A stretch of DNA of 64,000 bases from positions 1,998,394 to 2,062,393 of the forward strand of contig OY282377.1 of assembly GCA_958295785.1 (NCBI GenBank), given 5' to 3'. A program made the translations under genes and the position numbers. Positions 1-64,000 of this stretch are shown in pieces. The first letter of the stretch is position 1, and each line of letters begins with the position of its first letter. Source of the stretch: an uncultured Latescibacterota bacterium. GTDB lineage: Bacteria > Latescibacterota > UBA2968. The notes beneath the pieces were generated by a model. That model was not told the origin of the DNA and made no database searches. It saw only the letters and a list, made by a program, of their open reading frames with translations.

Positions 1-1
1 A

Positions 2-148
2 GAAATTGCGCGCCGCGCAGATCATTTCGACTTGGTGGTTTTGGGATTGGAGCGCATCGGCAAAAATCGCCGGCGATTTGGTCAACTGGCCCCTGTGCTC
101 GCGCAACGAATCAACTGCGCCACAATTATGATCAGCAGGCGAGATTGA
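2..148 (+). CDS. C-terminal fragment of a universal-stress-protein-like gene
   Basis: The window opens inside a reading frame that ends with TGA at 146-148. The 48 visible residues include HFDLVVLGLERIG, then a Gly-Gln-Leu-Ala stretch and a final hydrophobic strand (CATIMIS). This matches the last strand-helix-strand of universal stress protein (UspA-like) domains, where D-L-[IV]-V-[LIM]-G is the conserved core before the ATP-binding loop. It could be a stand-alone Usp or the tail of a transporter with a C-terminal Usp domain; the start lies outside the window. The next gene starts 12 bases later, so the two may be co-transcribed. The call rests on a short fragment. Confidence 0.45.
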   Translation, partial: EIARRADHFDLVVLGLERIGKNRRRFGQLAPVLAQRINCATIMISRRD

Positions 149-160
149 AAGGAGAAGATT

Positions 161-1003
161 ATGGATGCGAAAAATGGGTTGCAATACTGCGCGACAGAAG
201 CGCAACTCCGGCAATTTAACGACGAGGGCTATTTGGTGGTCGAAGATGCGCTGGCGCCCGAGATGCTGGCGCGGTTAAATGCGGCCGTGGATAGGGTGGA
301 GGCGAAAAAGCGCGCGGCCCAAGGACTGAAGCCCGACGCGCTGTTGAGCGCGTTTCGGACGGTTGTGGAAGACGATGCGTTTTTGGATTTGCTGGACAAT
401 CCCAAGACGTTTCCGCTGTTGTGGGATATTTTGGGGTGGAATATCCAACTCTATATTTCCCACCTGATCGCGTATCCGCCCGAGCAAAAGGGCAGCGCGA
501 TTCGCAAGGGCGGTTGGCACCAAGACGGCGGGCGGCCCGTGCCCGAGATGGAGCGCCCCCACCCGCGGTTGTCCCTGAAGATCAGTTACTGGTTGAGCGA
601 TGTGGATACGCCAGAACACGGCGCGATGGAAATCGTGCCACAAAGCCACAAGTTGGATGCAAAACCCGAGGGGTGCGATTCTGGCGAGGGGGTGTTGCCC
701 GTGTGCGTCAAGGCGGGAACCGCGGTGTTGTTTGACCGCAGGATGTGGCACAGGCGAGGGGTTAATACGTCCGATGTAACGCGCCGCGTGCTGTTTTTCG
801 GGTACAGTTACCGCTGGTTGCGGGGGTTGGATTACAATGTGATCCCCGAAGAGGTGCTGTGCAAATGCGATCCCATCCGGCGGCAGTTGTTGGGCGATGG
901 CGTGGATATCAAAGGATGGTGGCAACCCACAGAAGCCGATGTGCCGCTCAAGGGATGGCTGCGCGAGCACCGAGGCGAGGAATATCTAAAGGCATTGGGA
1001 TAA
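161..1003 (+). CDS. Phytanoyl-CoA dioxygenase (PhyH) family protein
   Basis: A 280-residue Fe(II)/2-oxoglutarate-dependent dioxygenase of the PhyH family, presumably a cytoplasmic hydroxylase of a small organic substrate. The iron-binding triad is visible: H120-x-D122 in the segment GGWHQDGG, and a distal His at about residue 197 (MWHRRG), followed by an arginine-rich strand (VTRRVLFF) that would bind the 2-oxoglutarate carboxylate. Length is normal for the family (250-300). The ATG is preceded by GAAAGGAGAAG, a good ribosome binding site. Related enzymes are greatly expanded in Latescibacterota and Poribacteria; a second, divergent copy lies at 36354-37091. The substrate cannot be predicted from sequence. 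Confidence 0.85.
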   Translation: MDAKNGLQYCATEAQLRQFNDEGYLVVEDALAPEMLARLNAAVDRVEAKKRAAQGLKPDALLSAFRTVVEDDAFLDLLDNPKTFPLLWDILGWNIQLYISHLIAYPPEQKGSAIRKGGWHQDGGRPVPEMERPHPRLSLKISYWLSDVDTPEHGAMEIVPQSHKLDAKPEGCDSGEGVLPVCVKAGTAVLFDRRMWHRRGVNTSDVTRRVLFFGYSYRWLRGLDYNVIPEEVLCKCDPIRRQLLGDGVDIKGWWQPTEADVPLKGWLREHRGEEYLKALG

Positions 1004-1031
1004 TCCGATTGACTTGGGAAGCGTGATAGCG

Positions 1032-2111
1032 ATGTTGAAGCATCTTAAAATACGGAATTTTCGCATTTTCAAAGCGTTGGAGATTGACCGGTTGGGTCGC
1101 ATTAACCTCATCGCTGGCAAAAACAATGCCGGTAAGACCAGTTTGCTCGAGGCAGTTTTTCTGCTAGCTGGCGCGGGAAGTGCACAGATGGCGATAAATA
1201 CCCATGTGATTCGCGGCCTTGATCCCGTCATTCGAGTCGTTTCAGCGGCTGGGGAAACCGCTTGGCAACAGCCGATCAATGAGACCTCTTGGAAGCAACT
1301 CTTCTCCGATCTGAACATGCACAGACCCATCGAGATCGAGGCGCATCATACGTCGCATGGTCAATTGGCCCTTGAAATCGCATCGGAGCGACCACACATC
1401 GCCGAGTTTTCTCTGGATCGCACTGGGGGAATTTCGATGACGAACCTCCCCGAAGAACGCACGCTCACCTTTCAGTATCGAGGCCCCAAAGGCAAAAAAA
1501 TAAAAAACCATATACGGGTGAAGGAACATGGATTTGAGATCGAAAAGCCGATCACAAATGTCCCGTTTATTGCGACGATTCTCCTATCTCGAATCAGAAA
1601 TACCCAAGAAGATGCCATGCGCTTGGGGATGTTGAGAAAACAGAAACGCGGCGAGATGCTCTTAAAAGCACTTCAGGTCATCGAGCCCAATCTGCAAAGT
1701 ATCGAAGATAATTCTGCCAGCGGTGTACCGATGATTTGGGGCGATATCGGGTTGTCCGAGTTGGTGCCGCTGCCGGTGATGGGCGAAGGCATGATCCAAA
1801 TGGCCCGGCTTATTTTGGCCATATCCTCTGTGCCAGATGGCGTGGTTTTGGTAGATGAAATCGAAAATGGGCTTCACCACGCCGTATTGCCCGATGTTTG
1901 GCGCGTCATCGATGAAGCGGCCGGGCAATTTCGCACGCAGGTCTTTGCGACCACGCATAGTTTTGAATGTATAGAAGCGGCGCATCACGCGCTTGGCCCT
2001 GACGGTTTTCTCCTGCACAGGCTCGAAGTCAACAATGCGGAGAATCGCTGTGTCACCTATAGTCCAGAATCGATGGATGCCGCAATCCTGCACGAGTTTG
2101 AGGTTCGATGA
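1032..2111 (+). CDS. AAA family (OLD-like, AAA_15/AAA_21) ATPase
   Basis: A 359-residue ABC/SMC-type ATPase of the OLD-like group. The N-terminus has the typical LKIRNFR..F strand, then a canonical Walker A at residues 29-36 (GKNNAGKT). The C-terminal half has the Walker B (VVLVDEIENGLHH) and a histidine switch (FATTHS). I chose the ATG at 1032; a TTG at 1014 in frame is possible but has no better ribosome site. The stop overlaps the start of the next gene (ATGA), which encodes a broken TOPRIM-like protein, so the two were one translational unit. Split ATPase plus TOPRIM pairs occur in anti-phage systems such as PARIS (AriA/AriB) and resemble Gabija/OLD nucleases; a defence role here is an inference. 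Confidence 0.8.
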   Translation: MLKHLKIRNFRIFKALEIDRLGRINLIAGKNNAGKTSLLEAVFLLAGAGSAQMAINTHVIRGLDPVIRVVSAAGETAWQQPINETSWKQLFSDLNMHRPIEIEAHHTSHGQLALEIASERPHIAEFSLDRTGGISMTNLPEERTLTFQYRGPKGKKIKNHIRVKEHGFEIEKPITNVPFIATILLSRIRNTQEDAMRLGMLRKQKRGEMLLKALQVIEPNLQSIEDNSASGVPMIWGDIGLSELVPLPVMGEGMIQMARLILAISSVPDGVVLVDEIENGLHHAVLPDVWRVIDEAAGQFRTQVFATTHSFECIEAAHHALGPDGFLLHRLEVNNAENRCVTYSPESMDAAILHEFEVR

Positions 2112-2705
2112 GTATGACGAGATCAATACAAATCAAATCGGAAATCCAACTTCTCGTTGAGGGCAACGATCCGCGCAATTTTTTTGAGGCATTCATTCGT
2201 CACCTATCACTTGCGAATATTCAGATTCAGAACTGCGGGGGTTCCTGCGCGCGCTTGCAGACGCGCCAGGGTTTTATGAGGTCGTTAAAAGTCTCGGCAT
2301 TGTTCGAGATGCCAAAATGTCCGCAGAGAGGGCGTTTCAAAGCTTCAGGCTTCACCAAAAAATGCCGCACTACCCGTGCCGAACAGATCCGAAAAGCGCG
2401 TGGACGCCAGACCAGCGGTGACAGTGCTGATACTGCCGGGCAATAACCAACAAGGCATGCTCGAGACGATGCTGTGCGAGAGCTTTGCGGATACGCCAGA
2501 GAATGATTGTATCAATGCCTTTTTTGATTGCGTCGAGGCTTTGCCAAATGCGTCCATTAAAAGGCAGGAAAAGGCTCGCGCACATGCTTATCTGACGACC
2601 AAACCCGATCCGCATCTTTCCGTAGGCGTAGCGGCAAAGAGGGCCTATTGGGATTTGGACCACCGCGTTTTTGGGCCTGTTCGAGATTTTCTAAAGTCAC
2701 TTTGA
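2108..2705 (+). pseudogene. DUF3226-like TOPRIM protein, disrupted by two frameshifts
   Basis: Three successive frames together give one DUF3226-type (TOPRIM-related) protein. The frame opening at 2108 (ATGA overlap with the ATPase) gives IQLLVEGNDPRNFFEAFI and runs to about 2235. A second frame then gives ELRGFLRALADAPGF and VKSLGIVRDAKMSAERAFQSF. A third frame from about 2362 gives ALPVP, VTVLILPG, GMLETMLCESF and the C-terminal YWDLDHRVFGPVRDFL, ending at 2705. The second break falls on a run of six A (2357-2362), where one additional A would restore HQKNAALPVPN. The first lies near 2215-2240, where the conserved glycine-rich segment also appears shortened. Either a decayed gene or a sequencing/assembly error; no intact product is encoded as read. 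Confidence 0.75.
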
Positions 2706-2727
2706 TTTTCTAAGAGGAGGTTCTCCG

Positions 2728-3831
2728 ATGGCTGATTTGATTGTCAAATCCCAAGCGATAACCGCGTTGCGTCCCCACCCCAACGCGGATAGGTTGGAAA
2801 TTGCAGAGGTGGGCGGCTGGCAGTGCGTGGTGGTCAAAGACACGTATCGGGAAGGCGATGTGGTCGTCCATGTGCCTCCCGAGACGCTCGTGCCCAAAGC
2901 GTTGGCCGTGCGGTTGGGCATCGATGGCTATTTGTCCTTTTCCCATGGCAAGCCCGATTTTGGCCGCGTGCGTGCGGCGAGGTTGCGCGGCGAGGTCTCG
3001 CACGGCTTTGTCTTTTCGGACGACAGATTCACAGTTGCGGGCGAAGATGCGGTCGCCGCGTTTGGATTTCAAAAGTACGAACCGCCTCCCAATTTGTTCG
3101 CCGGCAACCGCATGCCCGAATATGCGGGCTTTGACAAATACACCAGCATTGAAAACATCAAAAATTTTCTCGATGTTTTTCACGAGGGCGAGGAAGTGGT
3201 TTTCACAGAGAAAATTCACGGCACAAACAGCCGCATTGGACATATTATGGTGCGCGACAAAGCACGCGGCGAACTGGTTCCGCGCATTGCCGTTGGCACG
3301 CACAGAACGCAAATTGAGGTTTCAGACGAAGGCAAAGAGGGGTCCCTGTATGGCTATCCGCTGACGCTTGAGGGGGTGCGCCGCGCCTTGTGGATGCCCG
3401 CTGTGGAAAAGGGGAATGAGGTGTTGGAGGGCGCGAGCCCGAATGTGAACCGCATTTTGTACGGCGAGATTTTTGGCCCTCGCATCAACGACTACCACTA
3501 CGGACAAACCTCGCCGGCCTATCGCGCATTCGACATCAAAGAGGGCCAAGCGTTTTTGGACTACGACGAGTTTGTCGCTCAATGCGCCGCTTTTGACATC
3601 GCAACGGCACCCGCGCTGTATCGCGGCCCGTTTTCTCTCGATGCGGTCGATGCGTTCACCAACCGCTGGAACGGGGGAAAATCCCAAGTGGGCACAAACC
3701 CCGACCAACTGCGCGAGGGCATTGTCATTCGGCCCGTCGAAGAAAGGACGCATCCCGAAATCGGGCGCGTGATTCTCAAAGCCATCGCAGACAGTTATTT
3801 GACGCGGGGGAAGGGAACGGAGAATCAATGA
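2728..3831 (+). CDS. RNA ligase, DRB0094 (Rnl5-like) family
   Basis: A 367-residue ATP-dependent RNA ligase of the DRB0094/DraRnl type, which seals 3'-OH/5'-phosphate nicks through a lysyl-AMP intermediate. The N-terminal OB-like domain (residues 1-100) contains ITALRPHPNADRLEIAEVGGW, characteristic of this family. The nucleotidyltransferase domain starts with motif I at K162 (EKIHGTN, the family's KxHGTN variant of KxDG); further motifs are LYGEIFGP and the C-terminal REGIVIRPVEE with a conserved lysine in RVILKAI. A strong ribosome site (AAGAGGAGG) precedes the ATG. It sits 22 bases after the broken TOPRIM gene and 30 bases before a second ATPase, so all five genes may form one operon. A repair role for RNA cut by neighbouring nucleases is speculative. 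Confidence 0.88.
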   Translation: MADLIVKSQAITALRPHPNADRLEIAEVGGWQCVVVKDTYREGDVVVHVPPETLVPKALAVRLGIDGYLSFSHGKPDFGRVRAARLRGEVSHGFVFSDDRFTVAGEDAVAAFGFQKYEPPPNLFAGNRMPEYAGFDKYTSIENIKNFLDVFHEGEEVVFTEKIHGTNSRIGHIMVRDKARGELVPRIAVGTHRTQIEVSDEGKEGSLYGYPLTLEGVRRALWMPAVEKGNEVLEGASPNVNRILYGEIFGPRINDYHYGQTSPAYRAFDIKEGQAFLDYDEFVAQCAAFDIATAPALYRGPFSLDAVDAFTNRWNGGKSQVGTNPDQLREGIVIRPVEERTHPEIGRVILKAIADSYLTRGKGTENQ

Positions 3832-3861
3832 GGCCAATCATCCCGAAAGGATTACGCGAAC

Positions 3862-4956
3862 ATGCTAAAGCGCGTTCACATCGACAACTACAAGTGCCTC
3901 ACCAACTTTGACCTCTGTTTTGGGGATCTGACACTGCTACTCGGGACAAACGGATGCGGCAAGTTGGCCGTGTTTGAAGTCGTGGGAAAACTGCGCGATT
4001 TTATCCGGGGCGATGCGCGGGTCGGCGAATTGTTTTCTCCCGCTGATTTCACGCACTGGAACAAAAAATTCGAGCAACGGTTTGAATTGGAAATCGACAT
4101 CTCTGGTGGGCTATGTCTTTATCGGCTCGTGGTTGAGCACGTCCCGGACAAGCGACTCATGCGGGTGATGCGCGAAGACCTTCTGTTCAATGGCAAGCCG
4201 CTCTTTGCTTTTGAAAACGGCGATGTACAGCTATACCGCGATGATCACAGCGAAGGGGCAAAATATTCTTTTGATTGGACACAATCGGGGCTCGCGCCAG
4301 TGGCCGACCGCCCCGACAATACTCAACTGAGTGCATTTAGAAATCAAGTCCGCCGTTTTGTGACGCTTTTTTTAGAGACGAAACGCATGAGATGCGGTTC
4401 GGATTCCGACACCGATAAACTCGACGATGGCGGTGAGAATTTTGCGTCATGGTATCGGGAACGCTTACAGGAAAGTCCGCGTCGGGTCTTTGAGGCGATA
4501 GATCATCTACGCGGTGTTTTGCCCGGTTTCGCGGACTTGAGACTCGTGCAAAAAGGCAGTGATTACCGGGAACTCCAGGCCGAGTTTTCCCCGAGGAATG
4601 GAGAAGCGGGCTCTGTCTATCGGTTTGACCAACTCTCAGATGGTCAGCGTGCTTTGATCGCGCTTTACTTATTGCTCTTTGCCGATGGTGCTGGACGCAC
4701 TTTGTTTTTGGATGAACCGGATAACTATGTCGCGCTTCCAGAGTTGCAACCATGGTTCGCCGAGTTGGAGGATGGCTGTGGCGACACGCTACCGCAGACC
4801 GTGTTGATTTCGCACCATCCAGAAGCGATTGATTTTCTGGAGGACAAGGCGGTTTGGTTGGAACGCGATCCAGAGCGTCATACGCGCATCAGGCAGGTGA
4901 AAAACAATACGAGGTTAAAAATTTCCGAACTCTATGCCCAGGGACTCGCGCCATGA
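3862..4956 (+). CDS. AAA family (AAA_21-type) ATPase with altered Walker A
   Basis: A 364-residue SMC/ABC-type ATPase. The start is HIDNYKCLTNFDLCFGDLTLLLGTNGCGK; the P-loop at residues 28-35 reads GTNGCGKL, with leucine where the Ser/Thr that coordinates Mg2+ is expected. A signature-like LSDGQRALIALYLLLF and Walker B GRTLFLDEPDN are present, followed by a histidine switch in VLISHHPEAIDFL. Everything but the P-loop residue looks intact; Leu35 is encoded by TTG, one transition away from the serine codon TCG. The gene overlaps the next one by ATGA, pairing it with a TOPRIM-like protein exactly as at 1032-2705. The pair resembles two-component ATPase/TOPRIM defence modules (inference). Confidence 0.8.
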   Translation: MLKRVHIDNYKCLTNFDLCFGDLTLLLGTNGCGKLAVFEVVGKLRDFIRGDARVGELFSPADFTHWNKKFEQRFELEIDISGGLCLYRLVVEHVPDKRLMRVMREDLLFNGKPLFAFENGDVQLYRDDHSEGAKYSFDWTQSGLAPVADRPDNTQLSAFRNQVRRFVTLFLETKRMRCGSDSDTDKLDDGGENFASWYRERLQESPRRVFEAIDHLRGVLPGFADLRLVQKGSDYRELQAEFSPRNGEAGSVYRFDQLSDGQRALIALYLLLFADGAGRTLFLDEPDNYVALPELQPWFAELEDGCGDTLPQTVLISHHPEAIDFLEDKAVWLERDPERHTRIRQVKNNTRLKISELYAQGLAP

Positions 4957-5471
4957 CGCGCCCAAAAATTACCGTTCTGTGCGAAGACAAACAACACGAA
5001 TCGTTTATCCGCAGATTTCTCAAAAAACGCAATCGGCAGATATATGCTGTGCTCAGACCAAAAACCAGCGCAGGTGCAGGCGAGCAATTTGTTCGGGATC
5101 ATTATCCGGCCTACTTGGACGCCATTCGCAAACGCGGCGGCGTTCTCGTGGTGATGATCGATAGCGACCATTACAGCAGGGCGCAACGCCTAAAACAAAT
5201 GGATGTAGCTTGTCATCAAAAGGGCGTTTTACCGCTTACACGCGGCGATAAAGTCGCCCTCTTCATTCCTCAGCGCAACATCGAACCTTGGCTTGCCTTT
5301 CTATATGGCGAGATCGTGAACGAGACGGACACGTATCCCCGCCTTGAACGGGAGCGAGAATGCCGGAAGCATGTTGACGCGCTTGAGCAGATGTGTGTAG
5401 CGGGAAAACTGCGAGCCCCCGCGCCAGCATCGTTGGAAGCCGCCTGCCGTGAATATCATAACGTCTTTTGA
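4953..5471 (+). CDS. TOPRIM-like (DUF4276-type) protein, partner of the upstream ATPase
   Basis: A 172-residue protein starting MTRPKITVLCEDKQHESFIRRF, the E-bearing first strand of TOPRIM-like folds, with the acidic second site in GVLVVMIDSDHYSR and a conserved IPQRNIEPWLAFLYGE segment. This organisation (CED...R-FL, G-GEQFV, D-x-D, NIE-W) is what I associate with DUF4276-like partners of AAA ATPases. The ATG at 4953 overlaps the ATPase stop by four bases and gives the normal family length; an upstream in-frame start would add 33 residues from the ATPase coding region and is rejected. In TOPRIM enzymes the E and DxD bind metal for nucleic acid cleavage; nuclease activity here is inferred. 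Confidence 0.65.
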   Translation: MTRPKITVLCEDKQHESFIRRFLKKRNRQIYAVLRPKTSAGAGEQFVRDHYPAYLDAIRKRGGVLVVMIDSDHYSRAQRLKQMDVACHQKGVLPLTRGDKVALFIPQRNIEPWLAFLYGEIVNETDTYPRLERERECRKHVDALEQMCVAGKLRAPAPASLEAACREYHNVF

Positions 5472-5548
5472 TGGCGTTTCACGAATCCCCGCAAGACGCG
5501 CCTACTTTCCTCTCCAACTTCCCAATAGATTATCCAAAGCATGGCCCT

Positions 5549-5577
5549 TTGACAAACAGGCCATTGTGTGGTATAAG
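5549..5577 (+). promoter_or_regulatory. Sigma70-like promoter without an evident gene
   Basis: TTGACA (5549-5554), a 17-base spacer and TATAAG (5572-5577). It is followed seven bases later by an ATG opening only eight codons (MSTRGQNE) before a stop. No downstream gene on this strand is recognisable before the convergent HTH gene. The 212-base gap 5472-5683 otherwise shows nothing I can name; the promoter may be a relic of a deleted gene. Confidence 0.45.
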
Positions 5578-5683
5578 ATCCATTATGTCAACTCGCGGTC
5601 AAAATGAATAGTTCCCCTTGGGATTTATTGTCTTTCGTCATTACAGCAATCCCGTGACTTTCCAACTCCGCGCCTTACCTTTT

Positions 5684-6268
5684 TTATTTCAGCCCCAGGG
5701 CCTTTTGACAGAGCAAATCAGAAAGGCGTTGATTCTCTTCTCGGAATCTCTTTATGGTTTCAGCCCTTCTCTGCGCGGTTATTTGCATCTCATTTCGTTC
5801 CCGCCGCAACCATTTCGCGTCTTGTTGCGCTCGTTTCTCGTTTTCTCGTGCAACGCGCAGTTCTTCTCGCGTTTTTTCGAGTTCTGCTTGAAATGCACGC
5901 GCTTCCGTCCATCCAGATGCAGATGATGCCTCTAATTGTGCATTGCGTTCATTCAGACTGCGAACTTCCGCTCTCAGTTCCTTTTCGCTGATTTCGATCA
6001 CCGCCAATTTGCCCAATTTCTGTTGCTGGTTTTCAAATTCGGATTTTTCAATGAGAATTTGATTGGGTTCATGACGCATTTCTGTGGAATTTTGGTCCAG
6101 CGATTTTCCAAATTTTTTCCGAAATAATTCCGAAATTTCTTCATGGGGAATACGCCAGGTGCCATTCCACTTTTCGGGCGTCACGAAACCTCTATTTATA
6201 TAGTTTCTTATGGTTTTATCCGTCACTTGAAGAATTTTTGCCGCTTCGAGAATGCTGTAATTTTCCAT
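5684..6268 (-). CDS. Helix-turn-helix DNA-binding protein with long coiled coil
   Basis: A 194-residue protein. Residues 1-60 form a MerR/excisionase-like winged HTH (YSILEAAKILQVTDKTIRNYINRGFV, then W-x-G-TWRIP), as in helix-turn-helix domain 17 proteins. Residues 85-190 are charged and heptad-like (EKELRAEVRSLNERNAQLE, KTREELRVARENEKRAQQD), a long coiled coil probably for oligomerisation. The ATG is preceded by AAAGGAG and an AT-rich promoter region. Base composition of the gene and its leader is clearly AT-richer than its neighbours, suggesting transfer. Such HTH-coiled-coil proteins occur near plasmid or phage functions; here it stands alone, divergent from gcvT. Confidence 0.7.
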   Translation of the reverse strand: MENYSILEAAKILQVTDKTIRNYINRGFVTPEKWNGTWRIPHEEISELFRKKFGKSLDQNSTEMRHEPNQILIEKSEFENQQQKLGKLAVIEISEKELRAEVRSLNERNAQLEASSASGWTEARAFQAELEKTREELRVARENEKRAQQDAKWLRRERNEMQITAQRRAETIKRFREENQRLSDLLCQKALGLK

Positions 6269-6315
6269 TAATTCTCCTTTGAAAAGTTCCGTTATATTTC
6301 CATAATATTTCTATA

Positions 6316-6344
6316 AATTTAGAACAATAATTCCATATCGTCAA
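6316..6344 (-). promoter_or_regulatory. Probable promoter of the HTH/coiled-coil gene
   Basis: On the minus strand TTGACG, 17 bases, TAAATT, placed about 50 bases upstream of the HTH gene start. The leader is rich in repeated TTCCATA/TTTCCATAATATTT-like motifs, possible sites for autoregulation. Confidence 0.45.
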
Positions 6345-6443
6345 GAAAAATAAAATAGAATTGGAACGAATTTTTGTTATTTTGAAAAAAATCAGCACGC
6401 CGGCGCGATTTCTGTACCCCCCAAAAAAAGAGGAGGGACTGAC

Positions 6444-7535
6444 TTGGAAAACCTGAAACGAACCCCGCTATACGAAATCCACCGCAAGGCCAATGCCCGA
6501 CTGGTTGCCTTTGGCGGCTGGGAAATGCCCGTTCAATACGCGGGCATCGTCGCCGAGCATCGCGCGGTCCGATCACAGGCGGGCTTATTTGATGTCTCAC
6601 ACATGGGCGAATTTGAATTTAGAGGCTCGGGAGCCAGAGCACTGGTGCAATTTTTAACGACCAATGACATAGACCGCTTGGGCGTTGGGCGCGGGCAATA
6701 CTCGCTCTTTCTCAATGAAAATGGCGGCACGGTTGACGACATCATCGTTTACCGCTTGGGCAAAACGACCTATCTGATCGTAGTCAATGCCGCGAATGTC
6801 GATAAAGACTGGGCGCACGTCCAAGCGGTCGCCCAATCATTTGACCGCGTTCAAGTGACAAATTGCAGCGAAGAATTTGCTCTGCTCGCCCTTCAAGGCC
6901 CCAGTGCAGGGGCCGTTCTCGCCCCCATCGCAAACCGCGACCTTTCGGAAATCGGTTTTTTTCGCATTCGCAAAGCCGAACTCGCGGGCATACCCGTTCA
7001 CATTGCCCGCACGGGGTACACGGGCGAAGGCGCGAATGGATTTGAAATTTTTACCCGGCCCGAAGATGCAGCGGCAATCTGGAACGCGCTCACCGCATCG
7101 CCCGATGTATCGCCTGCGGGATTGGGAGCACGGGATACCCTCCGCATCGAAGCCTCGCTTCCCCTCTACGGCCACGAACTCGACGAGGAAACCACGCCCC
7201 TGGAAGCCGGGCTGGATATGTTTGTCTCGCCAACCGGTGGATTTTTGGGCGCAGAAGCACTCGCGCAACAGCATACCGATGGCCTGAACAAAACACTTGT
7301 GATGCTCGAAATGATCGACCGCGGCATTCCGCGCCAAGGCTATGAAATCCTAGATACGAGGGGAAATGAGATTGGCAAAGTCACCAGCGGAACAATCGCG
7401 TCCCACATTCAAAAAAATGTCGCCATGGGCTACGTCCCGCTCGACCATTCAAAAGTGGGCTCAGAACTCGCCATTGCAATACGCCATCGCGCCCTCAAAG
7501 CGCGGATCGTTCCCAAGCCATTTTTTGTGCGGTAG
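6444..7535 (+). CDS. gcvT: Glycine cleavage system T protein (aminomethyltransferase)
   Basis: A 363-residue T protein, transferring the methylene group from H-protein-bound aminomethyl to tetrahydrofolate and releasing ammonia. Family marks are in order: TPLYEIHRKANARLVAFGGWEMPVQY at the start (residues 5-30), FDVSHMGEFEF, FLTTNDIDRL, GTVDDIIVYRLG, RTGYTGEGANGFEIF, and the C-terminal GLGARDTLRIEASLPLYGHELDEETTPLEAGL. The start is TTG at 6444, backed by the ribosome site AGAGGAGGGA; no ATG in a suitable position exists. No other gcv genes (H, P, L) lie in this window, and no glycine riboswitch was recognised in the 175-base leader. Confidence 0.95.
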   Translation: MENLKRTPLYEIHRKANARLVAFGGWEMPVQYAGIVAEHRAVRSQAGLFDVSHMGEFEFRGSGARALVQFLTTNDIDRLGVGRGQYSLFLNENGGTVDDIIVYRLGKTTYLIVVNAANVDKDWAHVQAVAQSFDRVQVTNCSEEFALLALQGPSAGAVLAPIANRDLSEIGFFRIRKAELAGIPVHIARTGYTGEGANGFEIFTRPEDAAAIWNALTASPDVSPAGLGARDTLRIEASLPLYGHELDEETTPLEAGLDMFVSPTGGFLGAEALAQQHTDGLNKTLVMLEMIDRGIPRQGYEILDTRGNEIGKVTSGTIASHIQKNVAMGYVPLDHSKVGSELAIAIRHRALKARIVPKPFFVR

Positions 7536-7693
7536 ATTCAAAGGTAGCCACAAAAAGGCACAAAGGGCACAAAGCAGAAAATCGGTTTGAGAAACTGGAT
7601 GTGAGTTATCGAGGCGTTCTCTGTTTTATTGACGCAGTCGGTTTTTAAGGGTGCACAACATCCGTTAGAACTTAAAACTCGCCACATTAGCAC

Positions 7694-7723
7694 TTGACAC
7701 GTTCCGAAACCGCGATCTATATT
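7694..7723 (+). promoter_or_regulatory. Promoter candidate for the nuoH operon, cut off by the IS
   Basis: TTGACA (7694-7699), 18-base spacer, TATATT (7718-7723), pointing toward nuoH. The IS701-like element is inserted 40 bases downstream. Without the IS, nuoH would start roughly 100 bases after the -10 box. The remaining sequence between gcvT and the IS (7536-7763) holds no gene I can support. Confidence 0.5.
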
Positions 7724-7763
7724 TTGAAACGCGATCAGGCCGTTTTTGGCGAATGATAAAGAT

Positions 7764-8855
7764 TAGGACTTACGCAATCACCATTGGAATATCAGGTGCT
7801 TTGAGTTGTTGTCTCAAGAAGTCAGCCACCCCCCGGTATTTGACTTGATAAATGGTTTGTCCTGTTTGATAGGCCACTTGCTCAAGTCGAATCCAAACTA
7901 ACATCGCACACCCAATATGATTTCGTACAATGCGTGCCAATCGACATTGACACTTTTCAAGCCCGGTCACTTGTTTGACTTCGCGGTGAAATTGCTCAAT
8001 TTTCCATCTTTGGTGACACACCTGTTGTACCACTGAAGAATCGTTTTGAGCATGGTCGTTGGTTACGACATACGCCGTGCGTCTGGCAGAAGACGCCACC
8101 CGGAATAATTTCACTTTGTGGTCTTTGGGAAACCCTCTGATTTTAATGGACTTGCCTTGTTTGCGCTCCGCTTGAGTCCAAGTTAAGCTATCTACGCGCT
8201 GGTAGGGGATTGTGCCTGCCGAATCGTCCACGCGCCGGTTCGTCTTGAGGGGACAATAATAGGTTTTTTGCATCTGCTCTATGTGTAGCATGACCGTTTT
8301 GGTCGCATACCAACTGTCCATCAAGACCCCGGTAAAAGGAAGGTCCTTCTGATAGACCAACCCAGAGAGCATGTCCTTGAGATGATCCAATTTGGTTTTG
8401 CCATCGCCTTGCGGATCATAAATCCGATAGTCAATCAGCCAGAACCGATCCTGTTGCGGATTGACATAGACACATGTGACCACCCCAATGCCATTGATGA
8501 CGCCTTGGGCGTTGCCGCTATATTGACGACGCACTAACGCGATCTTGCGTGCGTGTCGCTTGTCTAAAACCGTGTCATCAAAGATCACATAGCCTTTAGG
8601 CGTCAGCGCGATGTGGTCTTTGACGTGTTCCCACACCAAGCGGGGTGGGATACGATCACCAGCGAGATAGCGGTTGATCATATCATGACTGAACCCTTCG
8701 CTATGGTCGGCGAAATGGGTCAGCGTATAGTTGAGGGGACTGCTAAGCAGATACTGACAGTAATCCAAACGCGTCGGTTGGCGCATTGACACCTCCTCAA
8801 AGTGATAAATTTTACGGAATTGCACCCTTTTTTAACTTAGCATGCGTAAGTCCTA
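7764..8855 (-). mobile_element. IS701-like insertion sequence, apparently intact
   Basis: The ends carry an inverted repeat TAGGACTTACGC (7764-7775) matched by GCGTAAGTCCTA (8844-8855). Both sides are flanked by AAGAT (7759-7763 and 8856-8860), a candidate 5-base target duplication. One transposase gene fills the element on the minus strand, its stop lying inside the left inverted repeat. Fragments of the same IS occur at 13571-13635 and 13751-13862. Confidence 0.85.
7770..8786 (-). CDS. IS701-like (IS4 superfamily) DDE transposase
   Basis: A 338-residue DDE transposase. Acidic positions are visible in GYVIFDDTVLDK (about residues 67-78) and FTGVLMDSWYATKT, and the C-terminal catalytic Glu sits in WKIEQFHREVKQVTGLEKCQCR, with the Y/H-x2-R-x3-E-like spacing of IS4-superfamily enzymes. 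The ATG at 8786 follows GAGGAGG with good spacing, so the longer in-frame extension to 8825 is unlikely. The reading frame is full length and uninterrupted, so the element may be active. Assignment to IS701 rather than another IS4-type family is by resemblance only. Confidence 0.85.
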   Translation of the reverse strand: MRQPTRLDYCQYLLSSPLNYTLTHFADHSEGFSHDMINRYLAGDRIPPRLVWEHVKDHIALTPKGYVIFDDTVLDKRHARKIALVRRQYSGNAQGVINGIGVVTCVYVNPQQDRFWLIDYRIYDPQGDGKTKLDHLKDMLSGLVYQKDLPFTGVLMDSWYATKTVMLHIEQMQKTYYCPLKTNRRVDDSAGTIPYQRVDSLTWTQAERKQGKSIKIRGFPKDHKVKLFRVASSARRTAYVVTNDHAQNDSSVVQQVCHQRWKIEQFHREVKQVTGLEKCQCRLARIVRNHIGCAMLVWIRLEQVAYQTGQTIYQVKYRGVADFLRQQLKAPDIPMVIA

Positions 8856-8918
8856 AAGATCTCAAATTCTCGATGAATTGGCATTTCACAACGCTATCAC
8901 ACGCTCATAAAGTTATTC

Positions 8919-9893
8919 ATGAAAACAGACATCGTCCAACTTTTTGACAATCCCTATCTCGCGCTCGGCGCGACCATTGCGGTGATTATGGCCTATTTGA
9001 GCGTCAACGCCATTATGCTGATCTGGCTGGAGCGCAAACTCAGCGCGCGCATTCAGCGGCGCATTGGGCCGCAACGCGGGCCTTGGGGGCTGATGCAGCA
9101 AATTTTTGACATGGGCAAATTGCTCAGCAAAGAACTCCTCACGCCCGCACACGCCAACAAGTTGCTCTATGTGATCGCGCCGATCATGGTCTTTGCCCCG
9201 GTGGTCGCGCTTTCTTCCCTCTTTCCCATTACGCGCACGTACATTTTTCACGATTTCAACATCGCCATTGTCTTGATCCTCGCGATCAGCGGCATCAATG
9301 TGGTGGGCATCTTTTTGGCGGGCTGGGGGTCGAATAACAAATACGCCCTGCTCGGCGCGGTGCGCTCGGTCGCGCAAAATATCTCCTACGAAATCCCGCT
9401 CATCCTATCGGTCATCCCCATTGTGATGATCACGCGCACCATGTCGCTCTACGACATTGCCCTCGCGCAATCGGCCTATCCCTTTGTGTTGGTGCAACCC
9501 ATCGCGTTGATCATTTTTATCATCGCGGCCACCGCCGAAACCAATCGCGCGCCCTTTGACATTCCCGAAGCAGAATCCGAACTCGTCGCCGGATTCCACA
9601 CCGAGTATTCCGGCATGCGCTTTGGGCTGTTCTTTTTTGCCGAATATTCCCACATGATTTTTGCATGCGCGTTGGCAACCGTGCTCTTTTTGGGAGGATG
9701 GCACGGGCCCATTTTGCCAGACGCGGTGTGGTTTTTCATCAAAGTCTATGCACTCATCGTGCTCATGATGTGGTTCCGCTGGACCTTTCCCCGGCTGCGG
9801 TTTGACCAACTCATGAAATTCGCGTGGGTGGTGCTCGTCCCCCTCTCGCTGATCAATTTGCTGATCACAACGCTGGTGTTGAAATTGGTTTGA
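8919..9893 (+). CDS. nuoH: NADH-quinone oxidoreductase subunit H
   Basis: A 324-residue complex I membrane subunit with about eight transmembrane helices; it contributes to the quinone-binding chamber and the first proton path. Recognisable segments: WLERKLSARIQRRIGPQRGPWGLMQ (residues 31-55), SYEIPLILS, ETNRAPFDIPEAESELVAGFHTEYSGMRFG and WFRWTFPRLRFDQLM near the end, all highly conserved in NuoH/ND1. The IS701-like element sits 60 bases upstream, inside the probable leader. Ribosome site is weak (ATAAAG). A repeat-filled 272-base gap separates it from nuoI. Confidence 0.95.
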   Translation: MKTDIVQLFDNPYLALGATIAVIMAYLSVNAIMLIWLERKLSARIQRRIGPQRGPWGLMQQIFDMGKLLSKELLTPAHANKLLYVIAPIMVFAPVVALSSLFPITRTYIFHDFNIAIVLILAISGINVVGIFLAGWGSNNKYALLGAVRSVAQNISYEIPLILSVIPIVMITRTMSLYDIALAQSAYPFVLVQPIALIIFIIAATAETNRAPFDIPEAESELVAGFHTEYSGMRFGLFFFAEYSHMIFACALATVLFLGGWHGPILPDAVWFFIKVYALIVLMMWFRWTFPRLRFDQLMKFAWVVLVPLSLINLLITTLVLKLV

Positions 9894-9910
9894 GAGACGG
9901 GAGGCGCAAG

Positions 9911-10031
9911 ATGGGAACGGGAGAAACAGAAGGGCTCGAACTTCTGTGCTCACCTCAACGACCAAGTGGTTCGCAGTCCGTTGCCCCATTCTGTCCCCAT
10001 CACCCGTAGGGACAGGCCCCCGTGCCTGTCC
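9911..10031 (+). repeat. Long dispersed repeat, copy A (about 120 bp)
   Basis: This stretch in the nuoH-nuoI gap recurs, reverse-complemented and slightly diverged, at 23896-24018. Its end is a palindrome (CCCGTAGGGACAGGC...GTGCCTGTCC) that also forms the core of the 249-bp array at 27776-28970. Confidence 0.8.
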
Positions 10032-10055
10032 TCGCACCCAGCGGCTACACCCAGC

Positions 10056-10082
10056 GGGCGAGCACGGGGGCATCGCTCCTAC
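10056..10082 (+). repeat. Short palindromic repeat (GGGCGAGCAC type)
   Basis: A 27-base imperfect palindrome beginning GGGCGAGCACGGGGGC and ending in a GCCCCTAC-like arm. Near-identical copies are scattered through the window (24028, 32665, 36259, 42915, 61260). It lies in the nuoH-nuoI gap and could form a hairpin in the operon transcript. Confidence 0.8.
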
Positions 10083-10165
10083 GTTTTATTTTTCGGTTGG
10101 TAGGGCGGGGACTAACCACCGACCACTGACCACGGCCTCTCACCGCTTCTCAAAAGGAAATCCAC

Positions 10166-10729
10166 ATGGGACTTGTGAAAGAAATCATCGACGGCAGCAA
10201 AACCCTGCTGAGTGGCATGAAAGTCACTTGGGACAACTTTCGGAAACCGCCCGTCACCTCGCAATACCCGATAGAAAAAATCGAGATGTCGGAAGCGTTT
10301 CGCAATGTGATCGTCCTGATCGAAAAAGAAGACATTGGCTCGCACGACTGCATCGACTGCAAAGCCTGCGAGCGCGTGTGTCCGTCCTTTTGCATTTCGC
10401 TGGATGGGGAACGCCCCGAGGGATTGCGGCGCAAACGGGCGACCGAGTTTATGGTCGATTTTGCCCTGTGCAGCGACTGCGGGTTGTGCCTAGATGTGTG
10501 TCCTACAGACACGCTGGGATACAGCAAAGTTCACGATGAAGCCGGGTACCACCGCAGTGATTTTCTCTACGACTTGATCGAACCGTGGGCGGACAAAGAG
10601 GAAGCAGCGCGCAAACGCCTGAAAGAAATCGAAGCCAAACAAGCCGAGGAACGCGCTCAACGCGCCGCGGCGAGAAAAGCGAAAAAGGCCGTCAAGAAAC
10701 CCTCGAGAAAACCCAGTGGAGCGCGGTGA
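10166..10729 (+). CDS. nuoI: NADH-quinone oxidoreductase subunit I (two 4Fe-4S clusters)
   Basis: A 187-residue ferredoxin-like subunit of the complex I peripheral arm that carries electrons toward the quinone site. Two CxxCxxCxxxC motifs are visible: HDCIDCKACERVCPSFC (about residues 60-75) and LCSDCGLCLDVCPTDTL (about 101-117). The C-terminus after residue 140 is an unusually Lys/Arg/Ala-rich tail, longer than in most NuoI. ATG at 10166 follows AAAGGAAA. The stop overlaps the nuoJ start (TGATG), indicating translational coupling. Confidence 0.95.
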   Translation: MGLVKEIIDGSKTLLSGMKVTWDNFRKPPVTSQYPIEKIEMSEAFRNVIVLIEKEDIGSHDCIDCKACERVCPSFCISLDGERPEGLRRKRATEFMVDFALCSDCGLCLDVCPTDTLGYSKVHDEAGYHRSDFLYDLIEPWADKEEAARKRLKEIEAKQAEERAQRAAARKAKKAVKKPSRKPSGAR

Positions 10730-11229
10730 TGCTCGAACAGTCCGTCGTTTATCTCTTTGTGGCCCTCGTCCTGATCGGCGGGTGCATGGCCGCGTTTTCT
10801 CGGCAAGTGCTCTATGCCATCATTGGATTGGGAATCAGCCTGTTGGGCTTGGCGGGCCTCTTTCTCTCTTTGGGCAGCCCGTTTGTCGCGGCGATGCAGG
10901 TGCTCATCTATATCGGCGGGATCACGGTCGCCATTGTGTTCGCCATGATGCTCTCTATTGCCATGTCGGTTCGCCCGCCCGATCCGGATGTCCGCAAAAG
11001 CATGTTCGCGATTGGATGCGCGGTTGTCTTTTTTTTTGCGGTCGCCTATTTGATCCGCGATACATCCTTTCCACAGGTCGCCTCGCCTGCGTCTGAAAAA
11101 GCGTGGTCCGTGGGCGCGTTGGGCCATGCCTTGCTCACCCATTACAATCTCGTTTTTGAAACCCTCTCCCTCGTTTTACTGCTGGCGATCATCGGCGCCA
11201 TTTTAATCGCCCGCAAGGAGAAAACGTGA
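10729..11229 (+). CDS. nuoJ: NADH-quinone oxidoreductase subunit J
   Basis: A 166-residue membrane subunit with about five helices. Conserved NuoJ features are LYAIIGLGISLLGLAGLFL and AMQVLIYIGGITVAIVFAMML (about residues 55-80), containing the helix that bulges in the membrane arm. The ATG at 10729 overlaps the nuoI stop by one base; a longer in-frame extension into nuoI is rejected as it would give a non-NuoJ N-terminus. The stop overlaps the GTG of nuoK. Confidence 0.93.
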   Translation: MLEQSVVYLFVALVLIGGCMAAFSRQVLYAIIGLGISLLGLAGLFLSLGSPFVAAMQVLIYIGGITVAIVFAMMLSIAMSVRPPDPDVRKSMFAIGCAVVFFFAVAYLIRDTSFPQVASPASEKAWSVGALGHALLTHYNLVFETLSLVLLLAIIGAILIARKEKT

Positions 11230-11531
11230 CCCTCGAAGCCTATCTGATCGTGGCCGCCGCGCTGTTTGCCCTCGGGCTGATCGGAGCGATGTCCCACCGC
11301 AACCTCATCGCCCTGCTCATCGGCATTGAACTCATGATGAATGCCGCCAGCTTAAATCTGATGGCCTTTAACCGGTTTGTCGTCGCGGATCCAACGGTCG
11401 GGCAAATTTTTGTCCTCATCATCATCGGGCTGGCCGCGGCCGAAGTCGCCATTTTTTTGTCGATCATCCTGCGTCTCTATCGGGCATACCGCGATATCGA
11501 TGCGGAAAAACTCACCGAACTGAGCGGTTGA
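11226..11531 (+). CDS. nuoK: NADH-quinone oxidoreductase subunit K
   Basis: A 101-residue, three-helix membrane subunit. The typical core is present: a conserved Glu in LIGIELMMNAASLNLMAF (about residues 30-50) and a second Glu in GLAAAEVAIFLSIIL. Both acidic residues belong to the proton channel of NuoK. Start is GTG overlapping the nuoJ stop (GTGA); the stop overlaps the ATG of nuoL. Confidence 0.95.
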   Translation: MTLEAYLIVAAALFALGLIGAMSHRNLIALLIGIELMMNAASLNLMAFNRFVVADPTVGQIFVLIIIGLAAAEVAIFLSIILRLYRAYRDIDAEKLTELSG

Positions 11532-13348
11532 TGGATACCCTTTTGCTCATCCTTTTGACCACAGGCGCGCCCCTGGCCTGCTTTGTCATTGCCCTCCTCT
11601 TTCTCGTGCAACGCCCCCGCGCCGCGCAAGGCACGGTTTTGTTCGGCAGCGCGGTCTCCGTTATCAGCGCGATTGGCCTGCTGTTGCAAGGCGCGGTTGC
11701 GCCCCTGCGATTTTTGTGGTTTCAAAGCGGCGGGATTCAACTTCAATTTGGCTTCCTCCTCGACGGTGCAAGCCTCATGTTCGGCGTGGTCGTCGCCCTC
11801 ATCACGGCCTGTATTATGCTCTATTCCACGGGCTACATGGCGCGCGATCCGGGCAAGACGCGCTATTTTGCCCTGCTCAGTTTTTTTGCGTGGTCAATGT
11901 TGAGCTTCGTCTATGCCGTGGATCTCTTGCAGGCGTTCATCTTTTGGGAACTCGTGGGCCTGTCTTCGTTTTTCCTCATCGGCTTTTGGTTTGAAAAACC
12001 CGAAGCCGCGGGCGCGGCGCGCAAAGCCTTTCTCATGACCCGCATAGGCGACGTGGGCCTTTTCATCGGCATTTTGCTCATTCTCCAACTCGCGCAAAGT
12101 TTTGACCTGCCCGGCCTGTTAGACCCGCAATCTGGCCTTGCGACCCGCGTATCGCCCGACGCGCTCAACGCCATCGCGCTGCTCATTTTCATCGGCATTA
12201 TGGGCAAAAGCGCGCAATTCCCCCTGCACACTTGGCTACCCGATGCAATGGAAGGCCCCACGCCGGTCAGCGCGCTGTTGCACTCGGCAACGATGGTGGC
12301 CGCAGGGGTCTTTCTCATGATCCGCCTGCACCCGCTCTTTATGGCCGCGCAAGACGCCGCGCTCATTGTTTTGACCCTCGCCACCTTCACGGCCATTCTC
12401 TCATCCACCATCGCGATGGTCGATAGCGACATGAAAAAAGTGCTCGCCTATTCGTCGATCAGCCAACTCGGTTTTATGCTGATGGCCCTCGCTGCGGGCA
12501 GCCTGTTCGCGGGCGTTTTCCACCTGATCACCCACGCGGTTTTCAAAGCCCTGCTCTTTCTCTGCTCGGGCATTTACATCCACGCTTACCACACCAACCA
12601 CATGGTCGAAATCGGTCGGCGCGGAGGCCGCCGTCTCAAAACCGCGACCCTCGGCCTCCTCATCGGCGGCGCGGCCCTGGCAGGCGTTCCCCCGCTGGCG
12701 GGATTTTGGAGCAAAGAAGAAATTTTTGCCCAACTCGGACGCGATGGTTTTACCCTTTATATGGGCGGCGCGTTTTTGGCGGCCTTTCTCACGGCTTATT
12801 ACACCTTCCGCATGATTTTCCTCATTGCAAAACCCGACCGCATACGGGCCGCCGATGACAGCCCTTCCGAACCCCTGGCGATGAAAATTCCCGTGTGGTT
12901 GCTCGCCTTGGGCGCGATTGTGCTCGGGCTTTTTGGGCGCAATATCGCGTCGGGCCTGGGCCTCATCGCGCCGCATCACACCTTCGCGTCAATGCTGCCC
13001 GCTATCGGGGTCGTCATACTCGGCATTGCTATCGCCTATTTCGACTATGGCCGCGACAACGCGCCGCGCACGGGCTTTATCGGCAAAATCGCGCCGCTCA
13101 ACGCCTTGTTTGTGAACAAATGGTACATTGACGACTTCTACCGCGTCACCCTCGTCGCGATGACCCATGCCCTGTCCCGCGTCTTGCACTGGGTTGAAAC
13201 CCACATCCTCGACAACAACTACGACCGCTTTGGCCTGGGCATCTTACGCACGGGCGCGAAATCGACCCGCATACAAAACGGCTGGATGCAACTCTATCTG
13301 GGCTGGGCGATTCTTGTGCTGGCCGTCGTCGCGCTCGTTTTGGGGTAA
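11531..13348 (+). CDS. nuoL: NADH-quinone oxidoreductase subunit L
   Basis: A 605-residue antiporter-like subunit with about 15-16 helices, normal length for NuoL. The family core is clear: FFAWSMLSFVYAVDLLQAFIFWELVGLSSFFLIGFWF (about residues 117-155), PLHTWLPDAMEGPTPVSALLHSATMVAAGVFL (about 234-265), STIAMVDSDMKKVLAYSSISQLG, and the lateral helix region near the end (WYIDDFYR). The ATG at 11531 overlaps the nuoK stop. nuoM and nuoN, which normally follow, are absent; the next 560 bases hold repeats and IS remnants. Confidence 0.95.
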   Translation: MDTLLLILLTTGAPLACFVIALLFLVQRPRAAQGTVLFGSAVSVISAIGLLLQGAVAPLRFLWFQSGGIQLQFGFLLDGASLMFGVVVALITACIMLYSTGYMARDPGKTRYFALLSFFAWSMLSFVYAVDLLQAFIFWELVGLSSFFLIGFWFEKPEAAGAARKAFLMTRIGDVGLFIGILLILQLAQSFDLPGLLDPQSGLATRVSPDALNAIALLIFIGIMGKSAQFPLHTWLPDAMEGPTPVSALLHSATMVAAGVFLMIRLHPLFMAAQDAALIVLTLATFTAILSSTIAMVDSDMKKVLAYSSISQLGFMLMALAAGSLFAGVFHLITHAVFKALLFLCSGIYIHAYHTNHMVEIGRRGGRRLKTATLGLLIGGAALAGVPPLAGFWSKEEIFAQLGRDGFTLYMGGAFLAAFLTAYYTFRMIFLIAKPDRIRAADDSPSEPLAMKIPVWLLALGAIVLGLFGRNIASGLGLIAPHHTFASMLPAIGVVILGIAIAYFDYGRDNAPRTGFIGKIAPLNALFVNKWYIDDFYRVTLVAMTHALSRVLHWVETHILDNNYDRFGLGILRTGAKSTRIQNGWMQLYLGWAILVLAVVALVLG

Positions 13349-13423
13349 AAGCAACCACAGATGCCCCCCTAACCCCCTGAGAGGGGAAAAGAAGATGGAT
13401 TTTGCGAGGGGGTTTTGATGGCC

Positions 13424-13543
13424 TTATACCAATTTGCTCTCAAGTTGTCCATATCCTGCCTCCTATCAAGGATGAATGAGGGATGGGGAACAGACTTACG
13501 TAAAGCGTTTGGTTCTGCCTCCACATGGGTTGCCTTTGATGCC
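13424..13543 (-). repeat. Partial copy of the 350-bp interspersed element
   Basis: On the minus strand this matches the end region of the elements at 38061-38407 and 58814-59174 (terminal motif CAAATTGGTAT, then GGAGGCAGGATA and AACCAAACGCTTTACG motifs). The match is lost at about 13543, shortly before an IS end fragment begins. Confidence 0.75.
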
Positions 13544-13570
13544 TTCGGCGACTTCCTTGAATCGCAATGG

Positions 13571-13635
13571 GGCTGACTTCTTGAGACAACAACTCAAAGC
13601 ACCTGATATTCCAATGGAGATTGCGTAAGTCCTAA
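13571..13635 (+). mobile_element. Fragment of the IS701-like element (transposase 3' end)
   Basis: From GGCTGACTTCTTGAGACAAC to GCGTAAGTCCTAA this is the reverse complement of the left end of the IS at 7764-8855 with one mismatch, retaining the terminal inverted repeat. It is a remnant of a copy in the opposite orientation to the intact IS. Confidence 0.85.
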
Positions 13636-13750
13636 CTTGAAGCCCTAACATAAAGAAATCAAACGTCTGAAACAGAGGAGTGAACACCCGCAGGAACGCC
13701 TCAAAGGCGGCCTCTCACAAATCCATGTCAACCCTTTTTGTTAGGGACTC

Positions 13751-13862
13751 AAGCAGATACTGACAGTAATCCAAGCGCGTCGGTTGGCGCATTGATACCT
13801 CCTCAAAGCGATCCATTTTACGGAATTGCACCCTTTTTTAACTCAGCATGCGTAAGTCCTAA
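13751..13862 (-). mobile_element. Fragment of the IS701-like element (transposase 5' end)
   Basis: Matches the right end of the intact IS (8746-8856), including the ribosome site, the ATG region and the terminal inverted repeat, with several substitutions. It has the same orientation as the intact IS, so it cannot be the other half of the fragment at 13571-13635 without rearrangement. The 115 bases between the two fragments contain nothing I recognise. Confidence 0.85.
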
Positions 13863-13910
13863 AAAGATGACTTAACGCCAAGGGAACTCCGGGCGTTAAT
13901 AAAAAAAGAA

Positions 13911-14216
13911 TTGTTTGATGATTTACTTCAAAGTGTGCGCGAGGCAGCACCGAGTCGCGTGTTTGATTTTACGCCTTTGGATGTCAAAGCCATTCGCGAG
14001 AAGCTCAACAAGTCTCAGCGCGAATTTGCACTCATGATCGGCGTGAGTACGTCAAAATTGCAAAATTGGGAACGGGGAGGTTGCATGCCCCGTGGGCCTG
14101 TCCGTACATTGTTAAAAGTAGCCCAAAAAAATCCCCAAGCATTTGCCGAGGCATTGGAGGAGGGAACAAACCCTCTTTTGGCAAACCAGCGGATTTCGGC
14201 CAGACAGCAGGACTAA
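13911..14216 (+). CDS. HTH antitoxin (NadS/HigA-like), 5' end cut by IS remnant
   Basis: A 101-residue XRE-type DNA-binding protein with the NadS/HigA-like pattern: LFDDLLQSVREA, then FDFTPLDVKAIREKLNKSQREFALMIGVSTSKLQNWERGGCMPRGPVRTLLKVAQKNP. The HTH is residues 22-60. The reading frame is open back to 13863, where it meets an IS end, and no ATG is available; a TTG at 13911 is the only nearby start, without a convincing ribosome site. Upstream residues (LTPRELRALIKKELFDD) look like part of the family, so the true start was probably lost to the insertion. The toxin normally encoded upstream (RelE/HigB type) is missing. Confidence 0.65.
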   Translation: MFDDLLQSVREAAPSRVFDFTPLDVKAIREKLNKSQREFALMIGVSTSKLQNWERGGCMPRGPVRTLLKVAQKNPQAFAEALEEGTNPLLANQRISARQQD

Positions 14217-14294
14217 AATTCATCCTGCCACAAACGATCTATAAAACAAAAAGCGGTGCATCGGCAGGTGCGCCGCTTTTTTGAGCCATTCAAT

Positions 14295-16433
14295 ATGAAA
14301 CGCGATGCGAAAAAAATTGTCATACCCGGCGTAAAGGGCGAGGTGTGTATCAGACGCATGGCGCACGGGTTTCCGCATATCGCGGCGCGGGATGAACGGG
14401 ATCGGTATTACGGCTTGGGGTATGCACACGGGCGAGACAGGCAAATGCACATGGGCTTGCTCAAGCTCATCGGACAGGGGCGAGCGTCCGCGCATCTGAA
14501 AGCGAGTGATCCATTGATCGCGTCAGATCGGTTTATGCGCTGGCTCGATTTGGCCGGCGACGCGGCAGAGGAAGCGCGACGCGTATCGGCGGCTGTGAAA
14601 GCGGTATTGGATGCGTATTGCAAAGGCGTCAACGATGCGGTTCGCGCCACCGGGACGCCGTTTGAATTTGTGCTGATGGGGTATCGCCCCGACGAGTGGA
14701 CCGCGGCCGATGTCTTGTTGATGATCAAATTGATCGGTTTTGCGGGGCTGTCGCAAAGCCAGGGCGAGATGGAAAAATTGATCGTTCAGTTGATTCAACA
14801 AGGCGTGGACATCGCGTGGTTAAAGGAACTCTTTCCCGCGATTCGGGAAGAGGTATCCGACTCATTCATCGACACGATAAAAAAAGTGCGTCTCGCGCGC
14901 CCGATCATCCCGGCCTCTGCGATGTGGCGCGAGGTGTTGCCCAATTTCTCGGCGAGCAACAATTGGGCCGTGCGCCCGCAAAAAACCGCGTCTGGGAGCG
15001 CGATGTTGTGCGGGGATCCGCATCTGGCGCTGCAATTGCCTTCGATATGGTATCCGGCCGCGATGGCTGGCGACGAGGATTATTTGATGGGCGCGACCCT
15101 GCCGGGATTGCCCGTCGTGGCAATGGGGCGGACGCGCCGATTGGCGTGGGCCGCAACTTATGGCACCGCGGATGTGTGCGATTATTTTGTCGAGGAAGTG
15201 AAAGATGGGAAATACAGATGCGGCGATCAGTGGATGCCCCTGCGCGTGCGCGAGGAGATCATCCGCCCCAAAAACCGAGCGGCCATAAAACTTCGCGTTT
15301 GCAAAACAGAGCGCGGTTTGCTCGAAGGCGAAGTCCAAGCGGATGGGTATTATCTCGCCTATGCGTGGACCGGCAAGCAAGTAAAAGGGACGGGCGCGGA
15401 TTCGCTGGATCGCATTTTGCGGATCGTGAAAGCGGCGGGCGCGGAAGAAGCGCGAGATGAGTTTGCAGGGCTGGCGTTCGCGCCGTTTAATTGGGTGTTT
15501 GCAGACGAGGCGGGGAATATCGGCTATCAACTGGGCGGATTGGTGCCCAAACAACCCGCAGGCACGTCGGGGTTGTTGCCGTATTTGGGGTGGGATGAAA
15601 AGTGGGATGGGATGATCGATCCGAAATTGTACCCCCGTGCGTTCAATCCCGAATGTGGCTTTCTCGTGACGGCAAATCAGGATCTCAATCACTTGGGACA
15701 GGTCGCGCCGATGAAATTGCCGATATCACCTTATCGCGCGGATCGCATCCGCGCCCTGTTGCGGGAAAAGGACGACCTGACTGTGGGCGATATGAAGCGG
15801 ATTCAATACGACCGCTATGCGCGTCAGGCCGAGGCGTTTATGGACATCATACGCCCGTTATTGCCCAAATCGAAAAATGGGGATATTTTGCGGGATTGGG
15901 ATTTGCGTTACGATGCGGACTCGCTGGGCGCGACACTTTTTGAGCGCGTTTATCGAGAGCTCGTTTTGCTCGTTTTTGGGGAACGCGGTTTGGGCCGCGA
16001 GGTCATCGCGCATGTGATAGACGAGACGATGCTGTTCAATATTCTGCACGGCTATTTTGATCGCATGCTCTTGCGCGAGGCGAAGGCCCTGTATCAAACG
16101 GCGATAGAACGGGGGTTGCGGGAAAAAGCCATCCCGCACGGCGACACGCGCAAAATTTATGTCGAGCATCTGTTTTTTCGAGGCGAGCTACCGCGGTTTT
16201 TGGGATTTGATCGCGTGCTATCAAATATCGGCAGTCGGTCAACCGTATCGCAGGCGGGCATGTCCAATGCCGGCGCCCTTGCCCCGACATTTCGGATGAT
16301 TTGCGATTTTGCCGAAGACGTTCTCCACGCCAATGTCGCCGGCGGCGCGTCCGACCGGCGTTTTTCCAAATACTACGCATCGGGACTGAAGGCGTGGAAA
16401 CGGGGTGAGTACGAGGTTTTAGACCCTTTGTGA
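14295..16433 (+). CDS. Penicillin acylase family (Ntn-hydrolase) protein
   Basis: A 713-residue Ntn-hydrolase of the penicillin G acylase superfamily, which cleaves amides (beta-lactams, acyl-homoserine lactones or other N-acyl compounds). The alpha-chain mark is GFPHIAARDERDRYYGLGYAHGRDRQMHM (residues 17-45). The autocatalytic cleavage site precedes Ser221 in NFSASNNWAV, the expected N-terminal nucleophile of the beta-chain, followed by GDPHLALQLPSIWY. Further family segments are FAPFNWVFADEAGNIGYQLGG and GFLVTANQD. No signal peptide is visible at the chosen ATG (14295), unlike most periplasmic acylases. The substrate is not predictable. Confidence 0.88.
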   Translation: MKRDAKKIVIPGVKGEVCIRRMAHGFPHIAARDERDRYYGLGYAHGRDRQMHMGLLKLIGQGRASAHLKASDPLIASDRFMRWLDLAGDAAEEARRVSAAVKAVLDAYCKGVNDAVRATGTPFEFVLMGYRPDEWTAADVLLMIKLIGFAGLSQSQGEMEKLIVQLIQQGVDIAWLKELFPAIREEVSDSFIDTIKKVRLARPIIPASAMWREVLPNFSASNNWAVRPQKTASGSAMLCGDPHLALQLPSIWYPAAMAGDEDYLMGATLPGLPVVAMGRTRRLAWAATYGTADVCDYFVEEVKDGKYRCGDQWMPLRVREEIIRPKNRAAIKLRVCKTERGLLEGEVQADGYYLAYAWTGKQVKGTGADSLDRILRIVKAAGAEEARDEFAGLAFAPFNWVFADEAGNIGYQLGGLVPKQPAGTSGLLPYLGWDEKWDGMIDPKLYPRAFNPECGFLVTANQDLNHLGQVAPMKLPISPYRADRIRALLREKDDLTVGDMKRIQYDRYARQAEAFMDIIRPLLPKSKNGDILRDWDLRYDADSLGATLFERVYRELVLLVFGERGLGREVIAHVIDETMLFNILHGYFDRMLLREAKALYQTAIERGLREKAIPHGDTRKIYVEHLFFRGELPRFLGFDRVLSNIGSRSTVSQAGMSNAGALAPTFRMICDFAEDVLHANVAGGASDRRFSKYYASGLKAWKRGEYEVLDPL

Positions 16434-16681
16434 TCCCCTTCCGATCTTCCCGTCCCTGTGCGTCCTCTTCGCCTTCGTCCTCATCGGCATGTGTATCTGC
16501 ACCTCCCTCGGCCTCCGCCAAGTAGCGCGGTGATCCGGATACGAGGACGAAAAAATATGTGTGCGGCACTGCACGATTGATTATTTTGCGCGTACTTAGG
16601 GGTACGTTCCAAGACAACCACCCATTTCTTGAGCACCTCGCCTCATCTGCCATCTTTCCTACCTTGGTAAGGAGAATAACT

Positions 16682-17107
16682 ATGCAAGGAGAACAACCAT
16701 ACAGACCGGAATCGGAATCCGACGCCGATGCTGAAAGCGTCCAAATAGCGGAAAAAGTGCGTTTCTGGGAGGAACAGGACAAAATCAACCAAGAGCTTAT
16801 TCCTCGGGTTATTCGTCAGAACGAACTGTTAAGCCAGCATATCGCCGAGCACGACAACTTGCAGCAAATACTCAGCGATACCATCCAACAGGCCCTCGCC
16901 GAACAGGCCCAGCAGCACGAAGCCGCCTTAGATGTTGCCCAAAAACAACTCAACCGGACCCACGCCGAGATCACCCAAGAGGCTATGACCAAAGCCTTGG
17001 AGACCCTGCACCGAGAGGCACGCCAGACTCGAAACCGACTTACCGCAATCACCGTTATTAGTGTCGCCGTTGCCATCGCCGCACTAATGTTCGCCATTCT
17101 CGCTTAG
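16682..17107 (+). CDS. Coiled-coil protein with C-terminal transmembrane anchor
   Basis: A 141-residue protein of no recognised family. Residues 20-110 are rich in Glu, Gln, Ala and Leu with heptad-like spacing (NELLSQHIAEHDNLQQILSD, ALDVAQKQLNRTHAEITQE), indicating a coiled coil. Residues 117-141 are one hydrophobic helix (AITVISVAVAIAALMFAILA) at the very C-terminus, a tail-anchor layout with the coiled coil on the cytoplasmic side. ATG at 16682 follows TAAGGAGAATAAC. Its stop is 12 bases before the nuclease-like gene at 17120, implying an operon and joint function at the membrane. Codon use (ATA, CTA) differs from neighbouring GC-rich genes. Confidence 0.7.
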   Translation: MQGEQPYRPESESDADAESVQIAEKVRFWEEQDKINQELIPRVIRQNELLSQHIAEHDNLQQILSDTIQQALAEQAQQHEAALDVAQKQLNRTHAEITQEAMTKALETLHREARQTRNRLTAITVISVAVAIAALMFAILA

Positions 17108-17119
17108 GAATCGACCGCT

Positions 17120-18247
17120 ATGCCCATGCAGTCGCAAAACCTGTTGCCGGAGCTGCGGAAACTCCCCGGTCCGGAATCCGACCAACGCAAATCCTTTCGG
17201 GATATGATTGCTGACTTGCGAGGCATGGAGCGAGGGCTTTATGCAGCCGAAACTACGTCGGCGACCTCATTCGCAATGTGGGTTATTTTCGATAGCATCA
17301 ATGTGGACGATACTTTGGCTGAAGCCCACGAAATGGCCTTCGGCAACTACGAGGGCTCACTTCACGACCACTGGCAAGAAGTGTTACAAAGCGGTAAGGA
17401 AGCCTCCGATGGATTCCTCAATGCCCTCAAAGGCAAAGTAGCCGAATTTAATGCCGCTGAAATGCTGGAACAAAACGGCTACACAAATGTAGAGATCGCC
17501 GCGAATCCCATTCAGCCAGAATGGGACCTCAGTGCTATCTCCCCGGAAGGAGAGGAAGTTCTGTTCCAAGTCAAAACCGGAGCGGAGGGGTACGCCAGCG
17601 ACGTGATGGAAAGAATGGAAAATACCTCTGATATCGAATACTTGGTCAGTACCGAACTATACGACAAAATCGCCGACCAAAGCCCAGAACTCATTGACCA
17701 GATGGCCGATATAGGATACGATTACGAACTGGTGGAAGGCATAGAGGACGGTCTCGATACTCTCAGCGACAATATGGGCCTTGACCTACCCGATAGCATC
17801 GGAGAGATAGTCCCCTACGCCGGCGCAATTATGATGGGTGCTCGTCTGATGTACAACGTCATCAAAACCGAGAAGGAGTTCAGCACTGCTGACCGCACCA
17901 CTAAAAACAAGATGCAAGTCGTCCAAGCCCTTACCGTAATGTCCCGTTTCGGTATCTCAACCGTCCTTTCGACCGCCGGCGGATTTGGCGGGGGGGCTAT
18001 AGGTTCAATCATACCGGGTATTGGCAACCTGATAGGCGGCATCGCCGGCACAATAGGCGGAGCCGTCATGGGAATGTACCTGAACAAGCACCTCCAACCC
18101 CGTATGTTGAACCTCGGTCTGAGCATCACTGGACTCACCCACTCTGACCTCTTCTACTACAAGAACAAGCCCCATATTGATAGGGTAGCCTTGTCTTTCC
18201 GGCAAAATGCCGGTATGCTCGCCGCTGTTCCCTATTCCGCTCAATAA
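17120..18247 (+). CDS. Putative PD-(D/E)xK nuclease fused to glycine-zipper membrane domain
   Basis: A 375-residue protein of no named family known to me. Residues 105-155 have the layout of a PD-(D/E)xK (Mrr/Holliday-resolvase-like) nuclease: E109/E114 in a helix (AEFNAAEMLEQNGYTNV), D136 in EWDLSAI, and Q150-x-K152 in VLFQVKTG. Residues about 210-250 are acidic and helical. Residues 287-325 are a Gly-rich hydrophobic stretch (GFGGGAIGSIIPGIGNLIGG...) typical of glycine zippers in membrane-inserting or pore-forming proteins. The C-terminus is soluble. It follows the tail-anchored coiled-coil gene by 12 bases and is closed by a strong terminator. Membrane-localised DNA cleavage or a toxin/defence effector role is inference. 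Confidence 0.6.
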   Translation: MPMQSQNLLPELRKLPGPESDQRKSFRDMIADLRGMERGLYAAETTSATSFAMWVIFDSINVDDTLAEAHEMAFGNYEGSLHDHWQEVLQSGKEASDGFLNALKGKVAEFNAAEMLEQNGYTNVEIAANPIQPEWDLSAISPEGEEVLFQVKTGAEGYASDVMERMENTSDIEYLVSTELYDKIADQSPELIDQMADIGYDYELVEGIEDGLDTLSDNMGLDLPDSIGEIVPYAGAIMMGARLMYNVIKTEKEFSTADRTTKNKMQVVQALTVMSRFGISTVLSTAGGFGGGAIGSIIPGIGNLIGGIAGTIGGAVMGMYLNKHLQPRMLNLGLSITGLTHSDLFYYKNKPHIDRVALSFRQNAGMLAAVPYSAQ

Positions 18248-18279
18248 TCCGCATCGCGCAAGACAACCCTGAAAATGCA

Positions 18280-18310
18280 AAAGCCAGACGTATTGTCTGG
18301 CTTTTTGTTT
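18280..18310 (+). terminator. Rho-independent terminator after the nuclease/glycine-zipper gene
   Basis: A ten-base stem (AAAGCCAGAC / GTCTGGCTTT) with a four-base loop followed by a T-rich tract, 32 bases after the stop at 18247. Confidence 0.9.
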
Positions 18311-18430
18311 TAGAACGGTTCAGCTTAAAGTCTCTCTACCCTCCCCATCATATACACCGCCACGCGCCTCTGCAACCCAAAACGGCAACACGCAACTTAT
18401 CAATACCAATACCAATCCCGATATAATGAT

Positions 18431-18469
18431 GAGAGGCAGGATACGGACAAATAAAAATCAAATTGGTAT
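18431..18469 (+). repeat. Terminal fragment of the 350-bp interspersed element
   Basis: Carries the same end (GAGGCAGGATACGGACAAAT ... CAAATTGGTAT) as the full elements ending at 38407 and 59174. It overlaps the 3' end of the sulfatase gene. The rest of 18311-18430 shows nothing I can name. Confidence 0.8.
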
Positions 18470-19813
18470 TATGGGGTTGCTTCTCTCCTTGGCGCGGCGG
18501 TCAACTTCTTCGGGCGTGACGATGGCGTGGAGGTCCGCACGGAGGTCAGCGAGGATGTGGGCGCAGGAGGGATCCGCGGCGCGATTTTCAATTTCGTCGG
18601 GGTCGTTGGCAACGTTGAACAATTGATCGGGAAGGCCGACGTAGTGGATGTATTTCCAGTCGCCTTTTTTGATCATAAAGCCGCCGGTTGTGGATCCGAG
18701 GGTGTGGTATTCGCTGAAGATCGGTCGGTCGGGAAAGGCGTTGCCAAACACAGCGGGCAGAAGGCTAGTGCCGGGCAAGGGTGCGGGTGCTTGATCCGCG
18801 ATGTCGAGCAAGGTGGGAAGGAGATCGATGAGATTGGCGCCTGCGGAGACGCGCGGGTTGCCCGCGGCATGGGGATGGCGAATGATCATGGGCACGCGCA
18901 CCGCGTGTTCGTAAAAACATTGCTTTTGCCACACGCCGTGGTGCCCGGCCATTTCGCCGTGGTCGCTGACGTAGATGACGACCGTGTTGTCGCGCAAGGG
19001 CGAGTGATCGACAATGTCGAGCAGGCGACCGACGAGGTGATCCGCAAACGAGACGAGTCCGCAATAAGCCGCGGTGGCCGTGATGGAGATGGCGTCGTCC
19101 AAGGGGTCTTCGTTGCGTAGCCAATAGCGGAGTTGTCGGATGGCGGGGTGCTGACTTTCCCATGGTTCGGTGCGCGTGTGCGGCAAGGTGACGCGGTCGG
19201 GAGGGTAGCGGTCGAAGTATTCTCGCGGGCACAACAGGGGAAAGTGCGGGTTCATAAAGCCCGTGTACAGGAGGAAGGGGCGATCTGGGGATTGTGTGCG
19301 GGATTTGAGAAAGCGTTCAGCGAGATCCGCGGCTGTGAGGTCGTACGCGTTGTGCCAGTGGTCGCCCGGGCCGCATTCGGTGACGTGGCTGTTGCTGCCG
19401 CGCCGAGCATCTGGCGCACGAGAAGGAGCACGCCCGTGGCGCCATTTTTCCGCGTCGTCCAGGAGGCGTTTGCCAAAACCGTGCAGGCGTTCGGGGCCGA
19501 CAAAATGCGTGCGACCACAAAGGGCGGTCTCATAACCGGCGGCTTCGAGATAGCTGCCCACCGTGGGAATGGAACCGGGCAGGGACGAGCCATTGTCCCA
19601 GGTGCCGATTTGGTGGACGTATTGTCCGGTCATAAAAGACATGCGCGCCGGCACGCATATCGGGCATGCGGTGTACGCATTGTCAAATGTCGCGCCTTCA
19701 GACGCGAGGCGATCCAAGTGCGGCGTTTCAATATATGGATGACCGTAACAGCCGGTGACCGCGGGATCGTGCTCGTCGCTCATGATGAGCAAAATATTGG
19801 GGGGTTGGCTCAT
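18458..19813 (-). CDS. Sulfatase (arylsulfatase/choline-sulfatase-like)
   Basis: A 451-residue type I sulfatase of the alkaline phosphatase superfamily, hydrolysing sulfate esters. N-terminal metal site: PNILLIMSDEHD (D13). The formylglycine motif is C53-V-P-A-R within ACPICVPARMSFMTGQY, to be oxidised by an FGE/anaerobic maturase encoded elsewhere. VSDHGEMAGHHGVWQKQ holds the second metal site and a conserved catalytic region. No signal peptide, so cytoplasmic, as in choline-sulfatase-like enzymes. It is followed nine bases upstream in the operon by an isomerase gene, suggesting catabolism of a sulfated sugar (inference). Its last residues and stop come from the end of an interspersed repeat. 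Confidence 0.9.
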   Translation of the reverse strand: MSQPPNILLIMSDEHDPAVTGCYGHPYIETPHLDRLASEGATFDNAYTACPICVPARMSFMTGQYVHQIGTWDNGSSLPGSIPTVGSYLEAAGYETALCGRTHFVGPERLHGFGKRLLDDAEKWRHGRAPSRAPDARRGSNSHVTECGPGDHWHNAYDLTAADLAERFLKSRTQSPDRPFLLYTGFMNPHFPLLCPREYFDRYPPDRVTLPHTRTEPWESQHPAIRQLRYWLRNEDPLDDAISITATAAYCGLVSFADHLVGRLLDIVDHSPLRDNTVVIYVSDHGEMAGHHGVWQKQCFYEHAVRVPMIIRHPHAAGNPRVSAGANLIDLLPTLLDIADQAPAPLPGTSLLPAVFGNAFPDRPIFSEYHTLGSTTGGFMIKKGDWKYIHYVGLPDQLFNVANDPDEIENRAADPSCAHILADLRADLHAIVTPEEVDRRAKERSNPIIPI

Positions 19814-19822
19814 GATCGTCCC

Positions 19823-20659
19823 TTACGCGGCCTCGTATTGTGCCCGCATCGCGCTAAAAAAGCGCACGTCGATCCGTGCGAGGTCGATCACGGTTTCCAC
19901 CGGCTCGCCGCTGTATTCGCTGTGGAAACTCACCGGCCCTTCAAAGTTCAAGCGATCCAGCGTTTGCACCACTGCGGGCCAATCGCCAAAGCCCTGCCCC
20001 AAGCGCATGGTGCCGCCCGTGGGCGCGCCTTGAGTGGGTCGCCCCATGGGTCGTTGCCGAATCAAATCCTTAAATGCCAGCACCGAGAGGTAGTCGCGCA
20101 CGATGTCCAGTGCCATCTCGATAGGCTCGCCGCAGATCGACAAATGCCCCGGATCGGAAAAGACGCCGATGTGCGCGGGATCGAACCCCTTGACCACGTT
20201 CATGATCGCGCACGAATTGAGGCCCATTGACTTGCCCGAATGGTTGTGGACCACTGTTTTCACGCCGTATTTTGCCGACAATTTCTCAAAGCCCGCCATC
20301 CAGCCTCGGATTTCATCCAACTGATCCCAATAGTGTTTCTCGGGCGACCAGTGCCAGTAGCCCAGTTTGACATGCGCCACGCCGGCGTCGCCCAACGCGC
20401 CGTAATAACGCTCGGCATAGTCGATGTCTGGACGGCTAAAATCCCCGGGTGCTGTCACCAGCGGAATGCACAGGCCCGCCGCTTCAAACTGCTTGCCCGC
20501 ATCGGGCAGTGCCTTGGCGATATTTTCCGGATTCACCGGATACCCCGGGCGCACACACAAATCGGCCCCTTGCACCCCCACGGATTGGAGTGCCTCGATG
20601 ATTTCGGGAATGTCCATGCCCTCGAGGTGCTTGGTGAACATCATGTACGTGAGCTTCAT
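19823..20659 (-). CDS. Sugar phosphate isomerase/epimerase (TIM barrel, AP endonuclease 2 fold)
   Basis: A 278-residue xylose-isomerase-like TIM barrel. Features include MKLTYMMFTKHLEGMDIPEIIEAL at the start, metal-ligand candidates in KTVVHNHSG (about residue 140), GVFSDPGHLSICG, a strand ending AFKDLI, and a C-terminal Glu in PVSFHSEYSG. These enzymes isomerise or epimerise sugars or inositols with a divalent metal. The ATG at 20659 has AAAGGA upstream; an in-frame extension to 20704 is less likely. It lies just upstream of the sulfatase gene on the same strand (9-base gap), so the two are likely co-transcribed. Confidence 0.8.
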   Translation of the reverse strand: MKLTYMMFTKHLEGMDIPEIIEALQSVGVQGADLCVRPGYPVNPENIAKALPDAGKQFEAAGLCIPLVTAPGDFSRPDIDYAERYYGALGDAGVAHVKLGYWHWSPEKHYWDQLDEIRGWMAGFEKLSAKYGVKTVVHNHSGKSMGLNSCAIMNVVKGFDPAHIGVFSDPGHLSICGEPIEMALDIVRDYLSVLAFKDLIRQRPMGRPTQGAPTGGTMRLGQGFGDWPAVVQTLDRLNFEGPVSFHSEYSGEPVETVIDLARIDVRFFSAMRAQYEAA

Positions 20660-20706
20660 CTCGTATCCTTTCTTTGAATGTGGTGTTCTCATCTGCAAGC
20701 ACATGC

Positions 20707-20735
20707 AGAATACGCAATTGCGCGTTTAGAATCAA
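20707..20735 (-). promoter_or_regulatory. Possible promoter of the isomerase-sulfatase operon
   Basis: Minus strand TTGATT, 17 bases, TATTCT, with a GCAATTGC palindrome in the spacer, about 50 bases upstream of the isomerase ATG. It is back-to-back with the promoter at 20768. Confidence 0.4.
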
Positions 20736-20767
20736 TGGCGATGTGAAGGACGTCAAAAGATGAAATC

Positions 20768-20795
20768 TTGACAGCATGTGAAATATGTCTATATT
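20768..20795 (+). promoter_or_regulatory. Sigma70-like promoter of the small membrane protein/DUF6785 genes
   Basis: TTGACA (20768-20773), 16-base spacer, TATATT (20790-20795). The predicted transcript start lies only about 15 bases before the ATG at 20817. Confidence 0.6.
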
Positions 20796-20826
20796 GTCGT
20801 CAAATTGTTGTGAAAAATGACGACAA
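20794..20826. promoter_or_regulatory. Perfect 9-bp dyad (operator-like) over promoter and start codon
   Basis: TTGTCGTCA (20794-20802) and TGACGACAA (20818-20826) form perfect inverted arms separated by 15 bases. The left arm begins in the -10 box and the right arm covers the second and third bases of the ATG at 20817. It could be a repressor site or an RNA hairpin masking the start. Confidence 0.55.
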
Positions 20827-21017
20827 GAGAGTCAGCGGAACAGGCGCGGGACTTTGAGACCATGATTTTTGCACTCGTTCTCATCTACATCATCACACCC
20901 GCGCTTTTTGAATCCTACGTCCACTCGCTCACCCTTATGTTCTGCATTTTCTTCGCCTTCATCGGCGTGGCGCTCGGCCTCTACACCTTCAAAATTGCGG
21001 TTGTGCGTGTGCAATGA
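20817..21017 (+). CDS. Small two-helix membrane protein
   Basis: A 66-residue protein. After a short polar start (MTTRESAEQARDFE) two hydrophobic segments follow (MIFALVLIYIITPALF and LTLMFCIFFAFIGVALGLYTF) with a basic end. No family recognised. Support comes from the promoter immediately upstream and the DUF6785-like gene 13 bases downstream; there is no clear ribosome site, so it may be translated from a very short leader. It could be an accessory subunit of the downstream transporter-like protein, or a chance frame. Confidence 0.45.
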   Translation: MTTRESAEQARDFETMIFALVLIYIITPALFESYVHSLTLMFCIFFAFIGVALGLYTFKIAVVRVQ

Positions 21018-21030
21018 AAGGATTGGGCTT

Positions 21031-22980
21031 GTGACAAAGGTGACGCGCCGGTGCCTCGCGATTGGCCTGGGCATGGCGGCATGGGTCAATTTTTGGCCTG
21101 TGTACGCGAGTCTGGTGCTGCATTCCACCCGCGCCGACCACGCGCATTTGCCCGTGGCAATGCTCATTCCGTATTTGTTTTTGCTGGTGGGCAACGCTTT
21201 TTTGAAACGACATCGCCTGTCGTCGTCCGAACTGATGACGGTGTGTTGCATGGGCATGGTGGCTGCGTGCATGCAGGGGGAATGGCTGTCGAACTATTTT
21301 CTCGAAGCACTCACGATGCCGCGCTATTTCGCGTCCGCAGAGAACCGCTGGGACGAACTGTTGCTGCCGCATTTGCCGCGTTGGGCCGCGGTACATGACC
21401 GCTTTGCAGTGACGCATTTTTACGAGGGCCTGCCTCCGGGGCAGGCGTTTCCGTGGCGCGTATGGATCGCCCCGCTATTCTGGTGGGGCACTTTTTTGGG
21501 GGCCGTGCTGGGAATCAATCTCTGCCTGAGCGTGATTTTGCGAAAGCAGTGGATGGCACACGAGCGGCTGGCGTTTCCCATTGCCCACGCGCTTGAGGCA
21601 CTGACGGGCGTGGCGGGAATGCGCGGCACGCTTTTCGCCTTGGCGCGCTCGCGCTTTTTTCAGGTGGGATTTGCAGTCACCTTTCTGATTATTTGCTGGT
21701 TTATTCTCACTTGGTTTTATGTGGCTGTCCCGCCGCCGCCTATTTTGAGTGGGAATTTTGCGGCCAAATTGCTGCCACTCGGCCGGGGGTTTCCCCCTTT
21801 CGAGTTGCGGTTCAGCCTTCTGACACTGGTGTTTGGCTATTTCACAAATCTGGAGGTCCTGTTTTCAATTTGGTTTTTTCATGTGCTGAGCATTGTGCAG
21901 GCAGGGGTGTTCAATCGCTTTGGGCTGGAAGTGGGCAGTGTGGACCCTTGGGGTTCTTTTCACGCGGCGGTGGGGTGGCAGAGTTTTGGGGGGATGGTGG
22001 TCTTTGTCGGCTGGGGACTGTGGGTTGCGCGGGCGCATCTGAAAGGCGTTTTTCGCAAAGCGATTAGGGGCGATGACCGCGTAGATGATTCCGAAGAGTT
22101 GATGTCTTATCGAACCTGCGTGGGGATGCTGGCGATCTGCTCTGCTTATGTCTTGTTGTGGCTGAAAAGCGCGGGGATGTCTTGGGCACCCATTTTCGCA
22201 TTCTGGTTTGCCACGCAGATCTTGTATTTGGGATTGGCGCGGATCATGGTCGAGAGCGGCCTGGTTTTTTTGCGCGGCCCCATCACGGCACAGGCATTTA
22301 CATGGCATTTGTTTGGCGTTGTGGGCCTGGGGCCGCGCAGCGCGGTGATTTTGACATTGACCAATGCGTTTGCATGCGATGCAAAGACATTTGCGATGAC
22401 GCCTCTGGCACATGTGCCGAGATTGAGCATGGGCATAAACCGCAGGATTCGCAAAGTGCTCGCGCCTGGCGTACTGCTGGGGGCATTGGTCGGGGTTGCG
22501 ACAGCGGTGGGGGTTATTTTGTATTGCGGCTATTGTATTATGGGGAGTTACAATTTTGGAACCGTGAGTTTCCGAGGCATTGGCGCGCTGAATCTGGCGG
22601 GGTTTAACCGCCTCGCCGCTGCGCGCATTCAAGCGGGTACAATGGGCAGCAGTTGGGATCGCATCGGTTTTCTGGGGATAGGCGCCGCATTTACCGGGTT
22701 GTTGTTCTACTTGCGGTATCGGTTTCCGGGGTTTCCGCTCCATCCCATTGGGTTTGCGATTTCAGCTTCTGCACCGCTTCGCAATACAACGCTGACGATT
22801 TTTCTCGTTTGGGCATTGAAGTCCCTTGTTCTGCGGCTCGGTGGATTGGAGCACTATCGCAAGTTGGCGCCGCTTTTTTTGGGGATGATGGTGGCTTACT
22901 TGGCGGGCACGGCACTCGGTGTTATCGTGGATTGGATCTGGTTTCCCGGAAACGGGCACATGATACATGTCGCATGGTGA
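21031..22980 (+). CDS. DUF6785-like polytopic membrane protein (copy 1)
   Basis: A 649-residue integral membrane protein with roughly 12-14 helices. It shares a common plan with the proteins at 56757 and 59178: an early helix pair, the HLP/HPHL..W...D..A...FYEGLPPG segment (about residues 113-145), FPWRVWIAPLFWWG, VILRKQWMAHERLAFPIA, a WFFHVLSIVQAGVFNRFGLEVG region, and GLARIMVESGLVF.RGPIT.QAF. I associate this with DUF6785/DUF6784 proteins of Latescibacteria and Planctomycetes, whose function is unknown; transport is plausible. Start GTG at 21031 follows GAAAGGA. Confidence 0.7.
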   Translation: MTKVTRRCLAIGLGMAAWVNFWPVYASLVLHSTRADHAHLPVAMLIPYLFLLVGNAFLKRHRLSSSELMTVCCMGMVAACMQGEWLSNYFLEALTMPRYFASAENRWDELLLPHLPRWAAVHDRFAVTHFYEGLPPGQAFPWRVWIAPLFWWGTFLGAVLGINLCLSVILRKQWMAHERLAFPIAHALEALTGVAGMRGTLFALARSRFFQVGFAVTFLIICWFILTWFYVAVPPPPILSGNFAAKLLPLGRGFPPFELRFSLLTLVFGYFTNLEVLFSIWFFHVLSIVQAGVFNRFGLEVGSVDPWGSFHAAVGWQSFGGMVVFVGWGLWVARAHLKGVFRKAIRGDDRVDDSEELMSYRTCVGMLAICSAYVLLWLKSAGMSWAPIFAFWFATQILYLGLARIMVESGLVFLRGPITAQAFTWHLFGVVGLGPRSAVILTLTNAFACDAKTFAMTPLAHVPRLSMGINRRIRKVLAPGVLLGALVGVATAVGVILYCGYCIMGSYNFGTVSFRGIGALNLAGFNRLAAARIQAGTMGSSWDRIGFLGIGAAFTGLLFYLRYRFPGFPLHPIGFAISASAPLRNTTLTIFLVWALKSLVLRLGGLEHYRKLAPLFLGMMVAYLAGTALGVIVDWIWFPGNGHMIHVAW

Positions 22981-23095
22981 GTGCGAGGATGATGTGGAGA
23001 GTGGAGAGTTACCCCCAACCCCGCGGCCCCAGTGGTCGATGGGCAGTCCCCGCCCCCGCGATCCAATCTGTGTGTAACATCAGTTATCTGAGTGT

Positions 23096-23818
23096 CTAAA
23101 TGTATTGATACGCCATCATCGCGGGGTGCAAAAACGCGAAATCCTGGGCGTCCTCATCGGTCTTCCACCTGCCCACGGAATCGGGGCGCACGATGACCTT
23201 GCCCAGCGGGAAGCCGAGAAACTCCTCCAGCCTCGCCTGCGTCTCTTCCCGATAGAGAATCGCATCTTCAAAGCGCACCGTGATACAGTGCTCGGGCGTG
23301 GGCGTGGATTTCATGATTTCGTATTGATACAACCACGAAATTGCCCGCCGCTCGCGTGCGTCCTCTGTTTTGGGATATGGAATGCCAAAATCGCGCAAAT
23401 CATCTGTTTTGTGCCGCCGCAAAATGCAATCGCGCGGATCGCGCACCCAGTGGATGTATTTCGCATCGGGAAACATCCGCACAATCCACGGATAGACCAA
23501 TGTGGTCTCGGGCAACTTCCAGCCGTAGTGTTCCATCCGGTTGTGAGGGGGAAGCACGTCGTGCAGATACGTCTCGACCAAGTGCGAAAACTCGGGATCG
23601 ATATCCATTGTGTGCAACGCCTCAAAATCCCACGACAACCCCCCATTCCACCGCACGTATTTTGCCATCACCCGACACGCATCGTACAGCGCGTCGGGCG
23701 GCATCTTATCCCCAGACGCATTGATCAATCGCCCCATATACACCCCGCTGGCATAGAGCGTATGCGAAATCAACCGCGTGCCCGAATGCCCCCGACCAAT
23801 AACTGTAATTAGCGACAA
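23096..23818 (-). CDS. Sulfotransferase-family protein
   Basis: A 240-residue sulfotransferase-like protein. The N-terminal PAPS-binding loop is VIGRGHSGTRLISHTLYASGVYMG (residues 5-28), and the 3'-phosphate-binding region is IHWVRDPRDCILRRH (about residues 123-137). A later HCITVRFEDAILYREETQARLEEFLGFPLG matches the conserved R-x-E-D segment of these enzymes. It would transfer sulfate from PAPS to a hydroxyl group. It stands alone between repeat-filled gaps; the opposing activity of the sulfatase at 18458 may be coincidental. Confidence 0.75.
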   Translation of the reverse strand: MSLITVIGRGHSGTRLISHTLYASGVYMGRLINASGDKMPPDALYDACRVMAKYVRWNGGLSWDFEALHTMDIDPEFSHLVETYLHDVLPPHNRMEHYGWKLPETTLVYPWIVRMFPDAKYIHWVRDPRDCILRRHKTDDLRDFGIPYPKTEDARERRAISWLYQYEIMKSTPTPEHCITVRFEDAILYREETQARLEEFLGFPLGKVIVRPDSVGRWKTDEDAQDFAFLHPAMMAYQYI

Positions 23819-23895
23819 AGTTCAATCTCCTTTGGGAATCGACGAATCAGCGAATCTGCGGCGCGACTGGCTGACCGCTTGGGGGTTGCGTGTGC

Positions 23896-24018
23896 GGACA
23901 GGCACGGGGGCCTGTCCCTACGGGTGATGGGGACAGAATGGGGCAATGGACTGCGAACTGCTTGGGGGTTGAGGTGAGCACAGAAGCTCGATCCCTTCTG
24001 TTTCTCTCGTTCCCATCT
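23896..24018 (-). repeat. Long dispersed repeat, copy B
   Basis: Reverse complement of the repeat at 9911-10031 with modest divergence. With the short palindrome that follows, it fills most of the gap 23819-24096, which holds no gene. Confidence 0.8.
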
Positions 24019-24027
24019 TATATCTTT

Positions 24028-24054
24028 GGGCGAGCACGGGGGCATCGCCCCTAC
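24028..24054 (+). repeat. Short palindromic repeat (GGGCGAGCAC type)
   Basis: A 27-base palindrome with a perfect GGGCGA/TCGCCC-type arm pair, followed by CTACACACGTTGCTCGCC, which also follows the copy at 36259. Confidence 0.8.
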
Positions 24055-24096
24055 ACACGTTGCTCGCCTTTTGTGTCTAAACTTCCATCTCACCTC

Positions 24097-24918
24097 TCAT
24101 AGCTTCCTTTCTAACTCCTTCTTCACGCGAATTTTATCCGCTGCATCTCCAAAGCCCAAACTGAACCACCCCGCATAGCCCATTGCATTCAGGCGTTTGA
24201 ACAGGGCGTCAAAATCAAGTGTGCCTTCCCCCGGCACCAAGTGTACTTCGCAATCGCCGTTGTTGTCGTTCACGCGCACTTGCCCGATGTTCTCCACGCC
24301 AAACGCATCGAGAAAGCCAGACCAGCCTTCGGGAACGAGATGCCCGTGCGCCACATTGAACGCCCACTTGAAATGATCGGACTGAATCGCGTCGAAAAAC
24401 CACTGCGTTTCCTCGACATTGTGCGGCAAGTAGTGCATCTCGGCGTGTTCGGGTTCCAAATTGTGATTCTCAAAATAGATCGCCACGTCGGTTTGTTCGG
24501 CCCGATGCACCAGCCGCTTCATGCGATCTATCGCAACATCGCGGCGCAAGCCAATATCCCCGAAGTGATAGCCCCCGTGCCCGACGAACCAACCGCATCC
24601 CAATCGAACCGCCAGATCGAAATTGGCGTTCACATAGTCCTCAACCGCTTCGGACAGAATCGGCACGTATTCGGCATTGTTAATCGCAGAAGACGGATGC
24701 ACCCCGATTTGCACCGCGTGTTTCTCGCACAACTTGCGAACGCGCTTGACGCGCACCCGGTCAAACGAGGCCAACTCATTGGGCGGCATATCGGCCTGAA
24801 AGTCGATGTAGTAAAACCCATGCGCCGCGCCCCAAACAATGCCCTCTTCCAGCGGCACGACCTTGTCCATGTTGTATCCGAATCGTTGATCGGGATTTGG
24901 GGATTTGGGGATTTTCAC
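24097..24918 (-). CDS. Sugar phosphate isomerase/epimerase-like TIM barrel
   Basis: A 273-residue xylose-isomerase-like barrel. Visible features: GFYYIDFQADMPPNEL, QIGVHPSSAINNAEYVP, a Glu/Asn metal-site strand DVAIYFENHNLEPEHAEMHY (about residues 145-165), FNVAHGHLVPEGW, VRVNDNNGDCEVHLVPGEGTLDF (about 212-235), and GWFSLGFGD at the end. The GTG at 24918 is preceded by GAGGAGAAG and gives normal length; the frame remains open further upstream but that part overlaps the neighbouring gene and is rejected. It follows the serine hydrolase gene by 16 bases. Confidence 0.75.
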   Translation of the reverse strand: MKIPKSPNPDQRFGYNMDKVVPLEEGIVWGAAHGFYYIDFQADMPPNELASFDRVRVKRVRKLCEKHAVQIGVHPSSAINNAEYVPILSEAVEDYVNANFDLAVRLGCGWFVGHGGYHFGDIGLRRDVAIDRMKRLVHRAEQTDVAIYFENHNLEPEHAEMHYLPHNVEETQWFFDAIQSDHFKWAFNVAHGHLVPEGWSGFLDAFGVENIGQVRVNDNNGDCEVHLVPGEGTLDFDALFKRLNAMGYAGWFSLGFGDAADKIRVKKELERKL

Positions 24919-24934
24919 GCTAAACTTCTCCTCG

Positions 24935-26149
24935 TTATTCCACCACCGCTTGATACACCAGCGTCTTAAATTCAGAGCGGATGCGGTAGTGGTTCGCGGG
25001 CATGAACTGCGTGAGCAACAAGCCGACGAGTTCCTCACGGTAATCGACCCAGAACGCGGTCGTGGCCGCGCCGCCCCAGCGAAATGTGCCCACACTGCCC
25101 GGACTGCCAGACGCGGGCACGTCGAGCAAAACCGCGCCGCCCAATCCAAATCCCTCTCCCGGCAACTCGGACAGGCCCTCGGACAGGCCCAGGGAAATCG
25201 GCATAATCGCGGCGGGCAAGTGGTTCATCGTCATCAATTCCACGGTCTTGCGCCCGAGCAAGCGCGCGCCGCCAAACGCGCCCTTGTCGAGCAAGAGGTG
25301 GCAAAAACGACAGTAATCGGCCGCGGTGGAGACCAAGCCGCTGCCACCGGAAAAGAACTTCTGCGGGCGGGAAAACCTGCTCGTCGCCGGGTCGTCGATC
25401 ACCCGAATCCCCCCGTCTTGCGCCGGGCCGTAATTCGTCGCAAACCGATGCCCTTGGCCCTCGCGCACCCAAAACCCGGTATCCACCATGCCCAGCGGCT
25501 CTAAAATGCGCGTTCTGAAAAACGCGTCGAGAGACATGCCGGAAACGACTTCCACGAAGTGCCCGAGCACATCCGTCGAAACGCTGTACCGCCACGCTTC
25601 ACCCGGTTGATTCACCAGCGGCAGCGTTGCGAGTGTTTGCACCATCTGTTTTGTCGAATGGTCTGGGCGCAAAATTTTCGCCTGATTGTACATCGCATCG
25701 ACTGGCGACGTGCCCAAAAACCCATAGGTCAGCCCAGAGGTGTGGGTCATCAAATGCCGAATCGTGATTGGACGCGCCAAATCCACAGGTGGCACGCCCG
25801 CGCCGGCAAAGCCCTTCACATCTTTCAATTCCGGAATATAATCCGCCACCGGATCGTCGAGTTGAAACAGCCCCTCTTCGTAGAGCATCATCGCCGCCAC
25901 AGTCGCAATCGGCTTGGTCATCGAATAAATCCGAAAAATCGTATCGCGCTGCGTGGGCACTTTTTGGTCTTGCGTGCCAAAACACTCAAAATGCGCCACC
26001 TTGCCCTGCCGACAGACTACCGTTACAATGCTGACCAATTTGCCCTCGTCAACATAGCGCCGCATCGCGTCATCGATGCGGCGCAACCGCACAGCCGACA
26101 ACCCCACATCTTCCGGCGCAACCGTGGGAATACCCGGATCGCTATTCAA
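24935..26149 (-). CDS. Serine hydrolase, beta-lactamase (class C/esterase) family
   Basis: A 404-residue serine beta-lactamase-like hydrolase, probably an esterase or peptidase acting on small substrates. The S-x-x-K motif is S76-M-T-K79 in IFRIYSMTKPIATVAAMMLYEEG; HLMTHTSGLTYGF and the YSVSTDVLGHFVEVVSG segment supply the tyrosine motif; the C-terminal region has GTFRWGGAATTAFWVD in place of HTG. A TTG at 26149 has AAGGAG six bases upstream and is chosen; an ATG at 26203 is possible. No signal peptide with the chosen start. Confidence 0.8.
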   Translation of the reverse strand: MNSDPGIPTVAPEDVGLSAVRLRRIDDAMRRYVDEGKLVSIVTVVCRQGKVAHFECFGTQDQKVPTQRDTIFRIYSMTKPIATVAAMMLYEEGLFQLDDPVADYIPELKDVKGFAGAGVPPVDLARPITIRHLMTHTSGLTYGFLGTSPVDAMYNQAKILRPDHSTKQMVQTLATLPLVNQPGEAWRYSVSTDVLGHFVEVVSGMSLDAFFRTRILEPLGMVDTGFWVREGQGHRFATNYGPAQDGGIRVIDDPATSRFSRPQKFFSGGSGLVSTAADYCRFCHLLLDKGAFGGARLLGRKTVELMTMNHLPAAIMPISLGLSEGLSELPGEGFGLGGAVLLDVPASGSPGSVGTFRWGGAATTAFWVDYREELVGLLLTQFMPANHYRIRSEFKTLVYQAVVE

Positions 26150-26249
26150 AACAAGCTCCTTTCGGTCATCGCGTGAAAAAATCAATTTGGAGTATAACAC
26201 CAATCACCCCATCTGTCCACCAAAACGAACACCTATAAGGAGGAATGAC

Positions 26250-26561
26250 ATGGCATTGAAAAACGACCGATATACTTACCGGGTCACTTGGTCCGAAACC
26301 GACTCGGAATTTTCCAGCCTGAGTTGGTTGGCATCCACGCCTGAAGCCGCGCTCAAAGGCATTCGCAAAGTCGTGGCCGATGTGGTGGTTGATTTGGCGG
26401 CAAATGGCGAATCCATTCCCAAACCGATTGCTGCCAAATTTTATAGTGGGAAATTCGGGGTGCGCGTCCCCCCCGCATTGCACCGGCAGTTGGCACTCGA
26501 AGCTGCAGAGGCGGGCATCAGCCTGAACCGACTTGCCAGCCCAAAATTGGGGAAGTCCTGA
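26250..26561 (+). CDS. HicB-family antitoxin without a toxin partner
   Basis: A 103-residue HicB-type antitoxin: YTYRVTWSETDSEFSSLSWLASTPEAALKGIRKVV at the start and a ribbon-helix-helix-like end (SGKFGVRVPPALHRQLALEAAEAGISLNRL). Compared with my memory of the family, the stretch between WSE and SLSWLA appears about seven residues short. Ribosome site AAGGAGG precedes the ATG. No HicA-like toxin gene is adjacent: upstream is the divergent hydrolase and downstream a terminator and tRNA-Val. Likely an orphan or remnant of a toxin-antitoxin pair. Confidence 0.75.
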   Translation: MALKNDRYTYRVTWSETDSEFSSLSWLASTPEAALKGIRKVVADVVVDLAANGESIPKPIAAKFYSGKFGVRVPPALHRQLALEAAEAGISLNRLASPKLGKS

Positions 26562-26577
26562 GTATCCCACCTTGTAG

Positions 26578-26616
26578 AAACGGCTTGTGCTATGGATTCA
26601 CACAAGCCGTTTTCAT
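26578..26616 (+). terminator. Terminator between the HicB gene and tRNA-Val
   Basis: Stem AAACGGCTTGTG / CACAAGCCGTTT around a short loop, followed by T-rich sequence on the plus strand (and a preceding A run that would serve the minus strand). Confidence 0.8.
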
Positions 26617-26638
26617 TTTCGACATTCGTTTATGAGGG

Positions 26639-26712
26639 TGGGCGATACTGGATTCGAACCAGTGACCTCCTGCTTGTAAGGCAGGCGCTCTAACCATCTG
26701 AGCTAACCGCCC
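26639..26712 (-). tRNA. tRNA-Val (anticodon TAC)
   Basis: On the minus strand the cloverleaf reads GGGCGGT acceptor, TAGCTCAGATGGTTAGAGC D-arm, anticodon stem CCTGC, loop CTTACAA with anticodon TAC, stem GCAGG, then the GGTTCGAATCC T-arm and ATCGCCC closing the acceptor. CCA is not encoded. It lies just downstream of the rplS operon on the same strand. Confidence 0.95.
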
Positions 26713-26722
26713 CTGGAGATTT

Positions 26723-26986
26723 CTATTGCGAATCGGTTGGCGACTCCCCCTTCTTCTCGCCCTTGAGCAAGGCCATGGGGATCAAGACGCAATAACCGAT
26801 CACGAGCAGCAATGGCGCCAGCGTGAGCGACAGAAAGCCATCCACGGGCGGGCGCGACAAAAACACATAGCCCAGCGCGATGACGCCAATCCCCAGCCCA
26901 AAAAGCCTCCAGTTGCGTTTTGAATAGGGCAGGGCGCGCTTTGGGCCGCGGTTGGGTGTTCGGCGTTGGTAGCGGCGCGAAGGCAT
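26723..26986 (-). CDS. Small membrane protein (DUF3098-like)
   Basis: An 87-residue protein: a basic N-terminus ([21 protein letters not shown]) and two transmembrane helices (LFGLGIGVIALGYVFLS and LTLAPLLLVIGYCVLIPMALL), then a charged tail. The APLLLVIGY-IPMAL pattern recalls DUF3098 proteins of Bacteroidetes. The start overlaps the rplS stop (TAATG), so it is translationally coupled to rplS at the end of the ribosomal operon. Function unknown. Confidence 0.65.
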   Translation of the reverse strand: MPSRRYQRRTPNRGPKRALPYSKRNWRLFGLGIGVIALGYVFLSRPPVDGFLSLTLAPLLLVIGYCVLIPMALLKGEKKGESPTDSQ

Positions 26987-27336
26987 TATTTTCTCCGTTC
27001 TGCAATGCGGGCAGCGCGACCGCGCAAACCGCGCATGTAGTAAATTTTCGACCGCCGCACTTTGCCGCGGCGCAACACGTCAATTTGGGCAATGCGCGGC
27101 GTGTGCAGGGGAAAGATGCGCTCGACCCCCACGCCACCCGTGCTGATTTTGCGAACCGTAAATGTCGCGTGAATGCCCGCGCCTTTGCGCTGGATCACCA
27201 CACCCTCAAAAAGCTGAATGCGTTCCTTCTCGCCTTCCACCACGCGCACATGCACGCGCACGGTGTCGCCGGCGCCAAACTCGGGCACATCACTTCGTAG
27301 TTGCGCGTGAGAAACAGATTCCAAAATGGCATCCAT
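26986..27336 (-). CDS. rplS: Ribosomal protein L19
   Basis: A 116-residue L19, which bridges the subunits at the 30S-50S interface. Diagnostic segments: [35 protein letters not shown] and [54 protein letters not shown] at 27336 has AAGGAG upstream. In most bacteria rplS directly follows trmD; here the amplified coiled-coil gene lies between them. Confidence 0.97.
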
Positions 27337-27424
27337 GATTTGCAAACTCCTTAAAAAAGTGAAAAGTAAATAGCGATGAGCCATCGGCTTTCAGCCCCAT
27401 CGCTCCGCCGCTGAACAACGAATG

Positions 27425-28747
27425 TTATTCCCACAACTTCACGACAAGGGAAACCAAGGCCGATATGGCATTGACGCAGGCAATGAAGGTGGTAATCATC
27501 CAACGCCTGTTATTTTTTAGCGAGTCGATATCCGCTTTGAGTTCGGCAAATCGCCTGTTTATATCATCGGCTTGGATAAACGTCGACTGGTCTAATATCC
27601 GCTTATCCGTTTCCTCTGCCTGCGTTTGACGCTCTCGAAGATCGGCTTGGGATCGTCTAAGGGCTTGTTGTTCTTGCTCAATCCGTTGCAATTTGGCGTC
27701 GAGTACCGCTTGCTCTTTTGCGAGTTCTTCAACTGTTGTCGCCATGTTCATTCCTTTCTTTAGGGCTAGGTGCAAGGACAGGCACGAGGGCCTGTCCCTA
27801 CGGGTGATCGGGTTGGGTCTGTGACCGTGGTGTCGGATACGGAGGCAACGGCTGGGCCTGTCCCTTGCCTGCGTTTGACGCTCTCGAAGATCGGCTTGGG
27901 ATCGTCTAAGGGCTTGTTGTTCTTGCTCAATCCGTTGCAATTTGGCGTCGAGTACCGCTTGCTCTTTTGCGAGTTCTTCAACTGTTGTCGCCATGTTCAT
28001 TCCTTTCTTTAGGGCTAGGTACAAGGACAGGCACGAGGGCCTGTCCCTACGGGTGATCGGGTTGGGTCTGTGACCGTGGTGTCGGATACGGAGGCAACGG
28101 CTGGGCCTGTCCCTTGCCTGCGTTTGACGCTCTCGAAGATCGGCTTGGGATCGTCTAAGGGCTTGTTGTTCTTGCTCAATCCGTTGCAATTTGGCGTCGA
28201 GTACCGCTTGCTCTTTTGCGAGTTCTTCAACTGTTGTCGCCATGTTCATTCCTTTCTTTAGGGCTAGGTACAAGGACAGGCACGAGGGCCTGTCCCTACG
28301 GGTGATCGGGTTGGGTCTGTGACCGTGGTGTCGGATACGGAGGCAACGGCTGGGCCTGTCCCTTGCCCGCGTTTGACGCTCTCGAAGATCGGCTTGGGAT
28401 CGTCTAAGGGCTTGTTGTTCTTGCTCAATCCGTTGCAATTTGGCGTCGAGTACCGCTTGCTCTTTTGCGAGTTCTTCAACTGTTGTCGCCATGTTCATTC
28501 CTTTCTTTAGGGCTAAGTGCAAGGACAGGCACGAGGGCCTGTCCCTACGGGTGATCGGGTTGGGTCTGTGACCGTGGTGTCGGATACGGAGGCAACGGCT
28601 GGGCCTGTCCCTTGCCCGCGTTTGACGCTCTCGAAGATCGGCTTGGGATCGTCTAAGGGCTTGTTGTTCTTGCTCAATCCGTTGCAATTTGGCGTCGAGT
28701 ACCGCTTGCTCTTTTGCGAGTTCTTCAACTGTTGTCGCCATGTTCAT
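27425..28747 (-). CDS. Coiled-coil membrane-anchored protein, in-frame tandem amplification
   Basis: As read, a 440-residue protein made of repeated 83-residue units plus a unique end. The original gene is probably the 108-residue form starting at 27751: ATTVEELAKEQAVLDAKLQRIEQEQQALRRSQADLRERQ (coiled coil), a linker, and a C-terminal hydrophobic segment (ITTFIACVNAISALVSLVV). Upstream, four further copies of the coiled-coil half alternate with a translated palindromic repeat (RDRPSRCLRIRHHGHR, then NPITRRDRPSCLSL). Every unit keeps AAAGAAAGG plus ATG, so translation could start at any of five places and yield proteins of 108 to 440 residues. No named family; a related tail-anchored coiled coil is at 16682. 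Confidence 0.6.
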   Translation of the reverse strand: MNMATTVEELAKEQAVLDAKLQRIEQEQQALRRSQADLRERQTRARDRPSRCLRIRHHGHRPNPITRRDRPSCLSLHLALKKGMNMATTVEELAKEQAVLDAKLQRIEQEQQALRRSQADLRERQTRARDRPSRCLRIRHHGHRPNPITRRDRPSCLSLYLALKKGMNMATTVEELAKEQAVLDAKLQRIEQEQQALRRSQADLRERQTQARDRPSRCLRIRHHGHRPNPITRRDRPSCLSLYLALKKGMNMATTVEELAKEQAVLDAKLQRIEQEQQALRRSQADLRERQTQARDRPSRCLRIRHHGHRPNPITRRDRPSCLSLHLALKKGMNMATTVEELAKEQAVLDAKLQRIEQEQQALRRSQADLRERQTQAEETDKRILDQSTFIQADDINRRFAELKADIDSLKNNRRWMITTFIACVNAISALVSLVVKLWE

Positions 28748-28970
28748 TCCTTTCTTTAGGGCTAGGTGCAAGGACAGGCACGGGGGCCTGTCCCTACGGG
28801 TGATCGGGTTGGGTCTGTGACCGTGGTGTCGGATACGGAGGCAACGGCTGGGCCCGTCCCTTGCCCGCGTTTGACGCTCTCGAAGATCGGCTTGGGATCG
28901 TCTAAGGGCTTGTTGTTCTTGCTCAACTGTTGTCCGCCATGTTCATTCCTTTCTTTAGGGCTAGGTGCAA
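27776..28970 (-). repeat. Tandem array: four 249-bp units plus one 199-bp unit
   Basis: The marker GGACAGGCAC recurs at 27776, 28025, 28274, 28523 and 28772 (period exactly 249) and again at 28971 (199 later, a 50-base deletion in the last unit). Each unit holds the coiled-coil coding segment, a ribosome site with ATG, and the GTAGGGACAGGC-type palindrome. Units differ by only a few bases, implying recent amplification or ongoing homogenisation. 249 is divisible by three, so the frame stays open. Confidence 0.95.
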
Positions 28971-29020
28971 GGACAGGCACGGGGGCCTGTCCCTACGATT
29001 GATGGGGTTGGGTGGCCTGA

Positions 29021-29695
29021 CTACTGACTTTCCAAAAGATCGGGCCGTCGCGCGCGCGTGCGCTGTCGGGCATTGTCGCGTCGCCATTGGGCGACCTTTT
29101 CGCGATCCCCGCTCAACAGGGCCTGTGGCACGGTCGCGCCTTCAAACTCTCGCGGGCGCGTGTACCACGCGCAATCCAACAGGCCATTTTGAAACGAATC
29201 TTCGAGCGCGGACTCGGCATCGCCAATGGCGCCGGGAATCAGGCGAATCAGCGCGTCGACCACAACTAGGGCGGGCAATTCGCCGCCGCTGAGCACGTAA
29301 TCGCCTATGGAAATCTCGTCATCGACATAGTGCTCGCGGACGCGCTCATCGATGCCGCGATAGTGCCCGCACAGCAAAATGAGATGATCCGTCAACGACA
29401 GCGCGTTGGCGACGGATTGCGTAAATGGCCGGCCTTGCGGCGTCAGAAAAACGACGTGTCCCCCCGACGGGAGGGCTTTCAGCGCATGTGCGATGGGTTC
29501 GGGCTTAAAGATCATTCCCGCGCCCCCGCCGTAGGGCGAGTCGTCTATTGTTTTGTGCTTATCATCAGCGTAATCCCGAAGGTCGTGCGCGACAACATCG
29601 ACCAATCCCGCGTCAATTGCGCGGCGCGGAATGCTGTATTTCAGCACATCCCGAATCAAATCGGGAAAAATCGTGAGGACATCAATTCGCATCAT
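29021..29695 (-). CDS. trmD: tRNA (guanine-N1-)-methyltransferase
   Basis: A 224-residue SPOUT methyltransferase making m1G37 in tRNAs. Diagnostic parts: RIDVLTIFPDLI at the start, DDSPYGGGAGMIFKPEPI (about residues 51-68), LLCGHYRGIDERV and ISIGDYVLSGGELPALVVVDA (about 108-145), which form the trefoil-knot AdoMet site. Its start is four bases after the rimM stop, so the ffh-rpsP-rimM-trmD genes are one operon. Confidence 0.97.
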   Translation of the reverse strand: MMRIDVLTIFPDLIRDVLKYSIPRRAIDAGLVDVVAHDLRDYADDKHKTIDDSPYGGGAGMIFKPEPIAHALKALPSGGHVVFLTPQGRPFTQSVANALSLTDHLILLCGHYRGIDERVREHYVDDEISIGDYVLSGGELPALVVVDALIRLIPGAIGDAESALEDSFQNGLLDCAWYTRPREFEGATVPQALLSGDREKVAQWRRDNARQRTRARRPDLLESQ

Positions 29696-29698
29696 CGC

Positions 29699-30199
29699 CT
29701 ACAAAAGCCCTTCGATCTCTTGCACCACAATTTTGTCCCGCTCCACGCGGACGAACTCGCGCACCGCGGGGATCAACACATCTTCGCCATTGCGACTCAC
29801 CACATACACATCGTTGGCCGGATACGACAAGACCTCCACCACAGGGCCTATTGCAACACCCGATGCGGTTTCAACCGGTAGCCCTTCGATTTGAAACACG
29901 TAAAACGCATCGTCGGGCAAGGGATGCACAGCATCGCGCGTCACCACAACAAAATGCCCGCGCAACCGACCCACATCTTCGGGCGTGTCAATGCCCTGAA
30001 ATTTGATCGCCGTGCGCGGCCCATAAGCGCGGACATAATCCACGTCCAATGAAGAAGACGCGCCATCCGGGGCTTCAAGGCGCACAGAATCCAAATCGTC
30101 AAACCGCTCGGGAAAATCGGTCAGCGGGAGCAAAAACGCCTCGCCGCGAATGCCTCGGGGCTTCATAATTTTGCCAATAGCGACAAAATCCGGTTGCAA
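29699..30199 (-). CDS. rimM: Ribosome maturation factor RimM
   Basis: A 166-residue 16S rRNA processing factor that binds S19 during 30S head assembly. N-terminal RimM domain: VAIGKIMKPRGIRGEAFLLPLTDFPERF; C-terminal PRC-barrel: PLPDDAFYVFQIEGLPVETASG-IGPVVEVL and DVLIPAVREFVRVERDKIVV. It lies between rpsP and trmD with gaps of a few bases. Confidence 0.95.
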   Translation of the reverse strand: MQPDFVAIGKIMKPRGIRGEAFLLPLTDFPERFDDLDSVRLEAPDGASSSLDVDYVRAYGPRTAIKFQGIDTPEDVGRLRGHFVVVTRDAVHPLPDDAFYVFQIEGLPVETASGVAIGPVVEVLSYPANDVYVVSRNGEDVLIPAVREFVRVERDKIVVQEIEGLL

Positions 30200-30202
30200 A
30201 GC

Positions 30203-30526
30203 TCACTCCTCAGATGGCGTTTCCGTTTCGGCTTCGGCGGGGTCATCGGCGGGTTCTCGCGCGGCCAAACGCGCTTCGTGCGCCTTTTGGAGCAAACCCC
30301 TTTTGCGGAACAAACTGCGTACCGTATCCGAAGGTTGCGCGCCCACGCCCAACCAATACATCACGCGGTCTTCCTTCAACTCGATAATTTGTGGGTTTTT
30401 CGTGGGGTTGTAATGCCCCAAAACCTCGATGAACCGACCGTCGCGCGGCGACGAGACATCGGTTGCCACCACGCGGTAAAACGGTGCTTTTTTCGCGCCC
30501 ATACGGCGCAGGCGAAGTCGAACCAA
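30203..30526 (-). CDS. rpsP: Ribosomal protein S16
   Basis: A 107-residue S16 with the family pattern [38 protein letters not shown] and a [21 protein letters not shown] segment; the C-terminus is an acidic tail ([17 protein letters not shown]). Start is TTG at 30526, preceded by AAAGGAG at good spacing. First small gene after ffh in the operon. Confidence 0.96.
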
Positions 30527-30542
30527 AGCTCACTCCTTTGTC

Positions 30543-31862
30543 TTATCTGAACATGGGAAATGCCATTTTGCCCTGTTTTTCCATTCGGGCCATGCGCTTC
30601 ATCATTTTTTGCATCGTGTTGAATTGTTTGAGCAACTTGTTGACATCCTGAACCGTGCGTCCGCTGCCCATTGCAATGCGTTTGCGCCTGCTGCCGTTGA
30701 TGATGTGCGGCTTGGCGCGCTCGATAGGCGTCATCGAATAGATAATGGCCTCGACGTGCGAGAAGGTTTTCTCATCCACCTGCGGCATGGACTTGCCCAT
30801 GCCGGGGATCATTTCCATCAACTGATCCAGCGGCCCCATCTGCTTGATTTGCGCCATTTGATCGAGAAAATCGTCAAATGTGAACGATGCGGACCGAAAC
30901 TTTTGCTCGGCCTTTTTGGCCTGCGCTTCGTCGATGGTCGCCTGTGCTTTTTCCACCAGCGTCACCACGTCGCCCATGCCCAAGATGCGCGAGGCCATGC
31001 GGTCGGGGTGAAACACCTCTAGGCCATCCACCTTTTCGCTGACGCCGATGTATTTAATCGGAACGCCCGTCACTTCGCGGATGGACAACGCGGCACCGCC
31101 TCGGGTGTCGCTGTCCATGCGCGTGAGGATCACGCCCGAAAAATTGAGGGTTTTGTAAAAGGCAGACGCCGACGATACGGCATCTTGCCCGGTCATCGCG
31201 TCGCACACGAACAAAATTTCAGAGGGCGATACGGCCTCGCGGATGCGAACCACCTCGTCCATGCGCTCGTCATCGACGTGCAACCTGCCCGCGGTATCGA
31301 GAATGACCACATCGCGGTTTTCACGCCGCGCCCGATCTATCGCCTGAATCGCAATATCGACCGGATCTGTTCCTTGTGGCGACCGATGCACGGGCACGCC
31401 GATTTGCTCGCCGAGCACGCAGAGTTGATCGATGGCCGCGGGGCGATAAATATCGGCTGCCACGAGCAAGGGCTTTTTGTTTTGCGACGCCAACAATCGG
31501 GCCAATTTCGCCGCAGAGGTGGTTTTGCCCGATCCCTGAAGCCCGACCATCATCACTGCCGAGGGCGGGGTTTCTGCAAATTGCAACGCGGCATTACGCT
31601 CGCCCATCAGCGCGATCAATTCGTCATGGACGATTTTCACGACCTGTTGCCCGGGCGTAATGCTCTTGATCACCGCTTGCCCGAGCGCACGATCTTTGAC
31701 ACGCGCAATAAACGAGCGGGCAACCTTGTAGTTGACATCGGCCTCGAGCAATGCGCGGCGCACCTCGCGCATGGCGTCGTCGATATTCGACTCGCTCAAC
31801 CGACCGCGGTTGCGGAGTTTCTTAAACACGCCATTGAGGCGATCTGTCAGCATTTCAAACAT
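30543..31862 (-). CDS. ffh: Signal recognition particle protein Ffh
   Basis: A 439-residue SRP54-type GTPase. N domain at residues 1-85; G domain with GLQGSGKTTSAAKLA (P-loop, about 107-121), DTAGRLHVDDERMDE, and TRMDSDTRGGAAL; C-terminal M domain with GMG and Met-rich helices (MQKMMKRMARMEKQGKMAFPMF) that hold signal sequences and 4.5S RNA. The ATG at 31862 gives the standard N-terminus MFEMLTDRL. First gene of the ffh-rpsP-rimM-trmD-(rplS) operon. Confidence 0.97.
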   Translation of the reverse strand: MFEMLTDRLNGVFKKLRNRGRLSESNIDDAMREVRRALLEADVNYKVARSFIARVKDRALGQAVIKSITPGQQVVKIVHDELIALMGERNAALQFAETPPSAVMMVGLQGSGKTTSAAKLARLLASQNKKPLLVAADIYRPAAIDQLCVLGEQIGVPVHRSPQGTDPVDIAIQAIDRARRENRDVVILDTAGRLHVDDERMDEVVRIREAVSPSEILFVCDAMTGQDAVSSASAFYKTLNFSGVILTRMDSDTRGGAALSIREVTGVPIKYIGVSEKVDGLEVFHPDRMASRILGMGDVVTLVEKAQATIDEAQAKKAEQKFRSASFTFDDFLDQMAQIKQMGPLDQLMEMIPGMGKSMPQVDEKTFSHVEAIIYSMTPIERAKPHIINGSRRKRIAMGSGRTVQDVNKLLKQFNTMQKMMKRMARMEKQGKMAFPMFR

Positions 31863-31897
31863 AAAAAGCCCTTCAAAATTGCGGGGAAAGATTGCAC

Positions 31898-31926
31898 AAT
31901 ATAGACGATTCACCTAATTCATGCAA
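31898..31926 (-). promoter_or_regulatory. Promoter of the ffh-rpsP-rimM-trmD operon
   Basis: Minus strand TTGCAT, 17 bases, TATATT, about 35 bases upstream of the ffh ATG, in the gap before rpe. Confidence 0.5.
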
Positions 31927-31939
31927 GAAATTCATCTGT

Positions 31940-32599
31940 TCATCCCCCCATCGCGGCGCGGCGAATCGCCCGCACATTTTCTGCTATTGCCCCATTGCGA
32001 AATATCGCGGACCCCGAGACGAGCACTTGCGCCCCGGTTGCGACCACCTCGCGGGCGTTATCCACGCCAATGCCCCCGTCGATCTCGATTTCGACATCCA
32101 ACCCTCGGCGCGCGATCTCGGCTTTTAATGCCCGCACCCGATCCAGCGATTCCGGCATAAACGCCTGACCTCCAAACCCCGGTTCGACCGACATAATCAG
32201 CGCGAGATCCAACGCGGGTAGCAACGGGAACAACGCCTTGACCGGCGTGCTCGGGCGCAACGTGGCCCCGGCTTTCACATTCGCCTCGCGGATGCGCGTT
32301 AACAATGTGGACACATCCTCTTCAACCTCCATGTGAACCGTCAAAATATCCGCGCCCGCATCGGCAAAATCCCCGATGTATTTCCCCGGTTCGGCGATCA
32401 TGAGATGGACATCCAGCACCAGATCAGTGGTCTTGCGAATGGCCTCAACCACCAGCGGGCCAAATGTCAAATTGGGCACAAAATGCCCGTCCATAATATC
32501 CAGATGGATATACTCTGCCCCCGCGTCTTCAACCGAGCGCACCTGCTGTTCCAGCGCGCGAAAATCCGCGGAGAGAAATGATGGCGCGATTTTGATCAT
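31940..32599 (-). CDS. rpe: Ribulose-phosphate 3-epimerase
   Basis: A 219-residue TIM-barrel epimerase interconverting ribulose 5-phosphate and xylulose 5-phosphate. Signature regions: IAPSFLSADF at the start, IHLDIMDGHFVPNLTFGP (about residues 31-48), DVHLMIAEP, MSVEPGFGGQAFMPESL (about 137-153), and EIEIDGGIG with the phosphate loop VSGSAIF. Complete. It follows the PASTA protein gene on the same strand after a short gap with one palindromic repeat. Confidence 0.96.
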   Translation of the reverse strand: MIKIAPSFLSADFRALEQQVRSVEDAGAEYIHLDIMDGHFVPNLTFGPLVVEAIRKTTDLVLDVHLMIAEPGKYIGDFADAGADILTVHMEVEEDVSTLLTRIREANVKAGATLRPSTPVKALFPLLPALDLALIMSVEPGFGGQAFMPESLDRVRALKAEIARRGLDVEIEIDGGIGVDNAREVVATGAQVLVSGSAIFRNGAIAENVRAIRRAAMGG

Positions 32600-32664
32600 A
32601 AAGTCAGTGGTTAGTGGTCGGCGGTCGGCAAAACGAGCTACATGAGATCAATTCTTGTCTCTTT

Positions 32665-32691
32665 GGGCGAGCACGGGGGCATCGGCCCTAC
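32665..32691 (+). repeat. Short palindromic repeat (GGGCGAGCAC type)
   Basis: A 27-base palindrome in the PASTA-rpe gap, preceded by CTTGTCTCTTT exactly as at 42915. Confidence 0.8.
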
Positions 32692-32698
32692 ATTCTTC

Positions 32699-33439
32699 TC
32701 ACAACTTGCTCACGATAAGCTGCACGCTTGTCCCGCGTTTGATCGGCATTCCCGATTCGGGTTCTTGGCGAATGACGACATCGGGTTCGTAAGCCGTGCT
32801 AAATTCGTAGCGGATATGATCGGCGCGCAGCCCGAGGGACGACAACAGACGCCGCGCTTCGTCTAATTTGAGCTCGACCACCGAGGGCATAGCGACAAAA
32901 GCGCGCGGTGGCCCCGTGCTCACAATCAGCGCGACTGTCGTCCCTTGCGCGACTTGCTCGTCGGCTTTGGGCGTCTGATCGATGATATTGCCCTCTTTGA
33001 TCGCTGACGAAGACATTTCGGTCACTTCGCCGACTTCCAAATCCGCTCGTGCAATCCACAACCGCGCCTGTCGCAACGGGCGGTTGTGTACATCGGGCAC
33101 CGCGTAGAGCCGCTGTCCCAAACTCGGCGCGACATAGACCGTGCGATTGGGTTTGACGTGCGACAGCGCAGACGGATTTTGCCACACGATCTGCCCTTCA
33201 GGCACAGAAGCATCCCATCGCGGTTCGCGTTCTTTCATGTGCAGGCCCTCTGCCTGCAATCGCGCACGCGCCTGCGAGGGGGTAAGCCCGATGAGGTCGG
33301 GAACAGGCACCTCCACGCCTTGGCGCACATAGCGCGGCATCACGAGTTGATCCACCGCGATCAATCCGACGATTGCCACACTGAGGGCACACGCGCCAAA
33401 CAGTGCGATTTCGCGCAAAATTTTGCGAACCAAATCCAT
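32699..33439 (-). CDS. PASTA-domain membrane protein
   Basis: A 246-residue protein with an N-terminal transmembrane helix (residues 8-33, LREIALFGACALSVAIVGLIAV) and three PASTA repeats outside the membrane: VPDLIGLTPSQARARLQAEGL (about residue 45), VPDVHNRPLRQARLWIARADL (about 115) and MPSVVELKLDEARRLLSSLGL (about 185). PASTA modules bind peptidoglycan; without a kinase domain it is probably a cell-wall-binding accessory. ATG at 33439 follows CGGAGG. Adjacent to rpe, a common pairing in bacteria. Confidence 0.88.
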   Translation of the reverse strand: MDLVRKILREIALFGACALSVAIVGLIAVDQLVMPRYVRQGVEVPVPDLIGLTPSQARARLQAEGLHMKEREPRWDASVPEGQIVWQNPSALSHVKPNRTVYVAPSLGQRLYAVPDVHNRPLRQARLWIARADLEVGEVTEMSSSAIKEGNIIDQTPKADEQVAQGTTVALIVSTGPPRAFVAMPSVVELKLDEARRLLSSLGLRADHIRYEFSTAYEPDVVIRQEPESGMPIKRGTSVQLIVSKL

Positions 33440-33634
33440 GCATGCCTCCGAAATTTTGAACGTCCAAAATAGCCGAAGGCCCAAACCCTGTCAAGCGCAG
33501 TTCCATTGAAAATCAGCGGTTTAGTACTCGACGATCACCAAAACGCGATGCGTGATGCCCAGTAGGGTATGCCACACGGCGGCGTAATCGACAGCAAAGC
33601 CGCTTTTCCGCACGCCAAACCCCGCGCTCAATCG

Positions 33635-34369
33635 CTATAGACGGTTGCCCATACCCGTGCGGAGCACCAGTTGCGGGTGAACGCGATACAACATCCCAAT
33701 GCCCGCGCCCGCGGGAAAATTCGCCTCCTTTTGCACATCGGCGACCACTGTCACCTGCGGCATAACGTCAATGCCCACGCCTATCGCACCTCCTTGTCCC
33801 AAAAGCGATGTGTGCTTGCCGCCTGCATTTCGCGCCACTGCGCCGAGAAAGACCCCTTCGCGCAACCGCCAGCGCATTCCCAGATCAAAGACCGTCCATT
33901 GCGTTGTGGGCATGCCCGCCGCGCTGATTTGCAAGACGCGCACCCCCAATCCCAAACTCGCTTGTTGGGATACGCGCAGGCCATAGATTAGGCCAAACAC
34001 CCGCTCTTTGTACAGGGAGAACCCAAATCCCGTGTATCTCGAGCCCAATCCGTGACGTCCAATTCGCACGCCCGCACTCAACGCCTGCGTTGTCAGTTCG
34101 GCCATGCCAAACGGCCGGTCATAAGCGGCAAACGCGCTCAACCGCTTGCCCCATGCCACTGCTGCGGGATTCCAAAACGCGCCCGCGGCCCCAGATGACA
34201 GTGCGCCCCCCACATCGCCCGCACCTGCGGTATGCGCGCCAACGGCCTGAAACTCAAAGGCCGCATGCACGGAAAAAAAATCATTGTGGATAGCGAAAAG
34301 CAAAAACGCCAGCCAACGCCACGCGGGGCGAAGACAACGTTGAACGAGAAAAGCCGAATTGTTCATCAT
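33635..34369 (-). CDS. Outer membrane PorV/PorQ-like barrel, truncated by an in-frame amber codon
   Basis: As read, 244 residues. An N-terminal hydrophobic segment (WLAFLLFAIHNDFFSVHA) precedes FEFQAVGAHTAGAGDVGGALSSGAAGAFWNPAAVAWG, the start typical of UPF0164/PorV/PorQ-like outer membrane proteins, followed by alternating beta strands. TAG at 33635-33637 ends the frame, but the same frame continues for 37 more codons of barrel-like sequence (LSAGFGVRKSGFAVDYAAVW ... VLVIVEY) to TAA at 33521. The full-length ancestral gene therefore spans 33521-34369. ATG 34369 is chosen after GGGGAAAGG. Confidence 0.7.
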   Translation of the reverse strand: MMNNSAFLVQRCLRPAWRWLAFLLFAIHNDFFSVHAAFEFQAVGAHTAGAGDVGGALSSGAAGAFWNPAAVAWGKRLSAFAAYDRPFGMAELTTQALSAGVRIGRHGLGSRYTGFGFSLYKERVFGLIYGLRVSQQASLGLGVRVLQISAAGMPTTQWTVFDLGMRWRLREGVFLGAVARNAGGKHTSLLGQGGAIGVGIDVMPQVTVVADVQKEANFPAGAGIGMLYRVHPQLVLRTGMGNRL

Positions 34370-34421
34370 AACACCTTTCCCCTGTGAATGGTTGCGTCTG
34401 CAGTACGCGACAAAACAACAA

Positions 34422-34527
34422 GCGAATCTACGCAACGGGGTACAATTGACCGCTTCTCAGATCCGTTTATCAGCGAATCGATTTGTCGATGCGTACATTT
34501 GGGCGGACACGGGAGCCACGCCCCTAC
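34422..34527 (+). repeat. Composite dispersed repeat (GGGGTACAA ... GGGCGGACAC type)
   Basis: Starts with GCGAATCTACGCAACGGGGT and ends with a GGGCGGACACGGGAG palindrome. Related copies: 44061-44171 (reverse), 63655-63770, and inside hrpA (40525-40725). The remainder of 34370-34734 has no recognisable gene. Confidence 0.7.
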
Positions 34528-34734
34528 CCGCCTGTCATCCGCGATCCACTTTCATCGTATTGCAAATAACTTGCCAAACGGCTTGTCCAACCCATATTCT
34601 TGATAACCTGTTGATATTACACGCCAAAATCTGATTATTGTCGGTCGGTGCGGGCGTGTAACTGTCGGCACAATGCGACAGAGTATCTCAATTTGCCGCC
34701 CGTCATAGAACAAAAAATCCGCGGGGGTTTTGTG

Positions 34735-34763
34735 TTGACTCTGGCAGAGTGGCGCTGTATTCT
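34735..34763 (+). promoter_or_regulatory. Promoter of the pectate-lyase-like gene
   Basis: TTGACT (34735-34740), 17-base spacer, TATTCT (34758-34763), about 58 bases before the chosen ATG. Confidence 0.5.
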
Positions 34764-34820
34764 GAGGCGGCGCGGGCATTTGTCGCGCCGCGTTTTGGAG
34801 ATATTGAAAGGGACATGGCG

Positions 34821-36137
34821 ATGGCTTGGCATGCCATTCAAAAAATCGCGCTGTGCATCTTTGTCGCGCTGATTCCGGTCGCGTGTGGCGGGGATAACAC
34901 CACGGGCCAAACCACAGACCGCGAGGGGATCGCGGACGGGCACCGCTTTGATATTTCAGAAAATCAGACCAGCGATTTTGGGATGAATACGCCCGGCGGG
35001 CGCGGGGGCAGGATCATTCGGGTGACAAATCTATCGGCGAGTGGACAGGGGTCTTTGGACGCGGCGCTGTCTGCGAGCGGCCCGCGCATTGTGGTGTTTG
35101 AAGTGGGTGGGGTGATCGATTTGGGCAAGGGCCGGTTGACGATCCGCGAGCCGTTTGTAACTGTGGCGGGACAGACCGCGCCGAGCCCGGGCATCTCGAT
35201 CATTCGCGGCGCATTGTCAATTCAGACGCACGATGTGATTGTGCAACACATTCGGGTGCGGCCAGGCGATGCGGGAGAACCCAAGAGAAGCGGGTGGGAG
35301 CCAGATGGGATTTCAACATCGGGGGGCGAGGCGTACAATGTCTTGATCGATCACTGTTCGGTTTCATGGGCCGTGGATGAGAACTTGAGCGCGTCTGGTT
35401 CGCGCACAGAAGGGCCCGAGGCGACTTCGCATCGCGTCGCGTTTCGCAACTGCATCATCGCCGAGGGGCTCCACGATGCGTCGCACAGCAAAGGCCCGCA
35501 CTCAAAGGGGTCGTTGATTCACGATTTTTGTCGGGAGATCGCCATTATCGGCAATTTGTATGCCCACAATGCGGATCGCAATCCGTATTTCAAGGCGTTC
35601 ACAACCGGGGTGATTGTGAACAATGTGATTTACAATCCGGTCGCGCGGGCCATTAAACTGAGTTTTTCCGAGAGCGAGTTTGAAGGCACGGGCATTATTC
35701 CGCAAAATGCCCGCGTGAGCGCGGTGGGCAATGTGCTGATTCACGGACGCGACACGCGCTCGGGCTTGGCCTTGGTATCGTCAAAGGGCGACGCGTATCT
35801 CGAGGATAATATCGCGTTGGATCAAACCGGGGCCGCCGTGCCATTGACTTCTGGCAATATCCGCATTTTGAATGAAAAACCCATGTGGGGCACTATCGCG
35901 CCTTTGCCCTCATCAGCAGTCGTCGAGTATGTGGCACAACACGCGGGCGCGCGACCCAAAGACCGCGATGCCGTGGATCAACGCATTGTGCGCGAATTTC
36001 TCGCCCGCCAAGGCCGAGTGATCGACAGCCAAACCGAGGTGGGCGGCTATCCACAGGTGGAGGCAGTCAGGCGGCCGCTGAATATTCCCGCAGATGTGGA
36101 TGCTTGGCTCGCACAACTTGCCGCCGAACTCGAATGA
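34821..36137 (+). CDS. Pectate-lyase-like beta-helix lipoprotein
   Basis: A 438-residue exported protein. Signal peptide with a lipobox: hydrophobic IALCIFVALIPVAC, Cys at about residue 17, then GGDN. The body is a right-handed beta-helix of the pectate lyase type: GGRGGRIIRVTNLSASGQGSL, RIVVFEVGGVIDL, FVTVAGQTAPSPGISI, VIVQHIRVRPGD and the catalytic-face segment LIDHCSVSWAVDENLSAS. It probably degrades a uronic-acid polysaccharide at the outer surface. ATG 34821 is preferred because AAAGGG lies eight bases upstream; an ATG at 34815 is also in frame. Confidence 0.85.
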   Translation: MAWHAIQKIALCIFVALIPVACGGDNTTGQTTDREGIADGHRFDISENQTSDFGMNTPGGRGGRIIRVTNLSASGQGSLDAALSASGPRIVVFEVGGVIDLGKGRLTIREPFVTVAGQTAPSPGISIIRGALSIQTHDVIVQHIRVRPGDAGEPKRSGWEPDGISTSGGEAYNVLIDHCSVSWAVDENLSASGSRTEGPEATSHRVAFRNCIIAEGLHDASHSKGPHSKGSLIHDFCREIAIIGNLYAHNADRNPYFKAFTTGVIVNNVIYNPVARAIKLSFSESEFEGTGIIPQNARVSAVGNVLIHGRDTRSGLALVSSKGDAYLEDNIALDQTGAAVPLTSGNIRILNEKPMWGTIAPLPSSAVVEYVAQHAGARPKDRDAVDQRIVREFLARQGRVIDSQTEVGGYPQVEAVRRPLNIPADVDAWLAQLAAELE

Positions 36138-36258
36138 GATGGTTGATTTCTGTGAAAAAATATCCGATATTTTGGCATAGGCGAGGGATTGGGGACTGGG
36201 GGTTGGTAGCCTTCTCCCATACGGAATCAAGTCACTGGACTCCGGTCTCGCCTTCATC

Positions 36259-36285
36259 GGGCGAGCACGGGGGCCTCGCCCCTAC
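36259..36285 (+). repeat. Short palindromic repeat (GGGCGAGCAC type)
   Basis: A palindromic copy in the gap before the second PhyH gene; the following bases (CTACACACTGCTCGCC, then TTTTGTG) also follow the copy at 24028, so a longer unit was dispersed. Confidence 0.8.
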
Positions 36286-36353
36286 ACACTGCTCGCCTTT
36301 TGTGGATAAACTTCCATCTTACTTTTTACCGCCTTTCACCTTTGGAGCGAACT

Positions 36354-37091
36354 ATGGCTTATTTTTCCGAGCGAGACAAGGAGCACTTCAAGGAACAGGG
36401 GTACGTCGTCAAACGCGATGTCGTGCCCTTGCACTTGATCGACAAAGCCGTGGATGTGGTGTGGGACGAGATCGACGCGGACCGCGATGATCCCAAAACT
36501 TGGATCGATGCGGGGCCTCGGGGGAATTTGAAATGCAGCACCCATCCCGCTGTGCGGGCGACCTTGACGGAAACCCCGATTCAGGACATGTGCGAGGAAT
36601 TGGTCGGCAAAGACACGCTGGCTGTATCGAATTACACCTTTGCCAAGATGGTGTATCCCGAAGGGCACGACAATTGGACGCCCGCAACGCAGATGCACAT
36701 GGACGGCTATACGTGTGAAGGCGTGGTGGACACCTTTGCGATAGCGGTGACGGTGAACATCAACCACATCAAACCGCGCTCGGGTGGGTTCACGGTCTGG
36801 CCCGGCGCGCACAAGCGGGCGTATGAGTATTTTAAGACGCACAGCTTGGTGAATGGCCTGAATGCGTTTCGCAATGAACGCGGCGCGTATTGCGACCTGC
36901 CCACGCCCATCGACATTACAGGCCCGCCGGGCACGGTGACGTTCTGGCACCACCTGATGTTGCACAGCCCGGGCGTGAATTGCGGGCGCGATATTCGCAT
37001 GGCCTTTGTGAGCCGGTTCCGGCTCAAGGACAACAACGAGATGCGCTTCGAGACGCCGGATGACATGTGGGAATACTGGGAGGGCTTGTAG
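36354..37091 (+). CDS. Phytanoyl-CoA dioxygenase (PhyH) family protein, second copy
   Basis: A 245-residue Fe(II)/2-oxoglutarate dioxygenase. The metal site is H115-x-D117 in TQMHMDGYT and the distal His204 in HHLMLHSPGVN; IRMAFVSRFRL carries the likely 2-oxoglutarate arginine. FKEQGYVVKRDVVP at the start is typical of PhyH. It is only distantly similar to the copy at 161-1003. ATG 36354 is preceded by TTGGAGCGAACT. Followed by a strong terminator, so probably monocistronic. Confidence 0.85.
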   Translation: MAYFSERDKEHFKEQGYVVKRDVVPLHLIDKAVDVVWDEIDADRDDPKTWIDAGPRGNLKCSTHPAVRATLTETPIQDMCEELVGKDTLAVSNYTFAKMVYPEGHDNWTPATQMHMDGYTCEGVVDTFAIAVTVNINHIKPRSGGFTVWPGAHKRAYEYFKTHSLVNGLNAFRNERGAYCDLPTPIDITGPPGTVTFWHHLMLHSPGVNCGRDIRMAFVSRFRLKDNNEMRFETPDDMWEYWEGL

Positions 37092-37114
37092 AACACCCGC
37101 CAAACCCAAAACAC

Positions 37115-37149
37115 AAAAGGCCAGACACACATCGCGTTCTGGCCTTTTT
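37115..37149. terminator. Bidirectional terminator between PhyH and the toxin-antitoxin pair
   Basis: Stem AAAGGCCAGA / TCTGGCCTTT with flanking A and T runs, serving the PhyH gene on plus and the RHH gene on minus. Confidence 0.9.
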
Positions 37150-37182
37150 CTGTGGAAGAAATGGGCGTATCAAAAATTCGGG

Positions 37183-37425
37183 CTATTTTTCGTCTCTGGG
37201 AACGGGCGGTTCATTCGCTTGGCAAACAACTTCGAGCACGCTAAGGGCTTTGGTTTTGGATCCGTTTTGTGCGCGTTCCTGCATCATCCGCGCCCCTTCT
37301 TCTGCACCGATATATCTCAGGGCAATTTCGTTGATGAGGTGGCTAACCGACACGCTCTTTCTGCGTGCGATTTCTTTGAGGCGATTCTGTGTAAACGCGC
37401 TCATGCGAATGGTGGTTTTGTTCAT
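37183..37425 (-). CDS. Ribbon-helix-helix antitoxin (CopG-like)
   Basis: An 80-residue protein with a ribbon-helix-helix DNA-binding start (KTTIRMSAFTQNRLKEIARRKSVSVSHLINEIALRYI) and a polar tail likely to wrap the toxin. The ATG overlaps the stop of the PIN gene by four bases (ATGA), so toxin precedes antitoxin in the transcript, an order seen in COG1569-type pairs. Probably represses the promoter at 37893. Confidence 0.8.
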   Translation of the reverse strand: MNKTTIRMSAFTQNRLKEIARRKSVSVSHLINEIALRYIGAEEGARMMQERAQNGSKTKALSVLEVVCQANEPPVPRDEK

Positions 37426-37853
37426 CCTCGTCGCTCCTGATAGGTTTTGAGAAAATCACCCGGCCGCTGAATTTCAAAAGAGACTTGATTGCGAAGCGTC
37501 AGGAAATGCCTCACGTTAAAAGTGATCAACACATCGGCATTTGAATTGTAAGCCGATTCAACAACAATGGCGTCATCTTCGTCAAGCAAAATTCCCCGCC
37601 AGACAAAATCATTCTGCACGGGTTGAATCACCGATGCCAGATAATCCAAAAAATCATTGATTTGTGCGAGCGAAAGCGGTGTGCGTTCCAAGAAGCGTTT
37701 TGAATGAAGCTGTTCTTCGTATTCTGTCCAAAGCGCGGGCGTTGCCGCACAGGTTAAAGTTCCTTCAAGCACGAGTGACAGGATTTGGTACGATGCACCT
37801 CGAGAAGATATCAAACCGGCAAATAATATATTGGAATCCAAGACGACCAGCAT
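37422..37853 (-). CDS. PIN-domain toxin (COG1569-like)
   Basis: A 143-residue PIN ribonuclease. Acidic active-site residues are visible: D6 in VVLDSNILFAGLISS, a Glu at about residue 45 in LWTEYEEQL, and DEDDAIVVESAYNSNADVLITFNVRHF, the metal-binding C-terminal cluster. Expected to cleave RNA when freed from its antitoxin. All catalytic acids are present, so the pair looks functional. Start ATG 37853. Confidence 0.85.
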   Translation of the reverse strand: MLVVLDSNILFAGLISSRGASYQILSLVLEGTLTCAATPALWTEYEEQLHSKRFLERTPLSLAQINDFLDYLASVIQPVQNDFVWRGILLDEDDAIVVESAYNSNADVLITFNVRHFLTLRNQVSFEIQRPGDFLKTYQERRG

Positions 37854-37892
37854 AAGCAGTTCCGAAAAGAATCAGATGGCGAATTTGCCATA

Positions 37893-37921
37893 AGTTATCG
37901 AAATTCACATGGGCTGTCAAG
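37893..37921 (-). promoter_or_regulatory. Promoter of the PIN/RHH operon
   Basis: Minus strand TTGACA, 17 bases, TAACTT, about 40 bases upstream of the PIN start. Confidence 0.5.
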
Positions 37922-38060
37922 TTGGTGTCTTTTGAACAAAAGTCAGGGAGCGCGTCATGGCCTTTTGCGTCTTCAGGCTTTTTGGTATATTGGACATATC
38001 ATGCTGAAAAGCGATCCCCTTGACGTGATACAGTCATTCAAAGAAGCCATTGCAACCAGG

Positions 38061-38407
38061 CCATCCCAAAAGACCATCGGATAAAACCATCACGCACAGC
38101 GCGCAAGGCCGTCTCGCAACCCACAGCGATTATGTAGCCAACCTTGCAGGCCAACGCATGTCGTGCGACCCGCAAAGCGCTTTGCGCTGTGCCAGCTCCT
38201 CGGCGTCTGAGAGCGGCATTTTTTGCCTCCTTTTTTTTGCTGTTGAAAAAAAGTAGGTCGCCGCACGCCGTAGGCACAGGCGTAGCCAACGCATCGAAGG
38301 CAACCCACAAGGAGGCAGAACCAAACGCTTTACGTAAGTCTGTTCCCCATTCCTCATTCCTCCCTAATGGGAGGCAGGATACGGACAACTTAAAAACAAA
38401 TTGGTAT
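38061..38407 (+). repeat. 350-bp interspersed element, full copy 1
   Basis: About 347 bases, from CCATCCCAAAAGACCATC to CAAATTGGTAT, with high similarity to 58814-59174 and partial copies at 13424-13543 and 18431-18469. It contains a T-run/A-run pair, the hairpin-prone GCGCTTTGCGC, and no transposase. It fills most of the space before hrpA. Confidence 0.9.
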
Positions 38408-38505
38408 AACAACCGCATTGAATTGATTCCCGTGCGTCCCGTGCGTCAAATGCGCGGATTTATACCGGGCATTGAAACGGATGTTCCACGGAAGGAAGAC
38501 CGGAT

Positions 38506-41500
38506 ATGAATGTCGTGGATTCTTCTATGTCAAAAAACAAACAAAAACGCAGACCGCGCAAAAGGCGGCCGGGCCTGACATCGGCGGTGTGGTCCCTGTT
38601 GCCTGCGTGTATGCTACAAGACCGCGTGGCGATAGCGCGGGCCTTGCGGCAGATGCAGCGGCACAAGCGGCGCGATGCAGCGGCATTGCACAAACTCAAA
38701 GCGCGGGCCGAGCGGTCCGCGGCATTGCGAAACGCCCGGTGCGATAATCCACTGAACATCACCTATCCCGAAGCCCTGCCGATCGCGGCGCGCAAGGATG
38801 AGATCGTCGCGGCGATTCGCAAATATCCGGTGGTGATTGTGGCCGGCGAGACCGGTTCGGGCAAGACCACGCAGTTGCCCAAGATGTGTTTGGAAGCCGG
38901 GCGCGGGGTGGCGGCGAAAATCGCGTGTACCCAACCCCGGCGCGTGGCAGCAGTGTCCGTGTCGCGGCGCATTGCCGAAGAGTTGAATGTCGCTTGGGGC
39001 GCGGAGGTCGGGTGCAAAATTCGGTTCACAGACGAGACAACGCCCGACACGCGGATCAAGATGATGACGGATGGGATGTTGCTGTCCGAGATTCAGGGCG
39101 ATCCGAATTTGTACGAATACGATACGCTGATCATCGACGAAGCGCACGAGCGCAGTTTGAACATCGACTTTTTGCTCGGGTATTTGCGCTTGTTGCGAAA
39201 GCGCCGCCCCGAGTTGCGGGTGATCATCACCTCGGCCACGATTGACACCGAGGCGTTTTCAAAGGCGTTTGACAACGCGCCAATTATCGAAGTGTCTGGG
39301 CGCATGTATCCCGTGGAAGTGCAATACTGGTCTTTGGAAGACGGTCAAAGCGACGCGTACACGTACATCGACGCGGCGGTCGATGCGGTGGAGCGGGTGG
39401 TCGCGGCCGGGCCTGGCGACGTGCTGGTCTTTATGCCCACGGAAAAGGACATCCACGAAACGCGCAGGCGGTTGGAGGGGCGGCAATTTCGCTTTGCGGA
39501 AATACTGCCCTTGTTTGGGCGGTTGACCTCGGGCGACCAGCAAAAGGTGTTTCACAAGCAGCGGTATCGGCGCGTGGTGGTGGCGACAAATATCGCGGAA
39601 ACGTCCATCACCATTCCGGGCATCCGCTATGTGATCGACACGGGCCTGGCGCGCATCAGCCGGTACAATCCGCGCAATCAAACGCATCGGTTGCCGGTGG
39701 AGGCGATTTCCCAAAGCAGTGCGATGCAGCGCGCAGGGCGGTGCGGGCGCGTGCAAAACGGGGTGTGTCTGCGCCTGTACGACGAGCGGGATTTTCTATC
39801 GCGGCCCGAATACACGCAGGCCGAGATGCAACGGGCGGATTTGGCCGAGGTCATTTTGCGGATGATCGCCCTGCGCTTGGGCGATGTCGAAACCTTTCCC
39901 TTTATCGATCCCCCCCGCGCTCAGGCGATCCGCGGGGGATTTCAGGTGCTAAAAGCACTGGGCGCGATAGATGGCGACAAACGCCTGACGCCGCTCGGTC
40001 GAGACATGGCGCGGTTGCCCCTCGCGCCCAAAGTCTCGCGGATGATTTTGCAGGCGCGAAAAGAAGGCGCGCTGCGCGAAGTGCTCATCATCGCATCGGC
40101 GATCAGCATTCAAGACCCGCGCGTGCGCCCGCTCGGGCACGAGCAGGTCGCCGACCGCGAGCACCAGCGGTTTGTGGATGGCGCGTCGGATTTTGTGACC
40201 CTGCTGAATATCTGGCGCGCGTACCACGATACGTTTGAAAAATTGGGAACCCAAGGGCAGATGCGAAAGTTTTGCAAACGACATTTCTTGTCTTACAACC
40301 GCATGCGCGAATGGCGCGATATTTACACGCAAATTCGCCATACCCTGCGCGAGATGGGCGGGTTCCGCATGAACCGGGACAGCGCGAGATACGATGCCAT
40401 TCACCGCTCGGTGATCAGCGGCCTGTTGGACAATGTGGCGCGAAAAAAGGAAGGAAATTTGTATCGCGCCGCGCGCGGGCGCGATGTGATGGTGTTTCCC
40501 GGATCGGGCGTGTTTCAACGCAAAGACGCGGGAGGGGATCCGCGAAGGACACAGGGGGGGTACAACTATGACGCCTCGCCAGCAGTTCGCGGACGCGAAG
40601 GAGTACAAACGTCAGATCGGGCTGTGAACCGCGAGGCAGGTGCATTCCGCAACGCAGTGCCCCCGTGCCCGCCCGAAAAAAGAAGAGGCGAGAGGCAGGC
40701 GCTTGTGCCCGCCCATCCGCGGAGTACACCCGAGTGGATCGCGGCCGCAGAGGTGGTGGAAACATCGCGTTTGTTTGCGCGCACAGTGGCGGGCGTGCAG
40801 GCGTCATGGCTGGTGGAACTGGGCGCGCATTTGTGTCGGGCGTCTTACAAAGAGCCGTTTTACAGCGCGCGATCTGGCAGGGTGCTGGCAACCGAGACCC
40901 TGACGCTGCACGGCTTGCAGGTCGGGCAAAAGCGCGTGGGGTATGGGCGCGTCAATGCAAAAGCCGCGACAGAAATTTTTATCCGCGAGGCCCTGGTCAA
41001 TGACGAGGTGGCGTTGCCCTATCCGTTTGTGGCTCACAATCGGGCGTTGCGCGCGCGCGTGGAAACCTGGCAGATGCAGCAACGCGCAGTGCAATTTCTC
41101 GATTTGGACGAGGCCGCATATCGGTTTTACGCCGCACGATTGGAAAATGTATCTTCCCTAGGCGATTTGAACCGCGTCACCAAAAAAAAGGGCGCGGATT
41201 TTTTGACGATGCGCGAGGAGGACTTGGCGGGTGAACAGGTGAATTTTGATCCGGAGGCCTTTCCCGAGTTTTTGGAAGTGGATGGCGAAGCCGTGCCGCT
41301 TTCATACGCTTATCGGCCCGGGCACGACCGCGATGGCGTGACCCTCGAGTTGCCCTACAAACTGGTGCATTTTGTACGACCCGAAGTGCTGGACTGGCTG
41401 GTGCCGGGGTTGTTGCAAGAGAAAATTACGCATTTGTTGCGCGGGCTTCCCAAGCGCGTTCGCAAACGCTTTGTTCCCGTGCCGGACAAGGCGCGAGAAA

Positions 41501-42597
41501 TTGCCGCGGCGTTGCAGCCGACGCACGGCGCGTTTTTGGATTCGCTGGGCGCACATATTGCAGCCGCGTACGGCATCGAGATCGCCCAAAGCGATTGGAA
41601 TGTCGGCGATTTGCCCGAGCACTTGCAGATGCGCGTGGAAGTTCATAACGAGAATGAGCAGGCGCTTGTTGCCGCGCGGGATTTGCGCCTGTTGCGCGAG
41701 CAGTTGGACGCGCACGAAGAAGATGTGCAGTCCGATACGTGGATGCGGGCGGAAAAACAAGTGGCGCGGCGCGATGTGACCGGGGAAAGCCTGGGCGACT
41801 TGCCCGAGCGCATCGAAGTCATGCGCGGCGGCGGTTTGCCAGTATTTGGCTATGTGGGGCTAAAGCGAGACGGGGATCGCGTGGATGTGCGGTTGTTCAA
41901 GCGGCCAGACGAGGCCGAGCGCGAGACACAAGCGGGTTGGGCGCGCCTATGCGAGCGCGCCATGCGAGACGAGATGCGGGCGTTGAAACGGTCGCTGGGC
42001 GCGTTGAAGCACGAGGTGTTTGAGGGGGGGCGCGAAGCCTTGCGCGAGGGGGCTTATGCCAATGTGGTGGCCCATCTATTCACGCGAGAAGCGGCGTTTC
42101 CCATCACTCGCCAACGCTTTGAAGCGCGCGTTCAACGGGCGCGGTTGTATTTGCGACACATCGGGCCGCAACTGATCCACGCGATTGAATCGCTGTTTGA
42201 AACGCATCGGCAGATCCGCTTGTTGCCGAGCGCGTATCCCGAGATGGAAGCCGATCTCGCGCGTTTGATGCCCCCGAACTTTTTGCGCCACACGCCTTAT
42301 GATCAGGTGCTGCATTTGAGTCGGTTTTTGAAGGCGAGTCTGATTCGCGCCGAACGCGCGCGCATCGATCCGCTGAAGGATCGCCGAAAGGCCGAACAGG
42401 TTCTGCCCTTTTGCGATGCGGTGGCGGAATTGATGGATTCGGATTTGACGGGCGCGAAGCGCGAAGCAGTCGAAGAATTTCGCTGGATGGTCGAAGAATT
42501 TCGCGTCTCAGTCTTCGCCCAAGAACTCGGCACGGCCCAAAAAGTATCGCCCAAGCGATTGTGCGATAAATTGGAACAAGTGCGCGCGATGGCGTAA
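38506..42597 (+). CDS. hrpA: ATP-dependent RNA helicase HrpA with internal repeat insertion
   Basis: A 1363-residue DEAH-box helicase. Motif I GETGSGKTTQ (from G114), motif II DEAH (D211), motif III SATI, motif VI QRAGRCGR, then HA2/OB regions and the long DUF3418 C-terminal part typical of bacterial HrpA (FPGSG, ETSRLFAR, KLSY-like SYAYRPG). About 1300 residues is standard; the excess is explained by a 67-residue insertion at residues 674-740, between FPGSGVFQRK and TPEWIAAAEVVETSRLFAR, encoded by a repeat (40525-40725) that keeps the frame. ATG 38506 has AAGGAAG upstream. HrpA has been linked to rescue of stalled ribosomes on mRNA. Confidence 0.93.
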   Translation: MNVVDSSMSKNKQKRRPRKRRPGLTSAVWSLLPACMLQDRVAIARALRQMQRHKRRDAAALHKLKARAERSAALRNARCDNPLNITYPEALPIAARKDEIVAAIRKYPVVIVAGETGSGKTTQLPKMCLEAGRGVAAKIACTQPRRVAAVSVSRRIAEELNVAWGAEVGCKIRFTDETTPDTRIKMMTDGMLLSEIQGDPNLYEYDTLIIDEAHERSLNIDFLLGYLRLLRKRRPELRVIITSATIDTEAFSKAFDNAPIIEVSGRMYPVEVQYWSLEDGQSDAYTYIDAAVDAVERVVAAGPGDVLVFMPTEKDIHETRRRLEGRQFRFAEILPLFGRLTSGDQQKVFHKQRYRRVVVATNIAETSITIPGIRYVIDTGLARISRYNPRNQTHRLPVEAISQSSAMQRAGRCGRVQNGVCLRLYDERDFLSRPEYTQAEMQRADLAEVILRMIALRLGDVETFPFIDPPRAQAIRGGFQVLKALGAIDGDKRLTPLGRDMARLPLAPKVSRMILQARKEGALREVLIIASAISIQDPRVRPLGHEQVADREHQRFVDGASDFVTLLNIWRAYHDTFEKLGTQGQMRKFCKRHFLSYNRMREWRDIYTQIRHTLREMGGFRMNRDSARYDAIHRSVISGLLDNVARKKEGNLYRAARGRDVMVFPGSGVFQRKDAGGDPRRTQGGYNYDASPAVRGREGVQTSDRAVNREAGAFRNAVPPCPPEKRRGERQALVPAHPRSTPEWIAAAEVVETSRLFARTVAGVQASWLVELGAHLCRASYKEPFYSARSGRVLATETLTLHGLQVGQKRVGYGRVNAKAATEIFIREALVNDEVALPYPFVAHNRALRARVETWQMQQRAVQFLDLDEAAYRFYAARLENVSSLGDLNRVTKKKGADFLTMREEDLAGEQVNFDPEAFPEFLEVDGEAVPLSYAYRPGHDRDGVTLELPYKLVHFVRPEVLDWLVPGLLQEKITHLLRGLPKRVRKRFVPVPDKAREIAAALQPTHGAFLDSLGAHIAAAYGIEIAQSDWNVGDLPEHLQMRVEVHNENEQALVAARDLRLLREQLDAHEEDVQSDTWMRAEKQVARRDVTGESLGDLPERIEVMRGGGLPVFGYVGLKRDGDRVDVRLFKRPDEAERETQAGWARLCERAMRDEMRALKRSLGALKHEVFEGGREALREGAYANVVAHLFTREAAFPITRQRFEARVQRARLYLRHIGPQLIHAIESLFETHRQIRLLPSAYPEMEADLARLMPPNFLRHTPYDQVLHLSRFLKASLIRAERARIDPLKDRRKAEQVLPFCDAVAELMDSDLTGAKREAVEEFRWMVEEFRVSVFAQELGTAQKVSPKRLCDKLEQVRAMA
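40525..40725 (+). repeat. 201-bp repeat-bearing insertion inside hrpA
   Basis: Exactly 67 codons with no counterpart in other HrpA proteins I know. It contains GGGGTACAACT and a GTGCCCCCGTGCCCGCCCG palindrome arm, the two marks of the composite dispersed repeat found between genes elsewhere. No stop codon occurs in the helicase frame. Confidence 0.75.
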
Positions 42598-42608
42598 AGG
42601 AGGACAGA

Positions 42609-42840
42609 ATGAAATGGCGAGATGTCGTTTCTCGAGATCCAGATATTGTCAGCGGTGCATGGGGCTTTCGCGGCACGCGCGTTCCCGTGAAATTTTGATT
42701 GACTATTTGAAGTCGGGCGAATCTTTAGATCGATTTCTCGATGGTTTCCCCACGGTCAAACGCGAACAAGCCGAAGCATTTTTGGTCACTTCGCAATTTG
42801 ATAACGCGGAAAATGCGATGCCTATATTCATCCCTCTCGT
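42609..42840 (+). pseudogene. DUF433-family antitoxin gene with a frameshift
   Basis: After AAAGGAGG the ATG at 42609 opens MKWRDVVSRDPDIVSGAWGFRGTRVPVK, the start of DUF433 proteins, but hits TGA at 42696. The other frame continues the domain: ILIDYLKSGESLDRFLDGFPTVKREQAEAFL. One missing A in the run at 42690-42692 would join them. The 3' end runs into a palindromic repeat at 42854 with no proper stop, and the PIN-like toxin that often follows DUF433 is absent. Confidence 0.75.
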
Positions 42841-42853
42841 ATCTTGCATTTTC

Positions 42854-42941
42854 GGGCGGGCACGGAGGCGCCGCTCCTGCGTTTCTATCCTCGCATCTTC
42901 CATCTTGTCTCTTTGGGCGAGCACGGGGGCATCGCCCCTAC
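42854..42941 (+). repeat. Two short palindromic repeats in tandem (variant and standard)
   Basis: A GGGCGGGCACGGAGGCGCCG variant at 42854-42881 and a standard GGGCGAGCACGGGGGC copy at 42915-42941. Confidence 0.8.
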
Positions 42942-42990
42942 ATTTCTATCCTCCCATCGTACCTCTCGCGTCTCGTCGGAATTACTGCTT

Positions 42991-43974
42991 ATGTCCGTTC
43001 CAAAAACACGCACGCTTTGGGTTGTGACGCCCGTTGTCGATCTTTCCTGTATCACTTTGGGCTGGTTGCTTTTCTTTTTGGCGCCCTATTTGTATCCCAA
43101 ATACTTTGACACCATCCGCATTGTCTCTGTCACCTTCCTTTTCGCCACCCACCGCTACTTCACCTTTCTTCTCGTGTATTTGGATCGCGCCGAATTTAAT
43201 CGCGCCCGCCTCCTTTATACCCTGATCCCCATTCTCTGCTTTGTCTTTGTCGGACTTTGTTATTTTTTTCGCATTGACGAACCCGAGATGTTCGCCTTTT
43301 GGTACCTCTTTAACTACTTTCACTTTGTCCGTCAGAAATACGGCATTCTCCGCATCTACTCTGGCAAAGCCCAGTGGGGCCACAAACGCCTCGATGCGTG
43401 GACGATGTATCTGTGGGGACTGGCGGGCTTTTTTTATCTTTTCGGTTCTGAAGCCAATGTCAAAGTCATGCACTATCTCCGCGATCTGATCGATTTTACA
43501 CCCCCGCTTTTGATCGCCTACATGCTATATGGCGCGGCTATTCTGTTCACCATCGCTTGGCTCGTTTATGAATTTCGCAGTCCGCAGCGCGTCAGTTTTC
43601 CCAAACTGCTCTTCTTTATTTCCGTGGTCTTTCTCTACGGCATCGGCCCTACCCTGTCGGCTGGTGCCATTTACATTGCCACGAGTATCAATCACGCTTC
43701 CGAATACATCGCGCTGGTTGCCCTGACGATAAAAAACAAAGTCCGCACTTCGGCTCTTGACGCGCCGCTTCTCAACAAGGCCGCCAGCCATATTGTGTGC
43801 AATACCTTCCTTTTTACCGCTGTTATTTGCGGCATTCTGTACGGCCTTTACACCTGGTCGCTTTTTGCCTTCCTCTTTTTTGCTTATGGCACCTCATTTG
43901 CCCATTTTGTTTTGGATGGCCTGATCTGGAAACTCCGCCGCCCCAAAGTCGCCCGCGAAGTGGGCGCGATTTAG
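42991..43974 (+). CDS. Polytopic membrane protein of unknown function
   Basis: A 327-residue protein with about eight transmembrane helices (for example CITLGWLLFFLAPYL, LIPILCFVFVGLCYFF, LLIAYMLYGAAILFTIAWLVY, LFFISVVFLYGIGPTL, FLFTAVICGILYGLYTW). Conserved-looking polar marks within membrane regions are FATHRYFTF, YLFNYFHFVRQKYGI and INHASEYIAL, with several histidines that could bind metal or act catalytically. No family recognised. ATG 42991 follows GTCGGAATTACTGCTT, a weak ribosome site; the frame is open upstream through repeats, so the start is uncertain. Codon use is T-richer than its neighbours. Confidence 0.65.
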   Translation: MSVPKTRTLWVVTPVVDLSCITLGWLLFFLAPYLYPKYFDTIRIVSVTFLFATHRYFTFLLVYLDRAEFNRARLLYTLIPILCFVFVGLCYFFRIDEPEMFAFWYLFNYFHFVRQKYGILRIYSGKAQWGHKRLDAWTMYLWGLAGFFYLFGSEANVKVMHYLRDLIDFTPPLLIAYMLYGAAILFTIAWLVYEFRSPQRVSFPKLLFFISVVFLYGIGPTLSAGAIYIATSINHASEYIALVALTIKNKVRTSALDAPLLNKAASHIVCNTFLFTAVICGILYGLYTWSLFAFLFFAYGTSFAHFVLDGLIWKLRRPKVAREVGAI

Positions 43975-44060
43975 TGGCGGGTGGTCAGTCTGCCCCGCAC
44001 ATCCACCCCCAAGTGAAGTGTAAGACGCGAGACGTAATCCCCAAAGACGAGAAACAGATC

Positions 44061-44171
44061 GCAGGGGCGGTGCTCCCGTGCCCGCCCGAATGTACGAATA
44101 GACGAACCCGGTTCAGCCACATCCAAAACCACTGCGTTCTGCGATGAACTGCTACGCAGTTGTACCCCATT
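44061..44171 (-). repeat. Composite dispersed repeat, reverse copy
   Basis: Reverse-oriented copy: palindrome arm GTGCTCCCGTGCCCGCCCG at the left and ACTGCTACGCAGTTGTACCC at the right. It lies in the 383-base gap 43975-44357, which otherwise has only the promoter at 44230. Confidence 0.7.
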
Positions 44172-44229
44172 CCATTGTCTTGCATTGTGACGCCCGCGAC
44201 AATTCTATCCAAACCCTCACTTTTAAGGC

Positions 44230-44258
44230 TTGATTTGCACTATAATTTGAAATATATT
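44230..44258 (+). promoter_or_regulatory. Promoter of the DUF1552-DUF1592 operon
   Basis: TTGATT (44230-44235), 17-base spacer, TATATT (44253-44258), about 100 bases before the ATG; a second -10-like TATAAT at 44241 overlaps it. Confidence 0.5.
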
Positions 44259-44357
44259 TTTTATCCCGATGTTACGTACAGATTAGCACCTGCGTTGCTC
44301 GTCTAAAGCGTTTGGTCTTGCATCATCGTTGTTGCTTTTCACCAAAAGGAGTTGGTT

Positions 44358-45635
44358 ATGAAATCCCTGAATCGACGTGCGTTTCTTCAAGGTGCTGGTG
44401 TTTGTTTGGCCTTGCCGTTTTTAGACGCGATGCTGCCCGTGGGGCAGGCTGCGAGCAAAGCGTTTGCCGTTGCACGCGCACGGGCGACCAAGCGGTTGGT
44501 GTGCATTGGCAATCCGTTTGGAATGATTCCCGAGCGGTTTTTCCCCACAAAATCCGGTGCGGATTACGCGCTCCCGCCACTCTTGAAACCGCTGGAAGCG
44601 CATCGGCGAGATTTTACGATTTTTTCCAATTTGGACCACGGCGTGACGGGCGGGCATCGCACCGCGCACACGTTTTTGAGCGGTATCCGCATCAAAGACG
44701 CCGCGATGATGCCCGAAGGCAATATCACCATCGATCAAAAGGCCGCGGAATACGTGGGGGTCAACACGCGGTTCCCCTCGCTCAACGTGAGCATCAATGG
44801 CAACTGCGAAATGTGCTGGACGCGCACGGGCGTGCGGGTGCCGCCGATCAACAATCCGCGCAAAGTGTTTCAGGCGTTGTTTGTCGATACGAATGCCAAA
44901 GAAAAGGAACGGCGGGCAATCGCACTCGATCAGCACGGCAGCATTTTGGACGCGGTGATGGGCGAGGCGCGTGCATTTGAGCGTAAACTGGGGCTGCAAG
45001 ATCGCCAAAAGTTAGACGAATATCTGACCTCGGTGCGCTCGGTCGAGAAGAAGTTGGGCATGTCCAAGGCGTGGCTGGACAAACCCAAGCCCGCAGTGGA
45101 TATGGAAATGCCGAAAAACGGCCCCTTTGTCGAGACCCTGCCGTTGATGTACGATCTCATCGCGCTGGCGCTTCAAACCGATTCGACTCGGGTTGCGGCT
45201 CTGGAAATCGGGCCGGGAATCAAGACCACTGATTTGGGGTTGAATACGAATTATCACAAGTATTCCCACCACGGCAAATTGCCCGAACTGATGGAAGGCT
45301 TGACGATTATTGAAAAATATCAGATGAAACACCTAAGCCTGTTTTTTGACAAGCTCAAGGCCACTGAAGATCCGATGGGCGGGACATTGTTCGACCACAC
45401 GATGATCATATCGGGCAGTGGCATGGGCAATGGCAGTTCGCATTCCAACAAAAATTTGCCCGTTTTGCTCGCGGGCGGCGGGTTTGAGCACGGGCAACAC
45501 ATGGCGTTTCCAGACGCAAAGGCCAAGCGCGTTCCCCTGTGCAATTTGTACGTGTCGCTGTTGCAGAATTTTGGCCTGGAAATCGATCAATTCGGCCAAA
45601 GCACGGGCACGCTAAAGGGATTGGATTCAAAATGA
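44358..45635 (+). CDS. DUF1552 family protein, Tat-exported
   Basis: A 425-residue protein. N-terminal twin-arginine signal NRRAFLQGAGVCLALPFLDAML. The body has DUF1552 marks: RLVCIGNPFGMIPERFFP, FTIFSNLDHGVTGGHRTAHTFLSG, IALALQTDSTRVAALEIGPG and the C-terminal TMIISGSGMGNGSSHSNKNLPVLLAGGG. ATG 44358 follows AAAAGGAG. DUF1552 proteins are found mainly in Planctomycetes and Verrucomicrobia beside DUF1592-type cytochrome proteins; here the stop overlaps the next start (ATGA). Function unknown; an alkaline-phosphatase-like fold has been suggested for related families. Confidence 0.9.
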   Translation: MKSLNRRAFLQGAGVCLALPFLDAMLPVGQAASKAFAVARARATKRLVCIGNPFGMIPERFFPTKSGADYALPPLLKPLEAHRRDFTIFSNLDHGVTGGHRTAHTFLSGIRIKDAAMMPEGNITIDQKAAEYVGVNTRFPSLNVSINGNCEMCWTRTGVRVPPINNPRKVFQALFVDTNAKEKERRAIALDQHGSILDAVMGEARAFERKLGLQDRQKLDEYLTSVRSVEKKLGMSKAWLDKPKPAVDMEMPKNGPFVETLPLMYDLIALALQTDSTRVAALEIGPGIKTTDLGLNTNYHKYSHHGKLPELMEGLTIIEKYQMKHLSLFFDKLKATEDPMGGTLFDHTMIISGSGMGNGSSHSNKNLPVLLAGGGFEHGQHMAFPDAKAKRVPLCNLYVSLLQNFGLEIDQFGQSTGTLKGLDSK

Positions 45636-48211
45636 AAAGATCAGTGCAAAGTGTAGCGGGGCGCGTGGTTAGCGTCCCACTCCATCACCCATCCAAAGGC
45701 GCGAGACGAGATGTAGAACGCGAGACCGTAGGGGCGGGGCAAATGGCCCTCTCGGGCGCGGTTTTGATGCTGTTCGTCCTTTTGTCTGCGGCGACTGTGT
45801 GGGCAGAGGGCGATTCGAATTACAAAAATGTCGTGCGTCCGTTTTTGGCGCAGCGGTGTTTTAAGTGTCACGGCGCAGAGCTTCAAAAGGCGGATCAGCA
45901 GTTTGATACCCTGACGCTGAATTTGCAGGACGAAGATGTGTTGCTGACGTGGCAAAATATCGTGGATATGCTCAACCTGGGATTGATGCCGCCTTATGAA
46001 GAGCCGCAGCCCGCGTTGGATGAGGTGAAGCCCGTCGTCAATTGGATTACGAGCGCGCTCAAAGCGCATTACGAGCGCGAGGAAAGCACGGGCGGGCAAA
46101 CGGTGTTGAGACGCTTAAACCGCAAGGAATATCGCAACACAGTGCGGGATTTGTTGCATCTGAATATGGCGATGTTCGACCCCACGGATGCGTTTCCGCA
46201 AGACGACGAAGAACACGGCTTTGACAATATCGGCAAGACGCTCGTGATGTCGGATTTTTTGGTCGAAAAATATCTCGACGCCGCCGATCAAATTGTGAAT
46301 CGCGCCGTGTTGCCCGGTCCGCGCCCCGAGGTGAAAACGCACACCTTTCAGTCGCCGATCATGCGGTCGGGCGGCGGGTTTTTGGCGCCGGCGAGTCGCC
46401 GCTTAAAACAGGGATACGACGAGTTGTTCCGCCGTCCCGATGATCGGTGGGGGTATATGTCTATCGGCGATTTCCGCAAGGGCGCGCCGCATTCGGGGAT
46501 GTATCGGATGCGCGTGCGCGCGTCGGCGCACAACCAGCACCACCCCTACGACAATGGCGCGCAAACAGATGAGGATGAACCACTGCGGATGGGCATCGTG
46601 GCCGCGTCTGGGCGGTATGGCGATTTGCGACAGCGCAATACGTCCGATGTGACGTTGGCGGAATTTGATATGATCGCCGATGGCGAACCGCGCGATTACG
46701 CATGCGAACTTTGGCTGGACGAGTCTTACGTGCCGCGCATCACCTATCCAAACGGGCCGCTCAATCTTTTTTGGGGGAATATTTTGAGGCGTTATCACCC
46801 CGATCTCTACGACAAAACGGACAGGCGCAAGTTGGCGGCAAAGGAGGATCTGGCCCTCGTTTTTCGGCAAACAGAGGTCGCGGTGAAAAATTATTTGGGG
46901 CCGTCGATCCGCGTGTACGAAATCGAGATCGAAGGCCCGTTTTACGCGCAGTGGCCGCCGCGTTCCCACACGAGCATTTTTGGCACGCGCAATCCCGACA
47001 AGGTCAAGCCCTACGATGTCCTGACGCGCTTTGCAACGCGCGCGTACCGCCGCCCGGTCAAGTCCAGCGAGATCGCGCATATCCTCGATTTGGTCAAACA
47101 GCGCGAACGGGCCGGTACACCGCGCGCTCAGGCGATTGTGATGGGCATGAAAGCCATTTTGTGTTCGCCCAATTTTCTGTATTTGTACGAAAATGAGGGG
47201 GCCTTAGACGATTACGCGCTCGCGTCCAAGTTGTCGTATTTTCTCTGGTCGTCAATGCCCGATGATGAGTTGTTCGCGCTGGCGCGGAAAAAGCGGTTGC
47301 ACAAACCCGACGTGTTAAGGGCGCAAATTGATCGCATGTTGCAAGACCCCAAGGCGCGGGCATTTGTCGAGAATTTTACGGAACGCTGGTTGGCCCTGTA
47401 CAAGATCGGGGAAATGCCGCCGGATCCGCGCAATTTCCGGTTGTATTATCAGGCGCGTTTGGAAAAGGCGATCAAAGGGGAGACGCACGAATTTTTTCAG
47501 CACATTCTCGACGAGAATATGAGCATCGCGCATTTCATCGACTCGGACTTTACCTTTGTCAACCGCGACCTCGGTTTGTTATATCGGTTAGAGGGCGTGA
47601 AAGGCCGGGAATTTCGCAAGGTGAAACTGAATGATCCCAAGCGCGGCGGCTTGTTGGGACAGGCCAGCGTGTTGACGGCGACCTCCAATGGAATTGAGAC
47701 GTCGCCCGTGGTGCGCGGGGTATGGATTTTGGAGAATATATTGGGCACGCCACCCGCGCCGCCACCGCCCGATGTGGAACCGCTCGAACCGGATATTCGG
47801 GGTTCTAAGACGATCCGCGAGCAGTTGGCAAACCACCGCAAAATCGCCACCTGTAACGAATGCCATCGGCATATCGACCCCTTGGGTTTCGCGCTGGAAA
47901 ATTACAATCCAATCGGGATGTGGCGATACAATTACGGACGAAATAAGCCGAAAGTGGATGCATCTGATGTCATGGCAGATGGCAGCAAATTCGATGGCAT
48001 TGTGAGCTTTAAGAAAATTCTGATGGATAAAAAGGATCAATTTGCCCAATGCCTCACCGAAAAGATGCTGATTTATGCGACCGGACGCACAATGGAAGCG
48101 ACAGACCGCCCCGAGGTGGAGCGCATTGTGAACGAGTTGAAAGATCGGGGCTATGGCCTCAAAGACTTGGTGATGCTGGTGGCGACGAGTGAACCGTTTT
48201 TGACGAAATAG
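45632..48211 (+). CDS. DUF1592/DUF1588-type exported cytochrome c protein
   Basis: An 859-residue periplasmic protein of planctomycete type. Heme sites: C76-F-K-C-H in VRPFLAQRCFKCHGAE near the start and C741-N-E-C-H near the end. Between them are the known modules: VLRRLNRKEYRNTVRDLL (DUF1587), FATRAYRRPVKSSEI (DUF1595), KLSYFLWSSMPDDELFALA (DUF1592), RGGLLGQASVLTATSNGIETSPVVRGVW (DUF1588) and LTEKMLIYATGR (DUF1585). The export signal is LSGAVLMLFVLLSAATVWA, at residues 39-58, so the first 37 residues may be untranslated; an ATG at 45743 would give a standard signal peptide, but the ATGA overlap at 45632 favours coupling. Confidence 0.88.
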   Translation: MKRSVQSVAGRVVSVPLHHPSKGARRDVERETVGAGQMALSGAVLMLFVLLSAATVWAEGDSNYKNVVRPFLAQRCFKCHGAELQKADQQFDTLTLNLQDEDVLLTWQNIVDMLNLGLMPPYEEPQPALDEVKPVVNWITSALKAHYEREESTGGQTVLRRLNRKEYRNTVRDLLHLNMAMFDPTDAFPQDDEEHGFDNIGKTLVMSDFLVEKYLDAADQIVNRAVLPGPRPEVKTHTFQSPIMRSGGGFLAPASRRLKQGYDELFRRPDDRWGYMSIGDFRKGAPHSGMYRMRVRASAHNQHHPYDNGAQTDEDEPLRMGIVAASGRYGDLRQRNTSDVTLAEFDMIADGEPRDYACELWLDESYVPRITYPNGPLNLFWGNILRRYHPDLYDKTDRRKLAAKEDLALVFRQTEVAVKNYLGPSIRVYEIEIEGPFYAQWPPRSHTSIFGTRNPDKVKPYDVLTRFATRAYRRPVKSSEIAHILDLVKQRERAGTPRAQAIVMGMKAILCSPNFLYLYENEGALDDYALASKLSYFLWSSMPDDELFALARKKRLHKPDVLRAQIDRMLQDPKARAFVENFTERWLALYKIGEMPPDPRNFRLYYQARLEKAIKGETHEFFQHILDENMSIAHFIDSDFTFVNRDLGLLYRLEGVKGREFRKVKLNDPKRGGLLGQASVLTATSNGIETSPVVRGVWILENILGTPPAPPPPDVEPLEPDIRGSKTIREQLANHRKIATCNECHRHIDPLGFALENYNPIGMWRYNYGRNKPKVDASDVMADGSKFDGIVSFKKILMDKKDQFAQCLTEKMLIYATGRTMEATDRPEVERIVNELKDRGYGLKDLVMLVATSEPFLTK

Positions 48212-48261
48212 CCGCGGGTGTGCAACAGCAGACAGCAGCGTCAACTTCAGGGAGAGGGATT

Positions 48262-49314
48262 ATGGCGGAAGAGAGCGTGCGAACAGAGATTGCCCAGGTG
48301 CGGGGCGAGATGCGAGAAAGGGCTGCTCAAGCAGACGCGAAATTTGCCGAGATGAACGGCAAAACAGATGCCGGTTTTGAGCGCGTGGATAAGGAGATCG
48401 CAAAAGTGCGAGGCGATCAGAGAGAGGGATCCGCACAGGTACGTGGGGAAATGCGCGAGGGCTTTGCACAAGTCGATACCAAATTTGCCGAGATGAATGG
48501 CAAAGTGGATGCCGGATTTGAGCACGTCAATAAAGAATTTGCTCAGGTACGTGGGGAAATGCGCGAGGGCTTTGCACAAGTCGATACCAAATTTGCCGAG
48601 ATGAATGGCAAGATGGACGCCGGATTTGAGCGCGTTAATCAAGAGTTCGCAAAAGTGCGTGGCGAGATGGATGCGAAATTCGCCGAGATGAATGGCAAAA
48701 TGGACTCAGGATTTGAGCGCGTTAATCAAGAGTTCGCAAAAGTGCGCGGCGAGATGGATGCCGGTTTTGCGCAAGTCGATACCAAATTCGCCGATATGAA
48801 TGGCAAAATGGATGCCGGTTTTGAGCGCGTGGATAAAGAGTTCGCAAAAGTGCGTGGCGAGATGGATGCCGGTTTTGAGCGCGTTAATCAAGAGTTCGCA
48901 AAAGTGCGTGGCGAGATGGATGCGAAATTCGCCGAGATGAATGGCAAAATGGACTCAGGATTTGAGCGCGTTAATCAAGAGTTCGCAAAAGTGCGCGGCG
49001 AGATGGATGCGAAATTCGCCGAGATGAATGGCAAAATGGACTCAGGATTTGAGCGCGTTAATCAAGAGTTCGCAAAAGTGCGTGGCGAGATGGATGCGAA
49101 ATTCGCCGAGATGAATGGCAAAATGGACGCTGGCTTTGAACGCGTCGATAGAGAGATCGCAACAGTGCGTGGGGAAATGCACGAAGGCTTTGCACGAGTT
49201 GATGCGAAAATAGAGCGCGCGATCAAGACCTTGCTCTATGCGCTAGTCAGCATAGGCGGTGCTATTGTCATTGGGGTGATAACCGCGCTCATCAGACTAT
49301 GGACAATGCAATAG
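48262..49314 (+). CDS. Hendecad-repeat coiled-coil protein with C-terminal membrane anchor
   Basis: A 350-residue protein made of about ten near-identical repeats, mostly 29 residues (MDAKFAEMNGKM, DSGFERVNQEF, AKVRGE), with hydrophobics spaced 3-4-4 as in right-handed 11-residue coiled coils. The DNA unit of 87 bases is repeated almost exactly between 48650 and 49130. The last 32 residues form a single transmembrane helix (TLLYALVSIGGAIVIGVITALI). ATG 48262 follows GGGAGAGGG. Layout matches the tail-anchored coiled coils at 16682 and 27425. It resembles DUF1640/LEA-like repeat proteins; function unknown. Confidence 0.75.
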   Translation: MAEESVRTEIAQVRGEMRERAAQADAKFAEMNGKTDAGFERVDKEIAKVRGDQREGSAQVRGEMREGFAQVDTKFAEMNGKVDAGFEHVNKEFAQVRGEMREGFAQVDTKFAEMNGKMDAGFERVNQEFAKVRGEMDAKFAEMNGKMDSGFERVNQEFAKVRGEMDAGFAQVDTKFADMNGKMDAGFERVDKEFAKVRGEMDAGFERVNQEFAKVRGEMDAKFAEMNGKMDSGFERVNQEFAKVRGEMDAKFAEMNGKMDSGFERVNQEFAKVRGEMDAKFAEMNGKMDAGFERVDREIATVRGEMHEGFARVDAKIERAIKTLLYALVSIGGAIVIGVITALIRLWTMQ

Positions 49315-49454
49315 GGCCTTTGATCCAATATGGCGAGGAGGCACTTTTGAAGTTCGGCCTTTCACTTCACAGCCGGGAAGGAGTTTTGCTTATGGTTTGA
49401 GGATCGGTGTGTTTTTCGTCCGCATGCAGCAAACCGCGAAGGAGGAGGTTGTTT

Positions 49455-50162
49455 ATGAAGAAAGTTGTGGTACTGTTGTTGAGTCTGGCCCTTGTGGGGC
49501 CGGGGGCAGCACTTGCAGAGGTCAATGGCACCTGGTCTGTTGGAGTGACCGGGCAATACGATTTGCCGCTGTTTAAGTTGAAAAACTGGTTCCCTTCGGG
49601 CGGGATCGACTTTGGGGGAACGGTCTCGCGCATCAACAACGAGACGTGGACATTTGAACTGGACGCTCGGTATGCCAAATACGGATCTGGAGAATTGGGG
49701 AACCGATCTTTTTTGTGGTCGGTCGATCAGCAGGAAAAGGACAGCCCCCAGGCCAAATCGGAAATGACGTGGCTTACCTTGACGACCAATTATCTCTACC
49801 ATTTCAAAGGCGGAGGGGCAAAACTACAAACCGGGGGCGGCGCGCCGTATTTTGTGATCGGCGCGGGTGTTTACCGCTACGAAAACAAAATCAGCGGGTT
49901 GATCTATCCCGGGCAAAGCGGAACGCTAAATACCAGTTTGACGCAACGGCCCGAGGCAGATGTTCGCACGGCTCTGGGCGTGAACGCCGGTTTGGGTGTG
50001 GAATATTTCGCCGCTCAGAATTTTGCGTTTGACGTTCGGGCGCAATACCACATCATCTGGGGCCATGTGCGGCCCTTAGAGGCCTGGGATTTGCAAGAGG
50101 CGTTTCCATTTCACAAACTCAACCTGGGCGTTCGGCTCAAGTTGTATTTTCCAAATCATTAA
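49455..50162 (+). CDS. Outer membrane beta-barrel protein
   Basis: A 235-residue exported protein with signal peptide MKKVVVLLLSLALVGPGAALA. The mature part alternates amphipathic strands and turns (WSVGVTGQYDLPLF, TWTFELDARYAKYG, LTTNYLYHF, YFVIGAGVYRYE, FAFDVRAQYHIIWG) and ends with the basic-aromatic strand NLGVRLKLYFPNH, an OmpA/OmpW-like eight-strand barrel layout. Strong ribosome site AAGGAGGAGG. Twelve bases before the TonB receptor gene, so likely in the same operon. Confidence 0.75.
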   Translation: MKKVVVLLLSLALVGPGAALAEVNGTWSVGVTGQYDLPLFKLKNWFPSGGIDFGGTVSRINNETWTFELDARYAKYGSGELGNRSFLWSVDQQEKDSPQAKSEMTWLTLTTNYLYHFKGGGAKLQTGGGAPYFVIGAGVYRYENKISGLIYPGQSGTLNTSLTQRPEADVRTALGVNAGLGVEYFAAQNFAFDVRAQYHIIWGHVRPLEAWDLQEAFPFHKLNLGVRLKLYFPNH

Positions 50163-50174
50163 CGGAGGTTCAAC

Positions 50175-53100
50175 ATGCGTTTGAAAGTGCGTTTGAGTTG
50201 TCTCCTGATCTTGGTCGGGGCGATGTTCGTCTCCTTTCCGGGCGACGGGATGGCAGCCACCACAGGAAAAGTCACGGGTGTGGTGCGCGATGCCCAAGGC
50301 GGGCCTTTGCCGGGCGTCAATATGGTGGTGAAAGGCACGCGGCGCGGTGCTACGACCGATGCAGATGGCTATTTTCTCATTTTGGCCTTAGAGCCGGGGG
50401 TGCATCAACTCGAAGCATCTTTGGTGGGCTACCGCACGGAAACCATTCAAAACGTGCTGGTGCAGGTCGAATTGACCACCACTGTCGATGTGGTGCTGCG
50501 AGAAGCCGCGGTTGAACTCGGCGAACTGGTCGTCATTGCCGAGCGTCCGGCCGTCGAGCCAGACAAGACGGTGAGCCGCTACATTGTGGGCGTGGAGCAG
50601 GTCGAGCAAGTGCCCCTTGCGCGCAATGCCGCAGAAGTGATCGAGTTGCAGCCGGGCGTGTCTTTGGATGGCGCGATGCGGATTCGCGCGAGCCACACCG
50701 CCTCGGTGACCAATGGCACCAATGAGGTCTTTGTGGAAATTGATGGCATCCGATTGTCCAATGACGACGGCGTGGCGGAAAACAACACGGCGGCGCAGGT
50801 CAACAGTTTGGCGCGCGGCGCACTGCAAGAAGTCGCGGTTGTCACCGGTGGGATGAATGCCGAATACGGCAATGCACAGGGCGGGGTGATCAGTCTGGTC
50901 AGCCGCGAGGCCAAAGAACGCTATGGCGGCCTGGGCGAATACCGCCTCACTTTGCCGGGCAGAAAGCACTGGGGCGCCAATGTCTATGACAGCCCGCTTT
51001 TGGAGGGCAAAGAGCCAGACGCCAGCAATCCCAATCTCGATGCAACGTCTTCAAATTACGACGAGGTGCTCGGGCATTTTGTCGAGGGCAATATTTCCGG
51101 GCCAATCAACCGGCAACTCGGGTTTTTTCTGAGTTCCTATACGGATCGGCAAGCGTCCGTATTTCCAGGCCCGAGCAAGCACGCGCCCTTCAACTTGAAC
51201 ACCTCGGCCAATGTGACCTATCGGCCGGGCGATGCGTACAAGTTTAAGGCGGGCACCACATGGGTCTATAAAGACGGGTTCAACAACGGCTCGACCAATG
51301 TGGTGCGCGGGCCCGGCGGCGCGACTACGGGCGTGCCCCCCGGCGGCGTGCGCGGCATTTCGGAAACCGGGCTCAACCTGTTTTTGCCCGAAGGGTATAG
51401 TTCGTCGGGCAAGTCCCCGCGCACGGATCAAGTGTTTTACGGCGTTTTGACACACACCATATCGCCCAAAACATTTTACGAAATCCGCATCTCTTTCCAG
51501 CGCACGGCCCTCGATACGAGCGGCGTGCCGGCGGAAACGACGGACATCGTGCGGGGCGCGAACGGGTTTTACGGCGCGCGGGACATCCACGCCTTTAGCT
51601 ATGCGCGGCGCATGCGCTTGCTGGTCAAGGGCGATTTGTCCAGTCAGGTGACGCGCGGGCATTTTGTGAAAGCCGGGTTCGAGTACATCCGCAACAGCAT
51701 CGAGCAACAAGACGTGGTGTACAACACGACCCGCGAGCGCAATATCCGCCTGTTGGGCACGGGCGATCCCATCGTGGGCATGGCGCCGTTTCACCCAGTG
51801 ACGTACGCGGCTTATGTCCAAGACAAAATGGAGTTCGAGGGCCTGATCGTAAATTTGGGCGCGCGCTTTGAGATGCTCGCGCCGGGCAAATCCTTTGGTC
51901 GGGCGATGGACCAAGTGATCTGGAACCACTACAATTCGCTGACGCGCTGGCGCAACGTGCCCATTGTCGATTCGCCCACGCAGACGGCCATCAGCCCGCG
52001 CTTGGGCATTTCCCACCCGATAACCGAACGGTCGACCATCCGGTTTTTCACGGGTCGCTTCCACCAATTTGTCGGGTTGCAAAGCCTGTACAACCGCACC
52101 TGGCGGGCCACGGGGCCGGACAAGGATTTGAATGGAAACGGGCAGATCGACGAGCGGGAAATTTTCAACGCGCTGGTCTATCCGCTGGCCGGTGAGTTTG
52201 GCAATATCAACATGAAACCCGAGCGCACGACCAATTTTGAAGTGGGTTTCGACTACAATTTTTACGGCGATTACGTGGCGGGGCTGACGGCGTTTTACAA
52301 AGACCAAGAAGGCACGCTGTCGAGCGGTGGATCGGACTTTTTCATCGACGAGCCGGTCTTTGGCTTCAACTCGTCCTATACGCATGCGTTTTTCAACCGC
52401 CGCTTTGCCACATCGCGCGGGTTTGAACTGTCCTTCCAGAAAAAGTTCAGCCAAATGACCGCGTTTTACGTGGCGTACAACGTCAACTGGGCCAAAGCCC
52501 ACCGCGGCGGCAAGGCGTCTTGGGAGTGGTTTGTGGCGCCCTCGAGCCGCTATGTGAACAGCGATAAGTTTTTTGCCGGCGTGACCGTGCAAGCCGACGG
52601 GCAGGAAGTGCCCCGCACGCCAACGGCTGAAGAACGCAGCAGACTGGCCGCGCAAGCCGATGTCATTGCCCAAAAGTACAAGGCCAAAGCAGACGTGCGC
52701 GAGCCAAAGAGCAATGCGTATTGGGAACAACCGGTGCTGCTCGAAGACGGGTTGTATTCCTTCAACATCGCCAATTACAGCATTCCCACTTTGGACGGGG
52801 GGTTGGACAGGCGCAATTTTGCCAGCGTGCAATTCCTGTTTTCCTCGCCCCCGGATTTCCACATTCGGCCCTTGGCCGGGTTCCGCGCGACCATGGTTTG
52901 GCAGATGCAGACCGGCGGCGCGTTTTGGTACACGCCGCCCTCGGGTCCGCGCGAGCGGCGCAACGGCCCGCCCACGACGGTGACGGATGTCAGCTTTGAA
53001 AAGGATTTTGGCCTGGGGCAAAGCGCGACTGCCACGACTTTTGTGGAAGTCCGCAATCTGTTTGGACAGCGAGACGATACGAGCACGGGGTTTCGCTGGA

Positions 53101-53237
53101 TCCAGTACGGGCTTCAGAAACCCCCGCCCGGAGACAGCAAATTCGACAGGTTTGGCGATATTGCCGAACTGACCCGGTACAACGGCGGGCTGGGCAGGCC
53201 CCGCGCCATTGTGGCCGGGGCGCGGTTCAAGTTCTAA
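50175..53237 (+). CDS. TonB-dependent receptor with carboxypeptidase-regulatory-like domain
   Basis: A 1020-residue outer membrane transporter. Signal peptide (residues 1-30), then a carboxypeptidase-like beta-sandwich (GKVTGVVRDAQGGPLPGVNMVVKGTRRGATTDADGYF), a plug domain (ELVVIAERPAVEPDKT, then NSLARGALQEVAVVTGGMNAEYGNAQGGVISLVSREA), and a large barrel ending with GARFKF. This domain order is typical of Bacteroidetes/FCB receptors importing glycans or other large substrates, but no SusD is adjacent. A classical TonB box is not obvious. ATG after CGGAGG. Confidence 0.9.
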   Translation: MRLKVRLSCLLILVGAMFVSFPGDGMAATTGKVTGVVRDAQGGPLPGVNMVVKGTRRGATTDADGYFLILALEPGVHQLEASLVGYRTETIQNVLVQVELTTTVDVVLREAAVELGELVVIAERPAVEPDKTVSRYIVGVEQVEQVPLARNAAEVIELQPGVSLDGAMRIRASHTASVTNGTNEVFVEIDGIRLSNDDGVAENNTAAQVNSLARGALQEVAVVTGGMNAEYGNAQGGVISLVSREAKERYGGLGEYRLTLPGRKHWGANVYDSPLLEGKEPDASNPNLDATSSNYDEVLGHFVEGNISGPINRQLGFFLSSYTDRQASVFPGPSKHAPFNLNTSANVTYRPGDAYKFKAGTTWVYKDGFNNGSTNVVRGPGGATTGVPPGGVRGISETGLNLFLPEGYSSSGKSPRTDQVFYGVLTHTISPKTFYEIRISFQRTALDTSGVPAETTDIVRGANGFYGARDIHAFSYARRMRLLVKGDLSSQVTRGHFVKAGFEYIRNSIEQQDVVYNTTRERNIRLLGTGDPIVGMAPFHPVTYAAYVQDKMEFEGLIVNLGARFEMLAPGKSFGRAMDQVIWNHYNSLTRWRNVPIVDSPTQTAISPRLGISHPITERSTIRFFTGRFHQFVGLQSLYNRTWRATGPDKDLNGNGQIDEREIFNALVYPLAGEFGNINMKPERTTNFEVGFDYNFYGDYVAGLTAFYKDQEGTLSSGGSDFFIDEPVFGFNSSYTHAFFNRRFATSRGFELSFQKKFSQMTAFYVAYNVNWAKAHRGGKASWEWFVAPSSRYVNSDKFFAGVTVQADGQEVPRTPTAEERSRLAAQADVIAQKYKAKADVREPKSNAYWEQPVLLEDGLYSFNIANYSIPTLDGGLDRRNFASVQFLFSSPPDFHIRPLAGFRATMVWQMQTGGAFWYTPPSGPRERRNGPPTTVTDVSFEKDFGLGQSATATTFVEVRNLFGQRDDTSTGFRWIQYGLQKPPPGDSKFDRFGDIAELTRYNGGLGRPRAIVAGARFKF

Positions 53238-53258
53238 TTTGACAGGAGGAACATCGCT

Positions 53259-55595
53259 ATGTTTCTGAAAAGTCTGAATAAACAAGGGTGTCTCGTTGTG
53301 CTGTGCCTGATTTTGATCGGCGCGATGGATTCGCAAGCGCAGGTGGTCTATAGCGCGTCTCGGCACATGACGCGGTCGCTGGTGTGGCTCTCGTTCACCA
53401 ATTCCGGCACGTCGAGCATGCACTATCAGGTCACGCCCTCGCGGGTGATGATGCGAATGTCCTACCCGGGCGAATTGTATGCCCTGTACGCCTTGCTGGG
53501 CACCGAAGAATTTGTGGAGTATTGGGGCGATAAGGCCTGGGGGTCGTCCGATCAAAAGGGCTTTACAAATATGCACTCGGCCGGGGAAGGCGTGTTGATC
53601 TTGACCAATGTGGGCGGCGAGAAGTACGTGTCGGTGACCGGCCCGCGCACGCCCACCGAAGACGTGGTGCCGCTGAATTACGACATTGCCAATTCCAAAG
53701 AAGCCTCGTGGGGGATCCAGTCCATTGTGCCCAACCGCGGGGTGGGCACCGGCACCGTCAAATCCAACTGGTGGCAGGGCGCCGCGCCCCAGTCGGCGGA
53801 TCCTGCCAATTTGCGGCCCTACGAGATTCACAATTTCGACTACGGCATTTACCCGCCCGTGGAAAATGCGGGCGAGGAAATCCACATCACGCAGTGGCAG
53901 ACAAAGCACGACGTGGTGGTCACGCGCAAGGCCCATGCGTGGAGCCATCAGGATTTCGACGATTTTTTCATTTTGGAACTCGAGTTTGAAAACCGCGGCG
54001 GGCAACAACTCGACGACACGTATTTTGGCGTGATGAACTCGATGTATGTAAACAGCGCGGGAACATCCTATCGCTGGGGTCACGAAGGCGGCCTCGTCAC
54101 CTATCGCCGCAGCCAAGCGTTGGACGATCACTATCGGTATAGCGAGGCATCCAACTTCACAAATAACAGCTTGAGCGGGCTGTCGCCTGCGGATTTCCAG
54201 GGCAAATACATCATGTACCAGTGGGATGGCAATTCGCCATCCAGCTTTGAGGAAGACACGGGCGATCCCTACTTCTCGGACCTGGAAGCGCGGGGTTTTC
54301 CGGGCAGCAAAAGCAGGCCCGAGGGCATGCCCATTGCGCCGGCCTATCAGTTTATGGCCCCGTTGGCCTTTCGCAATGCCGGGCCGAGTCACGCTTTCAA
54401 CGCCGCCGACATGGCCCAAGGCTATGTGGAACCGCAGGGCGAACCCCGGTCGCATTGGTACGAGGTGTTTGGCCGCCGCAACATCGACGACCCCACGCGG
54501 GGCGCCTTGAGCATGGCCGACCAGTACGACTTTTTTACGTCGCCCACGATGGACAACCCGCCTTCCGAGCAGATGCAGTGGGAAGACCTGATCTTTGGGC
54601 CTTACAGTCTCGCCCCTGGGCAAAAGGCCAAAATCGTGCTGGCCTACGGGTTCGGATCTGCCGCAGAGTTTGACATCAACGCGCAAACCGGCTATGCCAA
54701 CGACATTACCATGTGGTCGTGGAACATGGGCGATGTTGGCCCCGATGCCCGCAAATCCCTGCTGGCCAAGGGCGAGGAGGCGATGTTGCGCCATTTGGAA
54801 CACGCGCAATTTGCCTACGACAACGAGTACCGCATTCCCAACGCGCCCCCGGATGTGGACTTTTTCCAGGGGAGCAATGCCCAGGCCAAGATCACGCTTT
54901 CGTGGTCGGACGCCGCGGAAAAGGCCATCAACCCCGAATACGGCGAGGCCGATGTGGTGGGCTATCGCATCTACCGCTCGACATGGCAAGAGACCGGCCC
55001 GTGGGACTTGGTGGGCGAAGTGCAAGCCGGCAGCAGCCAGGGCGGCACGTACACATGGGTGGATGAGAACTCATTGGCCGGGTTCCAATTTGCGTACAAT
55101 GTGCGGTCTGTTGCGCGTCCCAAAACCTCTTGGGCCGAGGGTTCTAAGACCTTAGAAGATTTGCCCGAGACCGTGCGCCAACACCTCACGGGAAATGGGT
55201 TGGAGAGCGGTTGGTCTGCCGCCGAACAGCGCATGATCGTGCCCGGCAGCCCGATTTTGGCGGCCAATGACGCGGCCGACAACCTCGAACAACCCGTGCT
55301 CGTGGTGCCCAATCCCTTCAGTTTGGCGCAGGCCGAGTCCAATTATCAAGGCACGCTCAAGCTACGCTTTGTGGGCGTGCCGCACCAGGCCAAAATTTCC
55401 ATTTTCACGGTTTCGGGCGATTTGGTTGCCGTGATCAATCACAACGACCCCTCCGCAGGGGAGGCGCAGTGGCTGTTGAAAGACCGCTTCCTCACCGGCG
55501 AGGCCACGTCGTCCGCGTATTTTTACGTGGTCGAATCGCTCGTGCCTTCCAGCCGCGGGCGCAAGACCAAGGGCGCGTTTGTGATCAACCGTTAG
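53259..55595 (+). CDS. Large exported protein with Ig-like C-terminal sorting-type domain
   Basis: A 778-residue exported protein (signal peptide MFLKSLNKQGCLVVLCLILIGAMDSQAQ). The middle part (residues 30-520) is rich in aromatic and acidic residues without a named fold. Residues about 540-620 look like a fibronectin-type module (ITLSWSDAAE...VVGYRIYRSTWQETGPWDLVGE...YTWVDEN). The last 100 residues (VPNPFSLAQAES, KISIFTVSGDLVAVINH, YFYVVESL, KTKGAFVINR) resemble FlgD-like/type A sorting domains. Position between the TonB receptor and a PorV-like protein suggests a surface partner of the receptor. Function unknown. Confidence 0.75.
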   Translation: MFLKSLNKQGCLVVLCLILIGAMDSQAQVVYSASRHMTRSLVWLSFTNSGTSSMHYQVTPSRVMMRMSYPGELYALYALLGTEEFVEYWGDKAWGSSDQKGFTNMHSAGEGVLILTNVGGEKYVSVTGPRTPTEDVVPLNYDIANSKEASWGIQSIVPNRGVGTGTVKSNWWQGAAPQSADPANLRPYEIHNFDYGIYPPVENAGEEIHITQWQTKHDVVVTRKAHAWSHQDFDDFFILELEFENRGGQQLDDTYFGVMNSMYVNSAGTSYRWGHEGGLVTYRRSQALDDHYRYSEASNFTNNSLSGLSPADFQGKYIMYQWDGNSPSSFEEDTGDPYFSDLEARGFPGSKSRPEGMPIAPAYQFMAPLAFRNAGPSHAFNAADMAQGYVEPQGEPRSHWYEVFGRRNIDDPTRGALSMADQYDFFTSPTMDNPPSEQMQWEDLIFGPYSLAPGQKAKIVLAYGFGSAAEFDINAQTGYANDITMWSWNMGDVGPDARKSLLAKGEEAMLRHLEHAQFAYDNEYRIPNAPPDVDFFQGSNAQAKITLSWSDAAEKAINPEYGEADVVGYRIYRSTWQETGPWDLVGEVQAGSSQGGTYTWVDENSLAGFQFAYNVRSVARPKTSWAEGSKTLEDLPETVRQHLTGNGLESGWSAAEQRMIVPGSPILAANDAADNLEQPVLVVPNPFSLAQAESNYQGTLKLRFVGVPHQAKISIFTVSGDLVAVINHNDPSAGEAQWLLKDRFLTGEATSSAYFYVVESLVPSSRGRKTKGAFVINR

Positions 55596-55619
55596 ACCTC
55601 AAACACAAGGATGGATGCG

Positions 55620-56594
55620 ATGAAATTTGTGGTGCATATCGTTTTGATGATGCTCGTCTTGGCGGTGCCGGTCTCGGCGCAGGAACTCTTTCCGGAAGCC
55701 GAGGAAATTTTGAATCCCGAGGGCCGCAGCAAGATCAAGCCCTCCACCTTCAATTTTTTGAAGACGACCACGCATGCGCGCATTGCGGGCATGGGCGATG
55801 CGTTTACCGCCGTGTCAGATGGGATGGACGGCATTGTGTGGAACCCGGCCGGGCTGACCAAAGTGGATAAGTTCGGGTACAGCTTTGGGTACACGCAATG
55901 GCTGATCAATTCTCGGTTTGTGACCGGGAGCCTGGCCTACAACACCGGGCGATGGGGCGTTTTGGGCATGTCCTTTGTGAGCTTTTCCCTGCCCGACATG
56001 ATCGAAACCACCACGCAACAACCCGATGGCACGGGCAACATGGTGGATTCGGGCGACCTCGCGGTCGGGGTGGTCTATGCCTATCAACTGACCGACAAGT
56101 TGTCGGCGGCGGCCTCGCTGCGCTTTGTCCAATCCGTGCTGGGCCCCGAAACGCTCAGCGCGATTTCGGTCAATGTCAGTTCCCTGATGTACACCGGCTT
56201 TCGCAGCCTGCGAATTGGCATGAACATGAAGAATCTGGGCGGCGAACAAGAGATCGTGAGCGAAAAATCCGAGATGCCCCTGGTGTTTCACACCGGTGTT
56301 GCGATGGAGGTGTTCGGCAACTTGGGCGATCCCGTGTCCATGACCGGCTCGTTTGAAGGCGCGTTTTTCACGGATAGGGAACAGCGTTGGAACCTGGGCG
56401 GCGAGCTCTGGATCCAGAATCTGATCGCGCTTCGGGCCGGCTACAAGTTCAAATACGACGCGGAAACGTGGAGTGTGGGCGCCGGTCTGAAGGGAAAATT
56501 CAGCGGGCGAAGCATTGCCCTCGACGTGTCGTATAGCAATTTTGGCGACCTGTTCGACGCGCCCCTGCGCCTCACTCTGTCGGGGTCGCTGTAA
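55620..56594 (+). CDS. PorV/PorQ family outer membrane protein
   Basis: A 324-residue barrel protein with signal peptide MKFVVHIVLMMLVLAVPVSAQ. The hallmark segment of PorV/PorQ/UPF0164 proteins follows: FNFLKTTTHARIAGMGDAFTAVSDGMDGIVWNPAGL (about residues 45-80), and strands such as GYSFGYTQWLIN, TGSLAYNTGRWGVLGMSFVSF, and a final DLFDAPLRLTLSGSL. PorV carries secreted cargo in type IX secretion, but related proteins occur in phyla without it. ATG 55620 (third of two close ATGs) preceded by AAGGATGG; last gene of the envelope operon. Confidence 0.85.
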   Translation: MKFVVHIVLMMLVLAVPVSAQELFPEAEEILNPEGRSKIKPSTFNFLKTTTHARIAGMGDAFTAVSDGMDGIVWNPAGLTKVDKFGYSFGYTQWLINSRFVTGSLAYNTGRWGVLGMSFVSFSLPDMIETTTQQPDGTGNMVDSGDLAVGVVYAYQLTDKLSAAASLRFVQSVLGPETLSAISVNVSSLMYTGFRSLRIGMNMKNLGGEQEIVSEKSEMPLVFHTGVAMEVFGNLGDPVSMTGSFEGAFFTDREQRWNLGGELWIQNLIALRAGYKFKYDAETWSVGAGLKGKFSGRSIALDVSYSNFGDLFDAPLRLTLSGSL

Positions 56595-56756
56595 GGGCTT
56601 TGACGCCATCTTCTCTCGAGGAAAATTGCTTTTTTCGCGCTTTTTCGCGCTTTTTGTAGTCGCGTTCTATATTCGCTGATCTTCTCGCATACCCCGCCGG
56701 AATCGAAATGCAACCCGTGTTCCGTGCGGGGTGTGTCGTTTTTGAAGGAGATAGGC

Positions 56757-58736
56757 TTGGCCCAAGAACGACAAGTGGCAACCCATTCCACAAGCGACAA
56801 GGGCGTAACGCTTCGCGCGGTCGTGCTCGGCATTGGGATCGTGGTGTTCATCAACCTGTGGGTGACGCATGCCGAGACCGTGGTGAAGACCTCCCGGCTG
56901 AATCTGAGCGTGTTTCAAATTACGCTGCTGGCCGTTTTTATCGCGCTGATCGGCGCGGTCAACCCGCTGCTCAAAGTTGCGAAGCGGCGGTATGCGTTCG
57001 CGCCTTCAGAGTTGCTGGCCGTGGTGGCCATCGGCATTGTGGGTTGCGTGGTGCCCACGTCGGGCATTACGGGATTTTTGATCGGGGTCATTTCTACCCC
57101 GTTTTATTTTTCCACGCCGGAAAATGGCTGGGCAGAGTTTTACCATCCCCACCTGCATTCGTGGATCGTGCCCACGGATCAAGACGCGGTGCGCGCATTT
57201 TACGAGGGGCTGTTGCCCGGCAGGTCGATTCCATGGCGCGTGTGGGTCGGGCCGCTGGCGTGGTGGGGCAGTCTGGTCGTGGCCGTGTTCGCGGTGTCCG
57301 CGAGTTTGATGATCATTTTGCGGAAGCAGTGGGTGGAATACGAAAAGCTGGCCTATCCCATTGCCGCCGTGCCCATCGAGATGTCGCAAGACGCCCTGTC
57401 CGCGCGTTTTTTGCCCGCATTCATGCGCGGCCCCATGTTCTGGATCGCCGCGGCTGTGCCGTTTGCGATTTTTGTCTGGCACGCCCTGTCCTGGGCCTAT
57501 CCGCTTTTGCCCAGCATCGGCATTCTCCCGCACGGGGGATATTTTCGCTTTACGCGCTATTCCCCGGGCATGTACATCCAGCCCATGCAGTTTTTGACCA
57601 TTGGCTTTGCCTATTTTGCCAATACACAGGTCTTGTTTTCCGTGTGGTTTTTCTTTTTGCTACATGTCGTCGAGGGCGGGGTTTTTAACCGCTTGGGCTA
57701 TCAAATCGAGCGATCCACCGATTCGTTTAGCGCGGATCCGCCCACCGAGGCGTGGCAGTGCTTTGGCGCGCTGGCCTGTTTGGTCGCGTGGCGATTGTGG
57801 GTGGCGCGGCGGCATTTGCGCGATGTGTTCCGAAAGGCATTCGATAAGAATTATCCGATAGACGACCGGGAGGAAATTCTCTCGTACCGGGCCGCGGTTT
57901 TGATTTTGGGGGCCGGGCTGATCTACGTGTTGTTCTGGTTGATGTGCATTGGGATGGACGCGACCACCGCGCTGATCTTTATGTCGGGCGTGGCGATCAT
58001 CTACATCGGCATTGCGCGGGTGGTGTCCGAAGCGGGCGTGGTATATTCGGGCGCGACCGTGACGCCGCAGGCATTTGTGATGGATCTGCGCGGCACACAC
58101 GCCATTTCCGGGGGCAGCCTGACAGCGATTGCCCTGTCCTATTCCCTGATCGATTACATGCGCGGCCTGTTCACCCCGGGCCTCGCGCAGTCGATCAAAT
58201 TGGGCGATCTGATTCGCGGCAACCGCCGGTTGTTGTTTTACTGCGTGGGCATTGGGGTGCTGGCGGGATTCGTCTCGTCCGTGGGCCTGATGCTCTATTT
58301 GGGGTACGCGTACGGCGCGTACAATTTTCCGCGCTTTCCGTTTTTCAGCGGCGATCCCAAAGGGATTTACGCCTCCACCCTGACGATGATGCGGACGCCC
58401 AAAGTGCCGGATCCCAACCGCATCGTCTTTTTTGCCATTGGCGCGGGCCTGATGGCCTTGCTGACCTTTTTGCGCTACCGATTTTCTCGCTGGCCCATCA
58501 ACCCCATCGGCCTGACCATTTCCGCTGCGGACAACACGGCTTCGCTGGTGATGCCCGTGTTTATCGCCTGGGCGTGCAAGGCGAGTTTGCTCCGCATCGG
58601 CGGCGTGAATCTCTATCGCAAAGCCAAGCCCCTGTTCTTAGGCCTGCTCGTGGGCTATACCGCAGGGGTCGTCTGGTCGTTTCTCGTTGACGCAATCTGG
58701 TGGCCCGGGCAAGGGCACTCGGTGCATTGGTGGTAG
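56757..58736 (+). CDS. DUF6785-like polytopic membrane protein (copy 2)
   Basis: A 659-residue protein with about 14 helices, very similar to the one at 59178 and more distantly to that at 21031. Common marks: LWVTHAETVVKTSRLNLS, AFAPSELLAVVAIGIVGCVVPTSG, FYHPHLHSWIVPTDQDAVRAFYEGLLPG, LRKQWVEYEKLAYPIAAVP, RVVSEAGVVYSGATVTPQAFVMDLRG, and YGAYNFPRFPFFSGDPKGIYASTL. Start is TTG at 56757 with AAGGAG upstream. Transporter-like in overall shape; no substrate known. Confidence 0.75.
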   Translation: MAQERQVATHSTSDKGVTLRAVVLGIGIVVFINLWVTHAETVVKTSRLNLSVFQITLLAVFIALIGAVNPLLKVAKRRYAFAPSELLAVVAIGIVGCVVPTSGITGFLIGVISTPFYFSTPENGWAEFYHPHLHSWIVPTDQDAVRAFYEGLLPGRSIPWRVWVGPLAWWGSLVVAVFAVSASLMIILRKQWVEYEKLAYPIAAVPIEMSQDALSARFLPAFMRGPMFWIAAAVPFAIFVWHALSWAYPLLPSIGILPHGGYFRFTRYSPGMYIQPMQFLTIGFAYFANTQVLFSVWFFFLLHVVEGGVFNRLGYQIERSTDSFSADPPTEAWQCFGALACLVAWRLWVARRHLRDVFRKAFDKNYPIDDREEILSYRAAVLILGAGLIYVLFWLMCIGMDATTALIFMSGVAIIYIGIARVVSEAGVVYSGATVTPQAFVMDLRGTHAISGGSLTAIALSYSLIDYMRGLFTPGLAQSIKLGDLIRGNRRLLFYCVGIGVLAGFVSSVGLMLYLGYAYGAYNFPRFPFFSGDPKGIYASTLTMMRTPKVPDPNRIVFFAIGAGLMALLTFLRYRFSRWPINPIGLTISAADNTASLVMPVFIAWACKASLLRIGGVNLYRKAKPLFLGLLVGYTAGVVWSFLVDAIWWPGQGHSVHWW

Positions 58737-58813
58737 GGGAGGCGATGTGATATGCTACCCGCAAATGATCCTCTTGCCGTTACGCAGTACGTCAAATAAG
58801 CCCTGGCAAAATG

Positions 58814-59174
58814 CCATCCCAAAAGACCATCAGACAAACCCATCGCGCACAGCGCGCAAGGCCGTCTCGCAACGCACATCCATTTTGCAACTTCCTTCGC
58901 AGGCCAACGCATGTCGTGCGACCCGCAAAGCGATTTGCGCTGTGCCAGCCTCTCGGCGCATGAGAGCGGCATTTTTTGCTTCCTTTTTTTGCTGTTGAAA
59001 AAAAGGAGGTCGCCGCACGCCGTAGGCACAGGCGTAGCCAACGCATCGAAGGCAACAAACGACGCTTGAGAACCAAACGCTTGAGACAAGCAACCCATGA
59101 TCCGCACAGAAATCTGTTCCTCATTCCTCCCTAATGGGAGGCAGGATACGGACAAATAAAAATCAAATTGGTAT
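58814..59174 (+). repeat. 350-bp interspersed element, full copy 2
   Basis: About 361 bases, highly similar to 38061-38407, ending CAAATTGGTAT only three bases before the ATG of the next gene, whose leader it therefore supplies. It differs from copy 1 mainly by a segment around 59060-59120. Confidence 0.9.
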
Positions 59175-59177
59175 GAC

Positions 59178-61163
59178 ATGGCAATACAAACGGATTTTAA
59201 ATACAAAACCGATCCCGCCGCGGAAAAGGGGCTGACGGTTCGGTCCGTGGGGATCGCGCTCGGCGCGGTGGTGTTTATCAATGTGTGGGTCACGTACGCG
59301 GAAACCGTGGTGCATGCGTCCCGGTTGAACCTGAGCTTTTTCCAACTCACGCTGATGGCGGTTTTCGCGGTGTTGGTCGCAGGGGTCAATCCCCTGTTGA
59401 AGGCCCTTGGCCCGCGCCGCGCTTTTTCGCCATCCGAACTGCTGGCGATAGCGGCCATTGGCATGGTGGGGTGCGTGGTGCCCGCGTCGGGCGTTACGGG
59501 CTTTCTCATCGGCGTGATTTCCACACCCATTTACTTTGCCACGCCCGAGAACAGGTGGGGCGAGTTTTACCATCCCAATCTCAATGACTGGATCGTGCCC
59601 ATGGACGCGGAAGCCCTGCGGATGTTTTACGAGGGTTTGCCCGCGGGCGCGTCCATGCCGTGGGAAGTATGGCTGATGCCCCTCTTGTGGTGGGCGAGTT
59701 TTATCGTGGCAATTTTCGCGCTTTCCGCCAGCATGATGGTGATTTTGCGAAAGCAATGGGCCGAACACGAAAAATTGGTTTATCCCCTTGTGGCCGTGCC
59801 CCTAGAGATGGCGCGAGATGCGCGATCAAACCGCCGGTTGCCGGCGTTTATGCGGGGCAAGTTGTTCTGGATTATGGCGGCGATTCCCCTAGTGTTGTTT
59901 TTGTGGAACGCGCTGTCGTGGTTTTACCCCCTAATGCCGGGCATTGGGATTTTTCCGCATGCGGGAAAGTTTAATTTTACGCGGTATTCGCCCCATGTTT
60001 ATTTGGAGCCTTTGAACCTGTTTACCATTGGGTTTGCCTATTTTGCCAATACACAGGTGTTGTTTTCCGTGTGGTTTTTCTTTTTGTTGCACGTCGTGGA
60101 GGGCGGCATTTTCAACCGCTTGGGCTACCAGATCGCCAAGTCAACCGATTCGTTTAGCGCGGACCCGCCCACCGAAGCCTATCAGTGTTTTGGCGCGCTG
60201 GCCTGTTTGGTGGTGTGGCGATTGTGGGTGGCGCGGCGGCATTTGCGAGACGTGTTTCTCAAAGCCATCCAAAAATCCCATCCCGCAGACGATTCCGCAG
60301 AGGTTCTGTCCTATCGCACGGTGGTGTGCGTGTTCGCGCTGAGTTTGGCCTACGTGCTCTTTTGGCTGTGCCGCATTGGGATGGATGTGGCAACCGCGCT
60401 CGTTTTTTTGGGCGCGCTGTCCGTGATTTACATTGGCTTGGCGCGCGTGGTGTCCGAAGCCGGGATGGTGTATTCGGGCGCGACGGTCACGCCGCAGGCA
60501 TTTGTGATGGACATGCGCGGCACAGAGGTCATGTCCGCGGGCAGCCTGACCGGCATTGCCCTGTCTTATGCGATAGTCGATTACATGCGCGGGCTGTTCA
60601 CCCCGGGCGTGGCGCAGTCGATCAAGATGGGCGAACTCATCCGCGGAAACCGCCGCGCATTGCTGTTTTGGGCCGGCATCAGCGTTTTGCTCGGCCTGGC
60701 CGCGTCCGTGTTTTACACCCTGCATTTGGGCTATGCGTACGGCGCGTACAATTTCCCGCGCTTTCCGTTTTTCAGCGGCGATCCCAAAGGGATTTACGGC
60801 TCCACCCTGACGATGATGCACACGCCCCAAGCCCCCGATAGCGAGCGCGTGGTCTTTTTTGCCATTGGCGCGGGTCTGATGGCCCTGTTGACCTTTTTGC
60901 GCTACCGCTTTCCCGGCTGGCCCTTGCATCCGATTGGGTTGACCCTGTCCGCCGCCGATAATACCGCCCATCTCGTCATGCCCGTTTTTATTGCTTGGGC
61001 GTGTAAATCCGCGATTATGGCCGTTGGCGGCGTGACGCTCTATCGCCGCTCAAAGCCCGCGTTTCTCGGCCTGCTGGTGGGCTATACCGCCGGTGTGGTG
61101 CTGTCCTTTTTGATCGATGCGCTGTGGTGGCCCGGGCAAGGGCATCTGGTGCATTATTGGTAA
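59178..61163 (+). CDS. DUF6785-like polytopic membrane protein (copy 3)
   Basis: A 661-residue paralog of the protein at 56757, similar along its whole length (INVWVTYAETVVHASRLNLS, FSPSELLAIAAIGMVGCVVPASG, FYHPNLNDWIVPMDAEALRMFYEGLPAG, ARVVSEAGMVYSGATVTPQAFVMD, PRFPFFSGDPKGIYGSTL). The two genes are evidently a tandem duplication now separated by an interspersed repeat. No ribosome site is recognisable before the ATG because the repeat end abuts it; expression may be low or depend on the repeat. Confidence 0.75.
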   Translation: MAIQTDFKYKTDPAAEKGLTVRSVGIALGAVVFINVWVTYAETVVHASRLNLSFFQLTLMAVFAVLVAGVNPLLKALGPRRAFSPSELLAIAAIGMVGCVVPASGVTGFLIGVISTPIYFATPENRWGEFYHPNLNDWIVPMDAEALRMFYEGLPAGASMPWEVWLMPLLWWASFIVAIFALSASMMVILRKQWAEHEKLVYPLVAVPLEMARDARSNRRLPAFMRGKLFWIMAAIPLVLFLWNALSWFYPLMPGIGIFPHAGKFNFTRYSPHVYLEPLNLFTIGFAYFANTQVLFSVWFFFLLHVVEGGIFNRLGYQIAKSTDSFSADPPTEAYQCFGALACLVVWRLWVARRHLRDVFLKAIQKSHPADDSAEVLSYRTVVCVFALSLAYVLFWLCRIGMDVATALVFLGALSVIYIGLARVVSEAGMVYSGATVTPQAFVMDMRGTEVMSAGSLTGIALSYAIVDYMRGLFTPGVAQSIKMGELIRGNRRALLFWAGISVLLGLAASVFYTLHLGYAYGAYNFPRFPFFSGDPKGIYGSTLTMMHTPQAPDSERVVFFAIGAGLMALLTFLRYRFPGWPLHPIGLTLSAADNTAHLVMPVFIAWACKSAIMAVGGVTLYRRSKPAFLGLLVGYTAGVVLSFLIDALWWPGQGHLVHYW

Positions 61164-61259
61164 AAGGCGGATTGCGGATGAACGCAGATGACAGGCGTGA
61201 TTGGGATTTTCAAGATTAAGGATAGATGGGATTAAGACGCAAAATGCGAGGGATGGACC

Positions 61260-61286
61260 GTAGGGGCCATGCCCCCGTGCTCGCCC
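61260..61286 (-). repeat. Short palindromic repeat, reverse copy
   Basis: GTAGGGGCCATGCCCCCGTG followed by CTCGCCC, the reverse form of the dispersed palindrome, in the gap 61164-61409. Confidence 0.8.
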
Positions 61287-61348
61287 GAAAAGGCAAGAGA
61301 ATCAGCAGTCAGCAACCCACGCAAGTTGAACGCCAATTGCAAAAAACA

Positions 61349-61378
61349 AAAAGGCGAGAGATCCAATCTCTCGCCTTT
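61349..61378. terminator. Bidirectional terminator between convergent genes
   Basis: Stem AAAGGCGAGAG / CTCTCGCCTTT with a six-base loop (ATCCAAT region) between the DUF6785-like gene and the convergent barrel gene. Confidence 0.85.
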
Positions 61379-61409
61379 CGCGTTTATCGGGTTAATCTGT
61401 GGTTGCGTC

Positions 61410-62261
61410 TCACTTTTGAAAATAAAGCCCAACGCCCCAGATACGGCCCGTGAAAAAATCGCGCCCGCCAAAAGGCATTCGAAACGAGGCTTCAAGGCTC
61501 ACGTTTGGAACAGGGGTGACGAACACAGTGGGCGCGAAATAGGTGATGCGCGGTCCACTGCTATAGATGCCTTCCAATTTGAGGGCGAGCAGGAATTTGT
61601 CAACGGGCGTGACTCCGAACTCGGCATTGAAAATAAACTCTTCGGGGGGATCGTAGTTGTTGGCGCTGTTTTTTTGACGCAGGCGATACCCCAAGTCGAT
61701 ATTGGCATAAGCAGGGGCGGGATAAAAAGACCGACCGAGTTGTGCGATGATGTCGATATCCCATTGGCCTTGCCCTGTGGAAACCGCCTCTTCTTTCGCG
61801 TGGTCTAAAAATTCACCTGTGGGAGCTTTGACGCCCAATTTTAGGGTGGCGACAATGGATTCTTGCACGAGGTTGATTTTGGCAAATCCCCGAACATCTC
61901 CCAAACCCGATGCGTGCAGCGTGACGCCGCTCAACGGCCCGCTCAATGCCGCCGAGGCAACATCGGCAAATTTATTGTTGCAATAAGGGACTTGCACGCC
62001 GATATCGACGCGGTCGCTTATGCCGTAAAACAGATCCAAAAACAACTGGCGGGTTTGGTACGTGGCACCCGCGGGAATTGCACCCGCGTCGCCAGTTGTA
62101 CCATATCGCTCTGTTGTCGATTGCGTCAAACCGGTGATTTTGCCCCAAAAACGGCCCTTTTCGAGTGTCCACGCGCCAGCATAAACCGCATGCGGCAAAA
62201 GAACACAAAGGGAGACGATGAGAAATGGCTTTACAAACGGGTTAAAGGTGGCAGGTCGCAT
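61410..62261 (-). CDS. Outer membrane barrel protein (phenol-degradation MetA/transporter-like)
   Basis: A 283-residue exported protein: signal peptide FLIVSLCVLLPHAVYA, then GAWTLEKGRFWGKITGLTQSTTERYG and long amphipathic strands (RQLFLDLFYGISDRVDIGVQVPY, RGFAKINLVQESIVATLKLGVKAPTG, WDIDIIAQLGRSF, ANIDLGYRLRQKN, FIFNAEFGVTPVDKFLLALKLEG, GRIWGVGLYFQK). The pattern resembles the transporter-like outer membrane family described as MetA-pathway of phenol degradation. ATG 62261 follows GAAAGGAA. Confidence 0.7.
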   Translation of the reverse strand: MRPATFNPFVKPFLIVSLCVLLPHAVYAGAWTLEKGRFWGKITGLTQSTTERYGTTGDAGAIPAGATYQTRQLFLDLFYGISDRVDIGVQVPYCNNKFADVASAALSGPLSGVTLHASGLGDVRGFAKINLVQESIVATLKLGVKAPTGEFLDHAKEEAVSTGQGQWDIDIIAQLGRSFYPAPAYANIDLGYRLRQKNSANNYDPPEEFIFNAEFGVTPVDKFLLALKLEGIYSSGPRITYFAPTVFVTPVPNVSLEASFRMPFGGRDFFTGRIWGVGLYFQK

Positions 62262-62352
62262 GTTCAATTCCTTTCTAAAAGTGCCGTGGTTTGCCCGGAT
62301 GTTTTCCGAATCAAAACAGAGGACGGGAGGAAAAATACCTGTCGTTCTGAAA

Positions 62353-62406
62353 AATAAAAAAAGACGGTCGTTTAGGAAAACAAAAAATGTGAAACGCCGC
62401 CCGTCT
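62353..62406 (-). terminator. Probable terminator of the DUF3179 gene
   Basis: On the minus strand AGACGG and GCGTTT pair imperfectly with AAACG and CCGTCT across an A/T-rich loop, followed by a run of T. It begins at the stop codon of the gene. Confidence 0.6.
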
Positions 62407-63583
62407 AATAAATCCCCGTATTCTGCCAAAAGGTTGCCCATGCAAACCAGAAGGCATTGTGGGCAGGCAGGGGTTGCAGGGTTTTGTTTTTCAAAGGGCC
62501 GGCAATGGCTTCGCCTTTGAGGTTCCATGTGCTGCCCGTCTCTCGGTCGCGCAGCATAAACGGATAGGGCTGATCCGCGGAGGGCACTTTTTCAAATGCG
62601 AGGGTCTGCCCGTCAACCACGCGCGCAAAGGGCACGGCGTATTGCTCTGCGTCATAATGGATGATCGCAACCGCATTGCCCGCGACCACATCGTTAATAA
62701 CGGCTTCTGCGCCCATAGTGGAAAAGGGATAGGCTTTGGTCGTTTTGCCGAAACGCACCCCTAGGGCCATAGTTTTGGGTGGGAAGAGTTGCGCGGTGGG
62801 GTTGGCGGACAGATCTGGGAAGGATGGAAAATTCGGCCCGACATTCGGGCTTCGATATCCGCCATACGGATAGGACTGGTATGTGCTGGGCGCGTAGATC
62901 CCGGTGTTGACGCTGACAACCTTTGAATCCGGATAGAGTTGCTTCCAGTAACGCCAAGTGGTTTCGATCACGGGCAGGAGTTGTAATTCTTCGGATCCGG
63001 GGCCTTCGACCGGAACGTGAAGCATCTGCGGGTACAGGGTCGCGCTATCGCGGCGGTCGTACATGATCAGGTTGTTGTTAAAAAGCAAGCCGGAGACCCC
63101 AAGGTGAATGCGCGACCCATCGCTGCCCTGCCCGTCAAAAATAAGCCCCGTTCCGGTCAGGGGGCAAAAACTCACCACAATGGGTTGTCCGCCGATCATA
63201 TCGTTGATAATTTCGTGCCACCAACCCATGTTGTGCGGATAGGCTTTGGCCTCGCCATTGACGACCGCGCCGAGGACCAAATCATCGTCTCTGAGGTACG
63301 CGGCTTCGCTGGCTGTGAGATCGACAAATGGCGGATCGGTCAGCGCGGGAATGCCATCCGGGGGCACGCCGCCCGATAGGATTCTCTCTGTGGGAAAATC
63401 GTCGAGAAAATGGCCGCCGGTTCGCGGTTCGCGGTTGATAGGCTGATCGGTTTGCGAATCGCCGGACGCATTGGGCGCGCCATTGCCCGACTCACTCGGC
63501 CCCACCGCGTCTTTGCTGTTTCCGCCGCAGGCCATCAGGCCAAAAAGTGCAAACAGTGCGATGTATTTGAAAAAGGTCGTCAC
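62405..63583 (-). CDS. DUF3179 domain lipoprotein
   Basis: A 392-residue exported protein. Lipoprotein signal: YIALFALFGLMAC with Cys at about residue 19, followed by GGNSKDA and a Ser/Asn/Gly/Pro linker. The DUF3179 domain covers the rest: RILSGGVPPDGIPALTDPPFV, VVNGEAKAYPHNMGWWHEIINDMIGGQPIVVSFCPLTGTG (about residues 105-145), and FGVSGLLFNN-like LGVSGLLFNNNLIMYDR. Function unknown. GTG at 63583 with AGGAGG upstream is chosen; an ATG at 63622 would add residues that break the signal peptide. Confidence 0.85.
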   Translation of the reverse strand: MTTFFKYIALFALFGLMACGGNSKDAVGPSESGNGAPNASGDSQTDQPINREPRTGGHFLDDFPTERILSGGVPPDGIPALTDPPFVDLTASEAAYLRDDDLVLGAVVNGEAKAYPHNMGWWHEIINDMIGGQPIVVSFCPLTGTGLIFDGQGSDGSRIHLGVSGLLFNNNLIMYDRRDSATLYPQMLHVPVEGPGSEELQLLPVIETTWRYWKQLYPDSKVVSVNTGIYAPSTYQSYPYGGYRSPNVGPNFPSFPDLSANPTAQLFPPKTMALGVRFGKTTKAYPFSTMGAEAVINDVVAGNAVAIIHYDAEQYAVPFARVVDGQTLAFEKVPSADQPYPFMLRDRETGSTWNLKGEAIAGPLKNKTLQPLPAHNAFWFAWATFWQNTGIY

Positions 63584-63654
63584 GAGAACCTCCTGTCGGA
63601 CAGCGATTGCGTTACGCGACAAAGCGCATAGACACAGCCTACAGCAAGCAAATC

Positions 63655-63770
63655 TACGGAACGGGGTAACAACTGCGATAGCAATTTCATCAGTTAATCA
63701 AAGCACGCAGGGGCTGAAGCGACGGAGGGGACTGACCACTGCGGGCGGGCACAGGGGCCGCGCTTCTGCG
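63655..63770 (+). repeat. Composite dispersed repeat copy
   Basis: Starts TACGGAACGGGGTAACAACT and ends with a GGGCGGGCACAGGGGCCGCG palindrome, like the copies at 34422 and 44061. Confidence 0.7.
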
Positions 63771-63812
63771 ATTCGCGTTTGGTGTGTGTGGCGGCCTTCT
63801 CCCGTCTTATTT

Positions 63813-64000
63813 TTAGACCATATTCATGCCACATGACCGGCCGTGTTCTTCGAGCAACGCCTTCCCCGCATCGTAGATCACGCGAAAAGCATCGACACTG
63901 ACTGTCACATCGCCAATCATGTGCTTCCCGGCTGCGCGAACCTTTTCACAGGCTTCCCGATATGCCGCCACGCATTCCGGGTGGTTCGGCTCTCCGGGAT
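63813..64000 (-). CDS. C-terminal fragment of an HpcH/HpaI aldolase-like protein
   Basis: The minus-strand frame entering from the window edge gives GEPNHPECVAAYREACEKVR, AAGKHMIGDVTVSVDAFRVIYDAGKALLEE and ends CGMNMV at TAA 63813. The pattern HPE-V-AA-----C---AGK--G-------A---Y-AG is that of the C-terminal helices of HpcH/HpaI-type 2-keto-3-deoxy aldolases. Only about 61 residues are visible, so the assignment is tentative. Confidence 0.45.
   Translation of the reverse strand, partial: PGEPNHPECVAAYREACEKVRAAGKHMIGDVTVSVDAFRVIYDAGKALLEEHGRSCGMNMV

Follow-up and report, generated by a model that had tools for sequence, protein, structure and literature searches.

REP-containing tandem duplication of a small coiled-coil gene fragment between trmD and rplS of a Latescibacterota bacterium

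Introduction

GTAG REPs are short palindromes that carry an unpaired GTAG tag at one end; they sometimes lie in arrays, and intragenic examples have been reported (Di Nocera et al. 2013, PMC3733652). Association of this superfamily with RAYT transposases (Y1_Tnp) is frequent, but not obligatory, and a second kind of element, the Rickettsia palindromic elements (RPE), interrupts known genes (PMC3733652). Here we describe a locus in which a GTAG-tagged palindrome has become part of a tandem array that joins fragments of a small coiled-coil gene in one long open frame. The array lies in a stretch of 64,000 nucleotides from an uncultured Latescibacterota bacterium (contig OY282377.1, positions 1,998,394 to 2,062,393), referred to below as the window, and positions are those of the window unless stated otherwise. 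Taking the evidence together, we think it reasonably probable that this is a species-specific insertion with recent tandem copying beside a REP, in which the intact 106-aa gene is the likely product and the long forms are by-products.

Setting and organisation of the array

The source genome is one 5.66-Mb contig, 99% complete, and the coding order at the locus is ffh, an rpsP-like frame, a rimM-like frame, trmD, the array and rplS (the rpsP-like and rimM-like frames were named by eye). The features are as follows.

26986-27384, minus strand: rplS (ribosomal protein L19), downstream neighbour of the array (PF01245, 1.8e-47)
27425-27745, minus strand: intact 3'-most gene copy, 106-aa protein with a coiled coil, then one C-terminal hydrophobic helix (from the ORF and start, the predicted fold, and paralogues in genome and genus)
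27746-28741, minus strand: four complete 249-bp units, each with ATG, 42-residue coil half and 41-codon REP-containing spacer, in frame with the intact gene
28742-28990, minus strand: 5'-most degenerate unit and outer REP
27425-28747, minus strand: 440-codon fused ORF, with five coil halves, Arg-rich linkers between them and a C-terminal hydrophobic anchor
27776-27797, no strand assigned: GTAG-tagged REP-like palindrome core, with other copies at 28025, 28274, 28523, 28772 and 28971
29021-29695, minus strand: trmD, upstream neighbour of the array (PF01746, 2.4e-60)

The trmD and rplS ORFs are 1636 bp apart, whereas the matches to these two genes are separated by only 20-88 bp in the nine of ten genus mates in which both were measurable, and by 57-234 bp elsewhere in the family and order. 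The difference from the genus mates implies that the cassette as a whole is an insertion acquired in this lineage, and in the genomes compared it is seen in this species only. The genus mate with the 88-bp gap (L044) has short repeats of its own at this site. Downstream of rplS lies a tRNA gene (26639-26712, minus strand, Rfam 74.9 bits), which was the only Rfam match above gathering score, no known RNA element being found in the array. TrmD relatives at 86-87% identity come mostly from Latescibacterota MAGs, with one Gemmatimonadota by title; isolate names, together with the literature on sponge Latescibacterota, suggest a sponge habitat for the genus.

The tandem array occupies 27617-28990 on the minus strand, with four spacings of exactly 249 bp and one of 199 bp. 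TRF reports a period of 249 bp with 5.3 copies at 99% match (27617-28926), and register analysis gives start-to-start distances of 249, 249, 249, 249 and 199 bp, so that the periods in the original prediction are confirmed. The array was also where that prediction had placed it (27425-28970), but runs slightly beyond, to about 28990. Between units only five positions vary, one in the coil half and four in the spacer, which bears out the earlier reading of so few differences as a sign of recent expansion. A deletion of about 51 bp and an insertion of one have altered the coil part of the 5'-most, 199-bp unit, whose own frame from the ATG at 28940 therefore closes after five codons (MADNS, then stop). 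Tandem repeats are a known cause of assembly error, which could have produced a wrong unit number or a spurious repeat, but this is very improbable here given that the genome is a single contig of the size and completeness stated, and that the 1.4-kb array holds differences which distinguish its units as well as the distinct 199-bp unit.

The GTAG-tagged palindrome

The palindrome, GGACAGGC-N6-GCCTGTCC with GTAG at one end, is 22 bp long and has 127 copies in the 5.66-Mb genome, where a control pattern has none. It is found at eight places in the window against 0.01 chance matches expected; six are within the array, and the other two lie at 10010-10031 and 23896-23917. The proposed in-frame tandem amplification, in which a dispersed palindrome was copied along with half of a coiled-coil gene, is supported. 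At 52 of 56 sampled sites GTAG is present on exactly one side. Twenty-five of the 56 (array copies included) are inside ORFs that start with ATG and reach 100 aa or more; on inspection by eye most of these look antisense to real genes or like extensions upstream of them. A search of ten genus mates with one pattern, allowing at most one mismatch, found no copies, and a looser pattern revealed related palindromes with different arms in the genus. Further REP-containing tandem duplications are present in this genome (78 bp x1.9 at 100%, 108 bp x1.9 and 49 bp x4). A seven-fold repeat of a 117-bp unit, in which a related palindrome occurs together with short direct repeats, lies at a separate locus (L193 4328-5144, genome about 3958.8-3959.6 kb). 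The RAYT transposase domain (Y1_Tnp, PF01797) has no match in this genome, the identical search being positive in five of 14 control genomes, and RAYT-driven mobility was rejected on this ground.

In RNA the REP would form a strong 12-bp hairpin some 20 nt 5' of the ribosome site, and it has been proposed that GTAG REPs, which often are plausibly transcribed, function as RNA elements (PMC3733652). Both points are in line with an array that acts mainly as RNA, in which six REP hairpins and repeated ribosome sites change the stability or translational coupling of the trmD-rplS mRNA, and hence the amount of L19. We consider this quite unlikely, as the fold of the whole spacer is ordinary when compared with shuffles (z -1.46), the REP has no terminator-like U-run, and the region of the rplS ribosome site is similar to that in relatives. 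A consensus scan of the minus strand found no internal promoters.

A family of small coiled-coil/transmembrane genes

The intact 106-aa copy, modelled as a single continuous helix (residues 2-105, pLDDT 81), belongs to an unnamed family of small coiled-coil/transmembrane proteins. No Pfam family matches the gene at its curated cut-off, XhlA (PF10779) scoring 15.5 bits against 34.7; CCDC90-like (PF07798), tested with a paralogue, reaches 16.6 bits against a cut-off of 33.5. The weak match to the phage holin family phrog_689 (1.2e-4) is likely due to coiled-coil/TM composition, and a phage origin of the gene was rejected because tblastn found no phage relatives.

Relatives of the gene were not found by pattern search of genome contigs but by other genome searches, in which the family profile gave 22 matches in this genome (array fragments counted) versus one to four in each of eight genus mates. 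The paralogues here comprise two in two-gene cassettes beside a recR-like gene, four complete tandem copies beside a trpS-like gene and one single copy; the best are about 40% identical to the inserted gene, for which no source at high identity was found. The labels recR and trpS, like the dehydrogenase and retropepsin below, were read from translations by eye, without a profile test. The four tandem genes (L204 479-2220, genome about 1915878-1917619) lie upstream of the trpS-like gene and encode proteins of 123-152 aa in which short internal repeats vary in number. The cassette (L027 113-1783, genome about 3559.7-3561.4 kb; L025/L027) is present twice in tandem before the recR-like gene and pairs a secreted-looking coil protein with a coil/TM protein, its copies being 94% identical over 300 nt. 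At both of these loci the tandem copies have kept their stop codons. In four genus-mate species (L014, L015, L016 and L018) a single coil/TM gene is located between a dehydrogenase-like gene of the short-chain type and a retropepsin-like gene of 125 aa. The family has thus expanded here through tandem duplication at three places, with units fused into one frame only at trmD-rplS.

The fused open frame

The ATG frame, which starts MNMATT, continues uninterrupted for 440 codons (448 aa in a TTG version), in agreement with the 440-residue frame first noted. Each of five nested in-frame ATGGCG starts (28741, 28492, 28243, 27994 and 27745, minus strand) is preceded by the Shine-Dalgarno-like AAAGAAAGGAATGAAC. 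A ribosome-site-like motif and an ATG in every unit had been foreseen, and are present; the nested lengths of 440, 357, 274, 191 and 108 residues had been counted from an ATG two codons upstream, however, the less likely start, which directly abuts AAGGA; the better-spaced ATG gives 438, 355, 272, 189 and 106 aa.

With the frame open over four spacers and a motif and start in each unit, extended products are physically possible, and the cell could really make the fused protein, anchored in the membrane, up to 438 aa long and variable in length with unit number, together with nested shorter forms that share the anchor. Such proteins do exist in this genome: a 364-aa plus-strand frame at 48220-49314, with about seven 87-bp repeats (FAKVRGEMDAKFAEMNGKMDAGFERVNQE...) and a hydrophobic segment at its end, shows the coil-plus-anchor architecture in a long form built of repeats. 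Nevertheless we regard a real fused product as unlikely. Spacers stay open in 22% of dinucleotide shuffles, about one in five, and a period is divisible by three with a chance of 1/3, so that fusion of the frames is unsurprising. Four of the five differences between units alter an amino acid and one is silent, and coding constraint is therefore not visible, although five are too few to exclude selection. The palindrome-derived linker, which includes ITRRDRPSCLSLYLALKK, is Arg-rich with a pI of 11.7, contains Cys and Pro, and is predicted to be disordered; in a single-sequence fold of the 438-aa form the coil helices are mostly at pLDDT 70-90 and the linkers largely below 50. In addition the 5'-most unit is degenerate, and stops are kept in the sister arrays.

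The variable-length surface or membrane scaffold of the original prediction gains no support from an open frame that is unsurprising, without visible constraint and with linkers predicted disordered, and from sister arrays that keep their stops; a long scaffold protein is possible, but the long ORF is probably a by-product of duplication and not a designed variable surface protein. The more specific idea, that REP spacer DNA was recruited as a protein linker to give a membrane-anchored ladder from 106 to 438 aa, with a common anchor, nested starts and a coil number tuned by the number of units, is decidedly unlikely.

Proposed origin

According to the favoured reading, a small lineage-specific coiled-coil/transmembrane gene, with one or more GTAG-type REP palindromes upstream, was inserted between trmD and rplS in this species. 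Recent slippage or unequal recombination would then have multiplied the REP, the ribosome site and the first half of the gene as a tandem array: the first duplication may have arisen through slippage or illegitimate recombination, and growth of the array through unequal exchange. The 3'-most copy, still complete, would be the functional 106-aa gene, while the copies upstream would be fragments of the gene in which the GC-rich REP spacer happens not to interrupt the frame. Translation may additionally yield N-terminally extended proteins of up to 438 aa, which are most likely tolerated by-products.

Where one unit meets the next, the gene sequence ...CGCAGGCA gives way to AGGGACAGGCCC, which is half a REP without the first two bases of the tag, and the microhomology amounts to about one base. 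As gene sequence is joined here to half a REP, one end of the duplication lay in or at the REP and the other in the gene. In enterobacteria REP sequences can act as join points of duplications; a search of the literature by phrase for such join points in REP-mediated duplication gave no match. It is plausible that the palindromes drove recombination, and the junction has almost no microhomology.

The locus illustrates cleanly, and in a recent case, how tandem duplication and intergenic DNA rich in REPs can give rise to a long fused frame within a ribosomal-protein operon. It also carries a warning, since automatic gene calling may yield a 440-aa 'repeat protein' at the trmD-rplS array. Should the extended forms prove to be made, the locus would document in detail how noncoding palindrome DNA can turn into a protein linker.

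Comparison with known systems

In architecture the small protein resembles the XhlA-like and CCDC90-like families, a long coil followed by a terminal hydrophobic helix, but its sequence matches are under the curated cut-offs. With RPE the locus shares a palindromic repeat in frame inside a protein-coding frame; it differs in that the sampled ORF-borne palindromes seem, on inspection by eye, to lie in frames open by chance or in extensions upstream of genes. The GTAG REPs (PMC3733652) are closer: the palindrome has 8-bp arms and a terminal GTAG, its roughly 127 copies are dispersed, sometimes in arrays, and have asymmetric flanks, and it falls within the superfamily both by size and copy number (20-40 bp, many copies) and by its GTAG tag. 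Two differences are that no RAYT (PF01797) was found in this genome, and that the palindrome joins the frame via tandem duplication of a gene fragment, whereas it did not insert into a gene. Among known kinds of element the GTAG REPs are the nearest, combined here with gene-fragment tandem duplication.
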